DNA of 64,000 nucleotides from Halocatena salina. Lineage in GTDB: Archaea > Halobacteriota > Halobacteria > Halobacteriales > Haloarculaceae. A program made the position numbers and the translations under genes. Location: positions 620,001 through 684,000 of the forward strand of contig NZ_CP096019.1 in assembly GCF_023115355.1 (NCBI RefSeq), read 5' to 3'. The notes beneath the pieces are model-generated. The model searched no databases. It worked only from the letters and a program-made list of their open reading frames with translations, and had not been told where the DNA came from. Below, in pieces: positions 1 through 64,000 of this stretch; positions within the stretch are counted from its first letter, which is position 1; every line of letters starts with the position of its first letter.

Positions 1-1069
1 GATTCTGGTCTGCCGGATCCACTCCAAGGGTAATCGTTTCTCGCTCGGGATCGACAGTGATGGTGTCCCCGATCGGGAGCGGTGCGATCGGGGTGGTGTG
101 TCCCCAGTCGATGCCGCACACGACCGGCGCAGTGGGGTTGTATCGCTCCACCTGTTCGATGACGACGTCGTACACCTGTTCGCGGTAGGCGTCTCGCTCG
201 TCCCGTGGCGGCTCTTTGAGGAAGCTTCGACCCGGTGCTCGACCCATGACGACAGCTTCGAACCGTTCGAGGAGTCCCCGCTCGCCGAGACAGACGAGCG
301 TTCCCGCGACGATTTCTGGATCTGGGAGATCCTCTGCGATTTCGATCGCGAGTACCGCGCCATCGAACGCGTTCGGCTCCGGGAGATATCGATCGGTCGC
401 TAGCTGCCACTCAACGATGGCCCGGCAACCACCCCAGAGCCGGCCCGTTGTAGGCGTTTTATCGCCCGCCCAGCGCCAACCGGGATTGGGTTCGTACGAT
501 GGTGATGATTCGAAAGCGTCCGGATCGCCCCACGGCACTGGTTCATCCGTCCATTCCGAAGACGGGGTGAGTTCGCCGAGCGAGTCCTCGAAAAACGCCC
601 GACGGCAGTATCGCTCCGTGTACGCCGGCAGCTCGCCCGGCACGGCGATTTCGTTCATCAGCTGGGCACCGTTGTAGGAAACGATGCCGCAGTTCCAGAG
701 CGCAAGCGAGAGGTTCGTGTTGTCACTCATCCCGAAAAAACGTGTGGGATGCTCGCGCAATACTGTAGGATCGAGGTGTTTCAGGACCCGGAGCTGTTCC
801 CAGCCGCCGATCGTTGCGAAGATGCCAGTGATGTCCGGATCTTCGAACGCGGCGTGAACGTCTGCCGCCCGCGCCCGTGGGTTCGCCGCGAGGAACTCGT
901 CGCCCTGACGGGCCGTCGGGTACACGATAGGATCGAGATCGAACACCGTCCGAAGCCGTTCGAGCGCGAGTTCGAACACGTGGGGAGCGTTCCGTGCACC
1001 ACCGCTCGATGGGGCGATCACGGCGACGCTATCACCGGGGGTCATCGCTGGGGGGGTCCTGAACGTCAT
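1..1069 (-). CDS. S66-family peptidase (LD-carboxypeptidase / MccF-like), 3' end outside window
   Basis: The reverse strand is open from an ATG at 1069 to the window edge, giving 356 codons with no stop. The S66 catalytic triad is readable: Ser115 in FFGMSDNTNL, a Glu near 243 in AIEIAED and His324 in GIDWGHTTP, so the triad order and spacing match murein LD-carboxypeptidases and the microcin C self-immunity peptidase MccF. Haloarchaea lack murein, so a MccF-like role against peptide-nucleotide or amidated substrates is more plausible than wall recycling; that part is inference. A second ATG at 1045 is an alternative start. The protein is cytoplasmic, with no signal peptide. Forward-strand reading frames over this stretch are shadows. 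Confidence 0.85.
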   Translation of the reverse strand, partial: MTFRTPPAMTPGDSVAVIAPSSGGARNAPHVFELALERLRTVFDLDPIVYPTARQGDEFLAANPRARAADVHAAFEDPDITGIFATIGGWEQLRVLKHLDPTVLREHPTRFFGMSDNTNLSLALWNCGIVSYNGAQLMNEIAVPGELPAYTERYCRRAFFEDSLGELTPSSEWTDEPVPWGDPDAFESSPSYEPNPGWRWAGDKTPTTGRLWGGCRAIVEWQLATDRYLPEPNAFDGAVLAIEIAEDLPDPEIVAGTLVCLGERGLLERFEAVVMGRAPGRSFLKEPPRDERDAYREQVYDVVIEQVERYNPTAPVVCGIDWGHTTPIAPLPIGDTITVDPERETITLGVDPADQN

Positions 1070-1137
1070 TTCCCCCCATCAAATCACACACAAATTAAAT
1101 ATTTTTTGGTGTCATCACCACATCACCTGACTGTTCG

Positions 1138-1467
1138 TCAGTAGAGCGCGCCACCCAGCGGAACTGCCGCGTCGGGTGTGACCAAGACGGGATGACCGTC
1201 CTCGTCGGGCACGCCGACGGTCAGCGCTTCTGATTTGAACCCGGCGATCCGCACTGTACCGAGGTTCGTCGCACAGAGAACCTGCCGACCGACCAGTTCG
1301 TCCGGCTCGTAGTTATAGCCCGTCTGGGCCGCCGATGGAAGCTCTTGGGTTCCGATGTCGATCCAGAGCTTTGCCATTTCGGGTTTGTTTGCCTCCGGAA
1401 ACGGCTCTGCACGCAGTATCTCGCCGACTTGGAGTTGCACATCGAACGGCGTTTCGGTGTCGCTCAT
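1138..1467 (-). CDS. CsaA-like tRNA-binding-domain protein
   Basis: This 109-residue protein consists of one EMAP/tRNA-binding OB-fold domain. The diagnostic stretch is FPEANKPEMAKLWIDIG, where the family has a P-x-A-x-K-P-x-x-x-K-L motif, followed by LVGRQVLCATNLG and the typical C-terminal GxPDEDG region. The best-known stand-alone relative is CsaA, a dimeric export-related chaperone; archaeal copies are usually annotated as tRNA-binding or methionyl-tRNA synthetase beta-like proteins. I chose the ATG at 1467 because the four residues upstream (from 1479) add nothing conserved. It lies 48 nt downstream of larE on the same strand and may be co-transcribed. Confidence 0.82.
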   Translation of the reverse strand: MSDTETPFDVQLQVGEILRAEPFPEANKPEMAKLWIDIGTQELPSAAQTGYNYEPDELVGRQVLCATNLGTVRIAGFKSEALTVGVPDEDGHPVLVTPDAAVPLGGALY

Positions 1468-1515
1468 ACGCCGCTGCATGTCGCCGTCCGTATAGAATCC
1501 GTTGATCGTGGTGTG

Positions 1516-2388
1516 TCACTCGGCAGTCGGATAGTCGGTGTCGAACACGTTTTCGACCACCGGCTCGGAATCGTCGGGGTGCTCCGTCTCGGGGCTGACG
1601 CTTCCGGTTTCGTAGCCGTGGAGATCGAGGGTGACGTGTTCGAAGCCGATCTCCGAGAGATGCTCTCGCGCTGCACGGACGAAGTCGGGATCGAGCGCGC
1701 GGTCGAGTTCGTCGCTGCCGACTTCGATGCGCGCGAGTCCGTCATGATCGCGCACGCGGAACTGTTCGAACCCCCACGTTCGGAGGAGTCGCTCTGCTTT
1801 TTCGATCCGGGTGAGCCGCGACTCAGTCACGTCGAGTCCGGTCGGAATACGCGAGGAGAGACATGCCATCGAGGGTTTGTCCGCGACTGACAGCCCGTAG
1901 TGGTCAGCTGCGTCTCGGACCTCCGGCTTCGAAAAGTCGTGTGCGAGCAGCGGGGAGTAGACGTCGAGTTCTTCGACGGCTCTGAGTCCCGGCCGGTGGC
2001 CTTCGCCCGGATCGGAGGCGTTCGTCCCATCACAGACCGTCCCGATACCCAACTCGCGGGCGGTTTCGTACATCTTCCCCAGCCGCATCGTCCGGCAGTG
2101 ATAACACCGGTCGTCGTCGTTTTCCACGAACGCCGGGTTTTCCAGCTCCGAGAACTCGACGATCTCGTGGCGGATGCCGATCTCGTCTGCAACGCGCTTC
2201 GTATCGGCGAGTTCCTCGGCCGGTAGCGTCTCGCTTTTCGCGGTGCACGCCACCGCGTTCTCACCGAGCGCCTCGTGGGCGAGCGCAGCGACGACGCTCG
2301 AGTCCACACCGCCGGAGAAGGCGATGAGCACCCCATCGCGCCCGGCGAGATCCTCACGAGCGTTACTCAGCTTGTCCGCGATACTCAT
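1516..2388 (-). CDS. larE: LarE-type ATP-dependent sacrificial sulfur transferase
   Basis: The protein has 290 residues. It carries an N-terminal PP-loop, SGGVDSS (residues 25-31), which activates substrate as AMP-ester, a CYHC pair (95-98), and the Cys that LarE proteins sacrifice as sulfur donor, here Cys176 in KPSMACLSSRIP. In Lactobacillus LarE converts the nicotinate-derived biscarboxylate into the dithiocarboxylate that becomes the nickel-pincer cofactor of lactate racemase. No larA, larB or larC is visible in this window, so the cofactor client is unknown here and a related thiolation role is possible. One of the nested palindromic repeats lies immediately upstream of its ATG. Confidence 0.87.
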   Translation of the reverse strand: MSIADKLSNAREDLAGRDGVLIAFSGGVDSSVVAALAHEALGENAVACTAKSETLPAEELADTKRVADEIGIRHEIVEFSELENPAFVENDDDRCYHCRTMRLGKMYETARELGIGTVCDGTNASDPGEGHRPGLRAVEELDVYSPLLAHDFSKPEVRDAADHYGLSVADKPSMACLSSRIPTGLDVTESRLTRIEKAERLLRTWGFEQFRVRDHDGLARIEVGSDELDRALDPDFVRAAREHLSEIGFEHVTLDLHGYETGSVSPETEHPDDSEPVVENVFDTDYPTAE

Positions 2389-2404
2389 GCAATGGGTTTG
2401 TCAC

Positions 2405-2565
2405 CCCCACCTTTTTTGCGTTCGGATCCACCTATTTTCCGCTCGGGTGGCTGCGCCACCCTCCCGCAAAAAATCTGCATTGCAAGAGCGAAGCTCTTGC
2501 AGGCTCCCACTCGCTTCGCTCGCGGGAAGACCAAAAAAAGCCGCTCGCTTCGCTCGCGGTGAGTG
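2405..2565 (-). repeat. nested palindromic element, copy 1 (reverse orientation)
   Basis: Read on the reverse strand, this copy begins with a GC-rich hairpin region followed by T7, then holds an extra perfect hairpin (2481-2501, 9-bp arms around GAA) not present in the other copies. It ends in a nested palindrome whose core GGGTGGCTGCGCCACCC (2445-2461) is bracketed by CGCAAAAAA (2465-2473) and TTTTTTGCG (2412-2420). The arms are separated by about 23 additional bases compared with copy 3. It fills the gap between the unknown gene ending at 2631 and the larE start at 2388. Whether it is a mobile repeat or a transcription signal cannot be told from sequence alone. Confidence 0.7.
2533..2559 (-). 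terminator. hairpin plus T7, likely terminator of the 183-residue gene
   Basis: On the reverse strand a GC-rich sequence with short CCGC/GCGG arms runs into seven T residues, about 70 nt after the stop of the leftward gene that ends at 2631. Archaeal transcription often stops at T-runs. The hairpin is imperfect here but the equivalent position in copies 2 and 3 is a perfect 8-bp stem. Confidence 0.45.
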
Positions 2566-2630
2566 ACCTTGCCTCTCCCGCGACCGCTCCGCGACCGCTT
2601 CCGCACTGCTCCCGCCAGCTCTACTGATTC

Positions 2631-3182
2631 TCAGTCGTCAGCGTGGATGACCGGCGACTCGCCAACGACGCGTGCGACCTCGGGATAACAGGCCCGTAGT
2701 CCATCGAGATCCCCATGCTGGCGATAGTGGCAATACTCCGCCAGCGTTGCGACCAACGCGGCGGGTGCACTCTTCGCCTCGGGCTGTTCGGTCACCTCGG
2801 CTGGCTCTCGATCGTTTTCGGGGGTGTACACCGACTGAACCACCGTCCCATCACGTTGTTCGTGATAGCGCACGCGCCCACCGTTCTCGAACCAGCCAGC
2901 GACGACCGACTCTTTTGCCGCGTTGTAGCGCGTGACGTTCGCTATGCCGGGCAGATCATCGTACTCCGTCTGTGACCGACCAAGCCCGGCCGTCGCCAGT
3001 ATCTCCTCGATCTGGGTAGCGTGCGCGCAACCCGTACTCCGACACGGTCTACACCACGTTCCTGTCCCCACGTCCACGACGTAATACAGTTCAGCCTTCG
3101 AGATTGTCGATCGATCCTCGACCGTCGAGAGGTTTACCGACTCGCCCAGCCGATCCCAGAACTGAAACACTGGTAACGTCAT
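2631..3182 (-). CDS. uncharacterised protein with SWIM-like Cys/His cluster
   Basis: This 183-residue acidic protein is not one I recognise. It carries a compact potential zinc site, C44-x2-C47-x4-C52-x-H54, similar in outline to the SWIM finger pattern (C-x-C...C-x-H) but with different spacing. The C-terminal third is helical and ends in HADD. The start is set at the ATG at 3182 (MTLPVFQFWDRL); the reading frame extends upstream to 3266, but that extension translates palindromic repeat copy 2 and is rejected. It is bracketed by repeat copies on both sides. A role in DNA or protein binding is a guess from the Cys/His cluster only. Confidence 0.6.
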   Translation of the reverse strand: MTLPVFQFWDRLGESVNLSTVEDRSTISKAELYYVVDVGTGTWCRPCRSTGCAHATQIEEILATAGLGRSQTEYDDLPGIANVTRYNAAKESVVAGWFENGGRVRYHEQRDGTVVQSVYTPENDREPAEVTEQPEAKSAPAALVATLAEYCHYRQHGDLDGLRACYPEVARVVGESPVIHADD

Positions 3183-3192
3183 CTCGTTTGCC

Positions 3193-3275
3193 CCGCGAGC
3201 TTCGCTCGCGGCTTTTTTCGCCCACGTTTTTTGTGGGAGTGGTGGCCGACGGCCACCCGAGCACAAAAAAGGTGG
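3193..3275 (+). repeat. nested palindromic element, copy 2
   Basis: Two parts are visible. The first is a perfect hairpin (3193-3211, 8-bp arms around TTC) followed by C and T6. The second is a nested palindrome: outer arms TTTTTTGTG (3227-3235) and CACAAAAAA (3262-3270) around the core GGTGGCC-GAC-GGCCACC (3241-3257), ending in GGTGG. Compared with copies 1 and 3 the outer arms change GCG/CGC to GTG/CAC on both sides, so pairing is kept. It lies just upstream of the start of the leftward 183-residue gene. Confidence 0.75.
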
Positions 3276-3368
3276 AGGGTCATCGCCACCACCGCCCTAA
3301 CGGACAGCCGATCCGATGGTCGAGGCGGGTACGGACTGGCCGCCCACAGCGGGGACATCGCTGTCGCT

Positions 3369-3377
3369 GTTTATTTT
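3369..3377 (+). promoter_or_regulatory. TATA-like box ahead of the tandem-hairpin stretch
   Basis: The sequence TTTATTTTT lies in otherwise GC-rich DNA. A transcript from it would begin near 3395-3402, just before the ATG at 3402 and the hairpin series starting at 3427. It is the only AT-rich promoter-like block between 3182 and 3730. Confidence 0.35.
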
Positions 3378-3399
3378 TCTGATACGATTCGACACCGTT

Positions 3400-3520
3400 A
3401 CATGTCTCTGCTTCGTTCCCAATCATGGGTTCTAGCGGTCATGAGAACCCCAGCGTCGGGTGGTATGCACACCCGGCGCGTTTCAGTGAACGCGCACGCC
3501 CTCATGGCGCTGCTGGCGTC
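3400..3520 (+). ncRNA. candidate structured RNA: three perfect hairpins in tandem
   Basis: Three perfect stem-loops follow one another: 3427-3433 with 3444-3450 (7 bp), 3457-3462 with 3470-3475 (6 bp), and 3476-3482 with 3489-3495 (7 bp). The second and third abut with no base between them, and a fourth, weaker stem (CGCC/GGCG, 3497-3509) comes next. A TATA-like box lies 30 bases upstream and a hairpin with T7 (3738-3764) downstream. Two short frames overlap, 3402-3590 (62 residues, one hydrophobic stretch) and 3425-3553 (42 residues); neither resembles a family I know. A noncoding RNA or a decayed mobile element both fit. Confidence 0.3.
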
Positions 3521-3737
3521 CTCGTTTATCGTTGCTTCCGTCATCACACATAAAGGTACTGATGTAATGAGTAATGTCGTGTCGTACTAACAACTGTTCT
3601 TCAGTCAAATCCCGGTCGAGATGGGACCGAGCTATCGGATCGGGTCGCGTTCTATCTGATGATATCGTACTGACAGGACGTAGTCCAATCCGAACCGTGC
3701 GGTGCGGTCGCGGAGGCGGGAGACGCAGGTGTAGTCA

Positions 3738-3819
3738 CCGCGAGCGAAGCTCGCGGCTTTTTTTGGTCCAGATTTTTTGCGTTCGGGTGGCTGCGCCACC
3801 CTCACGCAAAAAAGGTGGG
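3738..3819 (+). repeat. nested palindromic element, copy 3
   Basis: This is the cleanest copy. The first hairpin (3738-3756) has 8-bp arms around GAA and runs into C plus T7 (3758-3764). The nested palindrome follows: TTTTTTGCG (3773-3781), core GGGTGG-CTGCG-CCACCC (3785-3801) and CGCAAAAAA (3805-3813), closed by GGTGGG. It sits directly upstream of the MutS-like gene. The longest reading frame of that gene runs back through the palindrome, which is a reason to place the true start further in. The T7 hairpin could also terminate the small transcript from about 3400. Confidence 0.75.
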
Positions 3820-3869
3820 CGTACAAAATGTGGGAGTCTTTTTTCCCTTCGGTGTCGAGCACTCAGTCG

Positions 3870-5873
3870 ATGGAGTTGGAGACCGTTCCGGGCGTCGGCG
3901 CGAGGACCGCCGAGCAGTTGTCTGTGCTTGATGATCCCGAGCGTGCGCTCCGAGAGGGGGATGTGACGACGATCGCACGGGCACCGAACATCAGCGAAGG
4001 GCGCGCGGCCCGCATCGCTCGCAACGCTATCCGTGAGCGACACGAGGATCAGGCGGAGTTCCTCCAAACCGATCGCGCGCGCGAGCTGTATCAGTCGGCG
4101 CTGTCGTTGCTCCAAGAGCGCGCTGTGACCGACCACGCCCGAAAACACCTCGAAACGCTGTATCCGAGCACCACTCGGTCACGCATCGAGGAAGTCAGGG
4201 CGTTCGTGACCGAGGCCATCGACCACGAACCGGGGCCAGCGGTGATCGAGGCGTTGTCCGACGTATCACCCATCGAGTCTCCCACCGAACTGCGAGTGCG
4301 CGAGCGGTGTATCGCAACCGCCGACGCCGAAACGTACGCCCGTGCTGAACAACAGTTTCCAGCGCTGTCGGTAGAACTGGTCGATGACGCCCGCGATCTC
4401 TCCGAGCTGGCCCGTGGTTACTCGACGGTGATCGCGGTTGATGAGACGTTCGCCGGGTTGGATCTCGGGGAGAACGTGCGAGTTCGTCCGGACGCGTTCG
4501 ATCGAGTCGACGAGATCGTCCCCGAACGACTGCTCGCGTTCTTCGCAACGAATCGGGATCGCTTGCGCGCTGCCGCATCCGTCCACGAGATCGCAGGCCT
4601 CGATCCGCCGTGCGATCTCGACACACTCGATGGCTGTCTCGAACGCTTGAACGGGGATGGGACGATCACAGGCGATGATGAACTCGCCCGACTCCAACGC
4701 GCACTCGACGATCTCGACGCGGCGATCGCCACCGCCGAACGCGTGGCAAACGACCAGCTGCGGGAAGCGATCCAAGAACGTGACGTCACTATCGAGGGGG
4801 CCGATCTCCTCTCACTCGTCGAGCAAGGCGCACGCGTCGATTCGTTGCTCGAACGCGAGCTGTCCGAGGAATTCACCGAGGCAATCGAGGCAGCCCGAGA
4901 GCACCTGTGTGAGACGCTTGCTGTGGAGGAGTACGACGCCATCGCGGAGCGGGTGTTTCCGGACGAACCGGCGTTCCCGGTCGAACGACGCCCCGAAACC
5001 GTTTCACAACTCCGATCGGAATTGACGGCTGCTCGCGATCGCCGGGCCGAGCGATTGAAATCCGATCTCGCGTCCGAACTGTCCGTGCTCCGAGATCCTG
5101 CCGAGACGCTCGTCGGGCGGGCGCTCGAACTCGATGTCAAACTTGCTATCTCGCGGTTCGCTCGGGAGTTCGACTGTACGATGCCCATCATTGATAACGA
5201 TGGAACGGGAACGAACACCGGCGTTCACATCGAAGGCGGACGCTCTCCGCTGCTCGACGTTCCGTTTCGAGCAGTCGAACCGGTCGATTACGCTGTCGAG
5301 GGCAACGCGATCCTCTCGGGGGTAAACAGTGGTGGGAAAACCTCGCTGATCGATCTCGTCGGATTCATCGTGATCCTCGCCCAGATGGGGCTCCCCGTCC
5401 CCGCGGATCATGTCCGTCTCGAACGGTTCGATTCGTTGTACTATCAAGCCAAAAGTCAAGGTACCCTCGATGCGGGGGCATTTGAAGCGACGCTCCGCTC
5501 GTTCGGCGATCTCGTCGCCGGTACAGGAACCCGTCTGATCCTCGTCGACGAACTGGAGAGCATCACCGAACCGGGGGCCAGCGCGAAGATCATCGCTGGA
5601 ATCCTCGGGGCACTGAACGAACAAGGGGCCACCAGCGTGTTCGTTTCGCATCTGGCCGAAGAAGTTCAAGTCGCCGCCGACATCGACGTGCAGATCGACG
5701 GAATCGAGGCCATTGGGCTCGTAGACGGCCAGTTAGAAGTCAACCGTTCGCCCGTCAAAGGACGACTGGCACGATCGACGCCAGAACTCATCGTCGAAAA
5801 GCTCGCCACCGCCGACGAAACTGAACACCAATTTTACGAGCGGCTGCTGGCACGGTTCGACGATCCTGAGTGA
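3870..5873 (+). CDS. MutS-family ATPase, archaeal MutS5/MutS2-like
   Basis: The protein has 667 residues. The N-terminus (1-60) reads as helix-hairpin-helix DNA-binding motifs (VPGVGARTAEQL). A long, helix-rich middle with coiled-coil character fits the MutS lever/clamp region. The C-terminal MutS ATPase has Walker A GVNSGGKTSLI near residues 483-492 and Walker B RLILVDELES near 553. It lacks the MutS1 mismatch-recognition domain and a visible Smr nuclease domain, so mismatch-specific repair should not be assumed; related archaeal proteins are linked to recombination or branched DNA. The start at 3870 (MELETVPGVG) is preferred because residues upstream (from 3777 or 3828) derive from the palindromic repeat. 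Confidence 0.82.
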   Translation: MELETVPGVGARTAEQLSVLDDPERALREGDVTTIARAPNISEGRAARIARNAIRERHEDQAEFLQTDRARELYQSALSLLQERAVTDHARKHLETLYPSTTRSRIEEVRAFVTEAIDHEPGPAVIEALSDVSPIESPTELRVRERCIATADAETYARAEQQFPALSVELVDDARDLSELARGYSTVIAVDETFAGLDLGENVRVRPDAFDRVDEIVPERLLAFFATNRDRLRAAASVHEIAGLDPPCDLDTLDGCLERLNGDGTITGDDELARLQRALDDLDAAIATAERVANDQLREAIQERDVTIEGADLLSLVEQGARVDSLLERELSEEFTEAIEAAREHLCETLAVEEYDAIAERVFPDEPAFPVERRPETVSQLRSELTAARDRRAERLKSDLASELSVLRDPAETLVGRALELDVKLAISRFAREFDCTMPIIDNDGTGTNTGVHIEGGRSPLLDVPFRAVEPVDYAVEGNAILSGVNSGGKTSLIDLVGFIVILAQMGLPVPADHVRLERFDSLYYQAKSQGTLDAGAFEATLRSFGDLVAGTGTRLILVDELESITEPGASAKIIAGILGALNEQGATSVFVSHLAEEVQVAADIDVQIDGIEAIGLVDGQLEVNRSPVKGRLARSTPELIVEKLATADETEHQFYERLLARFDDPE

Positions 5874-5969
5874 TCGACGCTTCGGTCGTGGACACGCGCA
5901 GTATAGATCCACTCAAATATGGAATGCAAAGATATAATACCAAATAAATTTGATTGGGGGTAGTAATGA

Positions 5970-5985
5970 GGGAGTTATAACTCCC
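5970..5985. promoter_or_regulatory. 16-bp perfect palindrome enclosing a TATA-like box
   Basis: GGGAGTTATAACTCCC is a perfect inverted repeat centred on TTATAA, ending 23 bases before the ATG of the sodium symporter at 6009. The TATA-like core is at the distance expected for a leaderless haloarchaeal transcript, so a dimeric regulator bound here would compete with TBP. The regulator itself is not known. Confidence 0.5.
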
Positions 5986-6008
5986 CGCTCAATAGCAGTA
6001 CTATCACC

Positions 6009-7418
6009 ATGGTAGAACGAGAAACCTGGATTTCGCGGGCGGGATTCATCTTCGCGGCCGTCGGGAGTGCGGTCGGTCTCGGAAACATCTGGCGATTCCC
6101 GTGGCTGACCGCACAGAACGGTGGCAGCGCGTTTTTACTCGTGTATCTGATCATCGTGCTCGGCGTCGGCGTGCCGGGGTTGTTGGCGTCGTTCGTCATC
6201 GGTCGACGCTCGAAACGAAACCCAGTGGGGGCGTTCAAATCGCTCGGGGGTGGGCGTGTCTGGACAGCATTGGGTGGACTCTGTGTCGTCACGTCGATCG
6301 TGCTCATCTCCTTTTACACCGTCGTCGGCGGGTGGATCCTTCGGTATCTCCTCGAAAGCTTCACTGGCGCATACTTCACTCAACCGGCGGCTCATTTCGA
6401 CAGCATCGCCTTTGGCACGCAGGCGTTTTTCTATCAGGTGGTCTTTTTGCTCGTGACCGTCGTGGTCGTCATGGCTGGCGTTCGAAAAGGGATCGAAGCG
6501 ACGACCAAACTCATGACACCGGCCATCATACTACTTCTGGGTGGGTTGGCGGTGTGGGCGTTCTACCAGCCCGACACCGCCAGCGGGTACGAGTTTTATC
6601 TCGCGTTCGACGTGCAGTATCTCGCTGATAACTTCATCGCAGTGTTGGGTGCAGCGGCTGGGCAGGCGCTTTTTACGCTCTCGATCGGCAGCGGAACGAT
6701 GCTTACGTATGCGTCCTACCTCGAAGAGGATCGATCATTACCGGCTGATGGATCGATCATCGCCCTGTTGAACCTCGGCGTCGGCGTGCTTGCGGGGTTG
6801 GTCGTCTTTCCCTTGCTGTTCTCGTTCGTGGGTGAACCGACCGGCGGCGGTACCGGCGCGCTGTTCGTGAGCATCGCGGGCGCGTTCGCTACCCTGCCAG
6901 GTGGCCGACTCATCGGCGGGCTGTTCTTTTTCACGATTCTACTGGCAGCGCTCTCGAGTTCGATCAGCATGCTCGAAATCCCCGTTGCGTATCTCGTCGA
7001 CGAGTTCGACTACGACCGCCCTCAGGCTACGGGTGGACTGTTCGCTCTGGTTTTGGGTGCAGGAGCGATCAACGCGTTCGATTCGAACGTGTTCGAAATC
7101 GTCGCCGGGCCGATCGTAAACCAACTGCTTACGCTCGGTCTCATCGGCTTTATGCTCTACACCGCGTGGATACTCGGTGATGAAGCCGTCGAGGAATTCA
7201 CCAAGGGGGGTGGAACGATCGCGCGAACGGTGGGCGTGCCGTGGCGGTACACCGTCGGAACGATACTCCCGTTGTTCCTGCTGTTTTCGTTCTATACGAA
7301 CGTCATCAGTCTCCTCGGAATCTCACTTCCACCGGTGGCGGTTGTGGGATTAACAGTCCTTACCGGCCTCCCGGTTACTGGATCGCTTTTCCAGGCTGGT
7401 CGCCCGAATAACGATTAA
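6009..7418 (+). CDS. SNF-family sodium-dependent amino-acid (neurotransmitter-type) symporter
   Basis: The protein has 469 residues and about 11-12 membrane helices. It carries the family signature AVGSAVGLGNIWRFPW (17-32), where TM1 unwinds to bind Na+ and substrate, and a TM6-like segment GQALFTLSIGSGTMLTYASY. It is expected to take up an amino acid or related compound with Na+, which suits a high-salt habitat; the substrate cannot be read from sequence. It is a single gene, with the MutS-like gene upstream and a convergent small membrane protein downstream (stop-to-stop gap 73 nt). The palindrome over its TATA region suggests repressor control. Confidence 0.9.
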   Translation: MVERETWISRAGFIFAAVGSAVGLGNIWRFPWLTAQNGGSAFLLVYLIIVLGVGVPGLLASFVIGRRSKRNPVGAFKSLGGGRVWTALGGLCVVTSIVLISFYTVVGGWILRYLLESFTGAYFTQPAAHFDSIAFGTQAFFYQVVFLLVTVVVVMAGVRKGIEATTKLMTPAIILLLGGLAVWAFYQPDTASGYEFYLAFDVQYLADNFIAVLGAAAGQALFTLSIGSGTMLTYASYLEEDRSLPADGSIIALLNLGVGVLAGLVVFPLLFSFVGEPTGGGTGALFVSIAGAFATLPGGRLIGGLFFFTILLAALSSSISMLEIPVAYLVDEFDYDRPQATGGLFALVLGAGAINAFDSNVFEIVAGPIVNQLLTLGLIGFMLYTAWILGDEAVEEFTKGGGTIARTVGVPWRYTVGTILPLFLLFSFYTNVISLLGISLPPVAVVGLTVLTGLPVTGSLFQAGRPNND

Positions 7419-7491
7419 CGCCTGTTCGTTCGCGCAGTTGTTCGGCGCTCTCACACTGCCGTTCTGCTGGCTACTGCCCCCAGCCTGTTCC

Positions 7492-7899
7492 CTACTCATC
7501 GTTCCAAATCGCGTACACACCGTACGCGAAGCCGATGGCTGTGCCTTCCGTCACACTGCTCGGAAGGACAATCATGACCGTCGTATCGCCTGTTACCGAT
7601 ACAGCGTGTTGGACGACTGCCCCCGAAAGCGTGAGCGCGACAGCGCCGATGACACTCCAGATAACGATACTCACGGCCTGTTCACTCCCATAGTCACTTT
7701 TCGCCAGCCAATATCCGGCACGAAGCAATCCCACTGAGAGACCCAAAGGGAACAAAATGCTGGAAACAACCGGCATCGCATACGCATCCTCAATAAGATG
7801 ATCGAGGTGGGCAAGCCCAGTTACCAGTCCGATGCTGCTGATGATCATCCCACTCGCCCAGCGTTGAGACGTAGGTGTTCCAAGCAGCTGATCGTTCAT
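7492..7899 (-). CDS. four-helix membrane protein, sensor-input-like
   Basis: This 135-residue protein consists almost wholly of four membrane helices (about 15-33, 42-66, 76-98 and 105-130) joined by short loops. The arrangement resembles the N-terminal membrane input module of haloarchaeal histidine kinases and transducers, but no PAS, HAMP or kinase domain follows, so it is either a stand-alone module or a truncated descendant. It ends convergently with the SNF symporter. Function unknown. Confidence 0.6.
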   Translation of the reverse strand: MNDQLLGTPTSQRWASGMIISSIGLVTGLAHLDHLIEDAYAMPVVSSILFPLGLSVGLLRAGYWLAKSDYGSEQAVSIVIWSVIGAVALTLSGAVVQHAVSVTGDTTVMIVLPSSVTEGTAIGFAYGVYAIWNDE

Positions 7900-7953
7900 A
7901 CTGCATTGGTATGTGTTCGGGAAGTATTATGTCACTGAGTGATGACACGGTCC

Positions 7954-8676
7954 TCACCACTCATCACAGAAGTTCTGTGTCGCGTACACCCGCTGGTCAC
8001 CGATGTAGACACCGATACCGTGGCTGTCCCATCGACCAGTGAGAACGTTCTCACGGTGTCCCTTCGAGTTCATCCAGCCGGTGACGATCCGTTCTGCGAG
8101 TTCGTCAGCATCAGTAGCACCGGCAATACCGACGTACGCGAGGTTCTCACCGACAGCCCGACACGTGCTCGGATACAGGCCACTCAACCGGTCATCAGGG
8201 CCTTCCCCTTCAGGACTAACGTGGCTGAAATACCCCCGTTCGGCCATATCGTAGCTGTAGGTCCGGCCGATGCTAGCAATCTCATCGTTATGATCGAGGA
8301 GAGAGAGGTCGTTCTCGGAGCGGATCGTATTGATTCGGTCATGGATGCGTGTTTCGATCGCATCGGACTGAATCGATGTCCCGCCGGTATTGAGGCGCGT
8401 TGGTCCCGGATCTACCGTATGTGGCTTGCTTTCGTTCGTGGTCTCGACAGGGTCGGGCCGTGGTGGCTGCTCGGTTTCGAGTTCCGTGTCGACCGGCACC
8501 TCCCACACGAGTGGCCAGTCCGGAAGCGGCTCCGGCGTGTCTATGGTTCCATTATCTGTCGAATCGATGTCGATCGCTCCCATCGAGATGGCCACCGAGA
8601 GTAGCACCGATACAAGGATGACACCGAACAGGAGCCGCATCACAACAGCGACGAAGCGACCGATCGGTTGGCGCAT
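7954..8676 (-). CDS. membrane-anchored CAP/SCP-domain protein
   Basis: The protein has 240 residues. An N-terminal hydrophobic segment (about 10-32) anchors it facing outward. A Pro/Glu/Thr-rich linker runs to about residue 110, and a CAP (CRISP/antigen 5/PR-1) domain fills the C-terminus. Domain landmarks are NTIRSENDLSLLDHNDEIA, YFSHVSP, VGENLAYV and WMNSKGHRENVL, including the His and Glu residues that line the CAP cavity. Archaeal CAP proteins have no established function; extracellular ligand binding or proteolysis has been proposed. The start at 8676 is chosen because it gives the membrane anchor; the open frame continues to 9060 only by reading opposite the next gene. Confidence 0.8.
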   Translation of the reverse strand: MRQPIGRFVAVVMRLLFGVILVSVLLSVAISMGAIDIDSTDNGTIDTPEPLPDWPLVWEVPVDTELETEQPPRPDPVETTNESKPHTVDPGPTRLNTGGTSIQSDAIETRIHDRINTIRSENDLSLLDHNDEIASIGRTYSYDMAERGYFSHVSPEGEGPDDRLSGLYPSTCRAVGENLAYVGIAGATDADELAERIVTGWMNSKGHRENVLTGRWDSHGIGVYIGDQRVYATQNFCDEW

Positions 8677-8797
8677 GACTGGTACTACCTCGGTGGAGAT
8701 CGTTCCTCGGCAGATCGATGCCGAAACGTCTGTTCTGGGCGGGACGTGGCTGTACGCTCCATGGGAGGGATTCGCTCCGCTCCTCCTTAGATCCCAG

Positions 8798-9949
8798 TTA
8801 CCACTCCGCAATGCTCCCGTCCGGATACTCCCAGACGGGGTTATGCCAGTCGACGTCTTCCTGAGCGCGTTCGCGCACCGTCTTCTCGTCGATGCGGATG
8901 CCGAGTCCTGGCTCGGTCGGCAGATCGATGTAGCCCTCTTCGTACTCGAACAAGGTCGGATCGGACAGATATTCGGTTTCGTCGCTCCCCTCGTTGTAGT
9001 GGATGTCGAGACTCTGTTCTTGAATGAGGGCGTTGGGCGAAGTTGCGTCCACCTGGACACACGACGCCAATGCGATCGGTCCGAGTGGACAGTGCGGAGC
9101 GATGGCCACGTCGTACGCCTCTGCCATGGATGCGATCTTGTGCACCTCGGTGATGCCGCCGGCGTGACTGAGGTCGGGCTGGATCAGATCGACGACGCCC
9201 TGTTCGAGAAGGTTTTTGAAATCCCACCGCGAGAACATGCGTTCTCCGGTAGCGATGGGCGTCGTCGTACATTCGGCGATCGCCGGGAGCGCCTCCTCGT
9301 GCTCCGGAAGTACAGGCTCTTCGATGAACATCGGATCGTAGGGGTCCAGCGCTTCCACGAGGCGTTTGGCCATCGACTTCGAAACCCGGCCGTGGAAGTC
9401 GACGGCGATATCGATATCCTCGCCGACGGTATCCCGAACCTCCGACAGCCGTCGTACCGCATCATCGACCACGGCAGGCGTGTCGATGTGGCGAACCTTC
9501 GCTGTTCCGTTCATCTTGAGCGCGGTGAACCCGGCATCGACCTTTTCGCGGGCGGCTCTTCCCACTTCGGACGGTTCATCGCCGCCGATCCACTGATACA
9601 CTCGGATGCGGTCCCGTGCTCGCCCGCCGAGCAGCTCGTAGACGGGAGCGTCGTACTGTTTGCCTTTGATGTCCCAGAGAGCCTGATCGATTCCGGCAAT
9701 CGCCGACATCAACACGGGACCGCCCCGGTAGAAGCCGCCGCGATACATCGTCTGCCAGTGTTTCTCGATGTGCTGAGGATCAGTCCCGATCAGATAGGTG
9801 TCCATCAGCTCTTCGACAGCGCTTCGGACGGATTTCGCTCGTCCTTCAACGATCGGCTCACCCCAACCTACGAGTCCCGTATCCGTCGATACCTTGAGAA
9901 ACAGCCATCGTGGCGGAACCTCGAACAGCTCGTACTCTACGATCTCCAT
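8798..9949 (-). CDS. dgoD: D-galactonate dehydratase, enolase superfamily
   Basis: The protein has 383 residues, against about 382 for the enterobacterial enzyme, and matches DgoD along its length. Metal ligands are Asp184 (AVDFHGRVS), Glu210 (FIEEPVL) and Glu236 (ATGERMFS); the catalytic pair is His186 and His286 (APHCPLGP). These sit one residue past the E. coli numbers, which supports the start at 9949 (MEIVEYELFE) over the ATG at 10027. The reaction is D-galactonate to 2-dehydro-3-deoxy-D-galactonate plus water, a step of galactose or galactonate breakdown. No kinase, aldolase or transporter lies alongside. A related sugar acid as true substrate remains possible. Confidence 0.85.
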   Translation of the reverse strand: MEIVEYELFEVPPRWLFLKVSTDTGLVGWGEPIVEGRAKSVRSAVEELMDTYLIGTDPQHIEKHWQTMYRGGFYRGGPVLMSAIAGIDQALWDIKGKQYDAPVYELLGGRARDRIRVYQWIGGDEPSEVGRAAREKVDAGFTALKMNGTAKVRHIDTPAVVDDAVRRLSEVRDTVGEDIDIAVDFHGRVSKSMAKRLVEALDPYDPMFIEEPVLPEHEEALPAIAECTTTPIATGERMFSRWDFKNLLEQGVVDLIQPDLSHAGGITEVHKIASMAEAYDVAIAPHCPLGPIALASCVQVDATSPNALIQEQSLDIHYNEGSDETEYLSDPTLFEYEEGYIDLPTEPGLGIRIDEKTVRERAQEDVDWHNPVWEYPDGSIAEW

Positions 9950-10082
9950 TTGGTGATCGTACGGACGCGTACGGATAACGCGTTTGATGTCCGTCGACGG
10001 GTACAAGCCGTTCTGAAGCGAAGGCATTCTGATCGGCTCGCGCCCAATCCTTATGTGTTCTCGCAGGTGAGATGCACGTGGA

Positions 10083-11204
10083 ATGTCGGACGAAGAGATG
10101 CTGTCGTGGGACGAAACCGTGTTTCGGGACGAACACGTCTTCGAGATCGACTACGTCCCCGAAACCTTCCACCACCGGGAAGAACAAACACGACAGCTCC
10201 AATACGCCCTGCGTCCCGCCGTCCGGGGCTCGCGTCCACTGAACGTGATGGTACGAGGACCGTCAGGAACGGGAAAAACCACAGCATTACAACTGCTCGC
10301 GTCCGATCTCCAAACACATTCGAACGTAAACGTTGCACACGTGAACTGTCAGGTCGATTCGACCCGATACGCGGTCTTCTCGCGGCTGTTCGAGGAGATG
10401 TTCGAGTACGAACCGCCCACGAGCGGTATCTCGTTCAAAAAGCTGTTCGGACAGATCACCGACCGCCTCGTCGAACAAGAGGAAGTACTTGCTGTCGCGC
10501 TCGACGACGTGAACTACCTGTTTTATGAGAGTGAAGCGTCGGACACCCTCTATTCGCTCTTGCGCGCACACGAAGCCCACACAGGGGCGAAGATCGGCGT
10601 GATCCTCGTCTCCTCGGATTTGGATCTCGACATCATCGAAGAGCTCGACACGCGCGTTCAGAGCGTGTTTCGACCCGAAGAAGTGTACTTCCCACGGTAC
10701 GACGAACCAGAATTAATGGATATCTTACAAGAACGGGTCGACAGGGGCTTTCACGAGGGCGTCGCCGGGAGGGATATCCTCGACCGGGTAGCGGAGCTTA
10801 CCGCCGGAACGGGGGGTGACGTTCGGGTCGGAATCGATCTTCTCCGACGGGCCGGGTTGAATGCCGAAATGCGCGCAAGCACTACGGTCGAGATCGAGGA
10901 CATCGACCGAGCGTACGACAAATCGAAGTACATCCATCTATCTCGTCGGCTGCGAGATCTCAGCGATACCGAGATCGCGCTCGTCAAAGCGATCGCAGAG
11001 CACAACGGCGAGCGCGCGGGCGTGGTGTACGAGTCGTTCGAGGACCGAACTGGGTTGGGCTACACCCGGTACTCCGAACTCATCAATAAACTTGATCAGC
11101 TCGACCTCATCGACGCGGAGTATACGAGCGTCGACGGGCGCGGACGGTCGCGTAAGCTATCGCTAACGTACGAAGAATCCGCCGTGCGCGAACGCATCGA
11201 GTGA
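10083..11204 (+). CDS. Orc1/Cdc6-family replication initiator
   Basis: The protein has 373 residues. It has an AAA+ module with Walker A GPSGTGKT (59-66) and Walker B VALDDVNYLF (138-147, acidic pair 141-142), a lid with GTGGDVRVGIDLLRRAG (sensor 2 region), and a C-terminal winged helix with GLGYTRYSELINKLDQL. Family members bind origin recognition boxes and load the MCM helicase. Haloarchaea carry many paralogues and only some mark origins. I see no ORB-like repeats in the short intergenic gaps on either side, so this copy is probably not next to its origin. It starts 55-133 nt from the divergent dgoD start. Confidence 0.88.
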   Translation: MSDEEMLSWDETVFRDEHVFEIDYVPETFHHREEQTRQLQYALRPAVRGSRPLNVMVRGPSGTGKTTALQLLASDLQTHSNVNVAHVNCQVDSTRYAVFSRLFEEMFEYEPPTSGISFKKLFGQITDRLVEQEEVLAVALDDVNYLFYESEASDTLYSLLRAHEAHTGAKIGVILVSSDLDLDIIEELDTRVQSVFRPEEVYFPRYDEPELMDILQERVDRGFHEGVAGRDILDRVAELTAGTGGDVRVGIDLLRRAGLNAEMRASTTVEIEDIDRAYDKSKYIHLSRRLRDLSDTEIALVKAIAEHNGERAGVVYESFEDRTGLGYTRYSELINKLDQLDLIDAEYTSVDGRGRSRKLSLTYEESAVRERIE

Positions 11205-11251
11205 CTTATTGTCAGTAGAAATGGGTGTCTCGCAGCCACCACCACGGGATA

Positions 11252-11824
11252 TCACTGATCGAAATACCACAATACACCGATAACGAAGATCGAAAAGAGA
11301 CCGCCCACGAGGAACATTAACACCGAATCGGCCACGAAGAGCTGGGCGGTGGACGCCCCCATTTTATTCACGGTGAACAGGAAGCTGAAGAGGGTGCTCA
11401 CCCCGGCGAGCACGACGACCGCACCCAGCGCCCGGCGAAGGAAATCACGGAGACGAAGCCGGTCGGACTTGCGGCCAGCGAACAACACTACCGCCTCGTT
11501 CGCCGGCGCATACACGGTCATCTCCGTTCCTTTCTCCGAATAGCCGACACCGGACGGCTCGATGAGTCCCGCGTCCTCTAGCTTCCCCAAATGATAGTGG
11601 ACGTTCTGTAGTGACGTATCGATCTCATCTCGGATCTCTGTGGGAGTCGATGGCTGTTCATAGATGATCGAAAGCACTTTCCGGGTTGTTGAGGCCGTCA
11701 ACGTCTCGAAGGCCTCCTCCGCCGCCTCATTGTCGAGACCGAGAACGCGCGGCTCGTTTGGGGTCGATTGTGTCTCCCCACGTAGCGGCAACAAACTCAT
11801 CAGATAACTGTATATCGTCATCAC
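11252..11824 (-). CDS. winged-helix transcription regulator with C-terminal membrane helices
   Basis: The protein has 190 residues. A DNA-binding winged helix spans about 38-110, with LTASTTRKVLSIIYEQP, EIRDEIDTSLQNVHYHLGKL and the wing EPSGVGYSEKGTEMTVYAP, in the ArsR-like style common in haloarchaea. Two hydrophobic helices follow (about 131-153 and 160-187), placing the regulator at the membrane. Such proteins are thought to couple membrane or envelope state to transcription, but ligands are unknown. It follows the small membrane protein at 11874-12179 by 49 nt on the same strand, so the two may be one unit. Confidence 0.75.
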   Translation of the reverse strand: MMTIYSYLMSLLPLRGETQSTPNEPRVLGLDNEAAEEAFETLTASTTRKVLSIIYEQPSTPTEIRDEIDTSLQNVHYHLGKLEDAGLIEPSGVGYSEKGTEMTVYAPANEAVVLFAGRKSDRLRLRDFLRRALGAVVVLAGVSTLFSFLFTVNKMGASTAQLFVADSVLMFLVGGLFSIFVIGVLWYFDQ

Positions 11825-11873
11825 CCATGATCGTTTTGATGTTTCAAACTTTCATTTGATACATTCAGACCGA

Positions 11874-12179
11874 TCAAAATCGACGGTGCCGTTCGGACGT
11901 GGATGGAGGAAGAGAATTGAGCCACTGGTGGAAAAAGAGAGCAAAGAACGCCACACCACCGATCTGCGCCGCGAGGAGCATGTACGTAGCTACCGTTGTT
12001 GGCGATAGGAGACCACAGACGATACTCACGAACCCGCTTGCACACACGATCGAAAGCGCTACCGCCCGACGATCGCGTGTTCGCAGCGATTGAAACGTGA
12101 AACCGACACATAAAGTGAACAATCCCGCTCCCAAAAACAGCGAATCGAGAGTGAGTGTTACAAACAGGAGACCGAACAT
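11874..12179 (-). CDS. small four-helix membrane protein
   Basis: This 101-residue protein has about four hydrophobic segments (1-24, 38-60, 61-76 and 78-92) and a short basic tail, and I know of no family for it. It lies just upstream of the membrane-linked regulator and is probably co-transcribed; being the partner or sensor of that regulator is a plausible guess, not a demonstrated link. Confidence 0.5.
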   Translation of the reverse strand: MFGLLFVTLTLDSLFLGAGLFTLCVGFTFQSLRTRDRRAVALSIVCASGFVSIVCGLLSPTTVATYMLLAAQIGGVAFFALFFHQWLNSLPPSTSERHRRF

Positions 12180-12773
12180 ATGTGCTGGATCTTACCGAGC
12201 CCTAATACCTGTTCCGGATTACGATGCTTTCCGACCACTCCAGTTCGACACGCTTACCCCCTGCATGTCGCCAATATTATACAGTAATTCGTAATTTTAT
12301 TACTTATCTTATATTTGTCAGACGATCGAGTGTGTATAGGAAGATTTTTACAGGTGTTTGCCTATAAACTTGATGTCGCGCGGGAATGCACCATGCGCTA
12401 TACGATGGCCCTACAGCAGTACCATGATCCTGCTAAGGTACTCCCCCGCCGACCCCCATCTGGTCTCTCTCTCGAAGGGAACGACCATTGTTCCCCCTGG
12501 CAATCTTAGTTCTGGACATTAGTTGTCAGAACATCGATGTACGCACCGGGGATCCTCCACTGCTGTGGGTCCGTCATTAATTCTTTACTGTCCCTTACGC
12601 CTTCAGCAGTAATCATTGATGAGTAGACGATGGCAGCGATCAAACGATAGTAAATGAGACGTATATTTGCATACAGCAGGGTAATCGGAGCGGTCACCCT
12701 GTTCGTTCATTATGTTTACCGATAACCGCGCAATAGAGATAAAGTAAAGTAGTGGGCAACGTACGTCTACACG
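12180..12773. other. gene-poor AT-rich stretch upstream of glpA
   Basis: About 590 bases have no convincing gene. Two short frames occur, 12315-12509 on the forward strand and 12506-12697 on the reverse strand. The reverse one (63 residues, ending IPGAYIDVLTTNVQN) reads somewhat like protein but lacks recognisable motifs and could be a relic. Near the right end, AGATAAAGTAAAG (12737-12749) is a fair TATA region for glpA, about 25-37 bases before its ATG. Confidence 0.4.
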
Positions 12774-14468
12774 ATGGTAGATGCTCCGGCGGTGCTCGTG
12801 ATCGGAGGGGGCTCAACCGGCTGTGGGATCGCCCGTGATCTCGCGATGCGGGGATTTGACGTCACGCTCGTGGAGAAAGGCAACCTCACGAACGGGACGA
12901 CCGGACGGATGCACGGGTTGCTCCACAGCGGTGGGCGGTACGCCGTCTCCGACCAAGCCAGCGCCAAAGAGTGTATCAAGGAGAACCGCGTCCTGCGCGA
13001 CATCGCCAGTCACTGTGTGGAAATGACGGAGGGGTTGTTCATCCAGCGGCCCGAAGACTCCGACGCGTACTTTCAAGAGAAGTTACAGGGGTGTCGTGAG
13101 TGTGACATCCCGGCGACCGTGCTCTCAGCGGAGGAAACCAAAGCGAAAGAGCCGGCGGTGGCTGGGGACATCGAACGGTCGATCGCCGTTCCCGACGGGG
13201 CGATCGACCCGTTTCGGCTCTGTGTCGCCAACGCTCTCAGTGCCCAACGACACGGGGCGCGCATCGAGACGCACGCAGAGGTCACCGACGTGTTGGTCGA
13301 AGACGACACCGTTGTCGGATGTGTGGTGCGCCACGACACTGGCCCGGGAAAGCGCACCCACCGAACACCGGGAACGACCGAGGAGATCCGGGCGGACTAC
13401 GTCGTGAACGCCACCGGAGCGTGGGCCGGTCAGATCGGCGATCTGGCAGGTGTCGATATCGAGGTTCGTCCCTCGAAAGGGGCGATGGTAATCATGAACG
13501 TTCGGCAGGTCGATACGGTGATCAACCGCTGTCGTCCAAAAGGCGATGCGGATATCATCGTGCCTCACGAGACGACGGCGATCCTCGGAACGACCGACGA
13601 GGAGGTGGACGATCCGGAAGAGTATCCCGAAGAACAGTGGGAGGTTGATCTGATGATCGAAGAGCTGTCGGAACTGGTTCCCATCCTTCGGGAGTCTCGG
13701 ACTATCCGCTCGTTTTGGGGAGTTCGGCCGTTGTACGAACCGCCGGGAACGGGGACGACAGATCCGACGGACATCACGCGGGATTTCTTCCTGTTGGACC
13801 ACAAAGAACGCGACGGGCTGGCGGGGATGACCAGTATCGTCGGTGGGAAGTTTACCACCTATCGGATGATGGCCGAACGGATCACCGATCACGTGTGTGA
13901 ACAGTTCGGGATCAGGGCCGACTGCCGGACCGCTGACGAACCCTTGCCCGGCAGTGAGGATTTCGAGGTACTCCGAGACCACATGGAGGCGTTCGGACTC
14001 CGCTCTCCGATCGGCCGCCGGAGCACTCAGAGACTCGGCAGTCGCGCCGAGAAAGTGCTGACGACCGACGGTCCCAATCCCGTGTTGTGTGAGTGTGAGG
14101 CGGTAACGCGCGCGGAGATACAGGATGCGATCGATCAATCCGGGACGGATCTCAACGCCGTCCGAATCCGGACCCGTGCCTCGATGGGCAACTGTCAAGG
14201 TGGGCTGTGTTGTCATCGAATGGCGAACGAACTCCACCCCGAACACGAGGAGCCGACGGTTCGGACGGCACTCGACGAACTGTATCAAGAGCGTTGGAAG
14301 GGACAACGACACGCCCTGTGGGGCGAACAACTCTCCCAAGCGATGTTAAACCACGTCCTCCACGGCACGACGATGAACCGTGATCACGACCCTGCTCGAC
14401 AGGAGACACTGGATTTCGACGCCTTCGACACGGGCACCGATCGAACGAGGGATTCGAATGGCGATTAG
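12774..14468 (+). CDS. glpA: anaerobic glycerol-3-phosphate dehydrogenase, subunit A
   Basis: The protein has 564 residues. The FAD-binding motif [15 protein letters not shown] begins at residue 9, and the DAO-fold catalytic domain continues to about 385. The C-terminus has the BFD-like [2Fe-2S] cysteines of GlpA: Cys439 and Cys441 (LCECEAV), Cys474 and Cys479 (GNCQGGLCC). It oxidises glycerol 3-phosphate to dihydroxyacetone phosphate and passes electrons through GlpB and GlpC to the quinone pool. It opens a tight glpABC operon, overlapping glpB by 11 nt. The usual partner glpK is not in this window, unlike the haloarchaeal arrangement in which it adjoins glpABC. Confidence 0.93.
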
Positions 14469-15705
14469 CGAAGACGTAGTCATCGTCGGCGGGGGGCTTG
14501 CCGGAGCCATCAGTGCCCTGTCGGCTGCTAAGGCTGGTGTGTCCGTCCGGCTGATCTCCCACAAAGAGAGCACGCTTCGCCACGCGAGCGGTCTCATCGA
14601 CGTACTCGGCTACCCCACCGAGGACGACCCACCGGTCGTGAATCCGTTCGACGCGCTGGATGCCCTCCCCGACAGTCATCCGTACAGTGTCGTCGGAGAG
14701 GCGGAGATCCGGGAGGGTCTAGCGCTGTTCGACGAAATCACGGGCGATCTGTACGCCGGTGATCACACCGACCGAAACGCGCTAGTGCCGACACAGCAAG
14801 GAACAGTCAAACCGACGGCGCGGTATCCCCGGTCGATGGCTACCGGGATCGGGAACGATCGAGCAATGTTGCTCGTGGGATTCGAATCGCTGCCCGACTT
14901 CGACGCACCGTTGGCCGCCGACCATCTCGAAGCTGTGGGCGTTCCGTTCGCGTCCCGTGGGGTGACGGTTCGGTTCCCTGCGGATCTCAGGGCTGACGCG
15001 AAGCTTACCCGGTTTGCAACTGCCCTCGAACGAGAGGAAACGACGACGGCACTCGCCGAGACGATCGAACACCACATCGACGATGCCGAGCGCGTGGGGT
15101 TCCCGGCGCTGCTGGGCAGAGATGACTGTGGCTCGGTCCGATCCACCCTCGAATCCCATCTCGGGATCCCCGTCTTCGAACTGCCGGGAGGCCCTCCGAG
15201 CCTCCCCGGGCTTCGACTGGCGGATCGGCTGTTTGAGGCGTTAGACTCGGCTGGCGTGCACCTTTCTACCGGCGTTCCGGTCGTCGGCCACGAAACTGAG
15301 GGAGATCGCATCAGTTCGGTGCTCGTCGATCGAGGGAGCCACACCCCCCAACCCTACCACGCGTCGGAGTTCGTGCTCGCCACTGGGGGACTCGTCGGGA
15401 AAGGGATCGACTCCGACAGAAACGGTGTTCACGAACCGATCTTCGATTGCCACGTCCCCCATCCCGAGGATCGATACGAGTGGTTCCTGGGGGAGGCTTT
15501 CGGGGATCACCCGTTTGCCCGCTTCGGTGTCGTTCCGGACGGCAAACTCCGGCCAGTCGACACACAGGGCAACCTCGAATACGAAAATCTCAGAGCCGCG
15601 GGAAGCGTCCTCGGTGGCGCGAACATCGCGGCCGAAAAATCCGGCAGCGGAATTTCACTCGCAACCGGGGCACTCGCAGGACGACTCGCAGCCGAGGCGA
15701 TCTGA
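14458..15705 (+). CDS. glpB: anaerobic glycerol-3-phosphate dehydrogenase, subunit B
   Basis: The protein has 415 residues. The N-terminal dinucleotide fold reads [22 protein letters not shown], and the C-terminal flavoprotein signature ends with [20 protein letters not shown]. GlpB links the GlpA flavin to the membrane-associated iron-sulfur subunit. The start at 14458 ([12 protein letters not shown]) is chosen because the frame upstream of it merely translates the glpA end in another frame. It is followed after 2 nt by glpC, so the three subunits are surely translated from one message. Confidence 0.92.
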
Positions 15706-15707
15706 CT

Positions 15708-17024
15708 ATGAGCAACGACCAAAACACTGACCGCGATCGACTATCGAACGAACGAACGTCAGAGGTGGCCACCGCCGAAGCGACCGTGCCACCGAGCGAC
15801 GAACGGACCACGGATCTCCGCCCAGGTGCGGACAACTGTTATAAATGCACGGCGTGCGACACGTCGTGTCCAGTCGCCGCGGTAGACGACGAGTTTCCCG
15901 GTCCGAAGTTTCAGGGCCCGGAGCAGTGGCGACTGAAACGGTCGGAGGACACGGATATCGACGAGTCGATCATGTCCTGTTCGAACTGTATGCGGTGTGA
16001 TAGTGCTTGTCCGTCAGGCGTCCCGTTGAGTCAGATGCACAACACGGCCCGAGGTGAATACGTCGAGGGAATGAGCAAACTGTCACGAGAGTACGTGCGC
16101 AATCGGATCCTCGCCAACTACGGGCGACTCGCGCGCATCGGGAGTCGGGTGCCGCGCTTGACGAACTTCGTGATGGGAAACCGCGTGACGAAGTGGCTCA
16201 ACGAGCGACTGCTCGGTATCACGAGCGAACGAGAGTTTCCCGCGTTCGCCACGCAAACGTTTCGGGAGTGGTACGATGACCGCGGCGGTTCGAAGATCGA
16301 AAGCGAGGACCGACGGGTCGCGTATTTCCACGGTGATTACTCGAACTTCAACACGCCGGAAGTCGCAAAGGCGTTAGTACGCGTGTTCGAGTCGTTCGGG
16401 TACGAGGTCGCCGTTCCCGAACAGCGGTGTTCTGGGACGCCGATGTTCGCAAACGGGATGCTTGAGGACGCTCGCCGGGCTGCGAAGTTCAACGTCGAGA
16501 CCTTCTCGGAACTGGTCGATGAGGGCTACGACATCATCTGCTCGTGTACCTCCTGTTCGATGGCGCTCCGACAGGAGTATCCGGAGCTGTTCGATTTCGA
16601 GGACACTGAACAGGTCGCCACCCACACCTACGAAGCGATCGAGTATCTCCGCCTCCACGAGGATCTCGACGAGGCGATCGGCGAGACCGAACTCGAAGAC
16701 GAATCCGCGCTGGCCTATCACGCGCCGTGTCACGCCCGCAATCAAGGGCTTCATCGACAGGCCCTTGAGCTGTTCCGAGAACTCGACGGCGTCACGATCG
16801 AAGATGTCGGTGATTCGTGTTCGGGTATTTCCGGAACGTACGGTTGGAAAGAAGAGAAATACGACTATTCGATGGAGATCGGCGAAGAGATGTTCGATCA
16901 CATGCGAGACGCCGACGGAACCACTGGACTGACGGAGTGTCCCACGTGTGCGATGCAGATGGAACACGGAACCGGCTACGAGATCGATCATCCGCTCGAA
17001 CTGATCGAGAAAGCGGTGGTGTGA
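15708..17024 (+). CDS. glpC: anaerobic glycerol-3-phosphate dehydrogenase, iron-sulfur subunit C
   Basis: The protein has 438 residues. Two ferredoxin-type [4Fe-4S] motifs are visible, Cys44/47/50/54 (CYKCTACDTSCP) and Cys91/94/97/101 (CSNCMRCDSACP). Two CCG domains of the HdrD/GlpC type follow, with CSGTPMF, CSCTSCSMAL, HAPCHARNQG and CSGISGTYG. This subunit anchors the enzyme at the membrane and hands electrons to menaquinone. The frame is open further upstream, but the ATG at 15708, two bases after the glpB stop, is the natural start. An 8-bp hairpin follows the gene at 17058-17078. Confidence 0.93.
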   Translation: MSNDQNTDRDRLSNERTSEVATAEATVPPSDERTTDLRPGADNCYKCTACDTSCPVAAVDDEFPGPKFQGPEQWRLKRSEDTDIDESIMSCSNCMRCDSACPSGVPLSQMHNTARGEYVEGMSKLSREYVRNRILANYGRLARIGSRVPRLTNFVMGNRVTKWLNERLLGITSEREFPAFATQTFREWYDDRGGSKIESEDRRVAYFHGDYSNFNTPEVAKALVRVFESFGYEVAVPEQRCSGTPMFANGMLEDARRAAKFNVETFSELVDEGYDIICSCTSCSMALRQEYPELFDFEDTEQVATHTYEAIEYLRLHEDLDEAIGETELEDESALAYHAPCHARNQGLHRQALELFRELDGVTIEDVGDSCSGISGTYGWKEEKYDYSMEIGEEMFDHMRDADGTTGLTECPTCAMQMEHGTGYEIDHPLELIEKAVV

Positions 17025-17057
17025 AACGTCTCATCCTCGGAACGTACCGGCAAACTA

Positions 17058-17078
17058 CCTCGGTGCCTGTCACCGAGG
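17058..17078 (+). other. perfect 8-bp hairpin after glpC
   Basis: CCTCGGTG and CACCGAGG pair around a 5-base loop, 34 bases after the glpC stop. No T-run follows, so it is more likely a 3'-end stabiliser or processing site than a terminator. Confidence 0.4.
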
Positions 17079-17179
17079 CACTCGCCTTGCTTATCTGTAG
17101 ATCCGTCCGAAAGGCGTTACTCGTCCGACAATCGGACCACAACTGAACGTTTAACCCGCAATCGAAAGAAAGACTGGAC

Positions 17180-18151
17180 ATGCAGACACACATCGTTCCG
17201 GTCGGGTTCGATTACGATCGGCTCATCGCGCCGCTCGTCCGGGATCAACTCGACGTGAGCCGAGTCATCCTCCTCGAAGGCGCTGTAGGAAGCGAGGCCA
17301 ATGTAGAATACTCTAAACACCTCGCCGAAAAGCTCGAAACGGATTTCAGAAACCTCCTCGGAGCACAGACGGAGCGGTTCGTCATCGAGGACGTGTACGA
17401 TTACGACACTGCCTTCGAACAGGCGTACGATCTCATCAATGAGGAACTCGACAGCGATGTGGATGGAGCTCCCGATGTCGGAGCGGAACGATCACCGGAA
17501 CAACGAACGTCCACCCAACGGGAGGTGTGGGTAAACGTCTCCTCGATGCCTCGAACGGTCAGTTTCGCGTTTGCAACAGCTGCCCATTCCATCATGGTCG
17601 AACGCCAGAGCGACCGCGAGCGCATCCACACCTACTACACCGTACCGGAGAAGTATCTTGAAACCGAACTCGCCGAAGAACTCCGCAACGGTATCGATCT
17701 GCTTTCAGAGATCAAGACATCAGAAGTGGCTGACGAGCGAATCGATGAGTGGATGTCCGACGCTCGCACGATGCTTGATGAGTTCGACGAACGGGGGACG
17801 ACGATCGGCGCGAAACGCGTCGGTAACAGCCACATCCTCGAACTCCCCGTGGCGTCGTTTTCGAACGTCAAACCGTTCGAAGAACTCATTCTCTTCACGC
17901 TCGGGGAACACGGCGAGTTCGAAAGCGTCTCTGAACTGGCCCAGACGCTCGCGCGCGATCTGAACGAGGAGTACACCAACAGCTTCCGGTCGAAAGTGAT
18001 CTACAACGTCGACCGACTCGGTCCCGGTGGGAAAGGCTACATCGAGCAGGAAGAACAGGGCAAATCCTACCGCACGCGCTTGTCCCGCATCGGCGCGCTG
18101 TGGGTCAGATCGCACGCCGACGAAAACGATCCGAGTGATTCTGCGATGTGA
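17180..18151 (+). CDS. HFX_2341-type (DUF6293-like) regulator
   Basis: The protein has 323 residues. The N-terminal half begins MQTHIVPVGFDYDRLIAPLV and has alternating strands and helices like a CARF/Rossmann sensor, including WVNVSSMPRTVSFAFATAA. The C-terminal third (from about 225) looks like a winged helix (LGEHGEFESVSELAQTLARD, VIYNVDRL). This matches the haloarchaeal HFX_2341 family of putative regulators as I remember it. It stands 155 nt after glpC, the hairpin lies between, and it may be separately transcribed. Control of the glp genes is possible from position but is not shown by the sequence. Confidence 0.75.
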   Translation: MQTHIVPVGFDYDRLIAPLVRDQLDVSRVILLEGAVGSEANVEYSKHLAEKLETDFRNLLGAQTERFVIEDVYDYDTAFEQAYDLINEELDSDVDGAPDVGAERSPEQRTSTQREVWVNVSSMPRTVSFAFATAAHSIMVERQSDRERIHTYYTVPEKYLETELAEELRNGIDLLSEIKTSEVADERIDEWMSDARTMLDEFDERGTTIGAKRVGNSHILELPVASFSNVKPFEELILFTLGEHGEFESVSELAQTLARDLNEEYTNSFRSKVIYNVDRLGPGGKGYIEQEEQGKSYRTRLSRIGALWVRSHADENDPSDSAM

Positions 18152-18175
18152 GGGTCGATCGCCTGCGTCGTTCTC

Positions 18176-18224
18176 TCAGTCCTCTGCGAGCCGGTCGGTG
18201 CTCTCCTACTGACGCTCGGTGTTG
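18176..18224 (+). repeat. 49-bp direct repeat, left copy
   Basis: This segment matches 19393-19441 at 48 of 49 bases; the mismatch is C18187 against T19404. It lies between the regulator stop and the HTH-PIN module, so the module is framed by the two copies. The similarity fades beyond the repeat on both sides. Confidence 0.85.
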
Positions 18225-18277
18225 CATCCGCAACCTTATTACTGATTATCCATTATCTGTAAACAGGCACACCATCC

Positions 18278-18865
18278 ATGGCACAGACAGCGTCACGAAA
18301 CGACGGAGAGATCGTTCACGATTTCCTCTCGGTCGCCGGGCTCCTCGAACAGCCCCAGCTTGCTCGTATCTACGCTTACCTCTACCGCGAAGGTGACGCC
18401 CCGGTTCAGGAACTGATGGATGCGCTTGATCTCCCCCAGGGATCTGCGTACACCTACGTCAATCGGCTCACTGATGCAGGGGTACTCACCATCACCACCG
18501 ACGCCCAACCCCACCAGTACGGAGCCGTCGAGATTGAACTGACACTCACTGTCGACAGTGAGCGCGAATACACGATATCGCCGATCCTCATTGACGCCGT
18601 CGCCCGCCGAACGGAGGACGAAACGATCGATTCTTACATCGATCGGCGCGGCATCCATGGGCTTGCGATTGCCCTGACCCACACCGTCGCCCGCGAACGG
18701 GGCGAGACGACCCACCGGCTCGTGGCCGACGACCTCGATCTCTCGGCGCTGGAAGCCGAGGTGATCATGCAGGCACTCCGCCCGGTGGTTCGTGAGTACT
18801 GCTCGTTCGAAGATCGGGAGGCATCGCTCGCAGAGGTTGTTGACGCCGAGGATCTCGACGCGTGA
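18278..18865 (+). CDS. HTH protein, putative antitoxin/regulator of the PIN module
   Basis: The protein has 195 residues with an N-terminal winged helix (about 20-80: LLEQPQLARIYAYLYREG, VQELMDALDLPQGSAYTYVN). The acidic helical C-terminus (LVADDLDLSALEAEVIMQAL) may bind the toxin. The stop codon overlaps the GTG start of the PIN gene as GTGA, the translational coupling usual in toxin-antitoxin pairs. Haloarchaea carry many such HTH plus PIN pairs, annotated to my recollection as DUF7437-like. The gene looks intact although its partner is broken. Confidence 0.72.
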   Translation: MAQTASRNDGEIVHDFLSVAGLLEQPQLARIYAYLYREGDAPVQELMDALDLPQGSAYTYVNRLTDAGVLTITTDAQPHQYGAVEIELTLTVDSEREYTISPILIDAVARRTEDETIDSYIDRRGIHGLAIALTHTVARERGETTHRLVADDLDLSALEAEVIMQALRPVVREYCSFEDREASLAEVVDAEDLDA

Positions 18866-19381
18866 GTTCGAAGCACGTGGGAGATACAGGCTTTTTCGTT
18901 GCACTCGGAGCGCCGTCGAACGAGCGGTATCAGCAAGTTCGGGCATTTGCCAAGCACAACGAACTCACGTTCGTCATCCCAGAACGCGTGTACGACGAGT
19001 TGACTGAGGCTAGTTCCAGTAAGCAGTTCGAAACGGAGCCGATCCCGATCGATATCGTCATTGATGAGGGATGGGGATGCGTTGCTGAGCCACTGGAGTA
19101 TACGGATCCGCTGATTTCGAAGGCGATGGAATGGGGTTCAGCGCTACATTGCGAATGCTGACGATCGGCCAGAGGATACGATCGAACGGGCTGATTCTGC
19201 TCTTGGAGGACTCACCGCGCAACTGCTCGCCAGCGGAACTGCAACGCACGTTTATCTGTATACGACGGACACCGCTGCTGGTGAGGGCGTCAACGCGGTT
19301 CTTGAGAGCGCAGGATATGGGGATTCTGTGACAGTTGTCGATGGATTTCGATTCATCGAAGATCTGTTGGATATAGATTGA
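18862..19381 (+). pseudogene. PIN-domain toxin broken by a single-base insertion
   Basis: The frame starts at a GTG overlapping the HTH gene and reads as a PIN domain (GDTGFFVALGAPSNERYQQV, then VIPERVYDEL) to KAME. It then ends prematurely at 19161. Removing one A from the pair at 19130-19131 restores MDGVQRYIANADDRPEDTIE and a continuous protein to the stop at 19379-19381, ending DGFRFIEDLLDID, about 172 residues. The restored part has the acidic ADSALGG and YTTDTAAG segments expected at the nuclease centre. So the toxin was complete until a one-base insertion, unless the base is a sequencing error. Confidence 0.8.
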
Positions 19382-19392
19382 ACCGCCCGTTT

Positions 19393-19441
19393 TCAGTCCT
19401 CTGTGAGCCGGTCGGTGCTCTCCTACTGACGCTCGGTGTTG
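19393..19441 (+). repeat. 49-bp direct repeat, right copy
   Basis: This is the second copy of the repeat at 18176-18224, starting 11 bases after the PIN stop. It lies downstream of the convergent DUF1405 gene. Together the two copies delimit about 1.17 kb. Confidence 0.85.
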
Positions 19442-19505
19442 AACACCGCAAGCTCACGGACCGTGACGCTGCTCGTTCGATGTACGGTCTTGATGATATC
19501 GACCG

Positions 19506-20213
19506 TCATGTGGGCTTTTTTGTGCGAGTCGATAGCGCGAGAAACGTCGGAAGGATCGTCAACACCACTGCTCCGGCAGCAGCCACCTGTAACGCGGTGA
19601 CGCCGAGCCACGGCGTCGCGTCCGGAACGGGCAACACAGTATGGTGTGGGTCGCCGACGATCGGATAGAAATAATCCACGGTGAGATCCACCGTGTACCA
19701 CGCCACTGCGACCGCGACCGCGCGGACGGGGAAGTCTGCATACCGGTGGAGGACGAACGCTTCGACGACCATCAACAGGTGACTCCAAAAAAGGAAGTTG
19801 TACATCGCCGGATGGAGATACCCCCACGCGGGGAAGAACGCCAACAGCACGTACGGCGTCCACAGACCGAGTTTGATGCAGCCGAAAAACGCGAGCGCGT
19901 TGACGATCTCGCTCTCCCGTCCGAGTTTCCAGAGTGCGATGCTACAGGCGATGAACAGCGTCCCAGCGGGGCTATCGGGAACGAACGGCCACATCACGAC
20001 CGGCGTCGTGGTAAACTGGGGCCAGTAGTACCAGAATCCGAAGGCCGTACCAAGAAGATTGATTCCGACCACGAGCCACGCGAGCCGTAACCCGAGATCC
20101 TCGATCGTCTTGGGAACGGGGGCAACGTACCACGGAAGATCCTCTCGTGGCGGGAGTCCCTCGGAAGACCGCAAACGGTCGTACCAGCCCACCACCGCGT
20201 CGATGATTGCCAT
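19506..20213 (-). CDS. DUF1405-family membrane protein
   Basis: The protein has 235 residues with about six membrane helices, among them LAWLVVGINLLGTAFGFWYY, GTLFIACSIALWKLG and LHPAMYNFLFWSHLLMVVEA. The residue pattern (W-Y-x-x-Q-F, a conserved acidic/aromatic middle and the final GVTALQVAAAG helix) fits DUF1405 proteins of Firmicutes and archaea, which have no known function. I use the ATG at 20213; a GTG at 20225 would add four residues. It is transcribed divergently from pdxS. Confidence 0.75.
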   Translation of the reverse strand: MAIIDAVVGWYDRLRSSEGLPPREDLPWYVAPVPKTIEDLGLRLAWLVVGINLLGTAFGFWYYWPQFTTTPVVMWPFVPDSPAGTLFIACSIALWKLGRESEIVNALAFFGCIKLGLWTPYVLLAFFPAWGYLHPAMYNFLFWSHLLMVVEAFVLHRYADFPVRAVAVAVAWYTVDLTVDYFYPIVGDPHHTVLPVPDATPWLGVTALQVAAAGAVVLTILPTFLALSTRTKKPT

Positions 20214-20371
20214 ATTAGTAGACACCTTTCCGTGCCCACACCTGTGTCTTCCGTCGTGTGATCGCTATCAGTACCCCACACGCGTTGCCTATCGGCTACA
20301 CTCCTGTGGCACGGGGACCGCCATCAGACATAGACAGACCGGTTAAGTGGGTCCGGAACTGTGCTCAACAT

Positions 20372-21280
20372 ATGAGCGGCACAACAGATATCGAGGAACT
20401 AAAGCGCGGCACTGATCTGGTCAAACGCGGATTTGCGAAAATGCAGAAAGGCGGCGTTATCATGGATGTTGTCACCCGGGAACAGGCGCGCATCGCGGAA
20501 GACACCGGTGCGGTCGCGGTCATGTCGCTCGAAGCCGTTCCCGCAGACATCAGAAAGCGTGGCGGTGTCGCACGAATGGCCGATCCCGGTACGCTCGATG
20601 AGATCATTGACGAAGTCTCGATCCCCGTAATGGGGAAATGCCGGATTGGTCACACCAAAGAGGCCCAGATCCTCCAAGCGACCGGAGCGGATATGATCGA
20701 CGAAAGTGAGGTTCTCACCCCGGCCGACAACGACTACCACATCGAAAAAGAGTCGTTCACCGCTCCGTTCGTCTGTGGCGCGCGCAACCTCCCTGAAGCA
20801 CTTCGGCGGATCGACGAGGGTGCTGCGATGATCCGCACCAAAGGGGAAGCAGGCACCGGCGATGTCAACCAAGCGGTGACGCACCAACGCGCCATCAAAA
20901 GCTCGATCCGGGAGATCGAAGGCAAAACAGCTGAAGAACGTGAAATGTGGGCCAGAGAACACGAAGCTCCTGCCGACCTCGTTCACGAAACCGCAAAACG
21001 GGGCCGTCTCCCCGTCGTGAACTTCGCTGCTGGTGGAATAGCGACGCCAGCCGACGCAGCGCTCATGATGCACCACGGCTGTGACGGCATCTTCGTCGGT
21101 TCGGGCATCTTCGGCGCGGAAGACCCCGAAGCGATGGGACGCTCGATCGTCGAGGCCGTCAACAATTGGGACGATCCCGAGCGACTCGCAGAGATCGCGA
21201 CCGGCATCGGTCGGGGGATGAAAGGTCAGTCGAACGTCCAAATGAGCGACGAAGAAAAACTACAGGCCCGCGGTAACTGA
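20372..21280 (+). CDS. pdxS: pyridoxal 5'-phosphate synthase, lyase subunit
   Basis: The protein has 302 residues and a TIM barrel of the PdxS/SNZ family. Visible active-site residues are Asp32 (GVIMDVV), Lys89 ([13 protein letters not shown]), which forms the pentose adduct, and Lys157 ([11 protein letters not shown]), which takes over the intermediate. With the glutaminase PdxT, which is not in this window, it makes PLP from ribose 5-phosphate, glyceraldehyde 3-phosphate and ammonia. The start at 20372 ([13 protein letters not shown]) fits the family; the upstream extension is non-coding promoter DNA. Confidence 0.95.
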
Positions 21281-21341
21281 TCCACTGATCACCAGTGTAC
21301 CGTCTCGCGTAATGCTGTCAATAATATATTCATACATATTG

Positions 21342-21356
21342 TGTTATGATATAACA
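21342..21356. promoter_or_regulatory. inverted repeat upstream of the 321-residue gene
   Basis: TGTTAT-GAT-ATAACA is a perfect 6-bp inverted repeat in an AT-rich block, 43 bases before the GTG start at 21399. It could be an operator; chance occurrence in AT-rich DNA cannot be excluded. Confidence 0.3.
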
Positions 21357-21398
21357 TACCAACGAAAGTTAACGTATCTTTCTCTGTAATCAGCGAAC

Positions 21399-22364
21399 GT
21401 GCAAACGAACGTTATCGGTTCGGACCGAGACGAACGATACTGGTTCCATGCGCGGGTCGTTGCGCGTCAGGAATCATACCGTCAGTTGTACGGTGTACCG
21501 CCAAAACTGAATCCATGGGCGATGCGTGCCCGCTCCCGGGTGACGCGATACACCCCACATTGGGACGATTGGACCCCACGCGCAGCAGGGTTCCTCGTGG
21601 ATCTGTTTCAACGCGAAACATCGGTACGAGAGCACGACGGACGGTACGAATACGTCATCAAATACGTCGGGTGTGTCGTCGCTGAGACGCACTCGCAGGC
21701 ACGGTCCCGGCTCGAAACTCATCTCGAACACGGCTCGTTCCACAGCGTCGATATCACGGCAGTCGACGACGAGACCACGGCCCGCCTCGAATCCATCCCC
21801 TCGACGAGTCAGGCGATCGAGCATCAGATGACGGTTCATCCCCTGATCGGGGGCGAATACACTCCCCATGTTCCGGAGATACATCTCAGTGTCGACACGG
21901 GGAAGACAGTGGTCGGCGTTATCCGGCTGTTGCTGGCAAACGAACAGTTCAAAGCACAACTCGCGCGCGCTCGAGAATACCACCAGCAGGCGTACGACTT
22001 AGGACGGTTCAAGATGATGTTTGAATTGAATAAATCGAGAAACGAGCAGTTGCTTACGCTCTTGGATGCGATCGCTGACAACGAACGGGGTGCACTGGTC
22101 GGATCGGTGTCGCTCACCGAAACCCCGGATGTCGCGCTTGCCCTCGTATTGGACCACGATTTGGTCGACCGGATGTTACAGCTTGCGACGCGTCGGACGG
22201 TTCAAACTGGAGAGACGGCACAGTGGAAAGTTCCTCTAGTGGAAGCCTCACTCGATCGATTCCTTATCCACGCCGAGGAGGTGCTCGAAACCGAGGAGTC
22301 GACCGTCGTCGGCCCCAGTCGATTCCTCAACGCCGATGAACGCGAACCGATCACAGTAATGTGA
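21399..22364 (+). CDS. uncharacterised haloarchaeal protein
   Basis: This 321-residue protein has no family I recognise. The N-terminal 60 residues are basic-aromatic (RVTRYTPHWDDWTPRAAGFLVDLFQ), unusual for a soluble haloarchaeal protein. A long helical segment follows at about 170-215, and the C-terminus is acidic. There are no membrane helices and no clear metal or nucleotide motif. It starts at GTG (21399), preceded by an AT-rich promoter region with an inverted repeat. Its stop codon directly abuts the stop codon of the convergent thrB. Confidence 0.6.
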   Translation: MQTNVIGSDRDERYWFHARVVARQESYRQLYGVPPKLNPWAMRARSRVTRYTPHWDDWTPRAAGFLVDLFQRETSVREHDGRYEYVIKYVGCVVAETHSQARSRLETHLEHGSFHSVDITAVDDETTARLESIPSTSQAIEHQMTVHPLIGGEYTPHVPEIHLSVDTGKTVVGVIRLLLANEQFKAQLARAREYHQQAYDLGRFKMMFELNKSRNEQLLTLLDAIADNERGALVGSVSLTETPDVALALVLDHDLVDRMLQLATRRTVQTGETAQWKVPLVEASLDRFLIHAEEVLETEESTVVGPSRFLNADEREPITVM

Positions 22365-23246
22365 TCAGTGAGAACATAGCTGTGCCCCCCCACCGATCTC
22401 GGTCTGGTACGCCCGCGATTCGACGCCGTGATCGGCGAACGAATCGATCATGACGTTTGCGACTGCTCGTTGGTTCTGTTCGTGACAGACCGCGATGATC
22501 GCTGGTCCAGCCCCGCTGATCGTGACGCCGGTTGCACCGTGTTCGAGCGCGGTCTCACGAACGGACTCGTAACCTGGGATGAGATCGGATCGTACGGGCG
22601 TGATGATAGTGTCGTGCATTCCTTGGCCAACGAGTTCTGGGTCGCCACGACCCATCCCAGCTGTGAGGGTCGCTGCCTTCCCAACGGTGTCGACGACCTT
22701 ATCGATCGTCGTTCGTTCTGGGAGTACTCCTCGGGCTTCCCGCGTTGAAACGACGACTTCGGGGAGACACACCACTACCGAGATGTCTGTTTCGATCTGT
22801 GTGATCTCTTGGTCCGTTGCGATGGTGAATCCTCCGAGAATGGCGGGAGCGACGTTGTCGGTGTGGGCGGTTCCGGAGACGACTGCCTCTCCCTTTGCGG
22901 CGATCGGTACCAACCCTTCGTTGGAACGTTCCCGATCGTACAGCTCGTTGAGCGCAACCGCGGCTGCGGCCGCACTCGCTGCCGACGAACCGAGCCCCGA
23001 CGCCGGACGGACTCCCTTGTCGATCTCGATGTGAGCCGGTGCATCCAGCGCGCGGGCGACGGCTCCGACCGTGTTCTTCTCTGGATCCTCCGGGATGTAC
23101 TGATTACCGACGCCTCGCACATCGATCGTCGTCTCATCGGCTTTCTCGACGTGTACGACATCCGCCGGGCGGTTGAGGGCAACACCGAACACGTCAAAAC
23201 CGCTCCCAAGGTTCGCACTCGTCGCAGGGGCCCGGACGGTAACCAT
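22365..23246 (-). CDS. thrB: homoserine kinase
   Basis: The protein has 293 residues and a GHMP-kinase fold. Key parts are the N-terminal VRAPATSANLGSGFDVFG, the ATP-binding loop PASGLGSSAASA (81-92) and the C-terminal GVTISGAGPAIIAVC. It phosphorylates L-homoserine in threonine synthesis. It is monocistronic: its promoter faces the small zinc-finger gene and its 3' end meets the convergent unknown gene with no base between the stops. Confidence 0.93.
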   Translation of the reverse strand: MVTVRAPATSANLGSGFDVFGVALNRPADVVHVEKADETTIDVRGVGNQYIPEDPEKNTVGAVARALDAPAHIEIDKGVRPASGLGSSAASAAAAAVALNELYDRERSNEGLVPIAAKGEAVVSGTAHTDNVAPAILGGFTIATDQEITQIETDISVVVCLPEVVVSTREARGVLPERTTIDKVVDTVGKAATLTAGMGRGDPELVGQGMHDTIITPVRSDLIPGYESVRETALEHGATGVTISGAGPAIIAVCHEQNQRAVANVMIDSFADHGVESRAYQTEIGGGAQLCSH

Positions 23247-23419
23247 GTCATCGAGTTAACCGAGCGGGCGGATAAATGTACCCGAATGTGTCCGTCGGTT
23301 CACGACGGTATCCTCGCCCTTACACGACACATACCGAGACGACAATCGACAGCATATCGTATAAATCAAGAAATATGTTTTAATAGAGTGTAATCTCACT
23401 ATAGAGATAGTGATGACGA

Positions 23420-23521
23420 ATGCTAACGGGGATGTACGAGTGTTACGCTTGTGGGGAGGTGTTTGAAACGGCTCACGATCTCCGGTATCACGAACGGGAC
23501 GAACACGTTCCGGATCGATGA
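23420..23521 (+). CDS. tiny C2H2 zinc-finger protein
   Basis: This 33-codon frame, or 29 codons from the ATG at 23432, encodes almost nothing but one finger with the exact classic spacing C-x2-C-x12-H-x4-H (YECYACGEVFETAHDLRYH, then ERDEH). A TATA-like TTTTAAT lies about 45 bases upstream. Haloarchaea are known to encode many single-finger microproteins of this sort; targets are mostly unknown. It ends 60 nt before the flavoprotein gene on the same strand and may be its leader cistron. Confidence 0.6.
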   Translation: MLTGMYECYACGEVFETAHDLRYHERDEHVPDR

Positions 23522-23581
23522 GTGGGGACGAGATGACTGTGGATGGGAATCGACTTACGGAATGGACACGGACCGTTCCGT

Positions 23582-24928
23582 ATGATTGGCATCGTCGGTG
23601 GCGGCATCGCCGGGCTGGCGGCGGCATACCGACTACAGCGTGCGGGATACGACGTACAACTGTTCGAGGCAGGTAGCGACATCGGCGGATTGGCAGCGAC
23701 CTACGAGACGTCCGGAGACCGAGTCGAGGCGTTCTATCACCACCTCTCGAAGTCCGAGCAGACGATCGTGGACCTCGCCGAGGAGTTGGGTATCGGAGAC
23801 CGCGTCGAGTGGCACGTCGGCAAGAACGCCTACTACGTCGATGGTAGTGTCTATCCGATGGATACGCCGTGGGAGATCCTCTCATTTCCTCACTGGAGCG
23901 TGTACGATAAGTTCCGGCTGGGGATGTTGACGCTCGACGTCGACGTGCGCGGCGGTGTGCCGTCGTTCGACACCTACGAGCGGCTGGAGGATTTCGAGCA
24001 CACGCCGGTAAAGGAATTCGCCGTCGAACACACCACTCAGAACGTGTACGAGACGTTTTTCGAGTCGTTGCTCGACGCGAAGTTCGGTAGCCGGAAAGAC
24101 GACGTGAGCGCAGCATGGCTGCTCGGACGGATCAAGTTCCGCGGCGAACGCGATCTCCTCCGCGGGGAGGTGCTGGGCTACATCGAGGGCGGGTTTGGCG
24201 TGTTACTCGACGCGCTCATCGAGGCTGTTGGCAAGGAAAACATCACAACCGACGCTCGGGTGACCGACCTTGCGATTGAGAAGGAGGTACAGTCGCTGAC
24301 CGTCGAGACGGAGGAGGAAACGACGACACACGAGGTCGAGGACGTGATCGTCGCCACGATGCCGAACGTGTTGGAATCGCTCACCGGCTATCCGTGTGAG
24401 ATCGATTTTCAGGGATCGGTGTGTGCAGTCGTCGAGATGGACGAATCGTTGCTTGACACTTACTGGCTCAACGTCGCCGACGACGCGCCTTTCGGCGCGC
24501 TGATCGAACACACGAACTTCATTCCCTCCGACCGATACGGCGGCGAGCATCTGCTGTACATCGCCAGCTACATCCAAGATCGAGAGGAAGACCTCTGGCA
24601 GATGAGCGACGAACAGGTCACGGAGCACTGGCTGTCGGGGATCGAGGAGCTGTTTCCGCAGTTCGATCGGGACGTCGTCACCAACGTCCGCGTTGCGCGC
24701 AATCCCAGAACGGCCCCGGTCTACGAGCGGGGCTATCTGGACATGGTGGTGCCCTACGATCTCGGTTCGGAGGTGGGCAATGGCGTCTACTACGCAGGAA
24801 TGGCGAGTCAGGCACAGTACCCCGAGCGCAGCCTGAATGGGGGGATTTTGGCCGGCTACGCGTGTGCTGACCGCATCATCGAGGCTGAGGAAACCGATGA
24901 CGAACACGTCGATCCGATCGAAGCCTGA
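23582..24928 (+). CDS. FAD-dependent amine-oxidase-like oxidoreductase
   Basis: The protein has 448 residues. The N-terminal dinucleotide motif IGIVGGGIAGLAAAYRL and the following GGLAATYETSGDRVEAFYHH place it in the amine oxidase / protoporphyrinogen oxidase / UDP-galactopyranose mutase superfamily. The C-terminal flavin signature is VYYAGMASQAQYPERSLNGG. It is shorter on the substrate side than carotenoid desaturases and has no membrane anchor. The substrate is unknown; related genes often sit in polysaccharide loci, but no glycosyltransferase is next to it here. The start at 23582 puts the nucleotide fold at the N-terminus. Confidence 0.8.
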   Translation: MIGIVGGGIAGLAAAYRLQRAGYDVQLFEAGSDIGGLAATYETSGDRVEAFYHHLSKSEQTIVDLAEELGIGDRVEWHVGKNAYYVDGSVYPMDTPWEILSFPHWSVYDKFRLGMLTLDVDVRGGVPSFDTYERLEDFEHTPVKEFAVEHTTQNVYETFFESLLDAKFGSRKDDVSAAWLLGRIKFRGERDLLRGEVLGYIEGGFGVLLDALIEAVGKENITTDARVTDLAIEKEVQSLTVETEEETTTHEVEDVIVATMPNVLESLTGYPCEIDFQGSVCAVVEMDESLLDTYWLNVADDAPFGALIEHTNFIPSDRYGGEHLLYIASYIQDREEDLWQMSDEQVTEHWLSGIEELFPQFDRDVVTNVRVARNPRTAPVYERGYLDMVVPYDLGSEVGNGVYYAGMASQAQYPERSLNGGILAGYACADRIIEAEETDDEHVDPIEA

Positions 24929-25000
24929 TCGAACCGAGCTGTGGATGATCGATCACTGACTGCTAGAAGAAAGCAGCCACCGCTCCCGGCTTGATGTCGA

Positions 25001-25534
25001 TCAAACGAACTCCGGAAGTCGGTTAGTGTATCCCTTGGCGCGTGCCTGTTCCACTAACGATCGTACAACGTCCGTCTTCGCTCGTGTGTACGCCTCGAGA
25101 TCATCGGGATGCCGTTCGACGGCCTTCCGTTTGATGCGCTCGTATTCCCGGCGTGCCGTGGGATCCGCACGTAGATACTCCCGGAACAGCAACTGATTAC
25201 GAACCCGTTTGTCGTCCCGGGTGTGCAGTTTCAGGAACGTCGCACGATCGTCATCGCAACGAACGACGACGATACAGTCAGAGCTGTCGCTTTCGAGTTC
25301 GTACCGGCCCTCAGTAAGTGCGTTCGCAGCGTTACACATGGCGTCCCGATCGGCGAACACCACGATGATGTCCAGCACGGGTTTCCCCGGTACGTCCGGG
25401 ATGGCAGTGCTCCCAACGTGGAACGTCCCCAGCAGTCGTTCGTCCGACGCTTTCACTATCCGTTCGCGCTCTACTTCGTAGCAATCGCCATAGAGTGGAT
25501 CGGACTCGAACGTAATCTCGTTTCGTGGATCCAT
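25001..25534 (-). CDS. GrpB-family (UPF0157) protein, nucleotidyltransferase-like
   Basis: The protein has 177 residues. The family landmarks are FHVGSTAIPDVPGKPVLDI (about 38-56), in which G-S-T and D-I-x-V imitate a nucleotidyltransferase core, and the later basic helix RNQLLFREYLRADPTARREY. GrpB proteins are poorly characterised; some are fused to coenzyme A enzymes. It is transcribed leftward, convergent with the flavoprotein gene. Confidence 0.82.
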   Translation of the reverse strand: MDPRNEITFESDPLYGDCYEVERERIVKASDERLLGTFHVGSTAIPDVPGKPVLDIIVVFADRDAMCNAANALTEGRYELESDSSDCIVVVRCDDDRATFLKLHTRDDKRVRNQLLFREYLRADPTARREYERIKRKAVERHPDDLEAYTRAKTDVVRSLVEQARAKGYTNRLPEFV

Positions 25535-25649
25535 GAATACGGCGGCAGAGAAAAACAGCTACGCGGATAAAACAATTACCAATTTGTTTTAATTAACTTC
25601 TTACTTACTATTTCGTAGACCAGAGAGTTATGCGTTTCGATCGGACGAG

Positions 25650-26264
25650 TCATTCCTTGGACGCATCCGAGGACGAACCATCCGACATCCCAACCGCGTT
25701 GCCGAGTTCGACGTCGTCGGGTTCATCAGAGCCACCGGCAGTTACCTCGCCGTCCTCGGTTTCGACGTACACGTCGTCGGCGTATCCCCCGACGGCGTTG
25801 GGCTGATCGAGGTTGCCATCGAGTTCCGCGAGCCGTTCGGGGGTTGTCGGTGCGTCCGGGAGATCGTCGGGACGGAACTCTCCGAGCGGTTCCTCGACGG
25901 TGATGTCGTGAGACTCGAAAAACGCCTCGTACCGGCGGTAATGCTCGTCGATCTCCGTGACGGGGATCTCCATCATCTCTACCCAGCCGTGGTTGTAGAA
26001 ATCGAAGTTGCCTTGGATATGAGTGATCTCCCGCGCCTCCGCCTCCGAATAGCCGGCTTTGAGCGCTGCCGTGTACGCGTCGATCGTCCCGTCAAACAGT
26101 CCGTTCAAATGCGCTTTCCGCTCGGTGCGGTGCTCCTCGTCGGCCTTCTTGAGGAAGATGTTGGTGTGGAGACGAACCAACCCAGCGTGGACGAGCGATC
26201 GAACCCCCGGAAGCGTCAGTGCCTGTTTCGTGGCCCAATGACGGGCGTTTTGCCTGATTTTCAT
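25650..26264 (-). CDS. DUF6149-like haloarchaeal protein
   Basis: This 204-residue soluble protein has a helical core (KIRQNARHWATKQALTLPG, NFDFYNHGWVEMMEIP) followed by a long acidic, glycine- and serine-rich tail from about residue 130. The core corresponds to the haloarchaeal family I recall as DUF6149; the number should be checked. The ATG at 26264 (MKIRQNARHW) fits the core better than 26288. It lies divergent from the FAD oxidoreductase at 26485, with AT-rich promoters between them. Function unknown. Confidence 0.7.
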   Translation of the reverse strand: MKIRQNARHWATKQALTLPGVRSLVHAGLVRLHTNIFLKKADEEHRTERKAHLNGLFDGTIDAYTAALKAGYSEAEAREITHIQGNFDFYNHGWVEMMEIPVTEIDEHYRRYEAFFESHDITVEEPLGEFRPDDLPDAPTTPERLAELDGNLDQPNAVGGYADDVYVETEDGEVTAGGSDEPDDVELGNAVGMSDGSSSDASKE

Positions 26265-26484
26265 TAATCGGTGGTAGGAGATACGCACACATCAATGTGA
26301 CCGAGACCGCTTTCAGGACCTACACGAAAAATAAAAATAAACTTATCCATACGGAATGTAGATTTATACCGCTCAAAAGTCAAGAGCGGACCGCATACCG
26401 GACGATCATCGGTTCGGGCTGATAATACATGGTGGATAAGCGAGATAGCAATTCACATTAAGCGCGGCTCCGTATCGGCTTCTC

Positions 26485-27747
26485 ATGGGCACGTCGCACG
26501 TAATTATTGGCGACGGCATCGCGGGAAGTTCAGCCGCGGAAACGATCCGAGAGGCTGATCCCGCTGCCGACATCACCGTACTCACCGAGGAAGGTGAGGC
26601 GCTTTACAACAGGATTCTCATCAAAGAGTTCGCAAAGGGAAAGATGCCCGAGGGACCCATCTCGATCCACCAGCCAGACTGGTACCGAGAGCGGGACATC
26701 GAACTTCGATTGAATACGATGGTGACGCGGGTCGACACCGACGAGCAGGTGATTCACACCCACGAAGAGGAGGCGATCGAATACGACACCCTGTTGGTGG
26801 CGACAGGAGGGACGCCCGCACAGCTCCCCGTCGAGAACAGCGACGCCGACGGCATCCACCACTTCTGGACGTTCGAGGACGCACGGGCGATCGAGGAACA
26901 CGCCGACAATGCCGACACAGGTGTGATCGTGGGGGCAGGGCTGCTCGGTATCGATCTCGCAGCCATCTGTGGCGCACAGGACGTTTCCGCCCACTACCTG
27001 ATGCGGGGCAACACGTGGTGGCGCTACGCGCTGAGCGAGGACGGTGCCGAAATCATGCACAATGCGATGCGCGAACAGGACGTCACGCCGGTGTTCGAGA
27101 GCGGCGTCGATCGTTTCGAGGTCGATGCGGACGGGCACGTGACAGGCGTCGTCGATCCCAACGGCGAGCGCTACGATGCCGATTTCGTCGGCGTCGCGAT
27201 CGGACTCGACTTCAACACGGAGTTCCTTCGAGGAAGCGGCATCGAGCTCACCGACAACGGTGCGATCGTCACCGACGAACAGATGCGGACGAACGTCGAG
27301 AACGTGTACGCGGCGGGCGATGTGACGTACTTTTACGATACCATCCTCGGCGAACAAGCCCAAAACGGAGCGTGGGGCAGCGCGAAAGAGCAGGGATCGA
27401 TCGCCGCCACGAACATGGTACGTGATACGGGAGAAGACGTCGAGGAAGCCACGTTCCACTGGGTTTCGTCGTACTCGATCACTCACTTTGACTTCCCGTT
27501 TCTCTCCTTTGGCCACCCGACTATCGGGGATGACTTCGTAGAGCGTAAATATTCGGAGACGGAGTGGCGACGCGTCGTGCTCAAAGACGGGCAAGTCATC
27601 GGAGGCGTACTCATTGGTGATCTCGCGCCACAAACCTCCCTCAAACGTCTCGCCCGCGAGGGGGTCGACGTGAGCGACCGGACGGACGCCCTCCTCGAAC
27701 AGACGATCGATGTCGAGAAATTCACCCCGCCGGAAGCCGAGCAGTAA
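26485..27747 (+). CDS. pyridine nucleotide-disulfide-type FAD oxidoreductase (NirB/rubredoxin reductase-like)
   Basis: The protein has 420 residues. The FAD motif IIGDGIAGSSAAETIREADP is at 7-26, the NAD(P) motif GVIVGAGLLGIDLAA near 147-161, and the FAD-closing NVYAAGDVTYF near 274. There is no redox-active CxxxxC pair, so it is not a disulfide reductase; the layout fits the NADH-binding half of nitrite reductases or rubredoxin/ferredoxin reductases. The partner electron carrier is not visible nearby. The C-terminal 100 residues (SITHFDFPFLSFGHPTIGDD) are extra relative to the minimal fold. Confidence 0.82.
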   Translation: MGTSHVIIGDGIAGSSAAETIREADPAADITVLTEEGEALYNRILIKEFAKGKMPEGPISIHQPDWYRERDIELRLNTMVTRVDTDEQVIHTHEEEAIEYDTLLVATGGTPAQLPVENSDADGIHHFWTFEDARAIEEHADNADTGVIVGAGLLGIDLAAICGAQDVSAHYLMRGNTWWRYALSEDGAEIMHNAMREQDVTPVFESGVDRFEVDADGHVTGVVDPNGERYDADFVGVAIGLDFNTEFLRGSGIELTDNGAIVTDEQMRTNVENVYAAGDVTYFYDTILGEQAQNGAWGSAKEQGSIAATNMVRDTGEDVEEATFHWVSSYSITHFDFPFLSFGHPTIGDDFVERKYSETEWRRVVLKDGQVIGGVLIGDLAPQTSLKRLAREGVDVSDRTDALLEQTIDVEKFTPPEAEQ

Positions 27748-27817
27748 TCCTGAACAGTTCGCCCGATCGTAGTGGAAGTTCCGAAGGTGTTTTGATCCAG
27801 ACGGCGTACCCAGCAGT

Positions 27818-28231
27818 ATGCAAAGCGGTGGGAGTAACGACATGACGCTGGCGTTCGAACTCGAAGCGCTCAAACGGCTATCGGAGCCGGATGTGGTGTT
27901 TACGGACGCCCGTCAGTGGACGTCGTACATCGGTGTCGTCTCCGAGAAACCGACGTACGTGGTGACGAACTTCACACGAAAAAAACGCATTCGACAGGAC
28001 TTTTTCTCCGGGCCTCGGGGTGAGCGGGAAAGCCTCGAAAACGTCAAAGAGCAGTTCGACACGGACCGCCACGTGTTCATCGGAGCGAGCGGCGAGGACG
28101 AAACTCTGGCCCAAGAGACGGACTGGGAGTATATCGACATCGAGGACGCGGCGGCGGCTGCCGACTGGACGCTCGGCTCCTCGGACACCCAATCGACCCG
28201 AAACGAACCTGAACGCGATGATTGGCCCTAA
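27818..28231 (+). CDS. DUF7124-like haloarchaeal protein
   Basis: The protein has 137 residues. Its conserved centre (VVFTDARQWTSYIGVVSEKP, VTNFTRKKRIRQDFFSGPRG, then LENVKEQFDTDRHVFIGA) resembles a haloarchaeal family that I recall as DUF7124. The basic FTRKKRIRQ stretch may bind nucleic acid, a guess. I give the ATG at 27818, which suits a TTTTGATC promoter block 30 bases upstream; the ATG at 27842 (MTLAFELEALKRL) is where family similarity begins. Function unknown. Confidence 0.65.
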   Translation: MQSGGSNDMTLAFELEALKRLSEPDVVFTDARQWTSYIGVVSEKPTYVVTNFTRKKRIRQDFFSGPRGERESLENVKEQFDTDRHVFIGASGEDETLAQETDWEYIDIEDAAAAADWTLGSSDTQSTRNEPERDDWP

Positions 28232-28275
28232 CCCACCGATACTGTAACAGTCCCCCTGATCGAATAGCCCAAGAG

Positions 28276-29142
28276 ATGTCACTACGCATTAGAGATTCGT
28301 TGCGTAACGGCTTCGATCGAGCTACAAACCGCAACGCTGGACACCTGTTCGTGGTGTTTTTCTTCGTCACACTGATGTCGACGATCGTCACGAACTCGGC
28401 GGTGACCATGGTGTCCAACCGACTGCGTGAGCTGTTTCGGGAGATGTCCGCAGAGCCGCTTCCGTCCGAGGCGATGGTTGCCCCCTCACCACCGATCGCG
28501 ATCCCAATGTCACTCGAACTCACGCTCGTTCTCGTGGGGATACTGTGGATCGCTGGCGAGACAGCCCGAGTGATCTCCGATCGAACGTTTATCAGCGAAG
28601 AGACGGAACAACTCTACGAACCGACCCGGTGGATCGGATGGGCGACGCTGTCGAGCTTCGCATACGTCGTTATCTTCAATTTTCTGCTATTATTGTATGT
28701 ATTTTCGATCAGCTTTCTCGGAGTGCTCGCTCCAGTGCTCGGTCTGTTCTGGACGCTGGTCGGTGGCATCGTGATGATCGTCGTTAGCCTCCTTCTGTTC
28801 TTCACCCGTCAGGAGATCGCAACGAGAGACGTCGGACCCATCGAGGCGATGACCGGAAGTTGGTCCCTGGTGCGCACCAACGAGATCGAACTGTTCGGAC
28901 TGGGTGTGATACTGACTCTCATCGACATCGCTCATCAGATCGTATCGTTCTCGATCGGTTCGGTCAGCCAACGCCTCATGATCGTTGTTTCGCCTCTCCT
29001 CAGTGCCGCAGTGTTGGTATTTTTCAGTGCCGTCGTCGCACAAGCGTACCGCCAACTCCGTTCGGAAGCGAGACGCGACAAATCTGAGACAACAGAGTGG
29101 CCTTTGGATCCGAACGACGAGTGGAACGATCCACCGCTGTAG
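28276..29142 (+). CDS. multi-pass membrane protein, DUF7847-like
   Basis: The protein has 288 residues with about six membrane helices (LFVVFFFVTLMSTIVTNSA, LELTLVLVGILWIAGETA, a double helix around 125-175, then two more) and an amphipathic GPIEAMTGSWSLVR segment before the last pair. This organisation, with a repeated helix pair plus a short helical motif, is like the haloarchaeal membrane proteins recalled as DUF7847 and glycerophosphodiester phosphodiesterase membrane domains. The start at 28276 removes an upstream extension overlapping the previous gene. Function unknown. Confidence 0.65.
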   Translation: MSLRIRDSLRNGFDRATNRNAGHLFVVFFFVTLMSTIVTNSAVTMVSNRLRELFREMSAEPLPSEAMVAPSPPIAIPMSLELTLVLVGILWIAGETARVISDRTFISEETEQLYEPTRWIGWATLSSFAYVVIFNFLLLLYVFSISFLGVLAPVLGLFWTLVGGIVMIVVSLLLFFTRQEIATRDVGPIEAMTGSWSLVRTNEIELFGLGVILTLIDIAHQIVSFSIGSVSQRLMIVVSPLLSAAVLVFFSAVVAQAYRQLRSEARRDKSETTEWPLDPNDEWNDPPL

Positions 29143-29185
29143 TGCATGACAACCGTTTTCACCTCACCTTTCGTATGGAATCGAT

Positions 29186-29389
29186 ATGGCACACCAGCCC
29201 GACGGTGACCTGAACGTCGAGGTAGAGGTAGAGGTCGAAGTCGAAGAGAACGAGCTCGAAATCGAAGTGGGCGATACACACACCGCAGAAGCTGAGCTAG
29301 AGGTCGACGGTCTCGAAATCGAGGTTGAGGTCGAGATCGAACGGGACGAAGCGGTGGATGAGAAAGAGGACGACGAGTCCGAGGACTGA
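29186..29389 (+). CDS. low-complexity acidic protein with Glu-Val alternation
   Basis: This 67-residue protein is built mainly of alternating acidic and aliphatic residues (VEVEVEVEVEENELEIEV, then GLEIEVEVEIERDEA) and ends in a DE-rich tail. The pattern predicts edge-exposed amphipathic beta strands with one strongly negative face. The DNA shows GAGGTA/GAGGTC hexamer repetition, so slippage may vary its length. An ATG follows a CACCTTTCGTATGG context without a strong TATA. It could be a real small protein or a chance open frame in repetitive DNA; its placement inside a forward-running gene series favours the former. Confidence 0.5.
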   Translation: MAHQPDGDLNVEVEVEVEVEENELEIEVGDTHTAEAELEVDGLEIEVEVEIERDEAVDEKEDDESED

Positions 29390-29427
29390 GGCGCGGTTCT
29401 TAACCGTTCGCCGACGGTACCGTTCGT

Positions 29428-29958
29428 ATGGCAGAGCCCCGCGTCCCTGGGGGAGAAGCGTCCGAACTCTCGTTACCGTGTGGTGAGTCGATCGATTACC
29501 ACGATCTCGATATGGGTCTCCGAGAGATCGCTTGTGGGTGTGGTGAGACCCACGCGGTCGTGTTGGATATCCATCCCCTGAGTCGGTTCGTTCCCGAAGA
29601 TCTCGTCGCGGTTCTGGATGATGCCATCGAAACGACCGACGGAACTCCGTTTGGAACGATGCACGTTATGGGGATGGTCATGGAGGAGTTCCCCGATCGG
29701 GTGACCAGCGCAGACGCGAGCGACGACGGCACCGTCGGGTTCACACGGGTGTGGCTGACCGACGACGACGCCCGGCGGCTCCATGAGGTCGTCGTCGAAC
29801 TCGTCGTCGAACTCATGGAGCACGCCATCAGTCACACTGACGACGACGCCGCGACCGCCGAGTTCGAATCCCAGATGCTCGAATTCGACGTTACCGCTTT
29901 CGTTGATGAGTACCGAACCCACCGGGAGTTCGAGGACGAACACGACACTCCCGCTTGA
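29428..29958 (+). CDS. DUF5815-like haloarchaeal protein
   Basis: The protein has 176 residues. A pair of cysteine sites, Cys17 (LPCGESIDYHD) and Cys36/Cys38 (IACGCGETHAVV), could bind a metal. The rest is acidic and helical, including RRLHEVVVELVVELMEHAIS and FESQMLEFDVTAFVDEY. It agrees with a widely conserved haloarchaeal family I recall as DUF5815. Function unknown. Confidence 0.72.
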   Translation: MAEPRVPGGEASELSLPCGESIDYHDLDMGLREIACGCGETHAVVLDIHPLSRFVPEDLVAVLDDAIETTDGTPFGTMHVMGMVMEEFPDRVTSADASDDGTVGFTRVWLTDDDARRLHEVVVELVVELMEHAISHTDDDAATAEFESQMLEFDVTAFVDEYRTHREFEDEHDTPA

Positions 29959-30039
29959 TACCCGGGAGCGTATTCGACGATACGACACGTCAAACGAGGG
30001 GGTACTGTCTTTATAGTACTCGCAACAGTGTGTATCCGT

Positions 30040-30261
30040 ATGTCCGTCCACCGGGGTGAGTTCGAACGGATTCGAGATGTGATTGGGTCGGTCGAGCCTG
30101 ACGAGCCGCTAACTGCGCGGGAAATCCTCGATCTGCTCGAAGAACACGGTGAGGCGTTTGACAGCACCCACCAGATCGCCACGATCCTCGGACGATACGC
30201 CGATTCGGAGGTCGAAGTCATCCACGAGCATCCCTACCGATATCGGATTCATTCCACCTGA
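30040..30261 (+). CDS. small winged-helix-like protein
   Basis: The protein has 73 residues. Helices FERIRDVIGSV, LTAREILDLLEEHG and THQIATILGRYA, followed by a two-strand wing (VEVIHEHPYRYRI), give a minimal winged helix. Such stand-alone domains in haloarchaea are presumed DNA-binding. I prefer the ATG at 30040 (MSVHRGEFERIRD) to the GTG at 30028. Confidence 0.65.
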   Translation: MSVHRGEFERIRDVIGSVEPDEPLTAREILDLLEEHGEAFDSTHQIATILGRYADSEVEVIHEHPYRYRIHST

Positions 30262-30435
30262 GCACACTACAGTGCGTTCTACGGGGTCATCACCGCCGCT
30301 GTTTCTCACCTTGCTTCTCGGATTCGATGTCTCTGGGATGATGCTGCGGTGCCGTTTCCGAAATTCGTAACCGATTTCCGTCATTCGTAGAATTTCGCCG
30401 AACTTATTACGATGTGCGAATGGTATCAGGTAATG

Positions 30436-33400
30436 AGTGACCAGCGGACGATTCTGCTTATCGGAAGCGGTCCGATTCAGATCGGACAGGCAGCTGAATT
30501 CGATTACTCCGGTGCACAGGCGTGTCGCGCGCTCCAAGAGGAAGGGGCGCGGGTCGTGCTCGTCAACTCCAATCCCGCGACGATCATGACCGATCCGGAG
30601 ATGGCTGACAAGGTGTACATCGAACCGATCACGACCGAAGCGATCGCCGAGGTCATCCGCAAGGAGACCCCCGACGGCGTCATCGCCGGGCTAGGTGGAC
30701 AGACGGGGTTGAACGTCACGGCCGAACTCGCAGAGCAGGGTGTTCTCGAAGAGTACGACGTGGAGATCATGGGAACGCCGCTAGACACCATTTACGCGAC
30801 CGAGGACCGGGATCTGTTCCGCGAGCGGATGAAATCGATCGACCAGCCGGTGTGTCGGTCGGAGACGGTCACGGCGATGGATGAAGTCGAAGACGCCGTC
30901 GAGGCCGTCGGTGGGCTGCCGGTAATCATGCGGACGGCGTACACGCTCGGTGGCAGCGGGAGCGGCGTCGTCGAGGAGATGGACGAACTGAAAGAGCGCG
31001 TCCGAAAGGGGTTCCAGCTGTCGCGCAACCACGAGGTACAGATCACCGAATCGATCGCTGGCTGGGTCGAGTTGGAGTATGAGGTGATGCGCGACGAGTC
31101 GGATTCGTGCATCATCATCTGTAACATGGAGAACATCGATCCAATGGGGATCCACACCGGCGAGTCGACCGTCGTCACGCCGAGTCAGGTGATTCCTGAC
31201 GACGGTCACCAAGTGATGCGGACGGCAGCGCTCGACGTGATCCGCGATCTCGGGATTCAAGGCGGCTGTAACATTCAGTTCGCGTGGCGCGACGACGGCA
31301 CCCCGGGCGGGGAGTACCGCGTGGTGGAAGTCAATCCGCGCGTCTCACGGTCTTCGGCGCTGGCCTCTAAGGCGACCGGCTACCCGATCGCCCGGGTCAC
31401 CGCGAAAGTCGCGCTCGGAAAGCGCTTGCACGAGATCGAAAACGAGATCACGGGCGAGACGACTGCGGCGTTCGAGCCAGCGATCGATTATGTGGTGACG
31501 AAAGTTCCCCGGTGGCCCAAAGACAAGTTCGAGGACGTCGATTTCACGCTCACGACAGCGATGAAATCGACGGGCGAAGCGATGGCGATCGGACGGACCT
31601 TCGAGGAGAGCCTACTCAAGGCGCTTCGATCGAGCGAATACGAACCAAGCGTCGACTGGGCGACGGTCGACGACGACACACTCGAATCGGCGTATCTCGA
31701 AACGCCTACCCCTGACCGTCCGTACGCGATGTTCGAGGCGTTCGATCGGGGGTACAGCGTCGAGGAAATAGTGGCACTGACAGGGATCGAACGCTGGTAC
31801 GTCGAGCGCTTCGGTCGGATCGCAGAGGCCGCCAGCGCGGCACAGAACGGTGAGTTCGAGCCGGCTGCCGAAGCCGGCTTTACGAACCGACAGGTCGCAG
31901 CACTCACCGAGACGTCGGCAACCACGGCCGACGTATCCGAATACGGATCCGGCACGGCGGCAACGCCGGAGCGGGTCGACGCAGTCGAACAGGCAACTGT
32001 CGACCGGCAGTTCAAGCAGGTCGACACCTGTGCAGGCGAGTTCGCCGCCTCCACACCATACTACTACTCCGCACGCGACCCCGTGAATTACGTCGAGAGC
32101 GACCACACCGAAGTGCAGGTCGACCGGGACGTCGACAGCGTCGTGGTCGTCGGCGGCGGGCCGATCCGCATCGGGCAAGGCGTGGAGTTCGACTACTGTT
32201 CGGTGCACGCAGTTCAAGCGTTGGAGGAACTCGGAATCGACGTCCACGTGGTGAACAACAATCCCGAGACGGTGAGTACGGATTACGATACGTCTGACGG
32301 GCTATTTTTCGAGCCGATCACCGCCGAGGAGGTCGCTGATGTCGTCGAAGAGACCGGTGCTGACGGGGTGATGGTGCAGTTCGGTGGCCAGACGTCGGTC
32401 AATATCGGCAATCCACTCGAAGACGAACTCGACCGCCGGGAACTGGACTGTACGATCCTCGGTACGTCCGTCGATGCGATGGATCTCGCCGAAGACCGGG
32501 ATCGGTTCAACGCGCTGATGGAGTCACTCGACATCTCCCAGCCCGAAGGCGGCGCGGCGCGAAGCGAAGACGAGGCGCTCACGCTTGCCCACGACATCGG
32601 CTACCCGGTGCTCGTGCGTCCGTCGTACGTGCTCGGTGGTCGGGCGATGCGGGTCGTGTACGACGACGAAGAGTTGCAAACGTACATCGAGGAGGCCGTT
32701 CGTGTCAGTCCGGAAAAGCCGATCCTCATCGATCGCTTCCTCGAAGACGCCGTAGAGCTGGACGTCGATGCGGTGTCCGACGGTGAGAACGTGCTCATCG
32801 GGGGCATCATGGAGCACGTCGAAAGCGCAGGCGTTCACTCCGGTGATTCGGCGTGTATGATCCCGCCACGATCGCTCGGGCGGGACGTCAACCGTCGCGT
32901 ACGTGAGGTCGTTGAGGACATCGCTCGTGAACTCTCGACAGTCGGACTGTTGAACGTCCAGCTTGCCGTCCAAGACGGCGAGGTGTACGTCCTCGAAGCC
33001 AATCCCCGTGCTTCGCGGACGGTGCCCTTCGTCTCGAAAGCGACCGGCGTACCGATCGCAAAGCTTGCCGCGAAAGTGATGGCCGACCGATCGTTGTCCG
33101 ATCTCGACGTGACCGAACAGGTGCCAGTACACACCAGCGTCAAGGAAGTCGTGCTTCCGTTCGACCGGCTCCCGGGCAGCGATCCACGTCTCGGTCCGGA
33201 GATGAAATCCACTGGCGAGATTATGGGTACCGCCCAGTCGTTCGGAAAAGCCTACGACAAGGCCCAAGACGCCACTGACAAACCGATCCCGACGGAGGGA
33301 ACGGCCGTCGTGGACCTCCCTGTCGAGGGGTTCGAGGAGTACTTCGACATCGTGGCGTTCGAGGACACCGAGACGTTCGAGGAGGCCATCCGAGACGGAG

Positions 33401-33600
33401 AGATCGATCTCATCGTTTCGCGCAACCGCGATCCTCTCGAAGTCGCCGTCGAGGAGTCGGTGACGTACTTCTCGACCGTCCCGAGCGCGGAGGCCGCCCT
33501 TGAAGCCATCCACGCTACGGAGGATGACCTTGACGTGATGGCTGTCGAGGAACGCCCCACTAGAGCGGAGTACTGGGGCCAACCCAAAGACGACGAGTAA
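30436..33600 (+). CDS. carB: carbamoyl-phosphate synthase, large subunit
   Basis: The protein has 1054 residues, the normal length. It has two homologous halves, each with an ATP-grasp domain; the repeated openings are TILLIGSGPIQIGQAAEFDY near residue 6 and VVVVGGGPIRIGQGVEFDY near 570. Conserved ATP-grasp elements NPRVSRSSALASKATGYPIA and NPRASRTVPFVSKATGVPIA confirm it. A C-terminal allosteric MGS-like domain follows. It makes carbamoyl phosphate for arginine and pyrimidine synthesis from bicarbonate, ATP and ammonia supplied by CarA, which is not in this window. The ATG at 30436 is preferred to 30412 because MSDQRTILLIGSG is the usual beginning. Confidence 0.95.
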   Translation, partial: SDQRTILLIGSGPIQIGQAAEFDYSGAQACRALQEEGARVVLVNSNPATIMTDPEMADKVYIEPITTEAIAEVIRKETPDGVIAGLGGQTGLNVTAELAEQGVLEEYDVEIMGTPLDTIYATEDRDLFRERMKSIDQPVCRSETVTAMDEVEDAVEAVGGLPVIMRTAYTLGGSGSGVVEEMDELKERVRKGFQLSRNHEVQITESIAGWVELEYEVMRDESDSCIIICNMENIDPMGIHTGESTVVTPSQVIPDDGHQVMRTAALDVIRDLGIQGGCNIQFAWRDDGTPGGEYRVVEVNPRVSRSSALASKATGYPIARVTAKVALGKRLHEIENEITGETTAAFEPAIDYVVTKVPRWPKDKFEDVDFTLTTAMKSTGEAMAIGRTFEESLLKALRSSEYEPSVDWATVDDDTLESAYLETPTPDRPYAMFEAFDRGYSVEEIVALTGIERWYVERFGRIAEAASAAQNGEFEPAAEAGFTNRQVAALTETSATTADVSEYGSGTAATPERVDAVEQATVDRQFKQVDTCAGEFAASTPYYYSARDPVNYVESDHTEVQVDRDVDSVVVVGGGPIRIGQGVEFDYCSVHAVQALEELGIDVHVVNNNPETVSTDYDTSDGLFFEPITAEEVADVVEETGADGVMVQFGGQTSVNIGNPLEDELDRRELDCTILGTSVDAMDLAEDRDRFNALMESLDISQPEGGAARSEDEALTLAHDIGYPVLVRPSYVLGGRAMRVVYDDEELQTYIEEAVRVSPEKPILIDRFLEDAVELDVDAVSDGENVLIGGIMEHVESAGVHSGDSACMIPPRSLGRDVNRRVREVVEDIARELSTVGLLNVQLAVQDGEVYVLEANPRASRTVPFVSKATGVPIAKLAAKVMADRSLSDLDVTEQVPVHTSVKEVVLPFDRLPGSDPRLGPEMKSTGEIMGTAQSFGKAYDKAQDATDKPIPTEGTAVVDLPVEGFEEYFDIVAFEDTETFEEAIRDGEIDLIVSRNRDPLEVAVEESVTYFSTVPSAEAALEAIHATEDDLDVMAVEERPTRAEYWGQPKDDE

Positions 33601-33676
33601 GGAACCCGAGCAGCGAGGCTCGTCGAAACGGTCGTCACAACGATAGAGACATTACTCGCTAATCTCATGGAAAGAT

Positions 33677-33952
33677 ATGGCTGCTGTGACCCTCTCGGAA
33701 GCCAACGCATACGGTTTCAGACTGATCCGTTCGCTGTTGTTCACCGTTCTTGGCGGGGGGAGCATGATCGCCCTCGGATCGCTATGGATCTCCCTCGGAA
33801 CGATGGGATCGACGAGCGTCCTCCTGATCGGAGTGATCGCTTTACTTCTGGGAACGATAGTGATACTCACGGGAGTGGCAGGTCTCTGTTATAAGATCAT
33901 CGCCGACGGCGTCAAACGGGGCATCGAACGCGCGAACGGAGCGGATGAATGA
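33677..33952 (+). CDS. small two-helix membrane protein
   Basis: This 91-residue protein has two hydrophobic helices (about 18-44 and 49-73) and an amphipathic charged C-terminus (IIADGVKRGIERANGADE). No family is recognised. It begins 76 nt after carB and could share its transcript. Confidence 0.55.
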   Translation: MAAVTLSEANAYGFRLIRSLLFTVLGGGSMIALGSLWISLGTMGSTSVLLIGVIALLLGTIVILTGVAGLCYKIIADGVKRGIERANGADE

Positions 33953-33988
33953 CTTTCACGATCCCCATCCAACGAGTTCACCGATAGT

Positions 33989-34258
33989 CTACTCGTAGGT
34001 GTCGAGATACTGCTGTCCGCGATCCGTCAGGTGATAACGGGTGTCGCGTTTGCGTAAGAACCCGTGTTCACACAGCGTTTCGCACCGCTGTTCGGCAAAC
34101 GAGACGTGAAGTCCGAGCATCCCGGCCGCCTCGGGACACAGCCCCGGACCGTGCTTGCCGAAGTAGGCGAGCAACCGATCGTCGACCGATAGCATCCAAT
34201 CGAGCGATTCCACACTGTTCGATTCCGATCGTTTCGAGTTCGCACTCACATGTGTCAC
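33989..34258 (-). CDS. winged-helix protein, PhiH1-repressor-like
   Basis: The protein has 89 residues. The sequence SLDWMLSVDDRLLAYFGKHG followed by a recognition region and YHLTDRGQQYLDTYE matches the small winged-helix proteins of haloarchaea related to the phage PhiH1 repressor. It is presumably a transcription regulator; its target is unknown. It is convergent with the small membrane protein. Confidence 0.72.
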   Translation of the reverse strand: MTHVSANSKRSESNSVESLDWMLSVDDRLLAYFGKHGPGLCPEAAGMLGLHVSFAEQRCETLCEHGFLRKRDTRYHLTDRGQQYLDTYE

Positions 34259-34608
34259 CGTACTACGTGGCTGATAGTCGTTTGGTACTAACTACCATAT
34301 CATTAGACACCATTCGTGATAAATATTGCGACCCGAGAACTAGAATTCCCACGATTATCCATTACCATCGTTAAATCCTCATCAATAAAACGCAAATAAT
34401 GTTTAATCGAGGTCCATGATAGAAGATCGTTTAGTTTTTCGAGTCGTGTTCCGACTCTCTTAGCTCGGCCGGGACTGACGACTGGACGAACGCAGGTCAC
34501 CGTTTGTTCCGGTCCAGAAGATGACACGTAACTCGGGGTGGCTGAGATGGAGCGAGCTACACGGTGGGAGTCTCGTCCATCGCGCTTTCGAACCGCGAGG
34601 TGGCCCCA
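34259..34608. other. 350-bp intergenic stretch
   Basis: AT-rich DNA lies between the PhiH1-like gene and the aminotransferase, both leftward. A reverse-strand frame at 34303-34527 contains LEKLNDLLSWTSIKHYLRFI, faintly like the C-terminal box of tyrosine recombinases, but no catalytic Arg-His-Arg-Tyr set is present. I see no confident gene or repeat. Confidence 0.4.
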
Positions 34609-35739
34609 CTAGGAACGGTTGAGCGACTCTTCGAGTGCTGAGAGGAGATACTGAACGTTTGCAGGGCGAGCAGAATGGCCCATACAGCCGATGCGGAGCA
34701 CTTCACCGGCAAGGTCGCCGAGTCCTGCGGCGATCTCGATGCCGTATTTGCTCAATAGATGGTCGATGAGCGCCGTCTCGTCGACCTCGTCGGGAATACG
34801 TACGGTGTTCAAGCTGGGAAGCCAGTACTCTTCGGCGGCGTACCTGTCCAACCCGAGATCCTCCATCCCCGAAACGAGCGTTCGCGCGACCCGTCGGTGG
34901 CGCTCCCAACGGCGTTCAATACCTTCCTCGGCCACCAATCGGAGTGCCTCCCGCAGCGCGTACACGTTCGTGATCGGGGCCGTGTGATGGTACGAGCGAT
35001 CTTCCCCCCAGTATCCTTCTAGCAACGACAGATCGAGATACCACGACCGAACGGGCGTCTCCCGGGTGAGGATCCGATCTATCGCCCGATCCGACAGCGT
35101 GATCGGGCTCGCACCCGGGGGACAGGAGAGACATTTTTGCGCGCTCGAATACGCGATGTCGATGTCCCACGCGTCGACGCGCAGCTCGACACCACCGAGC
35201 GACGTGACGGTGTCTGCGATCACGAACGCGTCGTGAGCGTGAGCGATCTCGGTCAGTTCGGACACCGCAGGCTGGCGGACGCCGGTGCTCGTTTCGGCGT
35301 GAACGAACCCGAACACCTCGGGCTGGTGAGTCTCGAACGCATCGCGTACGTCATTCGGATCGAGCGGCTCTCCCCACGGTGCGTCGACCGAAACCACCTC
35401 GCCCCCGGCCCGGTTCGCCATGCTCGCCATCCGGTGGCCGAAATAACCGTTCGATGGCACGAGCACCGTATCCCCGGGCTCGACCAAGTTGCCAAACGCC
35501 GCTTCCATCGCCGCCGATCCTGTCCCGCTGATCGGGAGCGTCCACTGATTGTCCGTCCGAAACGTGTACCGGAGCAGCTCTTGGACCTCGTTCATCACGT
35601 CGAGAAAAACGGGATCGAGGTGGCCCACCAGCGGCGTCCCCATCGCGCGTAACACCCGGGGATGAACATCACTTGGACCGGGACCCATGAGCGTTCGTAC
35701 CGGCGGTGTCAGTTCATCAACAACTGGTGCGTCGGTCAT
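34609..35739 (-). CDS. class V aminotransferase (alanine-glyoxylate / serine-pyruvate type)
   Basis: The protein has 376 residues. N-terminal TPPVRTLMGPGPSDVHPRVL is typical of the alanine-glyoxylate/serine-pyruvate group. The PLP-binding lysine lies in YSSAQKCLSCPPG, the cofactor-phosphate region in ISGTGSAAMEAAFGNL, and the C-terminal RIGCMGHSARPANV carries the substrate-carboxylate arginine. It likely transfers an amino group between glyoxylate or hydroxypyruvate and alanine or serine; exact substrates are not decidable from sequence. Single gene. Confidence 0.85.
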   Translation of the reverse strand: MTDAPVVDELTPPVRTLMGPGPSDVHPRVLRAMGTPLVGHLDPVFLDVMNEVQELLRYTFRTDNQWTLPISGTGSAAMEAAFGNLVEPGDTVLVPSNGYFGHRMASMANRAGGEVVSVDAPWGEPLDPNDVRDAFETHQPEVFGFVHAETSTGVRQPAVSELTEIAHAHDAFVIADTVTSLGGVELRVDAWDIDIAYSSAQKCLSCPPGASPITLSDRAIDRILTRETPVRSWYLDLSLLEGYWGEDRSYHHTAPITNVYALREALRLVAEEGIERRWERHRRVARTLVSGMEDLGLDRYAAEEYWLPSLNTVRIPDEVDETALIDHLLSKYGIEIAAGLGDLAGEVLRIGCMGHSARPANVQYLLSALEESLNRS

Positions 35740-35811
35740 ACGCCGTAGCTACTGCCAACGGCGGGAAAAACACACCGGTATATCTATCTATGGTTTGAAA
35801 AATAGAAAATA

Positions 35812-35819
35812 TTTATATA
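35812..35819 (+). promoter_or_regulatory. TATA box of the small membrane protein gene
   Basis: TTTATATA lies 30 bases upstream of the ATG at 35842, the normal distance for a haloarchaeal leaderless transcript. Confidence 0.55.
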
Positions 35820-35841
35820 ATATGCTGAATTATATTATTGC

Positions 35842-36081
35842 ATGGTGGAAAGGAGTATTTTGAGCGCGGCTACCAGTGAACTTAGAGAACTAGGTGAATA
35901 CATGGCACACCGTCGTGATCTTCAGAAATTATACACAGTTGAACTATTCATTCTGCTGGGTGCGATGGCCGCAGTTATCTACACCATCGACGCTGGTGTA
36001 CTGTCGATCGTCGAGGGAATGGTGATTCTGGCCGTGATTTCGGTGGCTGAACTGCTGGTCGAAGCGCACATCACCGGCTGA
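35842..36081 (+). CDS. small membrane protein
   Basis: This 79-residue protein has a charged N-terminal helix (SELRELGEYMAHRRDLQKLY) followed by two hydrophobic segments (about 34-48 and 53-73). The strong TATA box upstream supports a real leaderless gene. Function unknown; no family recognised. Confidence 0.6.
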   Translation: MVERSILSAATSELRELGEYMAHRRDLQKLYTVELFILLGAMAAVIYTIDAGVLSIVEGMVILAVISVAELLVEAHITG

Positions 36082-36188
36082 GGATCGTCGGTGACGATGG
36101 AATCTCCAACGTGGTACCACCGATCGTCGTTTCTCGACTGGCTCGTTTTATCTGTCACCGGATGGTACCACACACCGTGACATCATAA

Positions 36189-36225
36189 TACGATATTATT
36201 ATTTAAACACAGAGTATATATCGTA
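36189..36225. promoter_or_regulatory. 8-bp inverted repeat around a promoter
   Basis: TACGATAT (36189-36196) and ATATCGTA (36218-36225) form a perfect inverted repeat with 21 bases between, enclosing the AT-rich ATTTAAA. The right arm ends 20 bases before the ATG at 36246. It may be an operator for the DUF7331-like gene. Confidence 0.4.
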
Positions 36226-36245
36226 CTGAGAAATAGCAAAATTTG

Positions 36246-36425
36246 ATGGGAGAACGACCGGACACCATCGATGATTCGCTCCGAGTAGATGCGGGTAGCT
36301 CTCTTCCCGTTCCCGATCTCGATGAGTATGCATCCTACGAGGATGGGGATAGATACGTCATTTGTGACCGATCGAACGCTAACGCGTGGATCAGATCGGA
36401 CGTCACAACGACGCTGTCACGCTGA
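36246..36425 (+). CDS. DUF7331-like small haloarchaeal protein
   Basis: The protein has 59 residues. An acidic N-terminus is followed by YASYEDGDRYVICDRSNANA and WIRSD, the pattern of a small family common in haloarchaea that I recall as DUF7331. Function unknown. A perfect inverted repeat straddles its promoter. Confidence 0.65.
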   Translation: MGERPDTIDDSLRVDAGSSLPVPDLDEYASYEDGDRYVICDRSNANAWIRSDVTTTLSR

Positions 36426-36511
36426 TCGGATGATGAGCTTCCGGTGGCGGGAAGCAATGTATAGAGATCACCGACCGTTTTGGCGTCCGTGCCGTCGGTA
36501 GCGGAAGGTCG

Positions 36512-37759
36512 CTACCGACACTCTGGACAGACGTACCGAGTAGGATCGAGCATTGGTTCATCCATTGGGGGAATGGCGTGTGAACCACACGTCACACACC
36601 ATGTCCAGTATCCGATCCCGGTACCAGTCTTGGCTCTTGCGCGAGTAGATCGCACGCGATCATCCGTCTCGATCTCGATACACCGTTCGGAAACGTCCGT
36701 CACCGTCCCGTCGATGGACGCGTGTTGTGGGATACTGATACCCATTGAGTTGGGTGTGGCGATCATCTGCCCCGTCTCGACGTGATCACCCGGTTCAACG
36801 ATGGGGTGGCTCGGTTCGACGATACCCTGAAACGCGGTGTTCGTGATCAGCGGGATCCGCACGTAATCCGGATCGATCGTCGCCGTCGGTTCGGTTTCCA
36901 TCTCCTGCTTGCTGTGGTCGTATTCCGTGAGGATGTTGATCCGGTCCTCGCCAAGCGTCTGTTCCGTCGCAGTCTCCTCGTCAATCACGAGGAGACAGTT
37001 CGTTCGTTTGCGGATTCCGAACCGATCGGGCGGTTCATCGATCAAGAAACACCATCCTGGACCACCGTCGGCGAGCACCGCATCGGCCGGCAGCTCCGTA
37101 ACTGGACGGCCAGCTGCCCGAAGAAGTTCGGTCGCGGGAGTGCCGATCGGTGCTCGCAGGAACCGGTGCCGGGGAACCTCCCCGTCCACGTGGAGGTACT
37201 TGTGGGTTACTGGTGTGCCTTCCGTGAAGGTTCGATACATGTTGTAGATGGATTCGGTGTTTTGGACGATCCATCCGTGATCCATCGGGAGATCGTCGCG
37301 GATGATGGTGCCATCGACGAGTCGGAGGAGAACGCTTTCCATTCCGTACTCATACCGGTCGTCCGTGTAGGCGAAGACGACCCCAGTCTCGGCGTCGTCG
37401 ACTGGCAACTCCTCAGGAAGATACACAGTGGCGTCGGTCGCTGCTTCCAACTCACTCGTGTACTCGTTCCGATCGACCTCCTTTGCAGCCACGACGATCA
37501 CGTCAAACAACCGGTCGAGTAATGCGTCGAACAGCGTCGCTAACGCCGCTGTATGCGTTTGCCCCAGCCATTTGTCGACGAAGAAGTTCGGTTCGCTCTC
37601 CTGATGATTTATGAGCAACGAATCGACCTCTTCTACACGCTCCCACTTCGCGTATGAGGGGAATCCAGCCCCACCAGCTCCCCCGATACCGGCGTTGCGT
37701 ATGGTCGTTGTAATCTCCGGTACTGACGTTCGTTCGAGCCTCGACAGTGAAATATTCAT
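36512..37759 (-). CDS. RnfC/PduS/PrdC-like flavoprotein without iron-sulfur motif
   Basis: The protein has 415 residues. The N-terminus has the NuoF/RnfC flavin loop GIGGAGGAGFPSYAKW (24-39) and INHQESEPNFFVDKWL, equivalent to the E-C-E-P...D-K segment of PduS and RnfC. An SLBB-like middle follows, and a C-terminal barrel-sandwich hybrid reads VEPGDHVETGQMIATP and ISIPQHASIDGTVTDV. The two [4Fe-4S] cysteine motifs between these domains in PduS and RnfC are missing; instead the chain ends in a zinc-ribbon-like C388-x2-C391...C411-x2-C414. It is probably an NAD(P)H-flavin electron-transfer protein whose partner is unknown. It is a stand-alone gene. Confidence 0.72.
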   Translation of the reverse strand: MNISLSRLERTSVPEITTTIRNAGIGGAGGAGFPSYAKWERVEEVDSLLINHQESEPNFFVDKWLGQTHTAALATLFDALLDRLFDVIVVAAKEVDRNEYTSELEAATDATVYLPEELPVDDAETGVVFAYTDDRYEYGMESVLLRLVDGTIIRDDLPMDHGWIVQNTESIYNMYRTFTEGTPVTHKYLHVDGEVPRHRFLRAPIGTPATELLRAAGRPVTELPADAVLADGGPGWCFLIDEPPDRFGIRKRTNCLLVIDEETATEQTLGEDRINILTEYDHSKQEMETEPTATIDPDYVRIPLITNTAFQGIVEPSHPIVEPGDHVETGQMIATPNSMGISIPQHASIDGTVTDVSERCIEIETDDRVRSTRARAKTGTGIGYWTWCVTCGSHAIPPMDEPMLDPTRYVCPECR

Positions 37760-37985
37760 GATTTATTGTTATATTGCCTTCCCACCTTCATAGAACTTTT
37801 GAAATTTACCATTCAACACAATAAACGAGCCATTCATGTACACGTTGGATCGGCGGTCCTCTCGGCGAGTAGGGTTGCTCTCTTCCGGAGGTTCCGACTG
37901 ATGTGGTGACACCCATCTATCTCGTTCCTCGAGTCGTGTCAAACTGACCCAAACACATTTGGTATGGCATTGCAAACTAACATTA

Positions 37986-39275
37986 ATGACGTATAGTACG
38001 ATCGAAACGTCCGACCGAGAGCGGCTGCATGAACTACAATCCGAGCGATTGCGCGATATCGTGACGTACGCTCACGAGAACGTGCCGTTTTATCGGGAGG
38101 TGTTGAAGGAGGCAGGGCTTTCACCGGGGGACATTGATGGAATCGAGGACTGCGCCCGGCTCCCGTTCACCACGAAGGAGGATTTTCGAGTGGAGTTTCC
38201 CGACGGGTTGTTTGCGGTCGATTGGGATGCTGTCCAACGAGTTCATGCGTCGTCGGGGACGACTGGTACGCCAAAGATCGTTTCGTACACCGACGCGGAT
38301 CTCGGTATCTGGCGGTCGGTGATGGCCCGGTCATTGGCTTCGGCGGGCGTTACGGAGAACGATGTCGTTCAGAACGCGTATGGGTATGGGTTGTTCACGG
38401 GCGGACTGGGGTTTCACGACGGCTGTGAGGAGCTCGGGGCGACGGTGGTCCCCGTCGGTGGAGGAAACACGGCGAGACAGATCGAGCTGTTGGTGGATCT
38501 CGGCTGTGACGTGCTCGCCTGTACGCCGTCGTACTGTCTGTACCTCGCCGAGGAGATGGAACGGCGATCGATCGATCCCCATGGGTTACCCCTGTCGACG
38601 GTGTTGATCGGTGCCGAACCGTTCACCGATCCGATGCGCGAGGAGATCGAGGCGGCGCTGGGCGTCACCGCTATCGACGTGTATGGGCTGTCGGAGATCA
38701 TTGGTCCCGGCGTTTCGATCGAGTGCGCGGCGGCACAAGATGGACTCCACGTCTGGGAGGATCATTTCTATCCGGAGATCATCGATCCCGAGACGGGCGA
38801 GGTGCTTCCGGACGGTGAGCAGGGCGAACTCGTTCTCACGACGCTCACCAAAGAAGCTCTTCCCCTCTTGCGCTATCGGACGGGTGACATCACGTCACTC
38901 ACCCGCGAACCGTGTGCGTGTGGACGCACGCACGCCCGGATGGACAACGTCACGGGACGAACCGACGATCTGCTCATCGTTCGCGGCGTGAACGTGTACG
39001 CCAGCCAAATCGAGGCGACGATGCTCGACATCCCCGAGGTCGCTCCCCACTACCGAATCGATCTCAGTCGAGAGGGTGCACTCGATCGGATAGAAATTAC
39101 GGCTGAACATCACGAGCGCTACGAAGATGATCTCACGGCGCTCGAAACGCGGATCCTCGAACGGTTGAACGCAATCCTCGATCTGACGCCCGATGCGATC
39201 ACCGTCGTCGAACCCGACACGATCGAACGCACAGAAACCGGAAAGGTACAACGGGTGTTCGACCACCGGAGCTGA
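37986..39275 (+). CDS. phenylacetate-CoA ligase-like AMP-forming enzyme
   Basis: The protein has 429 residues, the normal PaaK length. Motifs are ASSGTTGTPKIVSYT (ATP phosphate loop), YGLSEIIGPGV (adenylate), RYRTGD and the PaaK-type CACGRTHARM near 310 preceding MDNVTGRTDDLLIVRGVNVY. It activates an aromatic or related carboxylate to its CoA thioester via the acyl-adenylate. No paa ring-oxidation genes accompany it, so the acid is uncertain. The ATG at 37986 is preferred to the ATG at 37959. Confidence 0.85.
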   Translation: MTYSTIETSDRERLHELQSERLRDIVTYAHENVPFYREVLKEAGLSPGDIDGIEDCARLPFTTKEDFRVEFPDGLFAVDWDAVQRVHASSGTTGTPKIVSYTDADLGIWRSVMARSLASAGVTENDVVQNAYGYGLFTGGLGFHDGCEELGATVVPVGGGNTARQIELLVDLGCDVLACTPSYCLYLAEEMERRSIDPHGLPLSTVLIGAEPFTDPMREEIEAALGVTAIDVYGLSEIIGPGVSIECAAAQDGLHVWEDHFYPEIIDPETGEVLPDGEQGELVLTTLTKEALPLLRYRTGDITSLTREPCACGRTHARMDNVTGRTDDLLIVRGVNVYASQIEATMLDIPEVAPHYRIDLSREGALDRIEITAEHHERYEDDLTALETRILERLNAILDLTPDAITVVEPDTIERTETGKVQRVFDHRS

Positions 39276-39369
39276 TCCCTTCGGTGACGGCCGAACGCCG
39301 GCGCGGGTACTAGCCTTGGTTTTCAACATTACCCCGACTGTTATGTGCGATCCGGCCGTTCGATCAGGT

Positions 39370-39651
39370 ATGACGGAGACGTTATCCGATGAGGAGATCG
39401 AGGTATCGTTGCCCGACAACTGGGAGCGCGACGGCGAGGAAATCGTTCGCACCTACGAGTTCGATGGCTACCTCGATGGGGTGGGCTTTGCCGCAGGGAT
39501 CGGTGGGATCGCTCAGTCGGCGTTTCACCACCCCGAGATCACGATCGGGTGGCGGGAGGTTGAGGTGCGCCTGACGACCCACGACGCGGGCGGCATCACC
39601 GAGCAGGACATCGATCTCGCCGAGCAGTTCGAAGCCCTTCGTGAATCGTGA
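39370..39651 (+). CDS. 4a-hydroxytetrahydrobiopterin dehydratase (PCD/DCoH-like)
   Basis: The protein has 93 residues. The conserved histidine cluster lies in QSAFHHPEITIGW, with a following LTTHDAGGITEQDIDLA; together these match pterin-4a-carbinolamine dehydratase. Archaeal homologues may act in pterin recycling or in molybdopterin chemistry, and the moeA pair lies 1.2 kb away, though that is a weak link. Its stop overlaps the GTG start of the next gene as GTGA. An ATG at 39343 would add nine residues. Confidence 0.85.
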   Translation: MTETLSDEEIEVSLPDNWERDGEEIVRTYEFDGYLDGVGFAAGIGGIAQSAFHHPEITIGWREVEVRLTTHDAGGITEQDIDLAEQFEALRES

Positions 39652-40049
39652 CTGATCCAGCAGCGGCGTACATCCTTCGGGTTCGCTTTCGGCTGCAACC
39701 CGACACGGACGTGCGAGTCGACCCAGAGACGTTCGAGACGTTGGTGTCGTGGCCCGCCGCTCGACCGGAAGCGGACGGATGGTTGTTTTTCCGGGATCAT
39801 CTCTGGCGTGGTGCGGTAAACGACCAGCTACCGCTCCGGGAGTTGGCAGAGAACGTATTGGGACCGGTCGCCGTCGAACACGTCGCGTTCGTCGAGTTGC
39901 GAACGAATGAGACGTACCTCGATGCGCTGAAAGACGCCATCGAGGAAGCGCTCGAACGCCAGCCATCGCCGTTTGGAAACGCCACGAGCGCTGACGAAGT
40001 GGTGAAAAACCACCTCGGAAGCGCGATTCATGTCCGAGAGCCACGCTGA
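39648..40049 (+). CDS. LWR-salt protein
   Basis: The protein has 133 residues. It contains the LWR motif in FFRDHLWRGAVNDQLPLRELA that names this haloarchaeal family; the fold looks alpha/beta with an acidic C-terminal helix (LDALKDAIEEALERQ). It starts at GTG coupled to the dehydratase stop. Function unknown; confined to halophilic archaea as far as I know. Confidence 0.8.
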   Translation: MTDPAAAYILRVRFRLQPDTDVRVDPETFETLVSWPAARPEADGWLFFRDHLWRGAVNDQLPLRELAENVLGPVAVEHVAFVELRTNETYLDALKDAIEEALERQPSPFGNATSADEVVKNHLGSAIHVREPR

Positions 40050-40095
40050 AGCCAGGACAAAAATTATGCGTTCTCGGACCGTATTCGGTGTTCCG

Positions 40096-40770
40096 ATGGA
40101 TTCGACGCTTGAGTCGTATGATTTTTGGGTGTTCGATCTCGACGGGACCCTCGTCGATGTCGAACCGAGCTACACGAGAGAGGTAATAATGGCCGTTGGA
40201 GACCGACTCGGCCACGAGTTTTCCGAGTGGGAGACGACGGCGCTCTGGTATGGGTTCGGAGATCACCGCAACACACTCCTTGCAGAGAAAGGGATCGACC
40301 CAGCCCGCTTCTGGTCGGTGTTCCACGACGTCGAGGACGCCGAGGCTCGCGCGGCGGCTACGTTTCTGTACGACGACGCCGAACGACTCCTCTCGACGCT
40401 CGACTGTCCGATCGGAGTGGTGACACACTGTCAGCGGTATCTCACCGATCCGGTGCTCGATCAGCTCCACATCCGGGACTGGTTCGACGCCGTGTTCTGT
40501 TGTACCGACGATACCGGTTGGAAACCGGACCCGACGCCGGTGTACGAGACGCTCGCAAGGATGGGCATCCGCAACGACGGTGACATCGCTCGGGGGGTAC
40601 TCGCTGGTGACAGCCCACAAGACATCGGAGCAGCGTGGAACGTCGGTCTCGACGGTATTCACGTCGAACGACACGGTCACGACAGACGCGGTATCTGTGT
40701 CCTCGGTGACCAACGGGTGGCACAGCTAGACGAGATCATCACACCCTCCCGTAGTCCCGCGACGGATTGA
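40096..40770 (+). CDS. HAD-superfamily hydrolase (phosphatase-like)
   Basis: The protein has 224 residues. Motif I is WVFDLDGTLVD with nucleophile Asp14 and general acid Asp16, motif II is VVTHCQR (Thr), motif III is the Lys of GWKPDPTPVY, and motif IV is LAGDSPQDIGAAWNVG. The helical cap after motif I is that of phosphoglycolate phosphatase-like subfamily I enzymes. Substrate unknown. The start at 40096 (MDSTLESYDFW) is used; upstream codons overlap the LWR gene. Confidence 0.85.
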   Translation: MDSTLESYDFWVFDLDGTLVDVEPSYTREVIMAVGDRLGHEFSEWETTALWYGFGDHRNTLLAEKGIDPARFWSVFHDVEDAEARAAATFLYDDAERLLSTLDCPIGVVTHCQRYLTDPVLDQLHIRDWFDAVFCCTDDTGWKPDPTPVYETLARMGIRNDGDIARGVLAGDSPQDIGAAWNVGLDGIHVERHGHDRRGICVLGDQRVAQLDEIITPSRSPATD

Positions 40771-40807
40771 TGGTGTCGTCCGTTCCCGGTCGCGGGGATA
40801 GCAGGGA

Positions 40808-42856
40808 CTACAATCGGTCGTAACCCGGACGACCGGTGAAGCTATCTACGTCAGTGACAGCCGATGCAGGCGTCGAATCCGCGTCGATACCCACACCGGC
40901 CGCCGACAGAGCGGTATCGAGCGCGATCACGCCGTCTTTGTCCGTTCGATCCGGGTTTGCCAGCACGAACACGCGTTCGGTACCCACCGGAACGAACTCG
41001 ACATCGAGTCGGTTGGCGGTCGACCGAAGCCCGAGTCCGGCGTCGGCCGTCCCATCAAGCACCGACCGTATCGGACTTTCGTGGGCACGAACCGCGAACT
41101 CGAATCCATCGATCGAGTCGATGCACGCTTGGGGTGATTCCGACCGCTCGGCTGCCAGCCTGTCGATCGCGTCGGTAAGTGTCGCTCGCAGTCCCGAATC
41201 AGTGGTTCGGTTGACAAAACGGAGATCTAAATCGACGAGATCAGCTAGTCCGGTCACGTCTTCGGGATTGTCTGCTGGAACGATCAGTCCCCATTCGCGC
41301 GTCCAACCTCCCAGTACCGTCGTTTCGAACCCGAGCGCGGTGGTGAGGCTGTCTTCGAGTTCGGCTGCGGTGTCGGTCGTGAGGGTCGTCGAAACGGTTC
41401 CAGAAGTGACGAGTGCGACGTCGACGACCCCGTTTCGTAGCCGTCTGCAACCCGCTCGGCTTCCCATTCCGAGATAGCGTGGACGATCGACACGGTCGAG
41501 CAGTTCCGAAAACGCAGGATCGTCCTCACCGACACCGAACACCGACGGCGGACGAACGGCGGGAGAGAACAGCGACACTTCGACGCGCTCTCCCGTGGCG
41601 ATCTCGTGGGTGTCTGGATGCATCTTCACGACACCATCGGCTTCTACGAGACTCGTCGTCGCCCCACTTCCTTTATCGACGGGATACACCAGTGTCTCGC
41701 CGTCGATATCGATCGAGCAAGTGGTGTCGCTGCTTGCAGTGGTATCGACAGCGAGCGTTTCATTCGAGCCGCTTTCGACCAGCCCGACGGGAAGCAAACG
41801 CAACCGACCCTCACGGTACCGTTCTCGCTGTGCCATTCGGCCGGTAACTGTCGTGGTTCGAGGAGTCGGCTGGGCGGCTGCACGCCGGATCGCTGGCGCG
41901 AGAAACGTGTTGAAGATCGTGAGCGCCGAGACGGGATAGCCGGGCAGCCCGACGTAGGCGGCGTCTTCGAGTTCACCGACCAGCATCGGCTTTCCGGGTT
42001 TGACCGCCACGCCGTGAACGAGAAGTTCGCCTTGCTGTTCGAGAACGCGGTAGACGACGTCGACAGCACCAGCGCTCGTTGATCCCGACGACACCACGAG
42101 ATCACACTCGCTTGCAGCCTTCCGGAGCACCCGTTCCATCTCCCCGTAGTCGTCACCAACGTGGGGATACCGTTCGACGGTACCACCGGCGGCTTCGACG
42201 CCAGCCGCGATCGTGTAGCTGTTGACGTCGTAGATCTGTCCGGCGGTGCTGTTCAGTTGCTCGCCCGGTGGAACGAGTTCGTCGCCAGTGGAGATGATAC
42301 CCACGCAAGGCGCACCGACGACCGCCACCTCACTGACACCCAACGCCGAAAGAAGACCGATCTCTCGGGGTGTCAGTCGCGTCCCCGGTCCGAGCGCCCG
42401 TTCGCCAGCCGCGATGTCTGCACCGGCAGCCATCACACGCTCGCCGGGAGCGACGCTCGTTCGGATTTCGATCCGACCGTCGCGTTCGTCAGTTCGCTCG
42501 ACCATCACGACGGCGTCTGCACCCGCTGGAAGAACTGCTCCCGTCGAGATCGCCACGCACGCACCCGATTCGACCTCCGTGTCCGGCTCCGTTCCCGCGT
42601 GGACGGTTCCGATCCGGTCGAGTTCGACGGGATCAGTCTCGGTAGCACCGAACGTATCCCGTGCCCACACAGCATAGCCGTCGACGCTCGCCCGGTCGAA
42701 CCCCGGAACGTCGATCGGTGCGTCGAGTCGTTCGGCCAGTACACGACCCCTGGCTGCCCGCAGCGGTACCCGCTCTGGATCGCCGGTGAGATCGAGCGAT
42801 TCGATGGCCTCGTGAACTGATTCGGGCGATGCCAGATTTCGGAACTCCTTTCTCAT
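40808..42856 (-). CDS. MoeA-type molybdopterin molybdotransferase fused to a periplasmic-binding-type domain
   Basis: The protein has 682 residues. Residues 1 to about 405 are a full MoeA: PIDVPGFDRASVDGYAVWA, STGAVLPAGADAVVMVE, GIISTGDELV, DLVVSSGSTSAGAVDVVYRV, LPGYPVSALTIF. The remainder (VALVTSGTVSTTL, WGLIVPADNPEDVTGLADL, FEFAVRAHESPIRSVLDGTADAGLGLR) is a substrate-binding-protein-like domain often described as LysR-substrate or PBP-like, probably sensing molybdate, tungstate or a cofactor. Its ATG overlaps the moeA1 stop as ATGA. The fusion type is known in archaea. Confidence 0.87.
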   Translation of the reverse strand: MRKEFRNLASPESVHEAIESLDLTGDPERVPLRAARGRVLAERLDAPIDVPGFDRASVDGYAVWARDTFGATETDPVELDRIGTVHAGTEPDTEVESGACVAISTGAVLPAGADAVVMVERTDERDGRIEIRTSVAPGERVMAAGADIAAGERALGPGTRLTPREIGLLSALGVSEVAVVGAPCVGIISTGDELVPPGEQLNSTAGQIYDVNSYTIAAGVEAAGGTVERYPHVGDDYGEMERVLRKAASECDLVVSSGSTSAGAVDVVYRVLEQQGELLVHGVAVKPGKPMLVGELEDAAYVGLPGYPVSALTIFNTFLAPAIRRAAAQPTPRTTTVTGRMAQRERYREGRLRLLPVGLVESGSNETLAVDTTASSDTTCSIDIDGETLVYPVDKGSGATTSLVEADGVVKMHPDTHEIATGERVEVSLFSPAVRPPSVFGVGEDDPAFSELLDRVDRPRYLGMGSRAGCRRLRNGVVDVALVTSGTVSTTLTTDTAAELEDSLTTALGFETTVLGGWTREWGLIVPADNPEDVTGLADLVDLDLRFVNRTTDSGLRATLTDAIDRLAAERSESPQACIDSIDGFEFAVRAHESPIRSVLDGTADAGLGLRSTANRLDVEFVPVGTERVFVLANPDRTDKDGVIALDTALSAAGVGIDADSTPASAVTDVDSFTGRPGYDRL

Positions 42857-44061
42857 CGGTGTGCCTCCCAGTTTTCGACCGTAACCAGTTCGTCTTCCGG
42901 TATCCCTTCGCGTGATTCGGGAACGACGACCCACCCATCGGTGAAAGCGACACTTGAAAGGACCCCTGCACCGCTCACGTAGGCCGTCGTGGCGATGGGT
43001 TGTTCTCCGGATCGATCGACCGTCACTCGGGCGTACGTCCGTACGCCCGGCTCGCTGTGGATCTTCCGCGAGAGCCGCGCCTCCGTGGCGGGGTGGGGGT
43101 CACACTGACAGTGGCCCACGTGCTTGATCAACGGTCGGAGAAACTGCACGGCAGTGACGATACAGGAAACCGGATAACCCGGTAACATGACGACCGGCGT
43201 ATCGTCGACGATGCCGAGAGCAACCGGATGTCCCGGTGAAAGCGCCACCCCGTGAACGAGCACCCGTCCGAGTTCCGAGACCACTGAGGGAACGAGATCA
43301 CGCTCGCCAACGCTCGTGCCACCGGTAGTGACGACGACGTCAGCGGTGAGATCACGTTCGATGGCGACACCCAACGCCTCGAACTCGTCGGGAACGACGT
43401 CCCGATAGATGGGTGTACCACCCCACCGATCGACGTACTGGGCGACGGTCTGGCCGTTGGTCTCGATGGTTTCTCCCGGCTCTGGTGTGGATTGGACCAG
43501 TTCTTCTCCGGTCGGAATCACGCTGACAGTCGGGCGTTCGTACACCGGGACGTCCGAGACGCCAGTTGATTTGAGCAGCCCGAGATCCGACGGCCGAAGC
43601 TGGTGGCTGGAATCGAACAGTTGCTGTCCCATCTCGACATCTTCACCGATCGGAGCGACGTTCTCACCGCCTGCGACAGCTTCGAAGATCTCCACCTCGT
43701 CATCGTGGGGTTCCGTTTGTTCGACCTGTACCACTGCGTCGGCACCCGATGGGAGTTTCTGACCGGTATCGACCGGAACGACGCTATCCGGACCCACCGT
43801 CTCGCTTGCTCCGAGCGTCACCGGCGAGCGATCGCTTGCCCCGAACGTGTCCCGAGCACGAACGGCCCACCCATCCATCGCCACCCGTTGGTAGGCGGGA
43901 ACGTCACGGTTGGATCGAACAGGCGCAGAGAGCACCCGTCCGCCCGCCTCCAAGAGGGATACTCGCTCGGTGTCGGTGAGTGGCTTCGAGGCCTCGAGCA
44001 GTTTCGATCGTGCAGCGTCCACCCGAGCTACCGAACTGAACCCCCCGCACACGTCAGTCAT
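42853..44061 (-). CDS. moeA: molybdopterin molybdotransferase (MoeA)
   Basis: The protein has 402 residues. MoeA landmarks are DVPAYQRVAMDGWAVRARDT, GQKLPSGADAVVQVEQTEP, SVIPTGEELV, DVVVTTGGTSVGERDLVPSV and VMLPGYPVSCIVTA. It inserts molybdate into adenylylated molybdopterin. It is the first cistron of a translationally coupled moeA pair. The start at 44061 (MTDVCGGFSSVARVD) is chosen because upstream sequence lies in the divergent promoter and the antisense of the Hsp20 gene. Two MoeA copies may separate molybdenum from tungsten use, an inference. Confidence 0.9.
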   Translation of the reverse strand: MTDVCGGFSSVARVDAARSKLLEASKPLTDTERVSLLEAGGRVLSAPVRSNRDVPAYQRVAMDGWAVRARDTFGASDRSPVTLGASETVGPDSVVPVDTGQKLPSGADAVVQVEQTEPHDDEVEIFEAVAGGENVAPIGEDVEMGQQLFDSSHQLRPSDLGLLKSTGVSDVPVYERPTVSVIPTGEELVQSTPEPGETIETNGQTVAQYVDRWGGTPIYRDVVPDEFEALGVAIERDLTADVVVTTGGTSVGERDLVPSVVSELGRVLVHGVALSPGHPVALGIVDDTPVVMLPGYPVSCIVTAVQFLRPLIKHVGHCQCDPHPATEARLSRKIHSEPGVRTYARVTVDRSGEQPIATTAYVSGAGVLSSVAFTDGWVVVPESREGIPEDELVTVENWEAHR

Positions 44062-44191
44062 ATCTGACCGTCCGTGCGATGCAACAAAAACGTCCCGGGG
44101 GACGGTCCGAAACGCCAGAGCACCGAACGAGACGTTGCCCGATAGAACGTGTTCCGGGGGTTTTTTCGCCCATGCGAGCGTACATACAGGT

Positions 44192-44554
44192 ATGTCTGCC
44201 CTACGTAATGCGGTTCGGGAGCTGGGGTTGCCCGATTCGGTGTTCGTCGATGTGGGGGAGTCCGACGACGAGTACGTACTCGTCGTCGATCTTCCGGGGG
44301 CAACCCCGGAGACAGTAGACGTGTGGGTGAACGACCACCAGCTCCGGATCGAAGCCCGCCGTGAAAAGGAGTCTCCGACCGAGTTCCGATATCTCAAAGA
44401 AGATCGGTCGATGTTTATCGACGTCACGTTACCCCTCCCACCGGACGTCGATACCGACGCGGACGTAGATGATGGGGCGACCATCCACCGGGGCGTTCTC
44501 AAGCTCCGGTTACCCAAGTCGACCGGGCGTCGGATCCCGATCACGGAGGGCTGA
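44192..44554 (+). CDS. Hsp20/alpha-crystallin small heat-shock protein
   Basis: The protein has 120 residues. The alpha-crystallin domain begins at EYVLVVDLPGATPETVDVWV and ends with the signature HRGVLKLRLPKSTGRRIPIT, which includes the C-terminal I-x-I anchoring motif as IPI. It acts as a holdase chaperone. It is divergent from moeA and 15 nt before the ABC1 kinase, so probably co-transcribed with it. Confidence 0.87.
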   Translation: MSALRNAVRELGLPDSVFVDVGESDDEYVLVVDLPGATPETVDVWVNDHQLRIEARREKESPTEFRYLKEDRSMFIDVTLPLPPDVDTDADVDDGATIHRGVLKLRLPKSTGRRIPITEG

Positions 44555-44569
44555 GGTGGCAGATCGGTG

Positions 44570-46234
44570 ATGTTCCGCGCGTACCGGCGGTTTTTCGTCG
44601 TCGCGTGGCAGTTCCTTCCGCTTTTCTTCGCGTTCGCCCGTGATCGTCACCGGTTTCTCCTGTTCGGAGAGGGGCGGCGGGTGTCGAGCGAACAGCATCG
44701 CGAACGCGCGCGCACCCTTCGAAGCTCCTTTCTCACGCTCGGGCCGACGTTCATCAAACTGGGACAACTGCTTTCGACGCGGCCCGATATCCTTCCACCG
44801 GAGTACATCGACGAGCTGACTCAACTCCAAGACCGGGTTCCGCCCGCGCCGTGGCCCGAGGCGCGAGATGTGATCGAATCCGAACTCGGTCCCATCGAGG
44901 AAGCCTACGACAACTTCGACACCGAGAGTATCAGCGGTGCGAGCCTCGGACAGGTGTATGTTGCCGAATTCGACGATGAGACTGTGGCGGTGAAAGTCCG
45001 TCGTCCGGGAATCGGGCCGCTCGTCCGAACCGACTTGCGCGTCATCAAATTCTCGGTGCCCCTGTTGGTGCCGTTCGTCGATGAAGCACAAGCGTTCTCG
45101 CTTGAGACGCTTGCTGATGAGTTCGCCCGAGTTATCCGACAGGAGATGGACTACGAACGGGAGGCGGCTATGCTCCGTGAGATCCGAGGTGATCTCGACA
45201 ACGAGAATGTCCAGGTACCAGTCGTCGTTGATGAACGCTCGACCGGCCGGGTGCTCACGATGGAGTACGTCAGTGGAACGAAGATAACCGAAATCGATGA
45301 CGTCGACGCGCTCGACGTCGATCGTACCCAGCTCGCCGAAACGCTCGAACGAGCGTACTTCGAGATGATCATCGTCCACGGCGTGTTTCACGCCGATCCC
45401 CACCCTGGAAATCTGGCAGTCAAACCCGATGGAACTCTTGTACTGTACGATTTCGGGATGAGTGGTCGAGTCGATCCGTTCGTCCAAGATCGGATCGTCG
45501 ATTTCTACATTGCCATCGCAAACCGGGATACGGACGCCATACTCGATGCGCTCATCGAGATGGGAACGCTCAGTCCCGAAGCTGATCGAGAGGTGATGGC
45601 GGACGTAATGGAACTCGCCATCGCCGATGCCCGGGGAGAGGAAATCGAACAGTACCGCGTCCAACAGATAATCAACCAGATCGAAGACACGGTTTACGAG
45701 TTCCCGCTCCGCCTGCCGCCGGATCTCGCGCTCGTGCTCCGGGTGGCAACCGTCGTCGAAGGCGTCTGTGTCACGCTCGATCCGGAGTTCGATTTCATCG
45801 CGGTCGCAACGGAGTTCCTACGCGAAGAGGGTTACCTCGAAGCCACTGCGCGCGAGTTCGTCCGCGAACAGCTCGACGAATTCGAACGAGCGACGCGATC
45901 GACGCTGCGCGTGCCACCGAAACTCGAAAGCGCGTTGGACCGCGTCGAACGCGATAACCTCGTCGTCCAATCCGAACTGAACGACCCTAACGGCGTGCTC
46001 GACACCCTTGCCAAACGGCTCGTGCTCGGGATGGGGCTATCGGTCAGCGTGCTTTCGACCGTAGCGTTGTACATCGCTGCGGAACTGCTCGGGGCGCTTT
46101 TCATGATAGTGCTCTCGCTCGGCATTGCCGCGGTGCTGTATCACTCGTTCCGGAAACGACGGGGAATCCGCGCGCGACCGCAGTTCACGCGCCAGAGCAT
46201 GCGTCAACGAGAGGACGAGCGAATCGAGGACTGA
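44570..46234 (+). CDS. ABC1/UbiB-family atypical kinase
   Basis: The protein has 554 residues. The family KxGQ motif reads FIKLGQLLSTRPDILP, the Ala-rich loop SGASLGQVYVAEF replaces the glycine loop, and then come VAVKVRRPG (ion-pair Lys), QEMDYEREAAML (ExD), FHADPHPGNLAV (catalytic) and LVLYDFGMSG (DFG). Two membrane helices end the protein (about 483-505 and 507-525). UbiB/COQ8 members support isoprenoid-quinone synthesis or membrane lipid handling by ATPase activity; in haloarchaea the quinone is menaquinone. A GTG at 44567 is an alternative start. Confidence 0.88.
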   Translation: MFRAYRRFFVVAWQFLPLFFAFARDRHRFLLFGEGRRVSSEQHRERARTLRSSFLTLGPTFIKLGQLLSTRPDILPPEYIDELTQLQDRVPPAPWPEARDVIESELGPIEEAYDNFDTESISGASLGQVYVAEFDDETVAVKVRRPGIGPLVRTDLRVIKFSVPLLVPFVDEAQAFSLETLADEFARVIRQEMDYEREAAMLREIRGDLDNENVQVPVVVDERSTGRVLTMEYVSGTKITEIDDVDALDVDRTQLAETLERAYFEMIIVHGVFHADPHPGNLAVKPDGTLVLYDFGMSGRVDPFVQDRIVDFYIAIANRDTDAILDALIEMGTLSPEADREVMADVMELAIADARGEEIEQYRVQQIINQIEDTVYEFPLRLPPDLALVLRVATVVEGVCVTLDPEFDFIAVATEFLREEGYLEATAREFVREQLDEFERATRSTLRVPPKLESALDRVERDNLVVQSELNDPNGVLDTLAKRLVLGMGLSVSVLSTVALYIAAELLGALFMIVLSLGIAAVLYHSFRKRRGIRARPQFTRQSMRQREDERIED

Positions 46235-46316
46235 GCACATGCCACTGCGCTGTCGGCGTCTGGATGACCCGATCCCAAGGCAATTGCTGAATTCGATGGA
46301 GGATCTGGTGTTGAAT

Positions 46317-47492
46317 TTACGGCACCACATCGGCCCAAACCAGCCTGTGATCGGATGCCGTCTCCACGTCCCGTCTCAGCCCTCGCCGGTTCGCGTTCTC
46401 GCTGGGCCACACCACCGCGGAGTTACGGACCGAGAGATCCGGTGAGGGGAGCACGTAATCGACCTGCTGTCCGAACTCGGCCGTTAAATACGGTGAACTA
46501 GCCTGTGCGCCACCGGGACTCGTGGGGAACCGTCGGGTGTTGAATTCCCCACCGAGGAAATACGTATCCACAGCCCGGAGCGTCTCGTCGTCTCCGGGGC
46601 TGGCGTTCATATCGCCCAGCAGGACGTACGACGCGTCGTCGTAGAGACCGCCGCGTCGTCCGTCGTCATCGCACACGTAACTCACACCGGCGGCGTAGTC
46701 GGCCAACAGCCGGATCTCATCGTGACAACGCTTTCCGTTGAAGTTCTCCGGCCCATCGAACACGGGCGGCGTCGGGTGGGCCAACAGCGCGTGGACGGTG
46801 GTGCCAAGACAGGCAACGGGTACGTCAACGTGGGTTTTCGAGGAGAGCCGAAACCGATCCGTCTCCTCATCGGTAAGATACATGTCGGAGACGGGATCGC
46901 GCACGATTTCACTGTCGGGCATATCCTGCCATCGAAACCGTCGAAACGACCGGACTGCGTCGGTCTCGATCGGGTACCGACTTACGATCGCCAGCGCGTA
47001 CTGGCCGGGGTACTGGCCGAAGCCGTAAGCATCGTCGGCGTATCCCTGATCGCCGGGGGTGTCGTCGATCGTCCCGTCGTTATCGAGATCCATCCCGCTG
47101 TGGACGCCCGTGTTGCTCGGTGGCGTGTGAACGAACGGATACTCGATGCCGGTGAGGTCCTCGCGCTGCGGAACGCGCAGGTAGTTCTCGACGAACGCCC
47201 GGGCGTTCGTTGGCGTGGCTGGCACGTCTTTGACCACACTCGCCTGTCGGTTGTTGACGAGTTCGTTGAGCGCGAGCACGTCCGGACGAACCTCCTGAAT
47301 CACCCGCGCGGCAGCAGCTGCTTGGGGATCCCCCCGAGACTGTACCTGTTCAGTCGTGAGATCCTCGATGTTGTACGTCGCAAACGTGACCGACCGAGGA
47401 ACCGATCTCCCCCCTACAATCCCACCGAGGGACACCGCTGCGACCGCTGTCCCACTCACTGCCAGAAATCCGCGTCGTGACGTGTGTTCCAT
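46317..47492 (-). CDS. Tat-exported endonuclease/exonuclease/phosphatase-fold protein
   Basis: The protein has 391 residues. The N-terminus has a twin-arginine signal, SRRGFLAVSGTAVAAVSLGG, so it is exported folded. The mature part has the DNase I-like phosphodiesterase fold: VTFATYNIEDLTTEQ, PDVLALNELVNNRQ (metal Glu), VDVPVACLGTTVHALLAHPT, YVLLGDMNASPGDDET and the final SDHRLVWADV. It contains a DNDGTIDDTPGDQGYADD segment like a calcium-binding loop. It may be an extracellular nuclease or phosphodiesterase. The frame is open further upstream, but the Tat motif fixes the start at 47492. Confidence 0.83.
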   Translation of the reverse strand: MEHTSRRGFLAVSGTAVAAVSLGGIVGGRSVPRSVTFATYNIEDLTTEQVQSRGDPQAAAAARVIQEVRPDVLALNELVNNRQASVVKDVPATPTNARAFVENYLRVPQREDLTGIEYPFVHTPPSNTGVHSGMDLDNDGTIDDTPGDQGYADDAYGFGQYPGQYALAIVSRYPIETDAVRSFRRFRWQDMPDSEIVRDPVSDMYLTDEETDRFRLSSKTHVDVPVACLGTTVHALLAHPTPPVFDGPENFNGKRCHDEIRLLADYAAGVSYVCDDDGRRGGLYDDASYVLLGDMNASPGDDETLRAVDTYFLGGEFNTRRFPTSPGGAQASSPYLTAEFGQQVDYVLPSPDLSVRNSAVVWPSENANRRGLRRDVETASDHRLVWADVVP

Positions 47493-47610
47493 GCACGAAC
47501 AGATCATAGAACACGAATAGTTATCTTTTTGATTCGAATATCCATCGTGTTTGGTAGACGAACGGAGTGCACAGTAATGGTATTTTTTGCCTTCGGTGTG
47601 AACGGGTGGT

Positions 47611-48678
47611 ATGGATATCGAGCCGTTCACGTTGGAGCGCTGGTTTGCAGCCCATGAGCACGAGGCCGACATCATGCTCGCCGAAAGCGGGATTCGGAGC
47701 CTTTCAGCGTCCCGATTCGATCTCGATGTCGGGAAACTCGGATACGTGATCCCAACCAACGGCGATCCATCGTTCCGGGCCGAGATCGCTGCCCGGTACG
47801 GTCGTGATCAGGACGAAGTGGTGTTCACCTGTGGCACACAGGAAGCGAACTTCCTCGCGTTTCTGTCGCTGTTGAACGAGGGCGACCACGCGGTCGTCGT
47901 CACGCCGACCTATCAGTCCCTGCACGCGGTACCCGATTCTCTTGGGACCGTCACGCGCGTGGAGTTGACTCCTCCCGAGTGGTCGCTCGATCCCGACGCG
48001 ATCGCGGAGGCCATGCGCCCGGAGACGACGCTCGTCGTCGTGAACAATCCCAACAACCCGACTGGAAAATACCACTCCGAGGAGACGATGAACGCCGTGT
48101 ACGAACTGGCCGCCGACCGCGGCGTGTATCTGCTGTGCGATGAGGTGTATCGGATGCTGGCCGACGATCCGATCCCGCCCGTGGCCAGCATGGGACCGTA
48201 CGGAATTTCGACAACCAGTCTGACGAAGGCGTACGGATTGGCTGGGCTTCGATTCGGGTGGCTAGCGGGACCGCCAGAGGTCGTCTCGACGATCAATCAC
48301 TGGAAGGATTACACCACGATCTCGCCGTCACCGTTCGGCCAACACGTCGCCAAACAAGCGATCGACGCGGAAAACGAGATCCTTGCTGAGAACCGTGGGC
48401 TGGCTCGGGAACACAAAGCGGAGACCCACAGCGTGTTAGAAACGCACGGTCTCGACTGGTACGATCCCGTCGGTGTCAACGGCTTCGTGACCGTTCCGGA
48501 CGGCTTTGCGACCGGACGATCGTTCTGTGAACGGTTCCTTCGAGAGGAGAGCGTGGTTCTCGCGCCGGGAGATGCGTTCGGCGTGTCCGACCGCTTTCGG
48601 ATCGGGTTCGGACTGGCGCGCGAGGAGTTGAACGAAGGACTTTCCCGGCTCGATTCGTTCCTCTCACGCCACGAGTAG
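47611..48678 (+). CDS. class I/II PLP-dependent aminotransferase
   Basis: The protein has 355 residues. PLP-fold landmarks are VVVNNPNNPTGKYHSEE, LLCDEVYRML, the Schiff-base lysine in TTSLTKAYGLAGLRFGW, and DRFRIGFGLAREELNEGL with the substrate-carboxylate arginine. The first 15 residues (EPFTLERWFAAHEHEADIM) fit a capreomycidine-synthase/aspartate-aminotransferase-like subgroup. Substrate unknown. It lies upstream of the eIF5A gene but has its own promoter region and a divergent neighbour. Confidence 0.83.
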   Translation: MDIEPFTLERWFAAHEHEADIMLAESGIRSLSASRFDLDVGKLGYVIPTNGDPSFRAEIAARYGRDQDEVVFTCGTQEANFLAFLSLLNEGDHAVVVTPTYQSLHAVPDSLGTVTRVELTPPEWSLDPDAIAEAMRPETTLVVVNNPNNPTGKYHSEETMNAVYELAADRGVYLLCDEVYRMLADDPIPPVASMGPYGISTTSLTKAYGLAGLRFGWLAGPPEVVSTINHWKDYTTISPSPFGQHVAKQAIDAENEILAENRGLAREHKAETHSVLETHGLDWYDPVGVNGFVTVPDGFATGRSFCERFLREESVVLAPGDAFGVSDRFRIGFGLAREELNEGLSRLDSFLSRHE

Positions 48679-48708
48679 CTCTCCACCGGTGCTAATGCTT
48701 CCAAACCG

Positions 48709-48714
48709 TTTATA
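48709..48714 (+). promoter_or_regulatory. TATA box of the eIF5A gene
   Basis: TTTATA in the context AACCGTTTATACCAG lies 29 bases upstream of the ATG at 48738. The spacing predicts a leaderless or nearly leaderless transcript. Confidence 0.6.
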
Positions 48715-48737
48715 CCAGCACACCTGATACACGCGGT

Positions 48738-49112
48738 ATGGCGAAACAACAGACGGAAGTTCGTGATCTCCAAGAGGGTAGCTACGTGATGATCGACGAG
48801 ACACCCTGTGTGATCAACTCCTACAGCACGGCAAAACCCGGCAAACACGGGAGCGCGAAAGCTCGTGTCGAGGGGAAAGGCGTGTTCGACGAACGGAAGC
48901 GCAACTTCACCCAGCCCGTCGACGCGAAGGTGTGGGTGCCGATCATCGACCGCAAACAGGGCCAAGTCATCAGCCTCGACGGCGACGACATGCAGGTAAT
49001 GGATCTGGAAAGCTACGAGACGTTTACGATGCGAGTCCCGGACGGACTGGACCCATCTCCTGACGACGAGATCGAGTATCTCGAACACGAGAGCCAACGG
49101 AAAGTCGTCTGA
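48738..49112 (+). CDS. eif5A: translation factor IF-5A (hypusine-containing)
   Basis: The protein has 124 residues. The hypusination site is Lys36 in [17 protein letters not shown], on the exposed loop of the N-terminal SH3-like domain; the C-terminal OB domain follows. It helps ribosomes through stall-prone motifs such as polyproline. The gene is followed 25 nt later by agmatinase, with deoxyhypusine synthase 2.3 kb on, which is the modification pathway for this very lysine. Confidence 0.95.
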
Positions 49113-49137
49113 TCACGCTCGTTCTGATCCACCACCT

Positions 49138-49959
49138 ATGTTTCCCGGAGCAGTAACCGATCGAGAGGCAGCTGCGTACGTGATCGTCGGTGCGCCGCTC
49201 GACGTGTCGACGACGTTCCAGCCCGGCACTCGATTCGGGCCGGATCGAGTGCGGCTGTTCGCCCGGTCGTTCGAGGATTACGACCACCACACCGGAGGTC
49301 ACTTTTCCGAGCTCGGTGTTCACGACGACGGTGACCTCCACGCGTGGGACGACGCCGAGGAGTATCTCACGTTCCTCGGCGGGAAGCTTTCAGACATCCG
49401 CAATGAAGGGGCGCTACCGATCCTCATCGGGGGAGAACACACCGTCAGCCGCGCCGGTGTCCGGGCGTGTGAGCCGGACGTGTTCGTCGCGCTCGATGCA
49501 CATCTTGATCTCCGGGCGGAGTACGACGGGAATCCGTCGAGCCACGCCACCGTCACCCACCACGCGCTCGAAACGGCCGATGAGGCGATCATCCTCGGTG
49601 CGCGAACCGGCGACGAAACCGAGTGGGAGCGGGCAAGCGCCGAGGATGTAACCGTAGTCGAGCCCAACGAGCTATCGGACTGGCTGGCGTCCGTTCGGGA
49701 CCAATCACTGGCGATCGACGGCTCGGTGTATCTGAGTGTCGACATCGACGCCGCTGATCCGAGCGTTGCGCCCGGTACCGGAACGATGGAGCCGTTCGGA
49801 CTCGGTGCGCGGGAGATGCAGGCGGTGGTCCGTACGCTCGCACCAGCTTGTGTGGGGTTCGACGTGGTAGAGGTGAACGACCGCGACGACGGACAGGCAG
49901 CAACGCTCGCTGGGAAATTGCTCCGGTCGTTCGTCTATCAACACGCCGCTGACACATGA
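49138..49959 (+). CDS. speB: agmatinase (ureohydrolase)
   Basis: The protein has 273 residues. Manganese ligands are visible in GGEHTVSRAG, VALDAHLDLRAEYDG and SVDIDAADPSVAPGTGTMEP, together with SHATVTHHAL. It hydrolyses agmatine to putrescine and urea, or an agmatine-containing intermediate. Haloarchaea have been reported to need an agmatinase-like enzyme beside the eIF5A gene for hypusine formation through an agmatine route, so its position is meaningful. It probably shares a transcript with the eIF5A gene. Confidence 0.9.
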   Translation: MFPGAVTDREAAAYVIVGAPLDVSTTFQPGTRFGPDRVRLFARSFEDYDHHTGGHFSELGVHDDGDLHAWDDAEEYLTFLGGKLSDIRNEGALPILIGGEHTVSRAGVRACEPDVFVALDAHLDLRAEYDGNPSSHATVTHHALETADEAIILGARTGDETEWERASAEDVTVVEPNELSDWLASVRDQSLAIDGSVYLSVDIDAADPSVAPGTGTMEPFGLGAREMQAVVRTLAPACVGFDVVEVNDRDDGQAATLAGKLLRSFVYQHAADT

Positions 49960-50022
49960 CTTTCCTTTGACGTCTTCTTTTGTGCTCGTAGTGAGCTTTT
50001 GCAGCGTTTACACTCGTTAACA

Positions 50023-50225
50023 ATGAGTTCAGAGACGTCAGATAAGCATATTCGGGTGCCTACTCGGATTCACGACCGAATCAAGGCGCTGAAAGGAGGG
50101 GAGAGGCGGTTGACCGTCTTATCGGCGGGTACACGCTTCTCGACTTCGCAACTGAAACGGAGTGGGTTGACGATGCCGCCGGGCGAGAGGAACTGGAGCA
50201 GACGATGGTCTCGAATGATACTTGA
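50023..50225 (+). pseudogene. VapB-type antitoxin broken by a short deletion
   Basis: The reading starts MSSETSDKHIRVPTRIHDRI and KALK, the ribbon-helix-helix end of a haloarchaeal VapB. Just after codon KALK (about 50095-50105) the frame shifts; the rest continues in another frame as EAVDRLIGGYTLLDFATETE and ends at the TGA at 50223-50225. The join lacks the few residues expected between the parts, so a short frame-shifting deletion, not just one base, is likely. The residual 3' end overlaps the vapC start. Confidence 0.72.
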
Positions 50226-50610
50226 TACGAATTATCTTATTGCTCTCCGGGACAACGACGACGGCGCGAAAGCCAAACCAGCCGAACTCGAAGCGACGGG
50301 ACTGCCGCTCCGCCTCCCATCCATCGTCATTTGGGAGCTCTATTTCGGAGTTGGAGCAGGCACGGATACGATACCCAACCAGCGGGCTTATGAGAAACTC
50401 ACTGCCAACAAACCGATCGCACCACTCGATGGGACCCTTGCCCGGCGATAGGGAATCTTGATGGGGACCCACCGGGCGAGCAATACGAAACCGAACCTTA
50501 ATTCAGAGAACGCCATTGTCGCGGCAACGGGGCTGAAGTACGATGAACCAGTCGTGACAGACGAGAGCGACTTCGAGACCGTCGACGGGTTGCGCGTCGA
50601 GTCGTACTGA
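50215..50610 (+). pseudogene. VapC-type PIN toxin with internal stop
   Basis: From the ATG at 50215 the frame reads as VapC: MILDTNYLIALRDND (first catalytic Asp), IVIWELYFGVGAG (Glu) and PLDGTLARR. It then meets TAG at 50449-50451, and past it continues in the same frame with GILMGTHRASNTKPNLNSEN and VVTDESDFETVDGLRVESY to 50610. The third acidic position appears as Asn (SENAIVAATG) where Asp is usual, a second damage. The PIN domain is therefore inactive unless the stop is read through. Confidence 0.75.
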
Positions 50611-50669
50611 GCTTGACACCGTTGTCCCCATTGCCCCACGTTTTTGGCAGGCTCTCCTCAATCTGGGGT

Positions 50670-51428
50670 ATGGAACTGCGAGAGTTGTGCGATCGACTCG
50701 ACGAGCATCTTCGTATCGACGCGTTCGCCGATATCGACGCGAGTGCGAACGGACTGCAGGTCGGACCGCAACGAGCCGAGATCGACCACGTTGCGCTCGC
50801 GGTCGACGCCGCCGTAGCAACGGTCGAGGAAGCCGCTGCGCTGGACGCGGATCTCCTCCTCGTTCATCACGGGGTGTCGTGGGGTGGCTTCGAACGAGTG
50901 ACCGACCGAAAGTACGAACGGATCGCCCCTCTCATCGAAAACGACATTGCGCTGTACGCCGCCCACCTTCCGCTCGACGGCCACCAACAGCTGGGGAACG
51001 CGGCTGGAGTGGCCGACCGGCTGGATCTTCGAGACCGAGCGCCGTTCGGATCGGTGGGTCCAGAACGGATCGGCCAGCGCGGTCGGCTTCCGGAACCGAT
51101 GACCACCGAGGAGGTGACCGATCGGCTCACGACGCTCGAAAACGAGCGCGTACAGACGCTTCCCTTCGGCCCGGAGCCGATCGAACGCGTGGCGATCGTC
51201 ACCGGCAGCGGCGTCGATTGGATCGACGAAGCCAGCGACGTCGGCGTGGATGCGCTCATCACTGGCGAAGGCAAACAACAGGCCTACCACGAGGCCAAAG
51301 AGAGTGCACTCACCGTCTTCCTCGCCGGGCATTACGCCACCGAGACGTTCGGCGTTCGCGCGCTCGGATCGCTGCTCGATCGCTGGAGGATCGAAACGTC
51401 GTTTATCGACCATCCGACCGGACTATAA
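50670..51428 (+). CDS. Nif3-like dinuclear metal-centre protein
   Basis: The protein has 252 residues. Metal ligands of the NIF3/DUF34 family appear as ADLLLVHHGVSWGG (paired His), YAAHLPLDGH and, near the end, FLAGHYATETFGVRAL (His and Glu). Members form toroidal hexamers with two metals per subunit; one biochemical role proposed is GTP cyclohydrolase-like, none is settled. It starts 60 nt after the ruined vapC and 28 nt before the next gene, so it probably belongs to the same unit as deoxyhypusine synthase. Confidence 0.88.
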   Translation: MELRELCDRLDEHLRIDAFADIDASANGLQVGPQRAEIDHVALAVDAAVATVEEAAALDADLLLVHHGVSWGGFERVTDRKYERIAPLIENDIALYAAHLPLDGHQQLGNAAGVADRLDLRDRAPFGSVGPERIGQRGRLPEPMTTEEVTDRLTTLENERVQTLPFGPEPIERVAIVTGSGVDWIDEASDVGVDALITGEGKQQAYHEAKESALTVFLAGHYATETFGVRALGSLLDRWRIETSFIDHPTGL

Positions 51429-51455
51429 TCGGCTGACGATGGACGACGATCTCCG

Positions 51456-52520
51456 ATGAGCAGCGCGGATCGGGTCGTTGAAACACGTGCCACACGCAGT
51501 GGTTACATGGACGACGCTGATTCCGATGCCAACGGTGAGCAACCCCGAACGGAGTTCCAACACGATCCGATCGGCCACACGGATGTCAGTGCAGGAATGA
51601 CAGTCGGAGAACTCATCGAAGAGTACGGCAACGCAGGCGTCGGCGCGGCCAACATCCACGAGGCGACCGACACCGTCGCGGAGATGTTTGCGAGCGACAC
51701 CACCGTGTTCTTCGGACTCGCGGGGGCGATGGTTCCGACCGGGATGCGCGCGATCGTCGCGGATCTCATTCGAAACGGATACATCGACGTGCTCGTCACG
51801 ACCGGAGCGAACCTCACACACGACGCGATCGAAGCTATCGGCGGCAAACACCACCACGGCCGGGTCAACGGGGAGCACACCGAACGCGAACACGACGAAC
51901 AGCTCCGTGATGAGGAGGTCGACCGCATTTACAACGTGTATCTCCCCCAAGAACACTTCGCGCTGTTCGAATCACACCTCCGCGAGGAAGTGTTTCCGAC
52001 GTTCGAAGAGCCGGTAAGCATTCGAGCGTTCACGGAAGAACTCGGACGGGCAAACGCCGCCGTCAACGAACGCGAGAACGTCGATGAAGCTCCGGGGATT
52101 GCCGCTACCGCCTTCGAAAACGACGTCCCCGTCTACGTTCCCGCGATCCAAGACTCCGTACTCGGACTCCAAGCATGGCTGCGATCGCAGGTTAACCCGT
52201 TCTCGCTCGACGCGCTGTCGGATATGTCCGATCTAAACGACATCGCGTACGAGGCGGACAGCACTGGGGCCTTCGTCGTCGGAGGCGGTGTTCCGAAGAA
52301 CTTCGTGTTACAGACCATGCTCGTTACTCCGAAAGCGTACGACTATGCGGTCCAACTGACGATGGATCCACCCCAAACCGGGGGACTATCCGGAGCATCG
52401 CTCGATGAGGCCCGTTCATGGGGGAAACTCGAAAAGAACGCTCGAAACGTTTCCGTCTATGCCGATGCTACCGTGACGCTACCTCTCGTCGTAGCCGGTG
52501 CACTTGATCGGATCGCATGA
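51456..52520 (+). CDS. dys: deoxyhypusine synthase
   Basis: The protein has 354 residues. NAD-binding and active-site landmarks are MTVGEGLIEEYG-like MTVGELIEEYGNAGVGA, FFGLAGAMVPTGMRAIV, DVLVTTGANLTHDAIEAIGG and the catalytic lysine near 324 in ARSWGKLEKNARNVSVYADA. It transfers an aminobutyl group, in haloarchaea probably from agmatine first, to the eIF5A lysine. It completes the eIF5A modification locus. The ATG at 51456 gives the full frame; an ATG at 51507 (MDDADSDANG) is a fair alternative because conservation begins after it. Confidence 0.92.
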   Translation: MSSADRVVETRATRSGYMDDADSDANGEQPRTEFQHDPIGHTDVSAGMTVGELIEEYGNAGVGAANIHEATDTVAEMFASDTTVFFGLAGAMVPTGMRAIVADLIRNGYIDVLVTTGANLTHDAIEAIGGKHHHGRVNGEHTEREHDEQLRDEEVDRIYNVYLPQEHFALFESHLREEVFPTFEEPVSIRAFTEELGRANAAVNERENVDEAPGIAATAFENDVPVYVPAIQDSVLGLQAWLRSQVNPFSLDALSDMSDLNDIAYEADSTGAFVVGGGVPKNFVLQTMLVTPKAYDYAVQLTMDPPQTGGLSGASLDEARSWGKLEKNARNVSVYADATVTLPLVVAGALDRIA

Positions 52521-52552
52521 CTACCGGGCCTCGACCTCTCTTTCTGTAGCGA

Positions 52553-53623
52553 TCAGTAGGCGTCGTCCTCCACGAACCGCTGAGCGATGCGTTGGGCACC
52601 GCGTGCAGCAGCAGTCACCGGCTCCTCGGGCGCGGTTACCTCGACTTCGTGCTGGAGTTCTTTGCTGAGTCGATCCTCGAACTCTTCAACGAGACCGGGG
52701 ATACAAGCCATGCCTCCGGTGAGAACGATCGGCTCCTCCAACGTCTGCTTGTAGATTTTGATGTATCTGTTCGCCAGCTGTGGGAGGAACTCGTTTGCGA
52801 TCTCGTCGACGGCTTCGTCGACGTACCGATCGAGCGCGTCAACCACGCTGCGCTCGATGGTGAACTCGTGGGTTCCCCCGCCGGGCTGCTGGATGATGTC
52901 GGTAAACGGCTGGAAATCGTTGAAATCGCCGTATTCCTCTTTGTACTCCCTCGCCGTGGTCTGATCGATGTTCACCCGGCCTTGGGTTTCTTCCTCGACG
53001 TTGTTGGCGATCCACCGGTCGACCTCGTTGCCGGTGACCGAGCCCGTCGAAAACCCGGACAGCTGCTCACCCCGCCGGTACGCACACGCTTCGAGGTTCG
53101 TCGACCCCATGTTGATCGCGATGAAGATCCGGTTGATCGCGTCCAATCCCCCGCCAAGCGCTGGAACTGATCCACACAGCGACTCCGGATAGCTCCGGAT
53201 GAGTTGGCTCCCGATACCGCTCTGTTCGATCACTTCCGCCAGGTTCGACAGACCCCGCTCGTTGTCGATCGTCGGAATGGCGTACACCACGACGCTGTCT
53301 TCAGGCACGTTGTTGGCTCGTGCAAACTTATTGAAAAACGTCGCCGCCGTTTCGGCCCGCTCGTCGTCCTCGGGCAGCCCCGACCGAAGCATGAACTGCA
53401 CCCGCTCGGGATATTCGTTCGCCGCTTCCTCGCCGTAAACCGCACGGCGCTTGCCCGTCAGCACGTCCTGATACGTCGCCAAACACGTGAGCGTCTCGTG
53501 GGTACGAACGACGTTGCCTTGGGGCTGTACCACGACTGTTCGGGTACTTCCCAATTTCACTCCGACAGGGGCCGGATTCTCTTCGTCTAATTCTTCCTCG
53601 TCATCCATTTCCTCATCGAGCAT
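52553..53623 (-). CDS. actin/MreB/Hsp70-fold ATPase, salactin-like
   Basis: The protein has 356 residues. Actin-superfamily elements can be followed: phosphate 1 near VGVKLGSTRTVVVQ, phosphate 2 as RIFIAINMGSTNLEAC, the connect region GNEVDRWIANNV, and the adenosine motif PIVLTGGMACIPGLVEEF. It starts with an acidic tail (MDDEEELDEENP). The length and lack of a MreB membrane helix suggest a soluble filament-forming or chaperone-like ATPase; the haloarchaeal filament protein salactin is the best comparison I know. No mre or par partner lies nearby. An ATG at 53608 is an alternative start. Confidence 0.7.
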   Translation of the reverse strand: MLDEEMDDEEELDEENPAPVGVKLGSTRTVVVQPQGNVVRTHETLTCLATYQDVLTGKRRAVYGEEAANEYPERVQFMLRSGLPEDDERAETAATFFNKFARANNVPEDSVVVYAIPTIDNERGLSNLAEVIEQSGIGSQLIRSYPESLCGSVPALGGGLDAINRIFIAINMGSTNLEACAYRRGEQLSGFSTGSVTGNEVDRWIANNVEEETQGRVNIDQTTAREYKEEYGDFNDFQPFTDIIQQPGGGTHEFTIERSVVDALDRYVDEAVDEIANEFLPQLANRYIKIYKQTLEEPIVLTGGMACIPGLVEEFEDRLSKELQHEVEVTAPEEPVTAAARGAQRIAQRFVEDDAY

Positions 53624-53829
53624 GTTGCCACCCTGTTTTAGCTCCTGGTACTTAGCATCATCCGTATGGTCCTGAATTTTTCATTGGTATGTAAATATAA
53701 CCTATAATATAGGAATATGGGATGGACACGTCTTGCGAGAGGTGTATTGGCGTCAATTTTCACTGTACTGAAACGCCGTCCTCCGGTGGGCGTTCTACAG
53801 AAGTCAAGACAGAGTGCCTCAGGCTCTCG
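53624..53829. other. intergenic, upstream of the actin-like gene
   Basis: An AT-rich promoter block (around 53680-53715) precedes the leftward actin-like gene. The following 100 bases show short frames such as SCERCIGVNFHC without continuity. No gene is supported. Confidence 0.4.
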
Positions 53830-54275
53830 CACATCGCTCCGCGATGTACTGGATACGGGAAATCTCTGCTTTCCCGTGACTTGCTCCCGAGGGTGAATGC
53901 CGACACATCTATTACACGAGCCACCGTCACTCGGTACCGTTGCGTGGGTTAAAGGCCTTAATCCGACAGCTGCCGGCAGTTGCGGAGGAATGCGGTGCCT
54001 CTCAACACCCACGCCTTCGGCGTGGTGAGACAGGTACTGTCGGGCGGTGGTGGAGTGGCCGAGATTCGCTCGGCTGATCAGCCAGAACTTCGTTCTGGCG
54101 AAGCCGCCGACTTCCACGGACATAACGCGGGTGTTCGAGTGTTAATTCCATGCAACCCATCACGGGAAGCACGGGAGGAATTACATTCGCCTGCGACCGC
54201 ACGCTCCGTTTTAGACGTGCGGTCAAAACGGAAGCCGCGGGGCGTATCCCCGGGGTACTTTACGGAGCATCTCAG
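53830..54275 (+). mobile_element. decayed IS200/IS605-like element or hairpin-rich relic
   Basis: The stretch holds no open gene but a dense run of hairpins: 53831-53847 (7 bp), 53855-53877 (8 bp), 54009-54025 (7 bp), 54081-54099 (8 bp around TTC) and 54195-54224 (9 bp). The end, GAAGCCGCGGGGCGTATCCC followed by CGGGGTACTTTAC (54230-54262), resembles the right-end hairpin of haloarchaeal IS200/IS605 (tnpB) elements, with one mismatch in the stem. No tnpB catalytic motif survives. Identification rests on my memory of the end structure; a structured RNA gene is the alternative. Confidence 0.4.
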
Positions 54276-55228
54276 TAGAAAACCATTCCTTCGGTACTGA
54301 GCGAGGCAATTTTGGCGACGTAGGCGAAGTTGAGGAGATGATCGCCTCGATCAAGCGTTTCGAAACCGTTTCCGTCCCGGTGATCGATCCACCGAAGCCG
54401 TTCTTTGAGCTGTTCAGCTACTGGTTCAGTCATCCAGCCGATCTCTCGGTAGCGGTCGAGCGCGTCGATCGCTCCTTGCGTACCTGCTTCGCACGTGAGA
54501 AACTCCAGCCAGTCGGTGAGGAACGTTTCGGCGTCATCGGTTGATAGTGTCGTGAGATACGGTTTCTCTCCGATCTGTTCGGGATCGATGCCTGCGATCG
54601 TGAGCAACCGATCACGCTGTTCTGCGGTTGGATCCTCGACGTGGGTTCGGTGTTGTTCCGGTGGTTCGGACCACACGAACCCGTATATTTCCGACTCCGA
54701 TCGTGATGAGACGACACTCGTATCCACACAGTCCGCGATCGTGCGAAGCTCGTCCACTGGATAATCGATCGGGTCGATAACGACGTTTTCGGGAGAGTCG
54801 GTGTCGTCACTGCGTCTAGATGATTCCGAAACGACGGTGGTACCGCCGTCGTTCTCCGGCTCTGATGTGGAATCTTCATCTCCTGTAAATCTAGCAACAG
54901 ACTGGGCGTGGACAGTTTCCTTGGTAGCGTTGTCACCGATCATAGAGTTTTCCGACTCCGAATTACGAGACGCGTCATGATCGTCGTAGAGCGATCCCTC
55001 CGTTCGTCGTTCGGTGGGGCTAGCCCATTCGAACTGGTCACCTGGGGTTGCCTCGGCGAGTGGATCAGCCGACGCCGCGTCGTCGGCTGGGGCCGTGTTC
55101 CGATCGGACGTTTCGGGATCATCAGTCGCCCAAACGAACCCGTATTCTCGGGATTCAGCGTCCAACGCGTCATCTACGCTCCCATCGTGGGTTTCAGACG
55201 CGTCGAAATCGCTCGAATCCACCACCAT
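54272..55228 (-). CDS. orphan ArlD/ArlE (FlaD/E)-domain protein
   Basis: The protein has 318 residues. The first 200 are disordered, very acidic, Ser/Asp/Glu-rich, and contain YGFVWATDDPE and a second copy YGFVWSEPPE. The C-terminal 100 (KPYLTTLSTDDAETFLTDWL, then EFLTCEAGTQGAIDALDRYR and EIGWMTEPVAEQLKE) match the archaellum accessory FlaD/E domain. No archaellin or arlFGHIJ genes adjoin, so it is a stray family member; haloarchaea use such proteins in the motor platform and taxis coupling. The repeated YGFVW peptide is unusual. The stop overlaps the edge of the IS-like relic. Confidence 0.7.
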   Translation of the reverse strand: MVVDSSDFDASETHDGSVDDALDAESREYGFVWATDDPETSDRNTAPADDAASADPLAEATPGDQFEWASPTERRTEGSLYDDHDASRNSESENSMIGDNATKETVHAQSVARFTGDEDSTSEPENDGGTTVVSESSRRSDDTDSPENVVIDPIDYPVDELRTIADCVDTSVVSSRSESEIYGFVWSEPPEQHRTHVEDPTAEQRDRLLTIAGIDPEQIGEKPYLTTLSTDDAETFLTDWLEFLTCEAGTQGAIDALDRYREIGWMTEPVAEQLKERLRWIDHRDGNGFETLDRGDHLLNFAYVAKIASLSTEGMVFY

Positions 55229-55472
55229 CGCCTTTCACTGATGTGCGTAACAACAGCACAACAATCTTTCCTCATCGGTTGAGATATAGAATCCGACAGG
55301 CGAACCAACGTCCAAACAACTTATCGGTGGCCAGTGGATATCTGAGCGTGGCACGAACGAGCGGTTGCCCGGACAAGATGCCCGATGACGATGACCACGA
55401 ACTGAGCCGGACTCGGCACCCGGCGGTGATGAACCCTATGAGTTCCGAGGGTGTACTTGTTAGGAGAATGGA
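55229..55472. other. 244-bp intergenic gap
   Basis: It contains the promoter region of the ArlD/E-like gene (AACAGCACAACAATCTTTCC). A forward frame from 55378 (MPDDDDHELSRTRHPAVMNP) runs into the antisense of the zinc-finger gene and has no support. Nothing else is seen. Confidence 0.35.
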
Positions 55473-55709
55473 TTATTGCATAACGGAGATCGCGTCCCGT
55501 ACACGGTGGAGATCGTCGTCGATTCCCGCACCTGAACAGTCTTCAGTTGGACATTCGTAGTGCCATCCATCTTTCGTTGCCCGTCGTTCCGGAAAGCGTT
55601 CGCCACAGCACTCACAGAACAGTTGTGCGTCAGTACACGTATCCCGGTGGAGTTCAAGTTCGAGTTTCGTGGCGAACGTCCGTTTACAGTTTCTGCAACT
55701 GTGAACCAT
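55473..55709 (-). CDS. small zinc-finger protein
   Basis: The protein has 78 residues. A finger with Cys5, Cys8, His21 and Cys25 (SCRNCKRTFATKLELELHRD, then TC) is followed by a second cysteine set, Cys32/Cys34/Cys35 and Cys53/Cys58 (FCECCGERF, YECPTEDC). Such two-finger microproteins are common in haloarchaea. DNA, RNA or protein binding cannot be distinguished. It is divergent from ligA. Confidence 0.68.
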   Translation of the reverse strand: MVHSCRNCKRTFATKLELELHRDTCTDAQLFCECCGERFPERRATKDGWHYECPTEDCSGAGIDDDLHRVRDAISVMQ

Positions 55710-55773
55710 ACTCCCGTTTCGGCCGCCAACGACTATAATGTTACCGACACGAACCCATAGTGTATTGAGATGA

Positions 55774-57963
<2,190 letters not shown>

Positions 57964-58083
57964 ATGAAATTAGTATTATAACCATCTATCTCAATTTATT
58001 TGCTATACATTCCACAAATACATCCTGATTTTCAAAATATCCATGAATCATAGTTATATATTTTTAGCCGGTATCACCCATAT

Positions 58084-59823
58084 ATGAGGATGCACTACCA
58101 GCGTGCAAATCCCGATACAGGGGGTGAATCGTTTTTATTACGATTCGAAGGGGTTTGTTCAGATCGAATCGCGTGTTTGCTCGTAAACTCCGGACGTGGC
58201 GTCGATATCGACGATCTCCTCGACGAGTCGCGGGGAGAGCATCTCGCCGGTATCATCATCAACAACGCCCATCCGGAGTGTTACTGTACACTCGGTGAGA
58301 ATGCGCGTGATGACGTGCCGATCTATGCGACTCATCAGACGGCCCAGATCATAGCGACAGCACTCACGGGACCACACGCACGTACTGTCGATCAACCCGA
58401 GACCATCCTCGAACAGATGGTCGTCGTCGATGGGTGGCACCAGTTCGTAAACGGGGTACAACTGCACCCGGTCCCGGTGGGTCACGCCCCCGGTGCTGCG
58501 GGATTCCTGTTCGAGATCGTCGATGGGAAGCGCTACCGGACGTTGTTCGTTGCTGATGAGTACACCGTTCGACAGGCCGGTGGCTATCCCGGTGTGTCAC
58601 TCGATCTCGACGTGGAGATCGACGCGATGATCGTCACGGACGCCGTAGACCAGCCGGTACAACCCGCACTTACTGAGGCGTGTTCGATCATCTGTGAGCG
58701 CGCCAACACCGGTTCGACGGTGCTCGTCACCGCCGACGAGCCGACGGGGCTTCACGTCGCCGGGTTATTGGGCCGACTCGAACAGTCGCGTTCGGTCACC
58801 ATCCTCGGTCGGATCGCGACTTTGTGGGAGGAGTTCGGCTATTCGGCACCGAACGTCACGATTCATCCCGAAGATCGGGTGGAGGCGCTCGGGTCTGGAT
58901 CGATCGCGGTTGCGACGCCTACCACGCCCGTTCAGGGCTTATCCGGGCGGCTGTTCGAGGAACTGTCCGACGATCCCGATGCAGTAGTGGTTCGGCTCAC
59001 ACACGGGGAAGCCACGCCGATGTCGGCGTCACGGTGTATGGTACAGTCGCTTCCATGGCGTAACCTTCCCACGCACGACACACTGAGTACAGTCATCGAC
59101 GCCTTCACCCCGGTACAGGTGGTGGTTGCGGATCGTAACGCGGCGGCCGACCGTGGGGGTCCTTCCTGTGACAGTTTCGTCTGGTGCATCGAGGATGATC
59201 TGGTGTACACGCTCTTCGACGGCGCTCGATGGGTCGCTCCTGCGGAGGTCGATCCCGACACCGAACACCGGATCCGAAACCGGGTGAGTGATCGGTACGA
59301 GGAACCCCTGTTGAGCGAGCACGGCCCGACGATACCGCTCCCCCAGTACAGTGAACCCGATCTCGCCGCGGAAGGTATCAACGCTGAGACGGTCCATGAA
59401 CAGATTCAGGATCCGGTGCCACAGTCCGAACCGACGGAACAACCCGCTACGCCGATGCCACCACCCGCACCCTCCGACACGACAGCCGAATCGAGCGCGA
59501 CTGACGGCGGAACCACTTCGATCGGTGCCTCTCTGGCTGCACTCAACGAACGGCTCACTACGGTCCAATCGATGATCGACGGCCGAACGCACCGCGCGAG
59601 TGTGGTAAATGCTGGCGACGACGTGTATCTGTTCCGTATCCGAAATCCTCCTGCGTCGTTCGAACACGGTCAAGAAGTATCCCTCCTCGTCACTGCCGAT
59701 GACGACCACGGGCTGAACCCACCCCAAGAATCCCAACGGCAAGCCGGAACCGAACCCACCGACGATGGGAGTGACACTGAAACGGATTCCGAACCCTCCG
59801 ATGCCCCGACTGAAGCGGCGTGA
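58084..59823 (+). CDS. metallo-beta-lactamase-fold protein with degenerate metal site
   Basis: The protein has 579 residues. The first 330 follow a metallo-beta-lactamase/CPSF-like plan: a core strand, the position of HxHxDH replaced by NNAHPECYC, the later GHAPGAAGFLFEI (His retained) and LFVADEYTV. A region reading TGSTVLVTADEPTGLHVAGLLG is like a beta-CASP domain. A 70-residue Pro/Thr/Asp-rich linker and a C-terminal segment (GASLAALNERLTTVQSMIDG) follow, with an acidic tail. With three of the five signature residues changed it is probably not a nuclease. It starts 120 nt after ligA behind an AT-rich promoter. Confidence 0.65.
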   Translation: MRMHYQRANPDTGGESFLLRFEGVCSDRIACLLVNSGRGVDIDDLLDESRGEHLAGIIINNAHPECYCTLGENARDDVPIYATHQTAQIIATALTGPHARTVDQPETILEQMVVVDGWHQFVNGVQLHPVPVGHAPGAAGFLFEIVDGKRYRTLFVADEYTVRQAGGYPGVSLDLDVEIDAMIVTDAVDQPVQPALTEACSIICERANTGSTVLVTADEPTGLHVAGLLGRLEQSRSVTILGRIATLWEEFGYSAPNVTIHPEDRVEALGSGSIAVATPTTPVQGLSGRLFEELSDDPDAVVVRLTHGEATPMSASRCMVQSLPWRNLPTHDTLSTVIDAFTPVQVVVADRNAAADRGGPSCDSFVWCIEDDLVYTLFDGARWVAPAEVDPDTEHRIRNRVSDRYEEPLLSEHGPTIPLPQYSEPDLAAEGINAETVHEQIQDPVPQSEPTEQPATPMPPPAPSDTTAESSATDGGTTSIGASLAALNERLTTVQSMIDGRTHRASVVNAGDDVYLFRIRNPPASFEHGQEVSLLVTADDDHGLNPPQESQRQAGTEPTDDGSDTETDSEPSDAPTEAA

Positions 59824-59828
59824 GTGAC

Positions 59829-60116
59829 ATCCCCCCTCGCCGTTTACGGCGAGATTCCCTTGACTTTCTACCACAAGGTAGGACATTTGCTTGTCTACAA
59901 CGCAACTTGTTCTCTCGTTTTGAACGTCCCGCTCCCTCGGTCGAACAACTATGTCGGTAGAGAATCCGACGAGTTTCTTTCCTTATTACAATAGGATCTT
60001 CGGCGGTTTCGGAGCTTCCGATCGTGAAAACCCAGTTCGTAACAATATATTGCCATATAGAACACCCGCTGTATGAATTCGTAGAAAGCGTAAAAGTGCG
60101 GAGGAAAAACCTCCGC
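59829..60116 (-). mobile_element. IS200/IS605-type end or PATE/MITE-like relic
   Basis: On the reverse strand the sequence GGGAATCTCGCCGTAAACGG continues into CGAGGGGGGATGTCA, that is a perfect 7-bp hairpin (59836-59853) in the context typical of the right end of haloarchaeal tnpB elements. About 260 bases away, 60098-60116 holds another perfect 7-bp hairpin with an A5 loop. Between them there is no open gene. This fits a short non-autonomous derivative such as the palindrome-associated elements known from Haloquadratum, or a solo end. The first hairpin lies only a few bases after the stop of the preceding gene. Confidence 0.45.
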
Positions 60117-60603
60117 GACTTCCGTGATGACGTACCCAAGCTACCGCCGATTGTATTCGTATTATCTTTCCTCTGACACTTATGACAGCTACGCTAGTGG
60201 TATCCCGCTCCGGTGTGATGGCCGGAGCGTTCCGACAGGCGATTTGACCGACCCACGATTCGATGCCGTCGTCCTCATCCTGACCCACTCGCCGACACAC
60301 GAATCGGATGGGTATGCGAGACCGACGTGCAACAGGAATCCGGAGGCCCGGCTCCGACAGTGACACGTGTCGCGTGTCGGTTGGTTCGACTCGTGTGTCC
60401 CGATGTTTCTCCGCACGACCGACGTCACAAGGCTACCACGGCCATCGTTCGTTCCGGTCTGTGGTGCCATGCCAACCACACTCTTCGTTCGTCCTGTGGA
60501 TGTATAATACTCCCAGTAGCCTCAAACGGCGATTTTATCGTGTCGAAATAACAGATTTAACTGCAATAATTATAATATACATTATTTATACAGTGAATAA
60601 TAA
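60117..60603. other. gene-free stretch upstream of the AIR-synthase-like gene's 3' end
   Basis: About 490 bases contain only short, unconvincing frames (60124-60363 forward, 59986-60366 reverse). The last 60 bases are very AT-rich (AATTATAATATACATTATTT), and since the next gene is leftward and ends at 60604, this is not its promoter. It may be old element debris. Confidence 0.4.
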
Positions 60604-61611
60604 TCACGTATTGGTTGCGTATTCGGCGTACACCGCCCACGACGGATCTGTCTCTGGGTGTTCGACTCGTGTTCCATCGACGTACACACCCCTGCCAGTG
60701 TGGGCTGTTCCGACGACAGCGGCGTCTGTACCCCGGTCATGGAGCGCGGTAACGACGCTGTCGGCGTGCTGTTTCGGTGCCGTGATGAGGAGTGTTCCGG
60801 AGCTGGTTGCGTGCCACGGTTCGATATCCAGATACGAACACACGTCATCGACGGCAGGTTTCGTCGGCACCGTCGCGCTGTCGATCTCCAATCGCAACCC
60901 GGCGCTGGCCGCAAGTTCGGTCAACGCTCCTTGAAGTCCACCTTCAGTCACGTCGTGTATCGCCGTCACCGGTAGCTCGCTAGCAGTGAGCGCATCCCGG
61001 ACCGTATTCGTTTCGGAGAGCCGGCGTTTGGCAGTGGTGATGGTGTCCTCGGGAAGCGACATGCGATCTCCGAACAGCGTCGTGAGCAGTCCGACGGCTT
61101 CGACCGCTGGTCCGGTCGTGACGATCACCCGATCGCCCGGTTGTGTGCCGTCCGGTCTGATGAGGTCATCGTGATCCCCGACCGCGAAGGCGGTTGCACT
61201 GCCGATCCATGGATACCCACAGCCATCATACCGGGCGGTGTGACCTGTGACGATGCTTACACCGAGCTTCGTCGCGGTGTCGTCGATAGCATTCCAGAGC
61301 ATCCCGAACTCCTCATCAGTCATCGAGGGCGGGAGCGTGAACGAGATCGAAAGGAATCGGGGGGCAAAGCCACTGACGGCCACGTCGGCCAGCACGATGT
61401 CAAGGGCGAACCGGGCCGCACGCTCGAAACCAAGAGCGGGGAGGATCGATATCGGATCAGTTGCCACGACGAGCGCGGTGTCGTTCACGTCGATGACGCC
61501 GAAATCCACGCCCGGGGTCGGACCGAGCCGGACATCTTCACGGTCGGCACCGAGATTCGGGTGGATGTACGTCTCGAAAAACCCCCTGTCGATCTTACCG
61601 TAATCGGGCAT
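60604..61611 (-). CDS. AIR-synthase-related protein (HypE/ThiL/PurM superfamily)
   Basis: The protein has 335 residues. The PurM-type core shows LVVATDPISILPALGFERAA (ATP/metal), DIVLADVAVSGFAPRFLSIS, SIVTGHTARYDGC, and the second domain's AIHDVTEGGLQGALTELA and SSGTLLITAPK. It has the HypE-like order but lacks the C-terminal Pro-x-x-Cys tail that HypE uses to carry the cyanide precursor, and no hydrogenase genes are nearby. It is thus an ATP-dependent enzyme of unknown substrate; many haloarchaea have this orphan. It follows the 87-residue gene at a distance of 39 nt. Confidence 0.8.
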   Translation of the reverse strand: MPDYGKIDRGFFETYIHPNLGADREDVRLGPTPGVDFGVIDVNDTALVVATDPISILPALGFERAARFALDIVLADVAVSGFAPRFLSISFTLPPSMTDEEFGMLWNAIDDTATKLGVSIVTGHTARYDGCGYPWIGSATAFAVGDHDDLIRPDGTQPGDRVIVTTGPAVEAVGLLTTLFGDRMSLPEDTITTAKRRLSETNTVRDALTASELPVTAIHDVTEGGLQGALTELAASAGLRLEIDSATVPTKPAVDDVCSYLDIEPWHATSSGTLLITAPKQHADSVVTALHDRGTDAAVVGTAHTGRGVYVDGTRVEHPETDPSWAVYAEYATNT

Positions 61612-61650
61612 GTGGTCGGTAGGTTCGGCTTCGTCCTGTACGGTTCGATC

Positions 61651-61914
61651 TCAGACCGCTTCATCGGGTGCATGGGTTTCGGCCATCCGCGTTGCCTCCG
61701 TGGCATACCGCTGGCGACGCTGTTCGTCGTCGACTGATTCGAGGTTTTCACGCGGAAGTTCGACCGCCGCCGTCACGTCCGTGCGAGAAAGCATGGTCGC
61801 GGAGAGTTCCTTTCGGTGATAGCGGTCGCCGTCGGTGGTCGCGTACACGACAGTGATGAGGTTTCGCGTGTCGTACGATCGCTCGACCATCCACAGGCGA
61901 ACGTCGTCAGCCAT
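61651..61914 (-). CDS. uncharacterised 87-residue haloarchaeal protein
   Basis: The sequence [20 protein letters not shown], then [19 protein letters not shown], suggests a small alpha/beta domain, followed by an acidic helix ([20 protein letters not shown]). I believe it is conserved among haloarchaea but know no function. It precedes the AIR-synthase-like gene in the same direction and is divergent from uvrC, whose ATG is 94 nt away. Confidence 0.6.
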
Positions 61915-62008
61915 ACACGCTGTTCCGGACGCTATGATTTGTAGCCACCGAACTGACGCGATTTACCACTCGTCACCTTCAAAGTTCCACGACCGGTATG
62001 GGATAGTG

Positions 62009-63763
62009 ATGGATAGCACGGCCGTTCGTGATCGTGCTCGTGAACTACCCTGCGAGCCGGGCGTGTACCAGTTCCTCGATGAAGAGAGGGTAGTGTTGTA
62101 CGTGGGGAAAGCGGTAGCGTTGCGCGACCGCGTTCGATCCTACGCCGATCCGCGATCCGCACGGATCCGTCGGATGATCGAGCGCGCCGACACCGTGTCT
62201 GTTGCAGTGACGGACACCGAAACCCAAGCGCTGTTGCTGGAGGCGAACCTCATCAAGCGCCACCAACCCGCGTACAACGTCCGGTTGAAAGACGACAAGT
62301 CGTATCCGCTGGTGCAGCTGACCGATCACTCCGTTCCCCGCGTCGAGATCACCCGAGATCCGGACGAGGCGGCGACTGTGTACGGACCGTACACCGACAA
62401 AGGCCGGGTCGAAACTGTGGTGAAGGCTGTTCGGGAGCTGTACGGTGTCCGTGGCTGTTCGGATCACAAGTACGCAAATCGAGATCGGCCCTGTCTCGAC
62501 CACGACATCGGTCTCTGTACCGCCCCGTGTACGGGTGAGATCTCTCAAGCGGCGTATTTAGAAGATGTCGAGTCAGTCAAACGCTTTTTTGAGGGAGAAA
62601 CGGGCGTGCTCGCCGATCCGCTCGAACGCGCCATGGACACCGCGAGTAACGCCCAGCAGTTCGAGCGCGCCGCGAATCTCCGGGACCGACTCCACGCTGT
62701 CGAGGCGTTTCACGGCGAGGGCGGCGAGGCCGTCACCACACGCGAGGATCGGACCATCGACGTACTCGGCGTCGCAATCCAGGGATCGATGGCGACCGTC
62801 GCTCGCCTCCACAGCGAGAACGGCAAGCTCGTCGACCGCGAGCGCCACAGTCTCTCCGGGGCTGGCGTCGATTCATCTGCTACCGAGCACACCAGCGAGA
62901 GTGCAGCCGTGTTGAGCGCGTTCATTCCCCAATACTACGCCGAGCGCCGTCTACCCGATACGCTGTTGCTGCCCGAGCGACCGACTGACGACGACGTTAC
63001 CAGCTGGTTGGAGACCGAAGGTGTCACGGTGACGGTCCCCGGAGCCGGCCGGGAAGCGAGGCTGGTCGAGCTCGCACTGAAAAACGCCCGGCGAGGGGAC
63101 GACCACACCGACGAGGGGGCGTTGCTCTCCCAGGCGCTCGATCTGGATTCGATCGATCGTATCGAGGGATTCGACGTGAGCCACGCCCACGGACGGGCCG
63201 TCGTCGGCAGCAACGTCACGTTCGTCGATGGCCAACCCGAAACGTCCGCTTACCGCCGGAAAAAACTCACCGACCGAAACGACGATTACGCGAACATGCG
63301 CGAACTGATCGACTGGCGGGCTGAGCGCGCCCGGACAAAACGAGATGACCGTCCCGATCCGGATCTGTTGCTCATCGACGGCGGCTCGGGACAGCTTGAT
63401 GCCGCCCAGCACGCACTCTCGGAATGGGAGTTGGAGATCCCGTGTGTCGCGCTCGCAAAAGCGGAGGAAACGGTCATCACCCCCGACCGGACGTTCGACT
63501 GGGCCAGTGACGCGCCACAGCTCCACTTACTCCAGCGCGTTCGTGATGAGGCCCATCGCTTTGCCGTCCAGTACCACCAAACGCTGCGCGACGATATCCA
63601 AACCGTTCTGGACGACGTTCCCGGCGTCGGACCGAAAACCCGAACGAACCTGCTTCGCCGGTTCGGATCGATCGACAGCGTCCGGACCGCCTCGCTCACG
63701 GAACTCGAAAGCGTCCCCGGCGTCGGAAAACGAACGGCGGAAACGATCGATCAACGGCTGTAA
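62009..63763 (+). CDS. uvrC: UvrABC excinuclease subunit C
   Basis: The protein has 584 residues. The N-terminal GIY-YIG nuclease reads [20 protein letters not shown] (3' incision). A Cys-rich segment ([20 protein letters not shown], then CTAPC) follows, then the UVR motif ([19 protein letters not shown]), the RNase H-like endonuclease ([33 protein letters not shown]; 5' incision) and tandem helix-hairpin-helix units ([30 protein letters not shown]). It performs dual incision in nucleotide-excision repair with UvrA and UvrB, found elsewhere. The start at 62009 is chosen because the frame upstream crosses the divergent promoter. Confidence 0.95.
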
Positions 63764-63821
63764 GATACTGCTATCAGTCGATCCACGAAACGCTTAATCC
63801 TTTCTCGAGGTATGTTATCAT

Positions 63822-64000
63822 ATGGACAGCCCGTTGTACAGATTGGAGCAGCTGACGGCACGATGGACGCTTCGTCAGTTTACGGCGTATTTCATCGCGC
63901 TCTTCGTGCTCGCGGGCGTGTTCGCGCTGTCGGCCATCGATCCCGTGTTTACCGTTGGGCTGGTGGTGCTTGGGGTCGTCATCGCGGGGGTAGCGAGTGC
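63822..64000 (+). CDS. membrane protein, 5' part only
   Basis: From the ATG at 63822 the frame stays open to the window edge (59 full codons). MDSPLYRLEQLTARWTLRQF is followed by two hydrophobic helices (AYFIALFVLAGVFALSAIDP and FTVGLVVLGVVIAGVASA). The remainder and the function lie outside the window. TTTCTCGAGG upstream offers no strong TATA, so it may share the uvrC transcript (58 nt gap). Confidence 0.6.
   Translation, partial: MDSPLYRLEQLTARWTLRQFTAYFIALFVLAGVFALSAIDPVFTVGLVVLGVVIAGVAS

Follow-up and report, generated by a model that had tools for sequence, protein, structure and literature searches.

Three palindromic elements lie within 1.4 kb of a haloarchaeal chromosome, each consisting of a GC-rich hairpin with a T-run followed by a second palindrome between T6 and A6. 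The question is whether such elements are mobile repeats, double terminators, regulatory RNA structures or the product of a local duplication. The window, i.e., the whole 64-kb stretch of DNA analysed, comprises positions 620001-684000 of the 2.53-Mb chromosome of a member of the genus Halocatena (genome size 4.0 Mb) related to Halocatena pleomorpha and strain YIM A00010. Little is known of the origin and spread of terminators. Here we present the anatomy, distribution, covariation and gene context of the element, which is probably a mobile, bidirectional terminator composed of two modules.

The three copies and the unit around them

Direct inspection of the sequence confirmed the three copies with the place and two-part build that an earlier note had given them, including the paired change of both outer arms of copy 2 (T6GTG..CACA6) and its altered inner stem. 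Copy 1 is inverted, as described there, and carries two extra hairpins plus a second right arm. The features, in positions of the window, are as follows.

about 2404-2561, minus strand: copy 1 (type B, inverted), behind the stop of the 183-aa gene
2541-2559, minus strand: copy 1, hairpin 1
2533-2539, minus strand: copy 1, T7 (A7 on the plus strand)
2506-2526 and 2481-2501, minus strand: copy 1, two extra hairpins between the first T-run and T6
2468-2473, minus strand: copy 1, T6/A6
2445-2461, minus strand: copy 1, inner palindrome
2428-2446, minus strand: copy 1, first right arm
2407-2425, minus strand: copy 1, second right arm
2631-3182, minus strand: 183-aa gene, bracketed by copies 1 and 2
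3191-3277, plus strand: copy 2 (type C), between the 48-aa and 183-aa genes
3193-3211, plus strand: copy 2, hairpin 1
3213-3218 and 3227-3232, plus strand: copy 2, T6, then (after the linker) T6
3241-3247/3251-3257, plus strand: copy 2, inner stem GGTGGCC-GAC-GGCCACC
3265-3270 and 3271-3275, plus strand: copy 2, A6, then GGTGG
3280-3426, minus strand: 48-aa ORF with a CxxC..H..C motif, zinc-finger-like
3427-3556, minus strand: promoter (TTTATG box at about 3549-3554) and structured leader RNA with a variable hairpin loop at 3463-3469
3736-3820, plus strand: copy 3 (type A), promoter-side outer bracket of the unit
3738-3756, plus strand: copy 3, hairpin 1
3758-3764 and 3773-3778, plus strand: copy 3, T7 and T6
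3785-3791/3795-3801, plus strand: copy 3, inner stem
3808-3813 and 3814-3818, plus strand: copy 3, A6, then GGTGG

Copy 3 reads CCGCGAGCGAAGCTCGCGG-C-T7-GGTCCAGA-T6-GCG..GGTGGC..GCCACC..CGC-A6-GGTGG; the linker of the window copies, 7-8 nt between T-run and T6, is GGTCCAGA or CGCCCACG, and the predicted helix extends past the T/A arms into CCAC/GTGG. Chance is excluded for the three copies by the number of matches to the core pattern in the window (7 versus 1.0 expected; 0 of 100 shuffles), by the folding z of both strands of copies 2 and 3 (-4.8 to -7.2 relative to shuffles) and by covariance model R1, which recovered these copies from the 64 kb with no other significant match.

The three copies are parts of one repeated unit of about 1.2-1.4 kb with about 15 occurrences in the genome, one of them in the window. 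The unit comprises a promoter, a structured leader, the 48-aa ORF and the 183-aa gene, and is bracketed by inverted elements. The genes flanked by the copies are not three unrelated ones, as they had been taken to be: a single 183-aa gene lies between copies 1 and 2. A 62-aa ORF on the plus strand at about 3401-3589 was dropped, because the region represents the promoter and structured leader on the minus strand.

On the chromosome of the window (G000:C1) the 183-aa gene is present in 14 intact copies, one frameshifted copy and one decayed copy. To judge from its codons (dN/dS about 0.14), it is under purifying selection. No convincing Pfam, NCBIfam, PHROG or PADLOC family or PDB relative was found for the protein, and its structure model reached a mean pLDDT of only 65. 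The gene occurs in 7 of 7 Halocatena genomes and in 0 of 52 other haloarchaea, with about 30 copies in G005, 20 or more in G001 and G003, and one each in G002 and G006; the 48-aa/183-aa gene pair has evidently multiplied independently in separate Halocatena lineages. A dependence of the element on the 183-aa protein was ruled out, since the protein is restricted to Halocatena, the element is family-wide, and G002 and G006 yielded no element with the covariance model although the gene is present. Distant Halocatena lineages likewise carry the unit without an element behind the gene.

In paralogues without copy 2 the stop of the 48-aa ORF overlaps the start of the 183-aa gene (ATGA); copy 2 is missing from this spot in, e.g., L039, L040, L042, L046 and L049. 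The near-repeat ATGACCCTCC/ATGACGCTCC (minus strand) flanks copy 2, the only copy with such a short near-repeat (about 10 bp). The element has come to bracket the Halocatena unit, has also invaded it as copy 2, and has multiplied along with it. The ten unit sites tested carry the unit in YIM A00010 and in H. pleomorpha, in the latter partly as contig ends; at least six of the ten were contiguous or nearly so in at least one of G001-G003, which carry the unit elsewhere. Flanks were exchanged between unit copies in several cases. Regarding L044, L036, L043/L041 and L035 as compared with G004 and G005, the two flanks of the unit lie far apart, each beside a copy of its own, so recombination between copies rearranged the chromosomes.

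Two further observations concern the 183-aa gene. At G000:C1:2206922-2207912 a decayed copy with 45% identity lies between two elements in the same inverted arrangement, presumably an older unit or a second subfamily. In G004 and G005 several copies are interrupted alike near residues 43-58, the stretch with the Cys motif being matched in two frames; by its recurrence this is presumably a shared variant with a duplicated zinc-binding stretch and not random decay.

A set of 38 leaders from loci L002-L097 was compared. Their outer stem varies in step (GAGAAC/GTTCTC, GAGGAC/GTCCTC, GAGAGC/GCTCTC), the hairpin stem GCGCCGGGTG/CACCCGACGC is invariant, and its loop of 6-7 nt takes 35 forms in the 38 leaders. 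The variable loop looks like an address or guide; a search for a partner of the loop found none, and pairing with the variable tail of the leader gave no signal (2.71 versus 2.68). The leader RNA had no match in Rfam.

The element family and its covariation

Across copies, the element measures about 85-90 bp and comprises two modules. Module 1 is a GC hairpin followed by T5-7, often T5C; module 2 consists of a linker (CCAC or CCAT), T5-6, a palindrome, A5-6 and GTGG or ATGG. A T-tract is therefore found on both strands of the element. The words beside the T-tracts (CGCCCACG, CACCCATG, GGTCCAGA and the GTGG end) are shared across genera.

The genome-wide and haloarchaeal search proposed in the earlier note was carried out by DNA search and covariance model. 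It yielded about 45 element sites in the genome of the window, all listed ones on the main chromosome, which rules out a local duplication of three copies. The covariance model detected the element in 5 of 7 Halocatena genomes and in 56 of 57 genomes of the family (22 of 22 genera), so that a repeat confined to Halocatena is ruled out as well. In a phylum-wide draw the element was present in 9 of 11 haloarchaeal genomes and in 0 of 69 non-haloarchaeal Halobacteriota; because the E-values of the covariance model are rough, these absences and those in Halocatena G002 and G006 are the useful control. Elements also occur on named plasmids of Halomicrobium, Haloferax, Halarchaeum and Haloarcula, with no annotation at those sites.

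Among 25 full copies (set A2), 98.2% of the cells were paired, and 41 double-change cells were counted versus 12.2 in shuffles; when the partner was slid by 1-3 columns, 0-8 such cells were left. Among 28 distinct copies from other genera (set A4), in which the first hairpin also covaries, the count was 100 versus 26.3. Covariation exceeded every shuffle and slide in both sets. The T-tracts of both modules are nearly invariant in A2 and A4, the stems are variable, and both T-tracts and pairing are kept in old, divergent copies of many genera. The earlier note had itself offered a duplication without function as the outcome to expect if the genome held only three copies and relatives lacked covariation; neither is the case.

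G-U pairs are rare (11 of 548 cells in A2, 12 of 628 in A4). The paired changes recognized in the earlier note are therefore real, but the step from them to a structure under selection as RNA was too quick: covariation alone is no proof of RNA function, since scarce G-U pairs also fit a structure in both strands or a DNA palindrome repaired on an intrastrand template. Strong folding on both strands and the covariation are what an RNA structure with a regulatory or stabilising role in 3' UTRs would produce; the near absence of G-U pairs, the equal quality of both strands, and the several placements that abut an opposing gene or a promoter instead of the end of one gene make such a structure very improbable. 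Nor was a fitting Rfam family found: a search of Rfam 15 with three loci containing element and leader gave one match only, far below the gathering score. The lack of wobble pairs and the words conserved by the T-tracts across genera would suit a protein-binding DNA site, e.g., one for insulation or for organising the nucleoid. These words are, however, largely explained as the outermost pairs (CCAC/GTGG, CCAT/ATGG), and T-runs alone suffice as an archaeal termination signal, which leaves a protein site the most improbable of the readings considered.

Placement at genes, insertion and gene-end duplication

The positions of 115 elements from other genera were counted relative to gene ends, as the earlier note had suggested, using genes predicted by a simple codon score trained on the window and not a curated annotation. 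The elements cluster at stops and before starts. The left edge lies at most 45 nt after a same-strand stop in 28 elements, the right edge lies at most 12 nt (mostly 0-6) from an opposing stop in 42, and in 17 the right edge precedes a start codon by 25-55 nt (mode 38-39), a spacing that just leaves room for an archaeal promoter. Only 1 of the 115 lies inside a predicted gene.

The mark of an archaeal intrinsic terminator, a T-tract of five or more at a gene end, is present. Since the element has T5-6 on both strands, neighbouring transcripts run into a T-tract at these placements. The motif T5C occurs in 80 of the 115 copies; in a Haloferax volcanii reporter, T5C alone gave about 95% termination and a hairpin site 59% (PMC7237163). 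From the placements, the T-tracts and the reporter result we infer a bidirectional terminator or insulator, at which transcripts would actually end: the T-run of module 1 would end those arriving from the gene on the left, and the T-tract of module 2 on the opposite strand would stop those arriving from the right. Two findings count against this reading. Both T-tracts lie before a strong palindrome, which is not a classic terminator of hairpin and subsequent U-run, and copy 2 places a T-tract between the two genes of a unit, where a strict terminator would be expected to do damage.

Filled and empty orthologous sites were found in close relatives. At L193 in G066, where the repeat is an exact 48 bp, the sister genome G078 is contiguous (empty) at 99% identity. 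No element is found at L196 in G078 or G029, nor at L202 in G029; both G078 and G066 have one at L202. Six genomes (G008, G009, G010, G065, G075 and G077) have the element behind one conserved methyltransferase gene, and in G030 it is decayed. It is missing there in G025, G027, G067 and G079, all four of which share their genus with a filled genome. Where the element follows a same-strand stop, the order is gene-R-element-R'-flank, R' being a copy of the last codons of the gene with the stop. R measures 40-150 bp including the stop, and R' starts 2-5 nt after GGTGG. A downstream duplicate of the gene end was found in 24 of the 28 elements of this class, in 0 of 42 elements at opposing stops and 0 of 17 before starts; 0 of 101 gene ends without an element reached the score (99% limit for shuffled partners, 19). 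Empty sister sites and gene-end duplication together establish that the element inserts and that the duplication keeps the gene whole. Mobility is demonstrated for a part of the copies only; 87 of the 115 lie outside the duplication class, and the repeat was found in only 8 of these. Copies without R' would be the older ones, which have since come to abut the next stop or promoter. In Halocatena, the last 30-32 codons of the 183-aa gene recur behind the element in L036 and L040. At L052 (G000:C1, about 1822100-1822400) a repeat of the first codons of the gene that lies behind the element stands before it (GAGACCGTTCTA..), and the gene start may be duplicated as well.

Of the explanations offered in the earlier note, mobile repeats and double terminators are thus supported together, by the many copies, the presence or absence at orthologous sites and the T-tracts of both strands at gene ends; regulatory RNA is without support. 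Insertion polymorphism and patchy presence would also be expected of a MITE- or SMR-like repeat without cellular function, in which the palindrome serves transposition only and gene ends merely tolerate the insertion, and the small mobile repeats of Haloquadratum are similar in size, have terminal inverted repeats and move in an unexplained manner (PMC3119063). Tolerance alone does not predict edges at such narrow distances (0-6 nt from opposing stops, 38-39 nt before starts), nor the persistence of T-tracts and pairing in old, divergent copies of many genera, and we regard this explanation as unlikely.

Regarding the comparison of R with R', 43 of 58 differing codons were synonymous, versus 25% under neutrality (p 1e-14) and 40% if only R were constrained (p 2e-7); other pairs were identical. 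Most of the divergence between R and R' seems to have accumulated while both were coding. The synonymous bias is a poor fit to plain target-site duplication and suggests that gene end and element arrived together from another genome, the resident end being pushed downstream. Apparent mobility could alternatively result from tandem duplication of gene end and element, by unequal exchange or by fork slippage at the palindrome, with later loss of the second element. In G066, gene end and element form tandem arrays (G066:C2:819256-819966 and 2825385-2825842) with periods of 154 bp (five copies) and 182 bp (three copies), so unequal exchange also acts, and L102 and L111 show the order R-E-R'-E'. 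At most sites, however, nothing of a second element is seen beyond R', the sequence following R' corresponds to the flank of the empty site in sister genomes, and the mostly synonymous differences are unlike those of a decaying local copy; tandem duplication is accordingly rated as decidedly unlikely.

As an extension of the mobile terminator reading, we tentatively propose a class of mobile terminators that would travel with gene 3' ends and have no transposase of their own: a foreign gene end with its element would enter behind the stop and displace the resident R' downstream, perhaps through a cut at the base of the palindrome and recombination of the cut DNA. If the main reading as a mobile terminator holds, haloarchaea possess a terminator that settles behind genes without harm, marks its insertion by a visible scar of duplicated gene end, and insulates its neighbours on either strand. 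Its insertions would form a natural age series, archaeal genetics would gain a ready-made bidirectional insulator, and there would be a mechanism of recombination or transposition that produces gene-end duplications of 40-150 bp.

Comparison with known systems

Terminators of H. volcanii (PMC7237163) resemble the element in their T-tracts just behind stops, in T5C and in an occasional hairpin before the end, whereas the element combines two modules in one repeat of about 90 bp, with a T-tract per strand, fixed words and evidence of insertion. With SMR-A/B, MITEs and PATEs of Haloquadratum walsbyi (PMC3119063) it shares the short, non-coding, palindromic or inverted-repeat build and the presence or absence between strains. 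No target duplication was reported for SMRs, which prefer other mobile elements (PATEs, IS605-type), and PATEs have IS605-type ends (PMC3119063). The element differs from SMRs in its gene-end sites and the gene-end duplicate of 40-150 bp, and from MITEs, with their short target duplication of fixed length, in the variable length of that duplicate. Bacterial REPs (RAYT) are likewise repeated extragenic palindromes, partly near terminators, but measure 20-40 bp, as against 85-90 bp and two modules here, and a T-tract on both strands is no part of their definition. An origin by Y1/RAYT is unlikely, since Y1 transposases are few or absent in element-rich genomes (two in G000, three in G066, none in the element-carrying G029).

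Integrative elements at gene 3' ends show the order gene-att-element-att and rebuild the gene end, one integrase using one or a few genes. The element is like them in its order of gene, repeat, insert and repeat and in the rebuilt gene end; it is unlike them in that each target gene has a repeat of its own, the insert is only about 100 bp and there is no integrase. The searchable literature, which leaves most subscription journals outside its scope, describes neither the element nor a duplication of gene ends by it, and the duplication of 40-150 bp matches no mechanism described in the literature searched. What is new here is that an element inserts behind stop codons and that a long copy of the gene end accompanies it.
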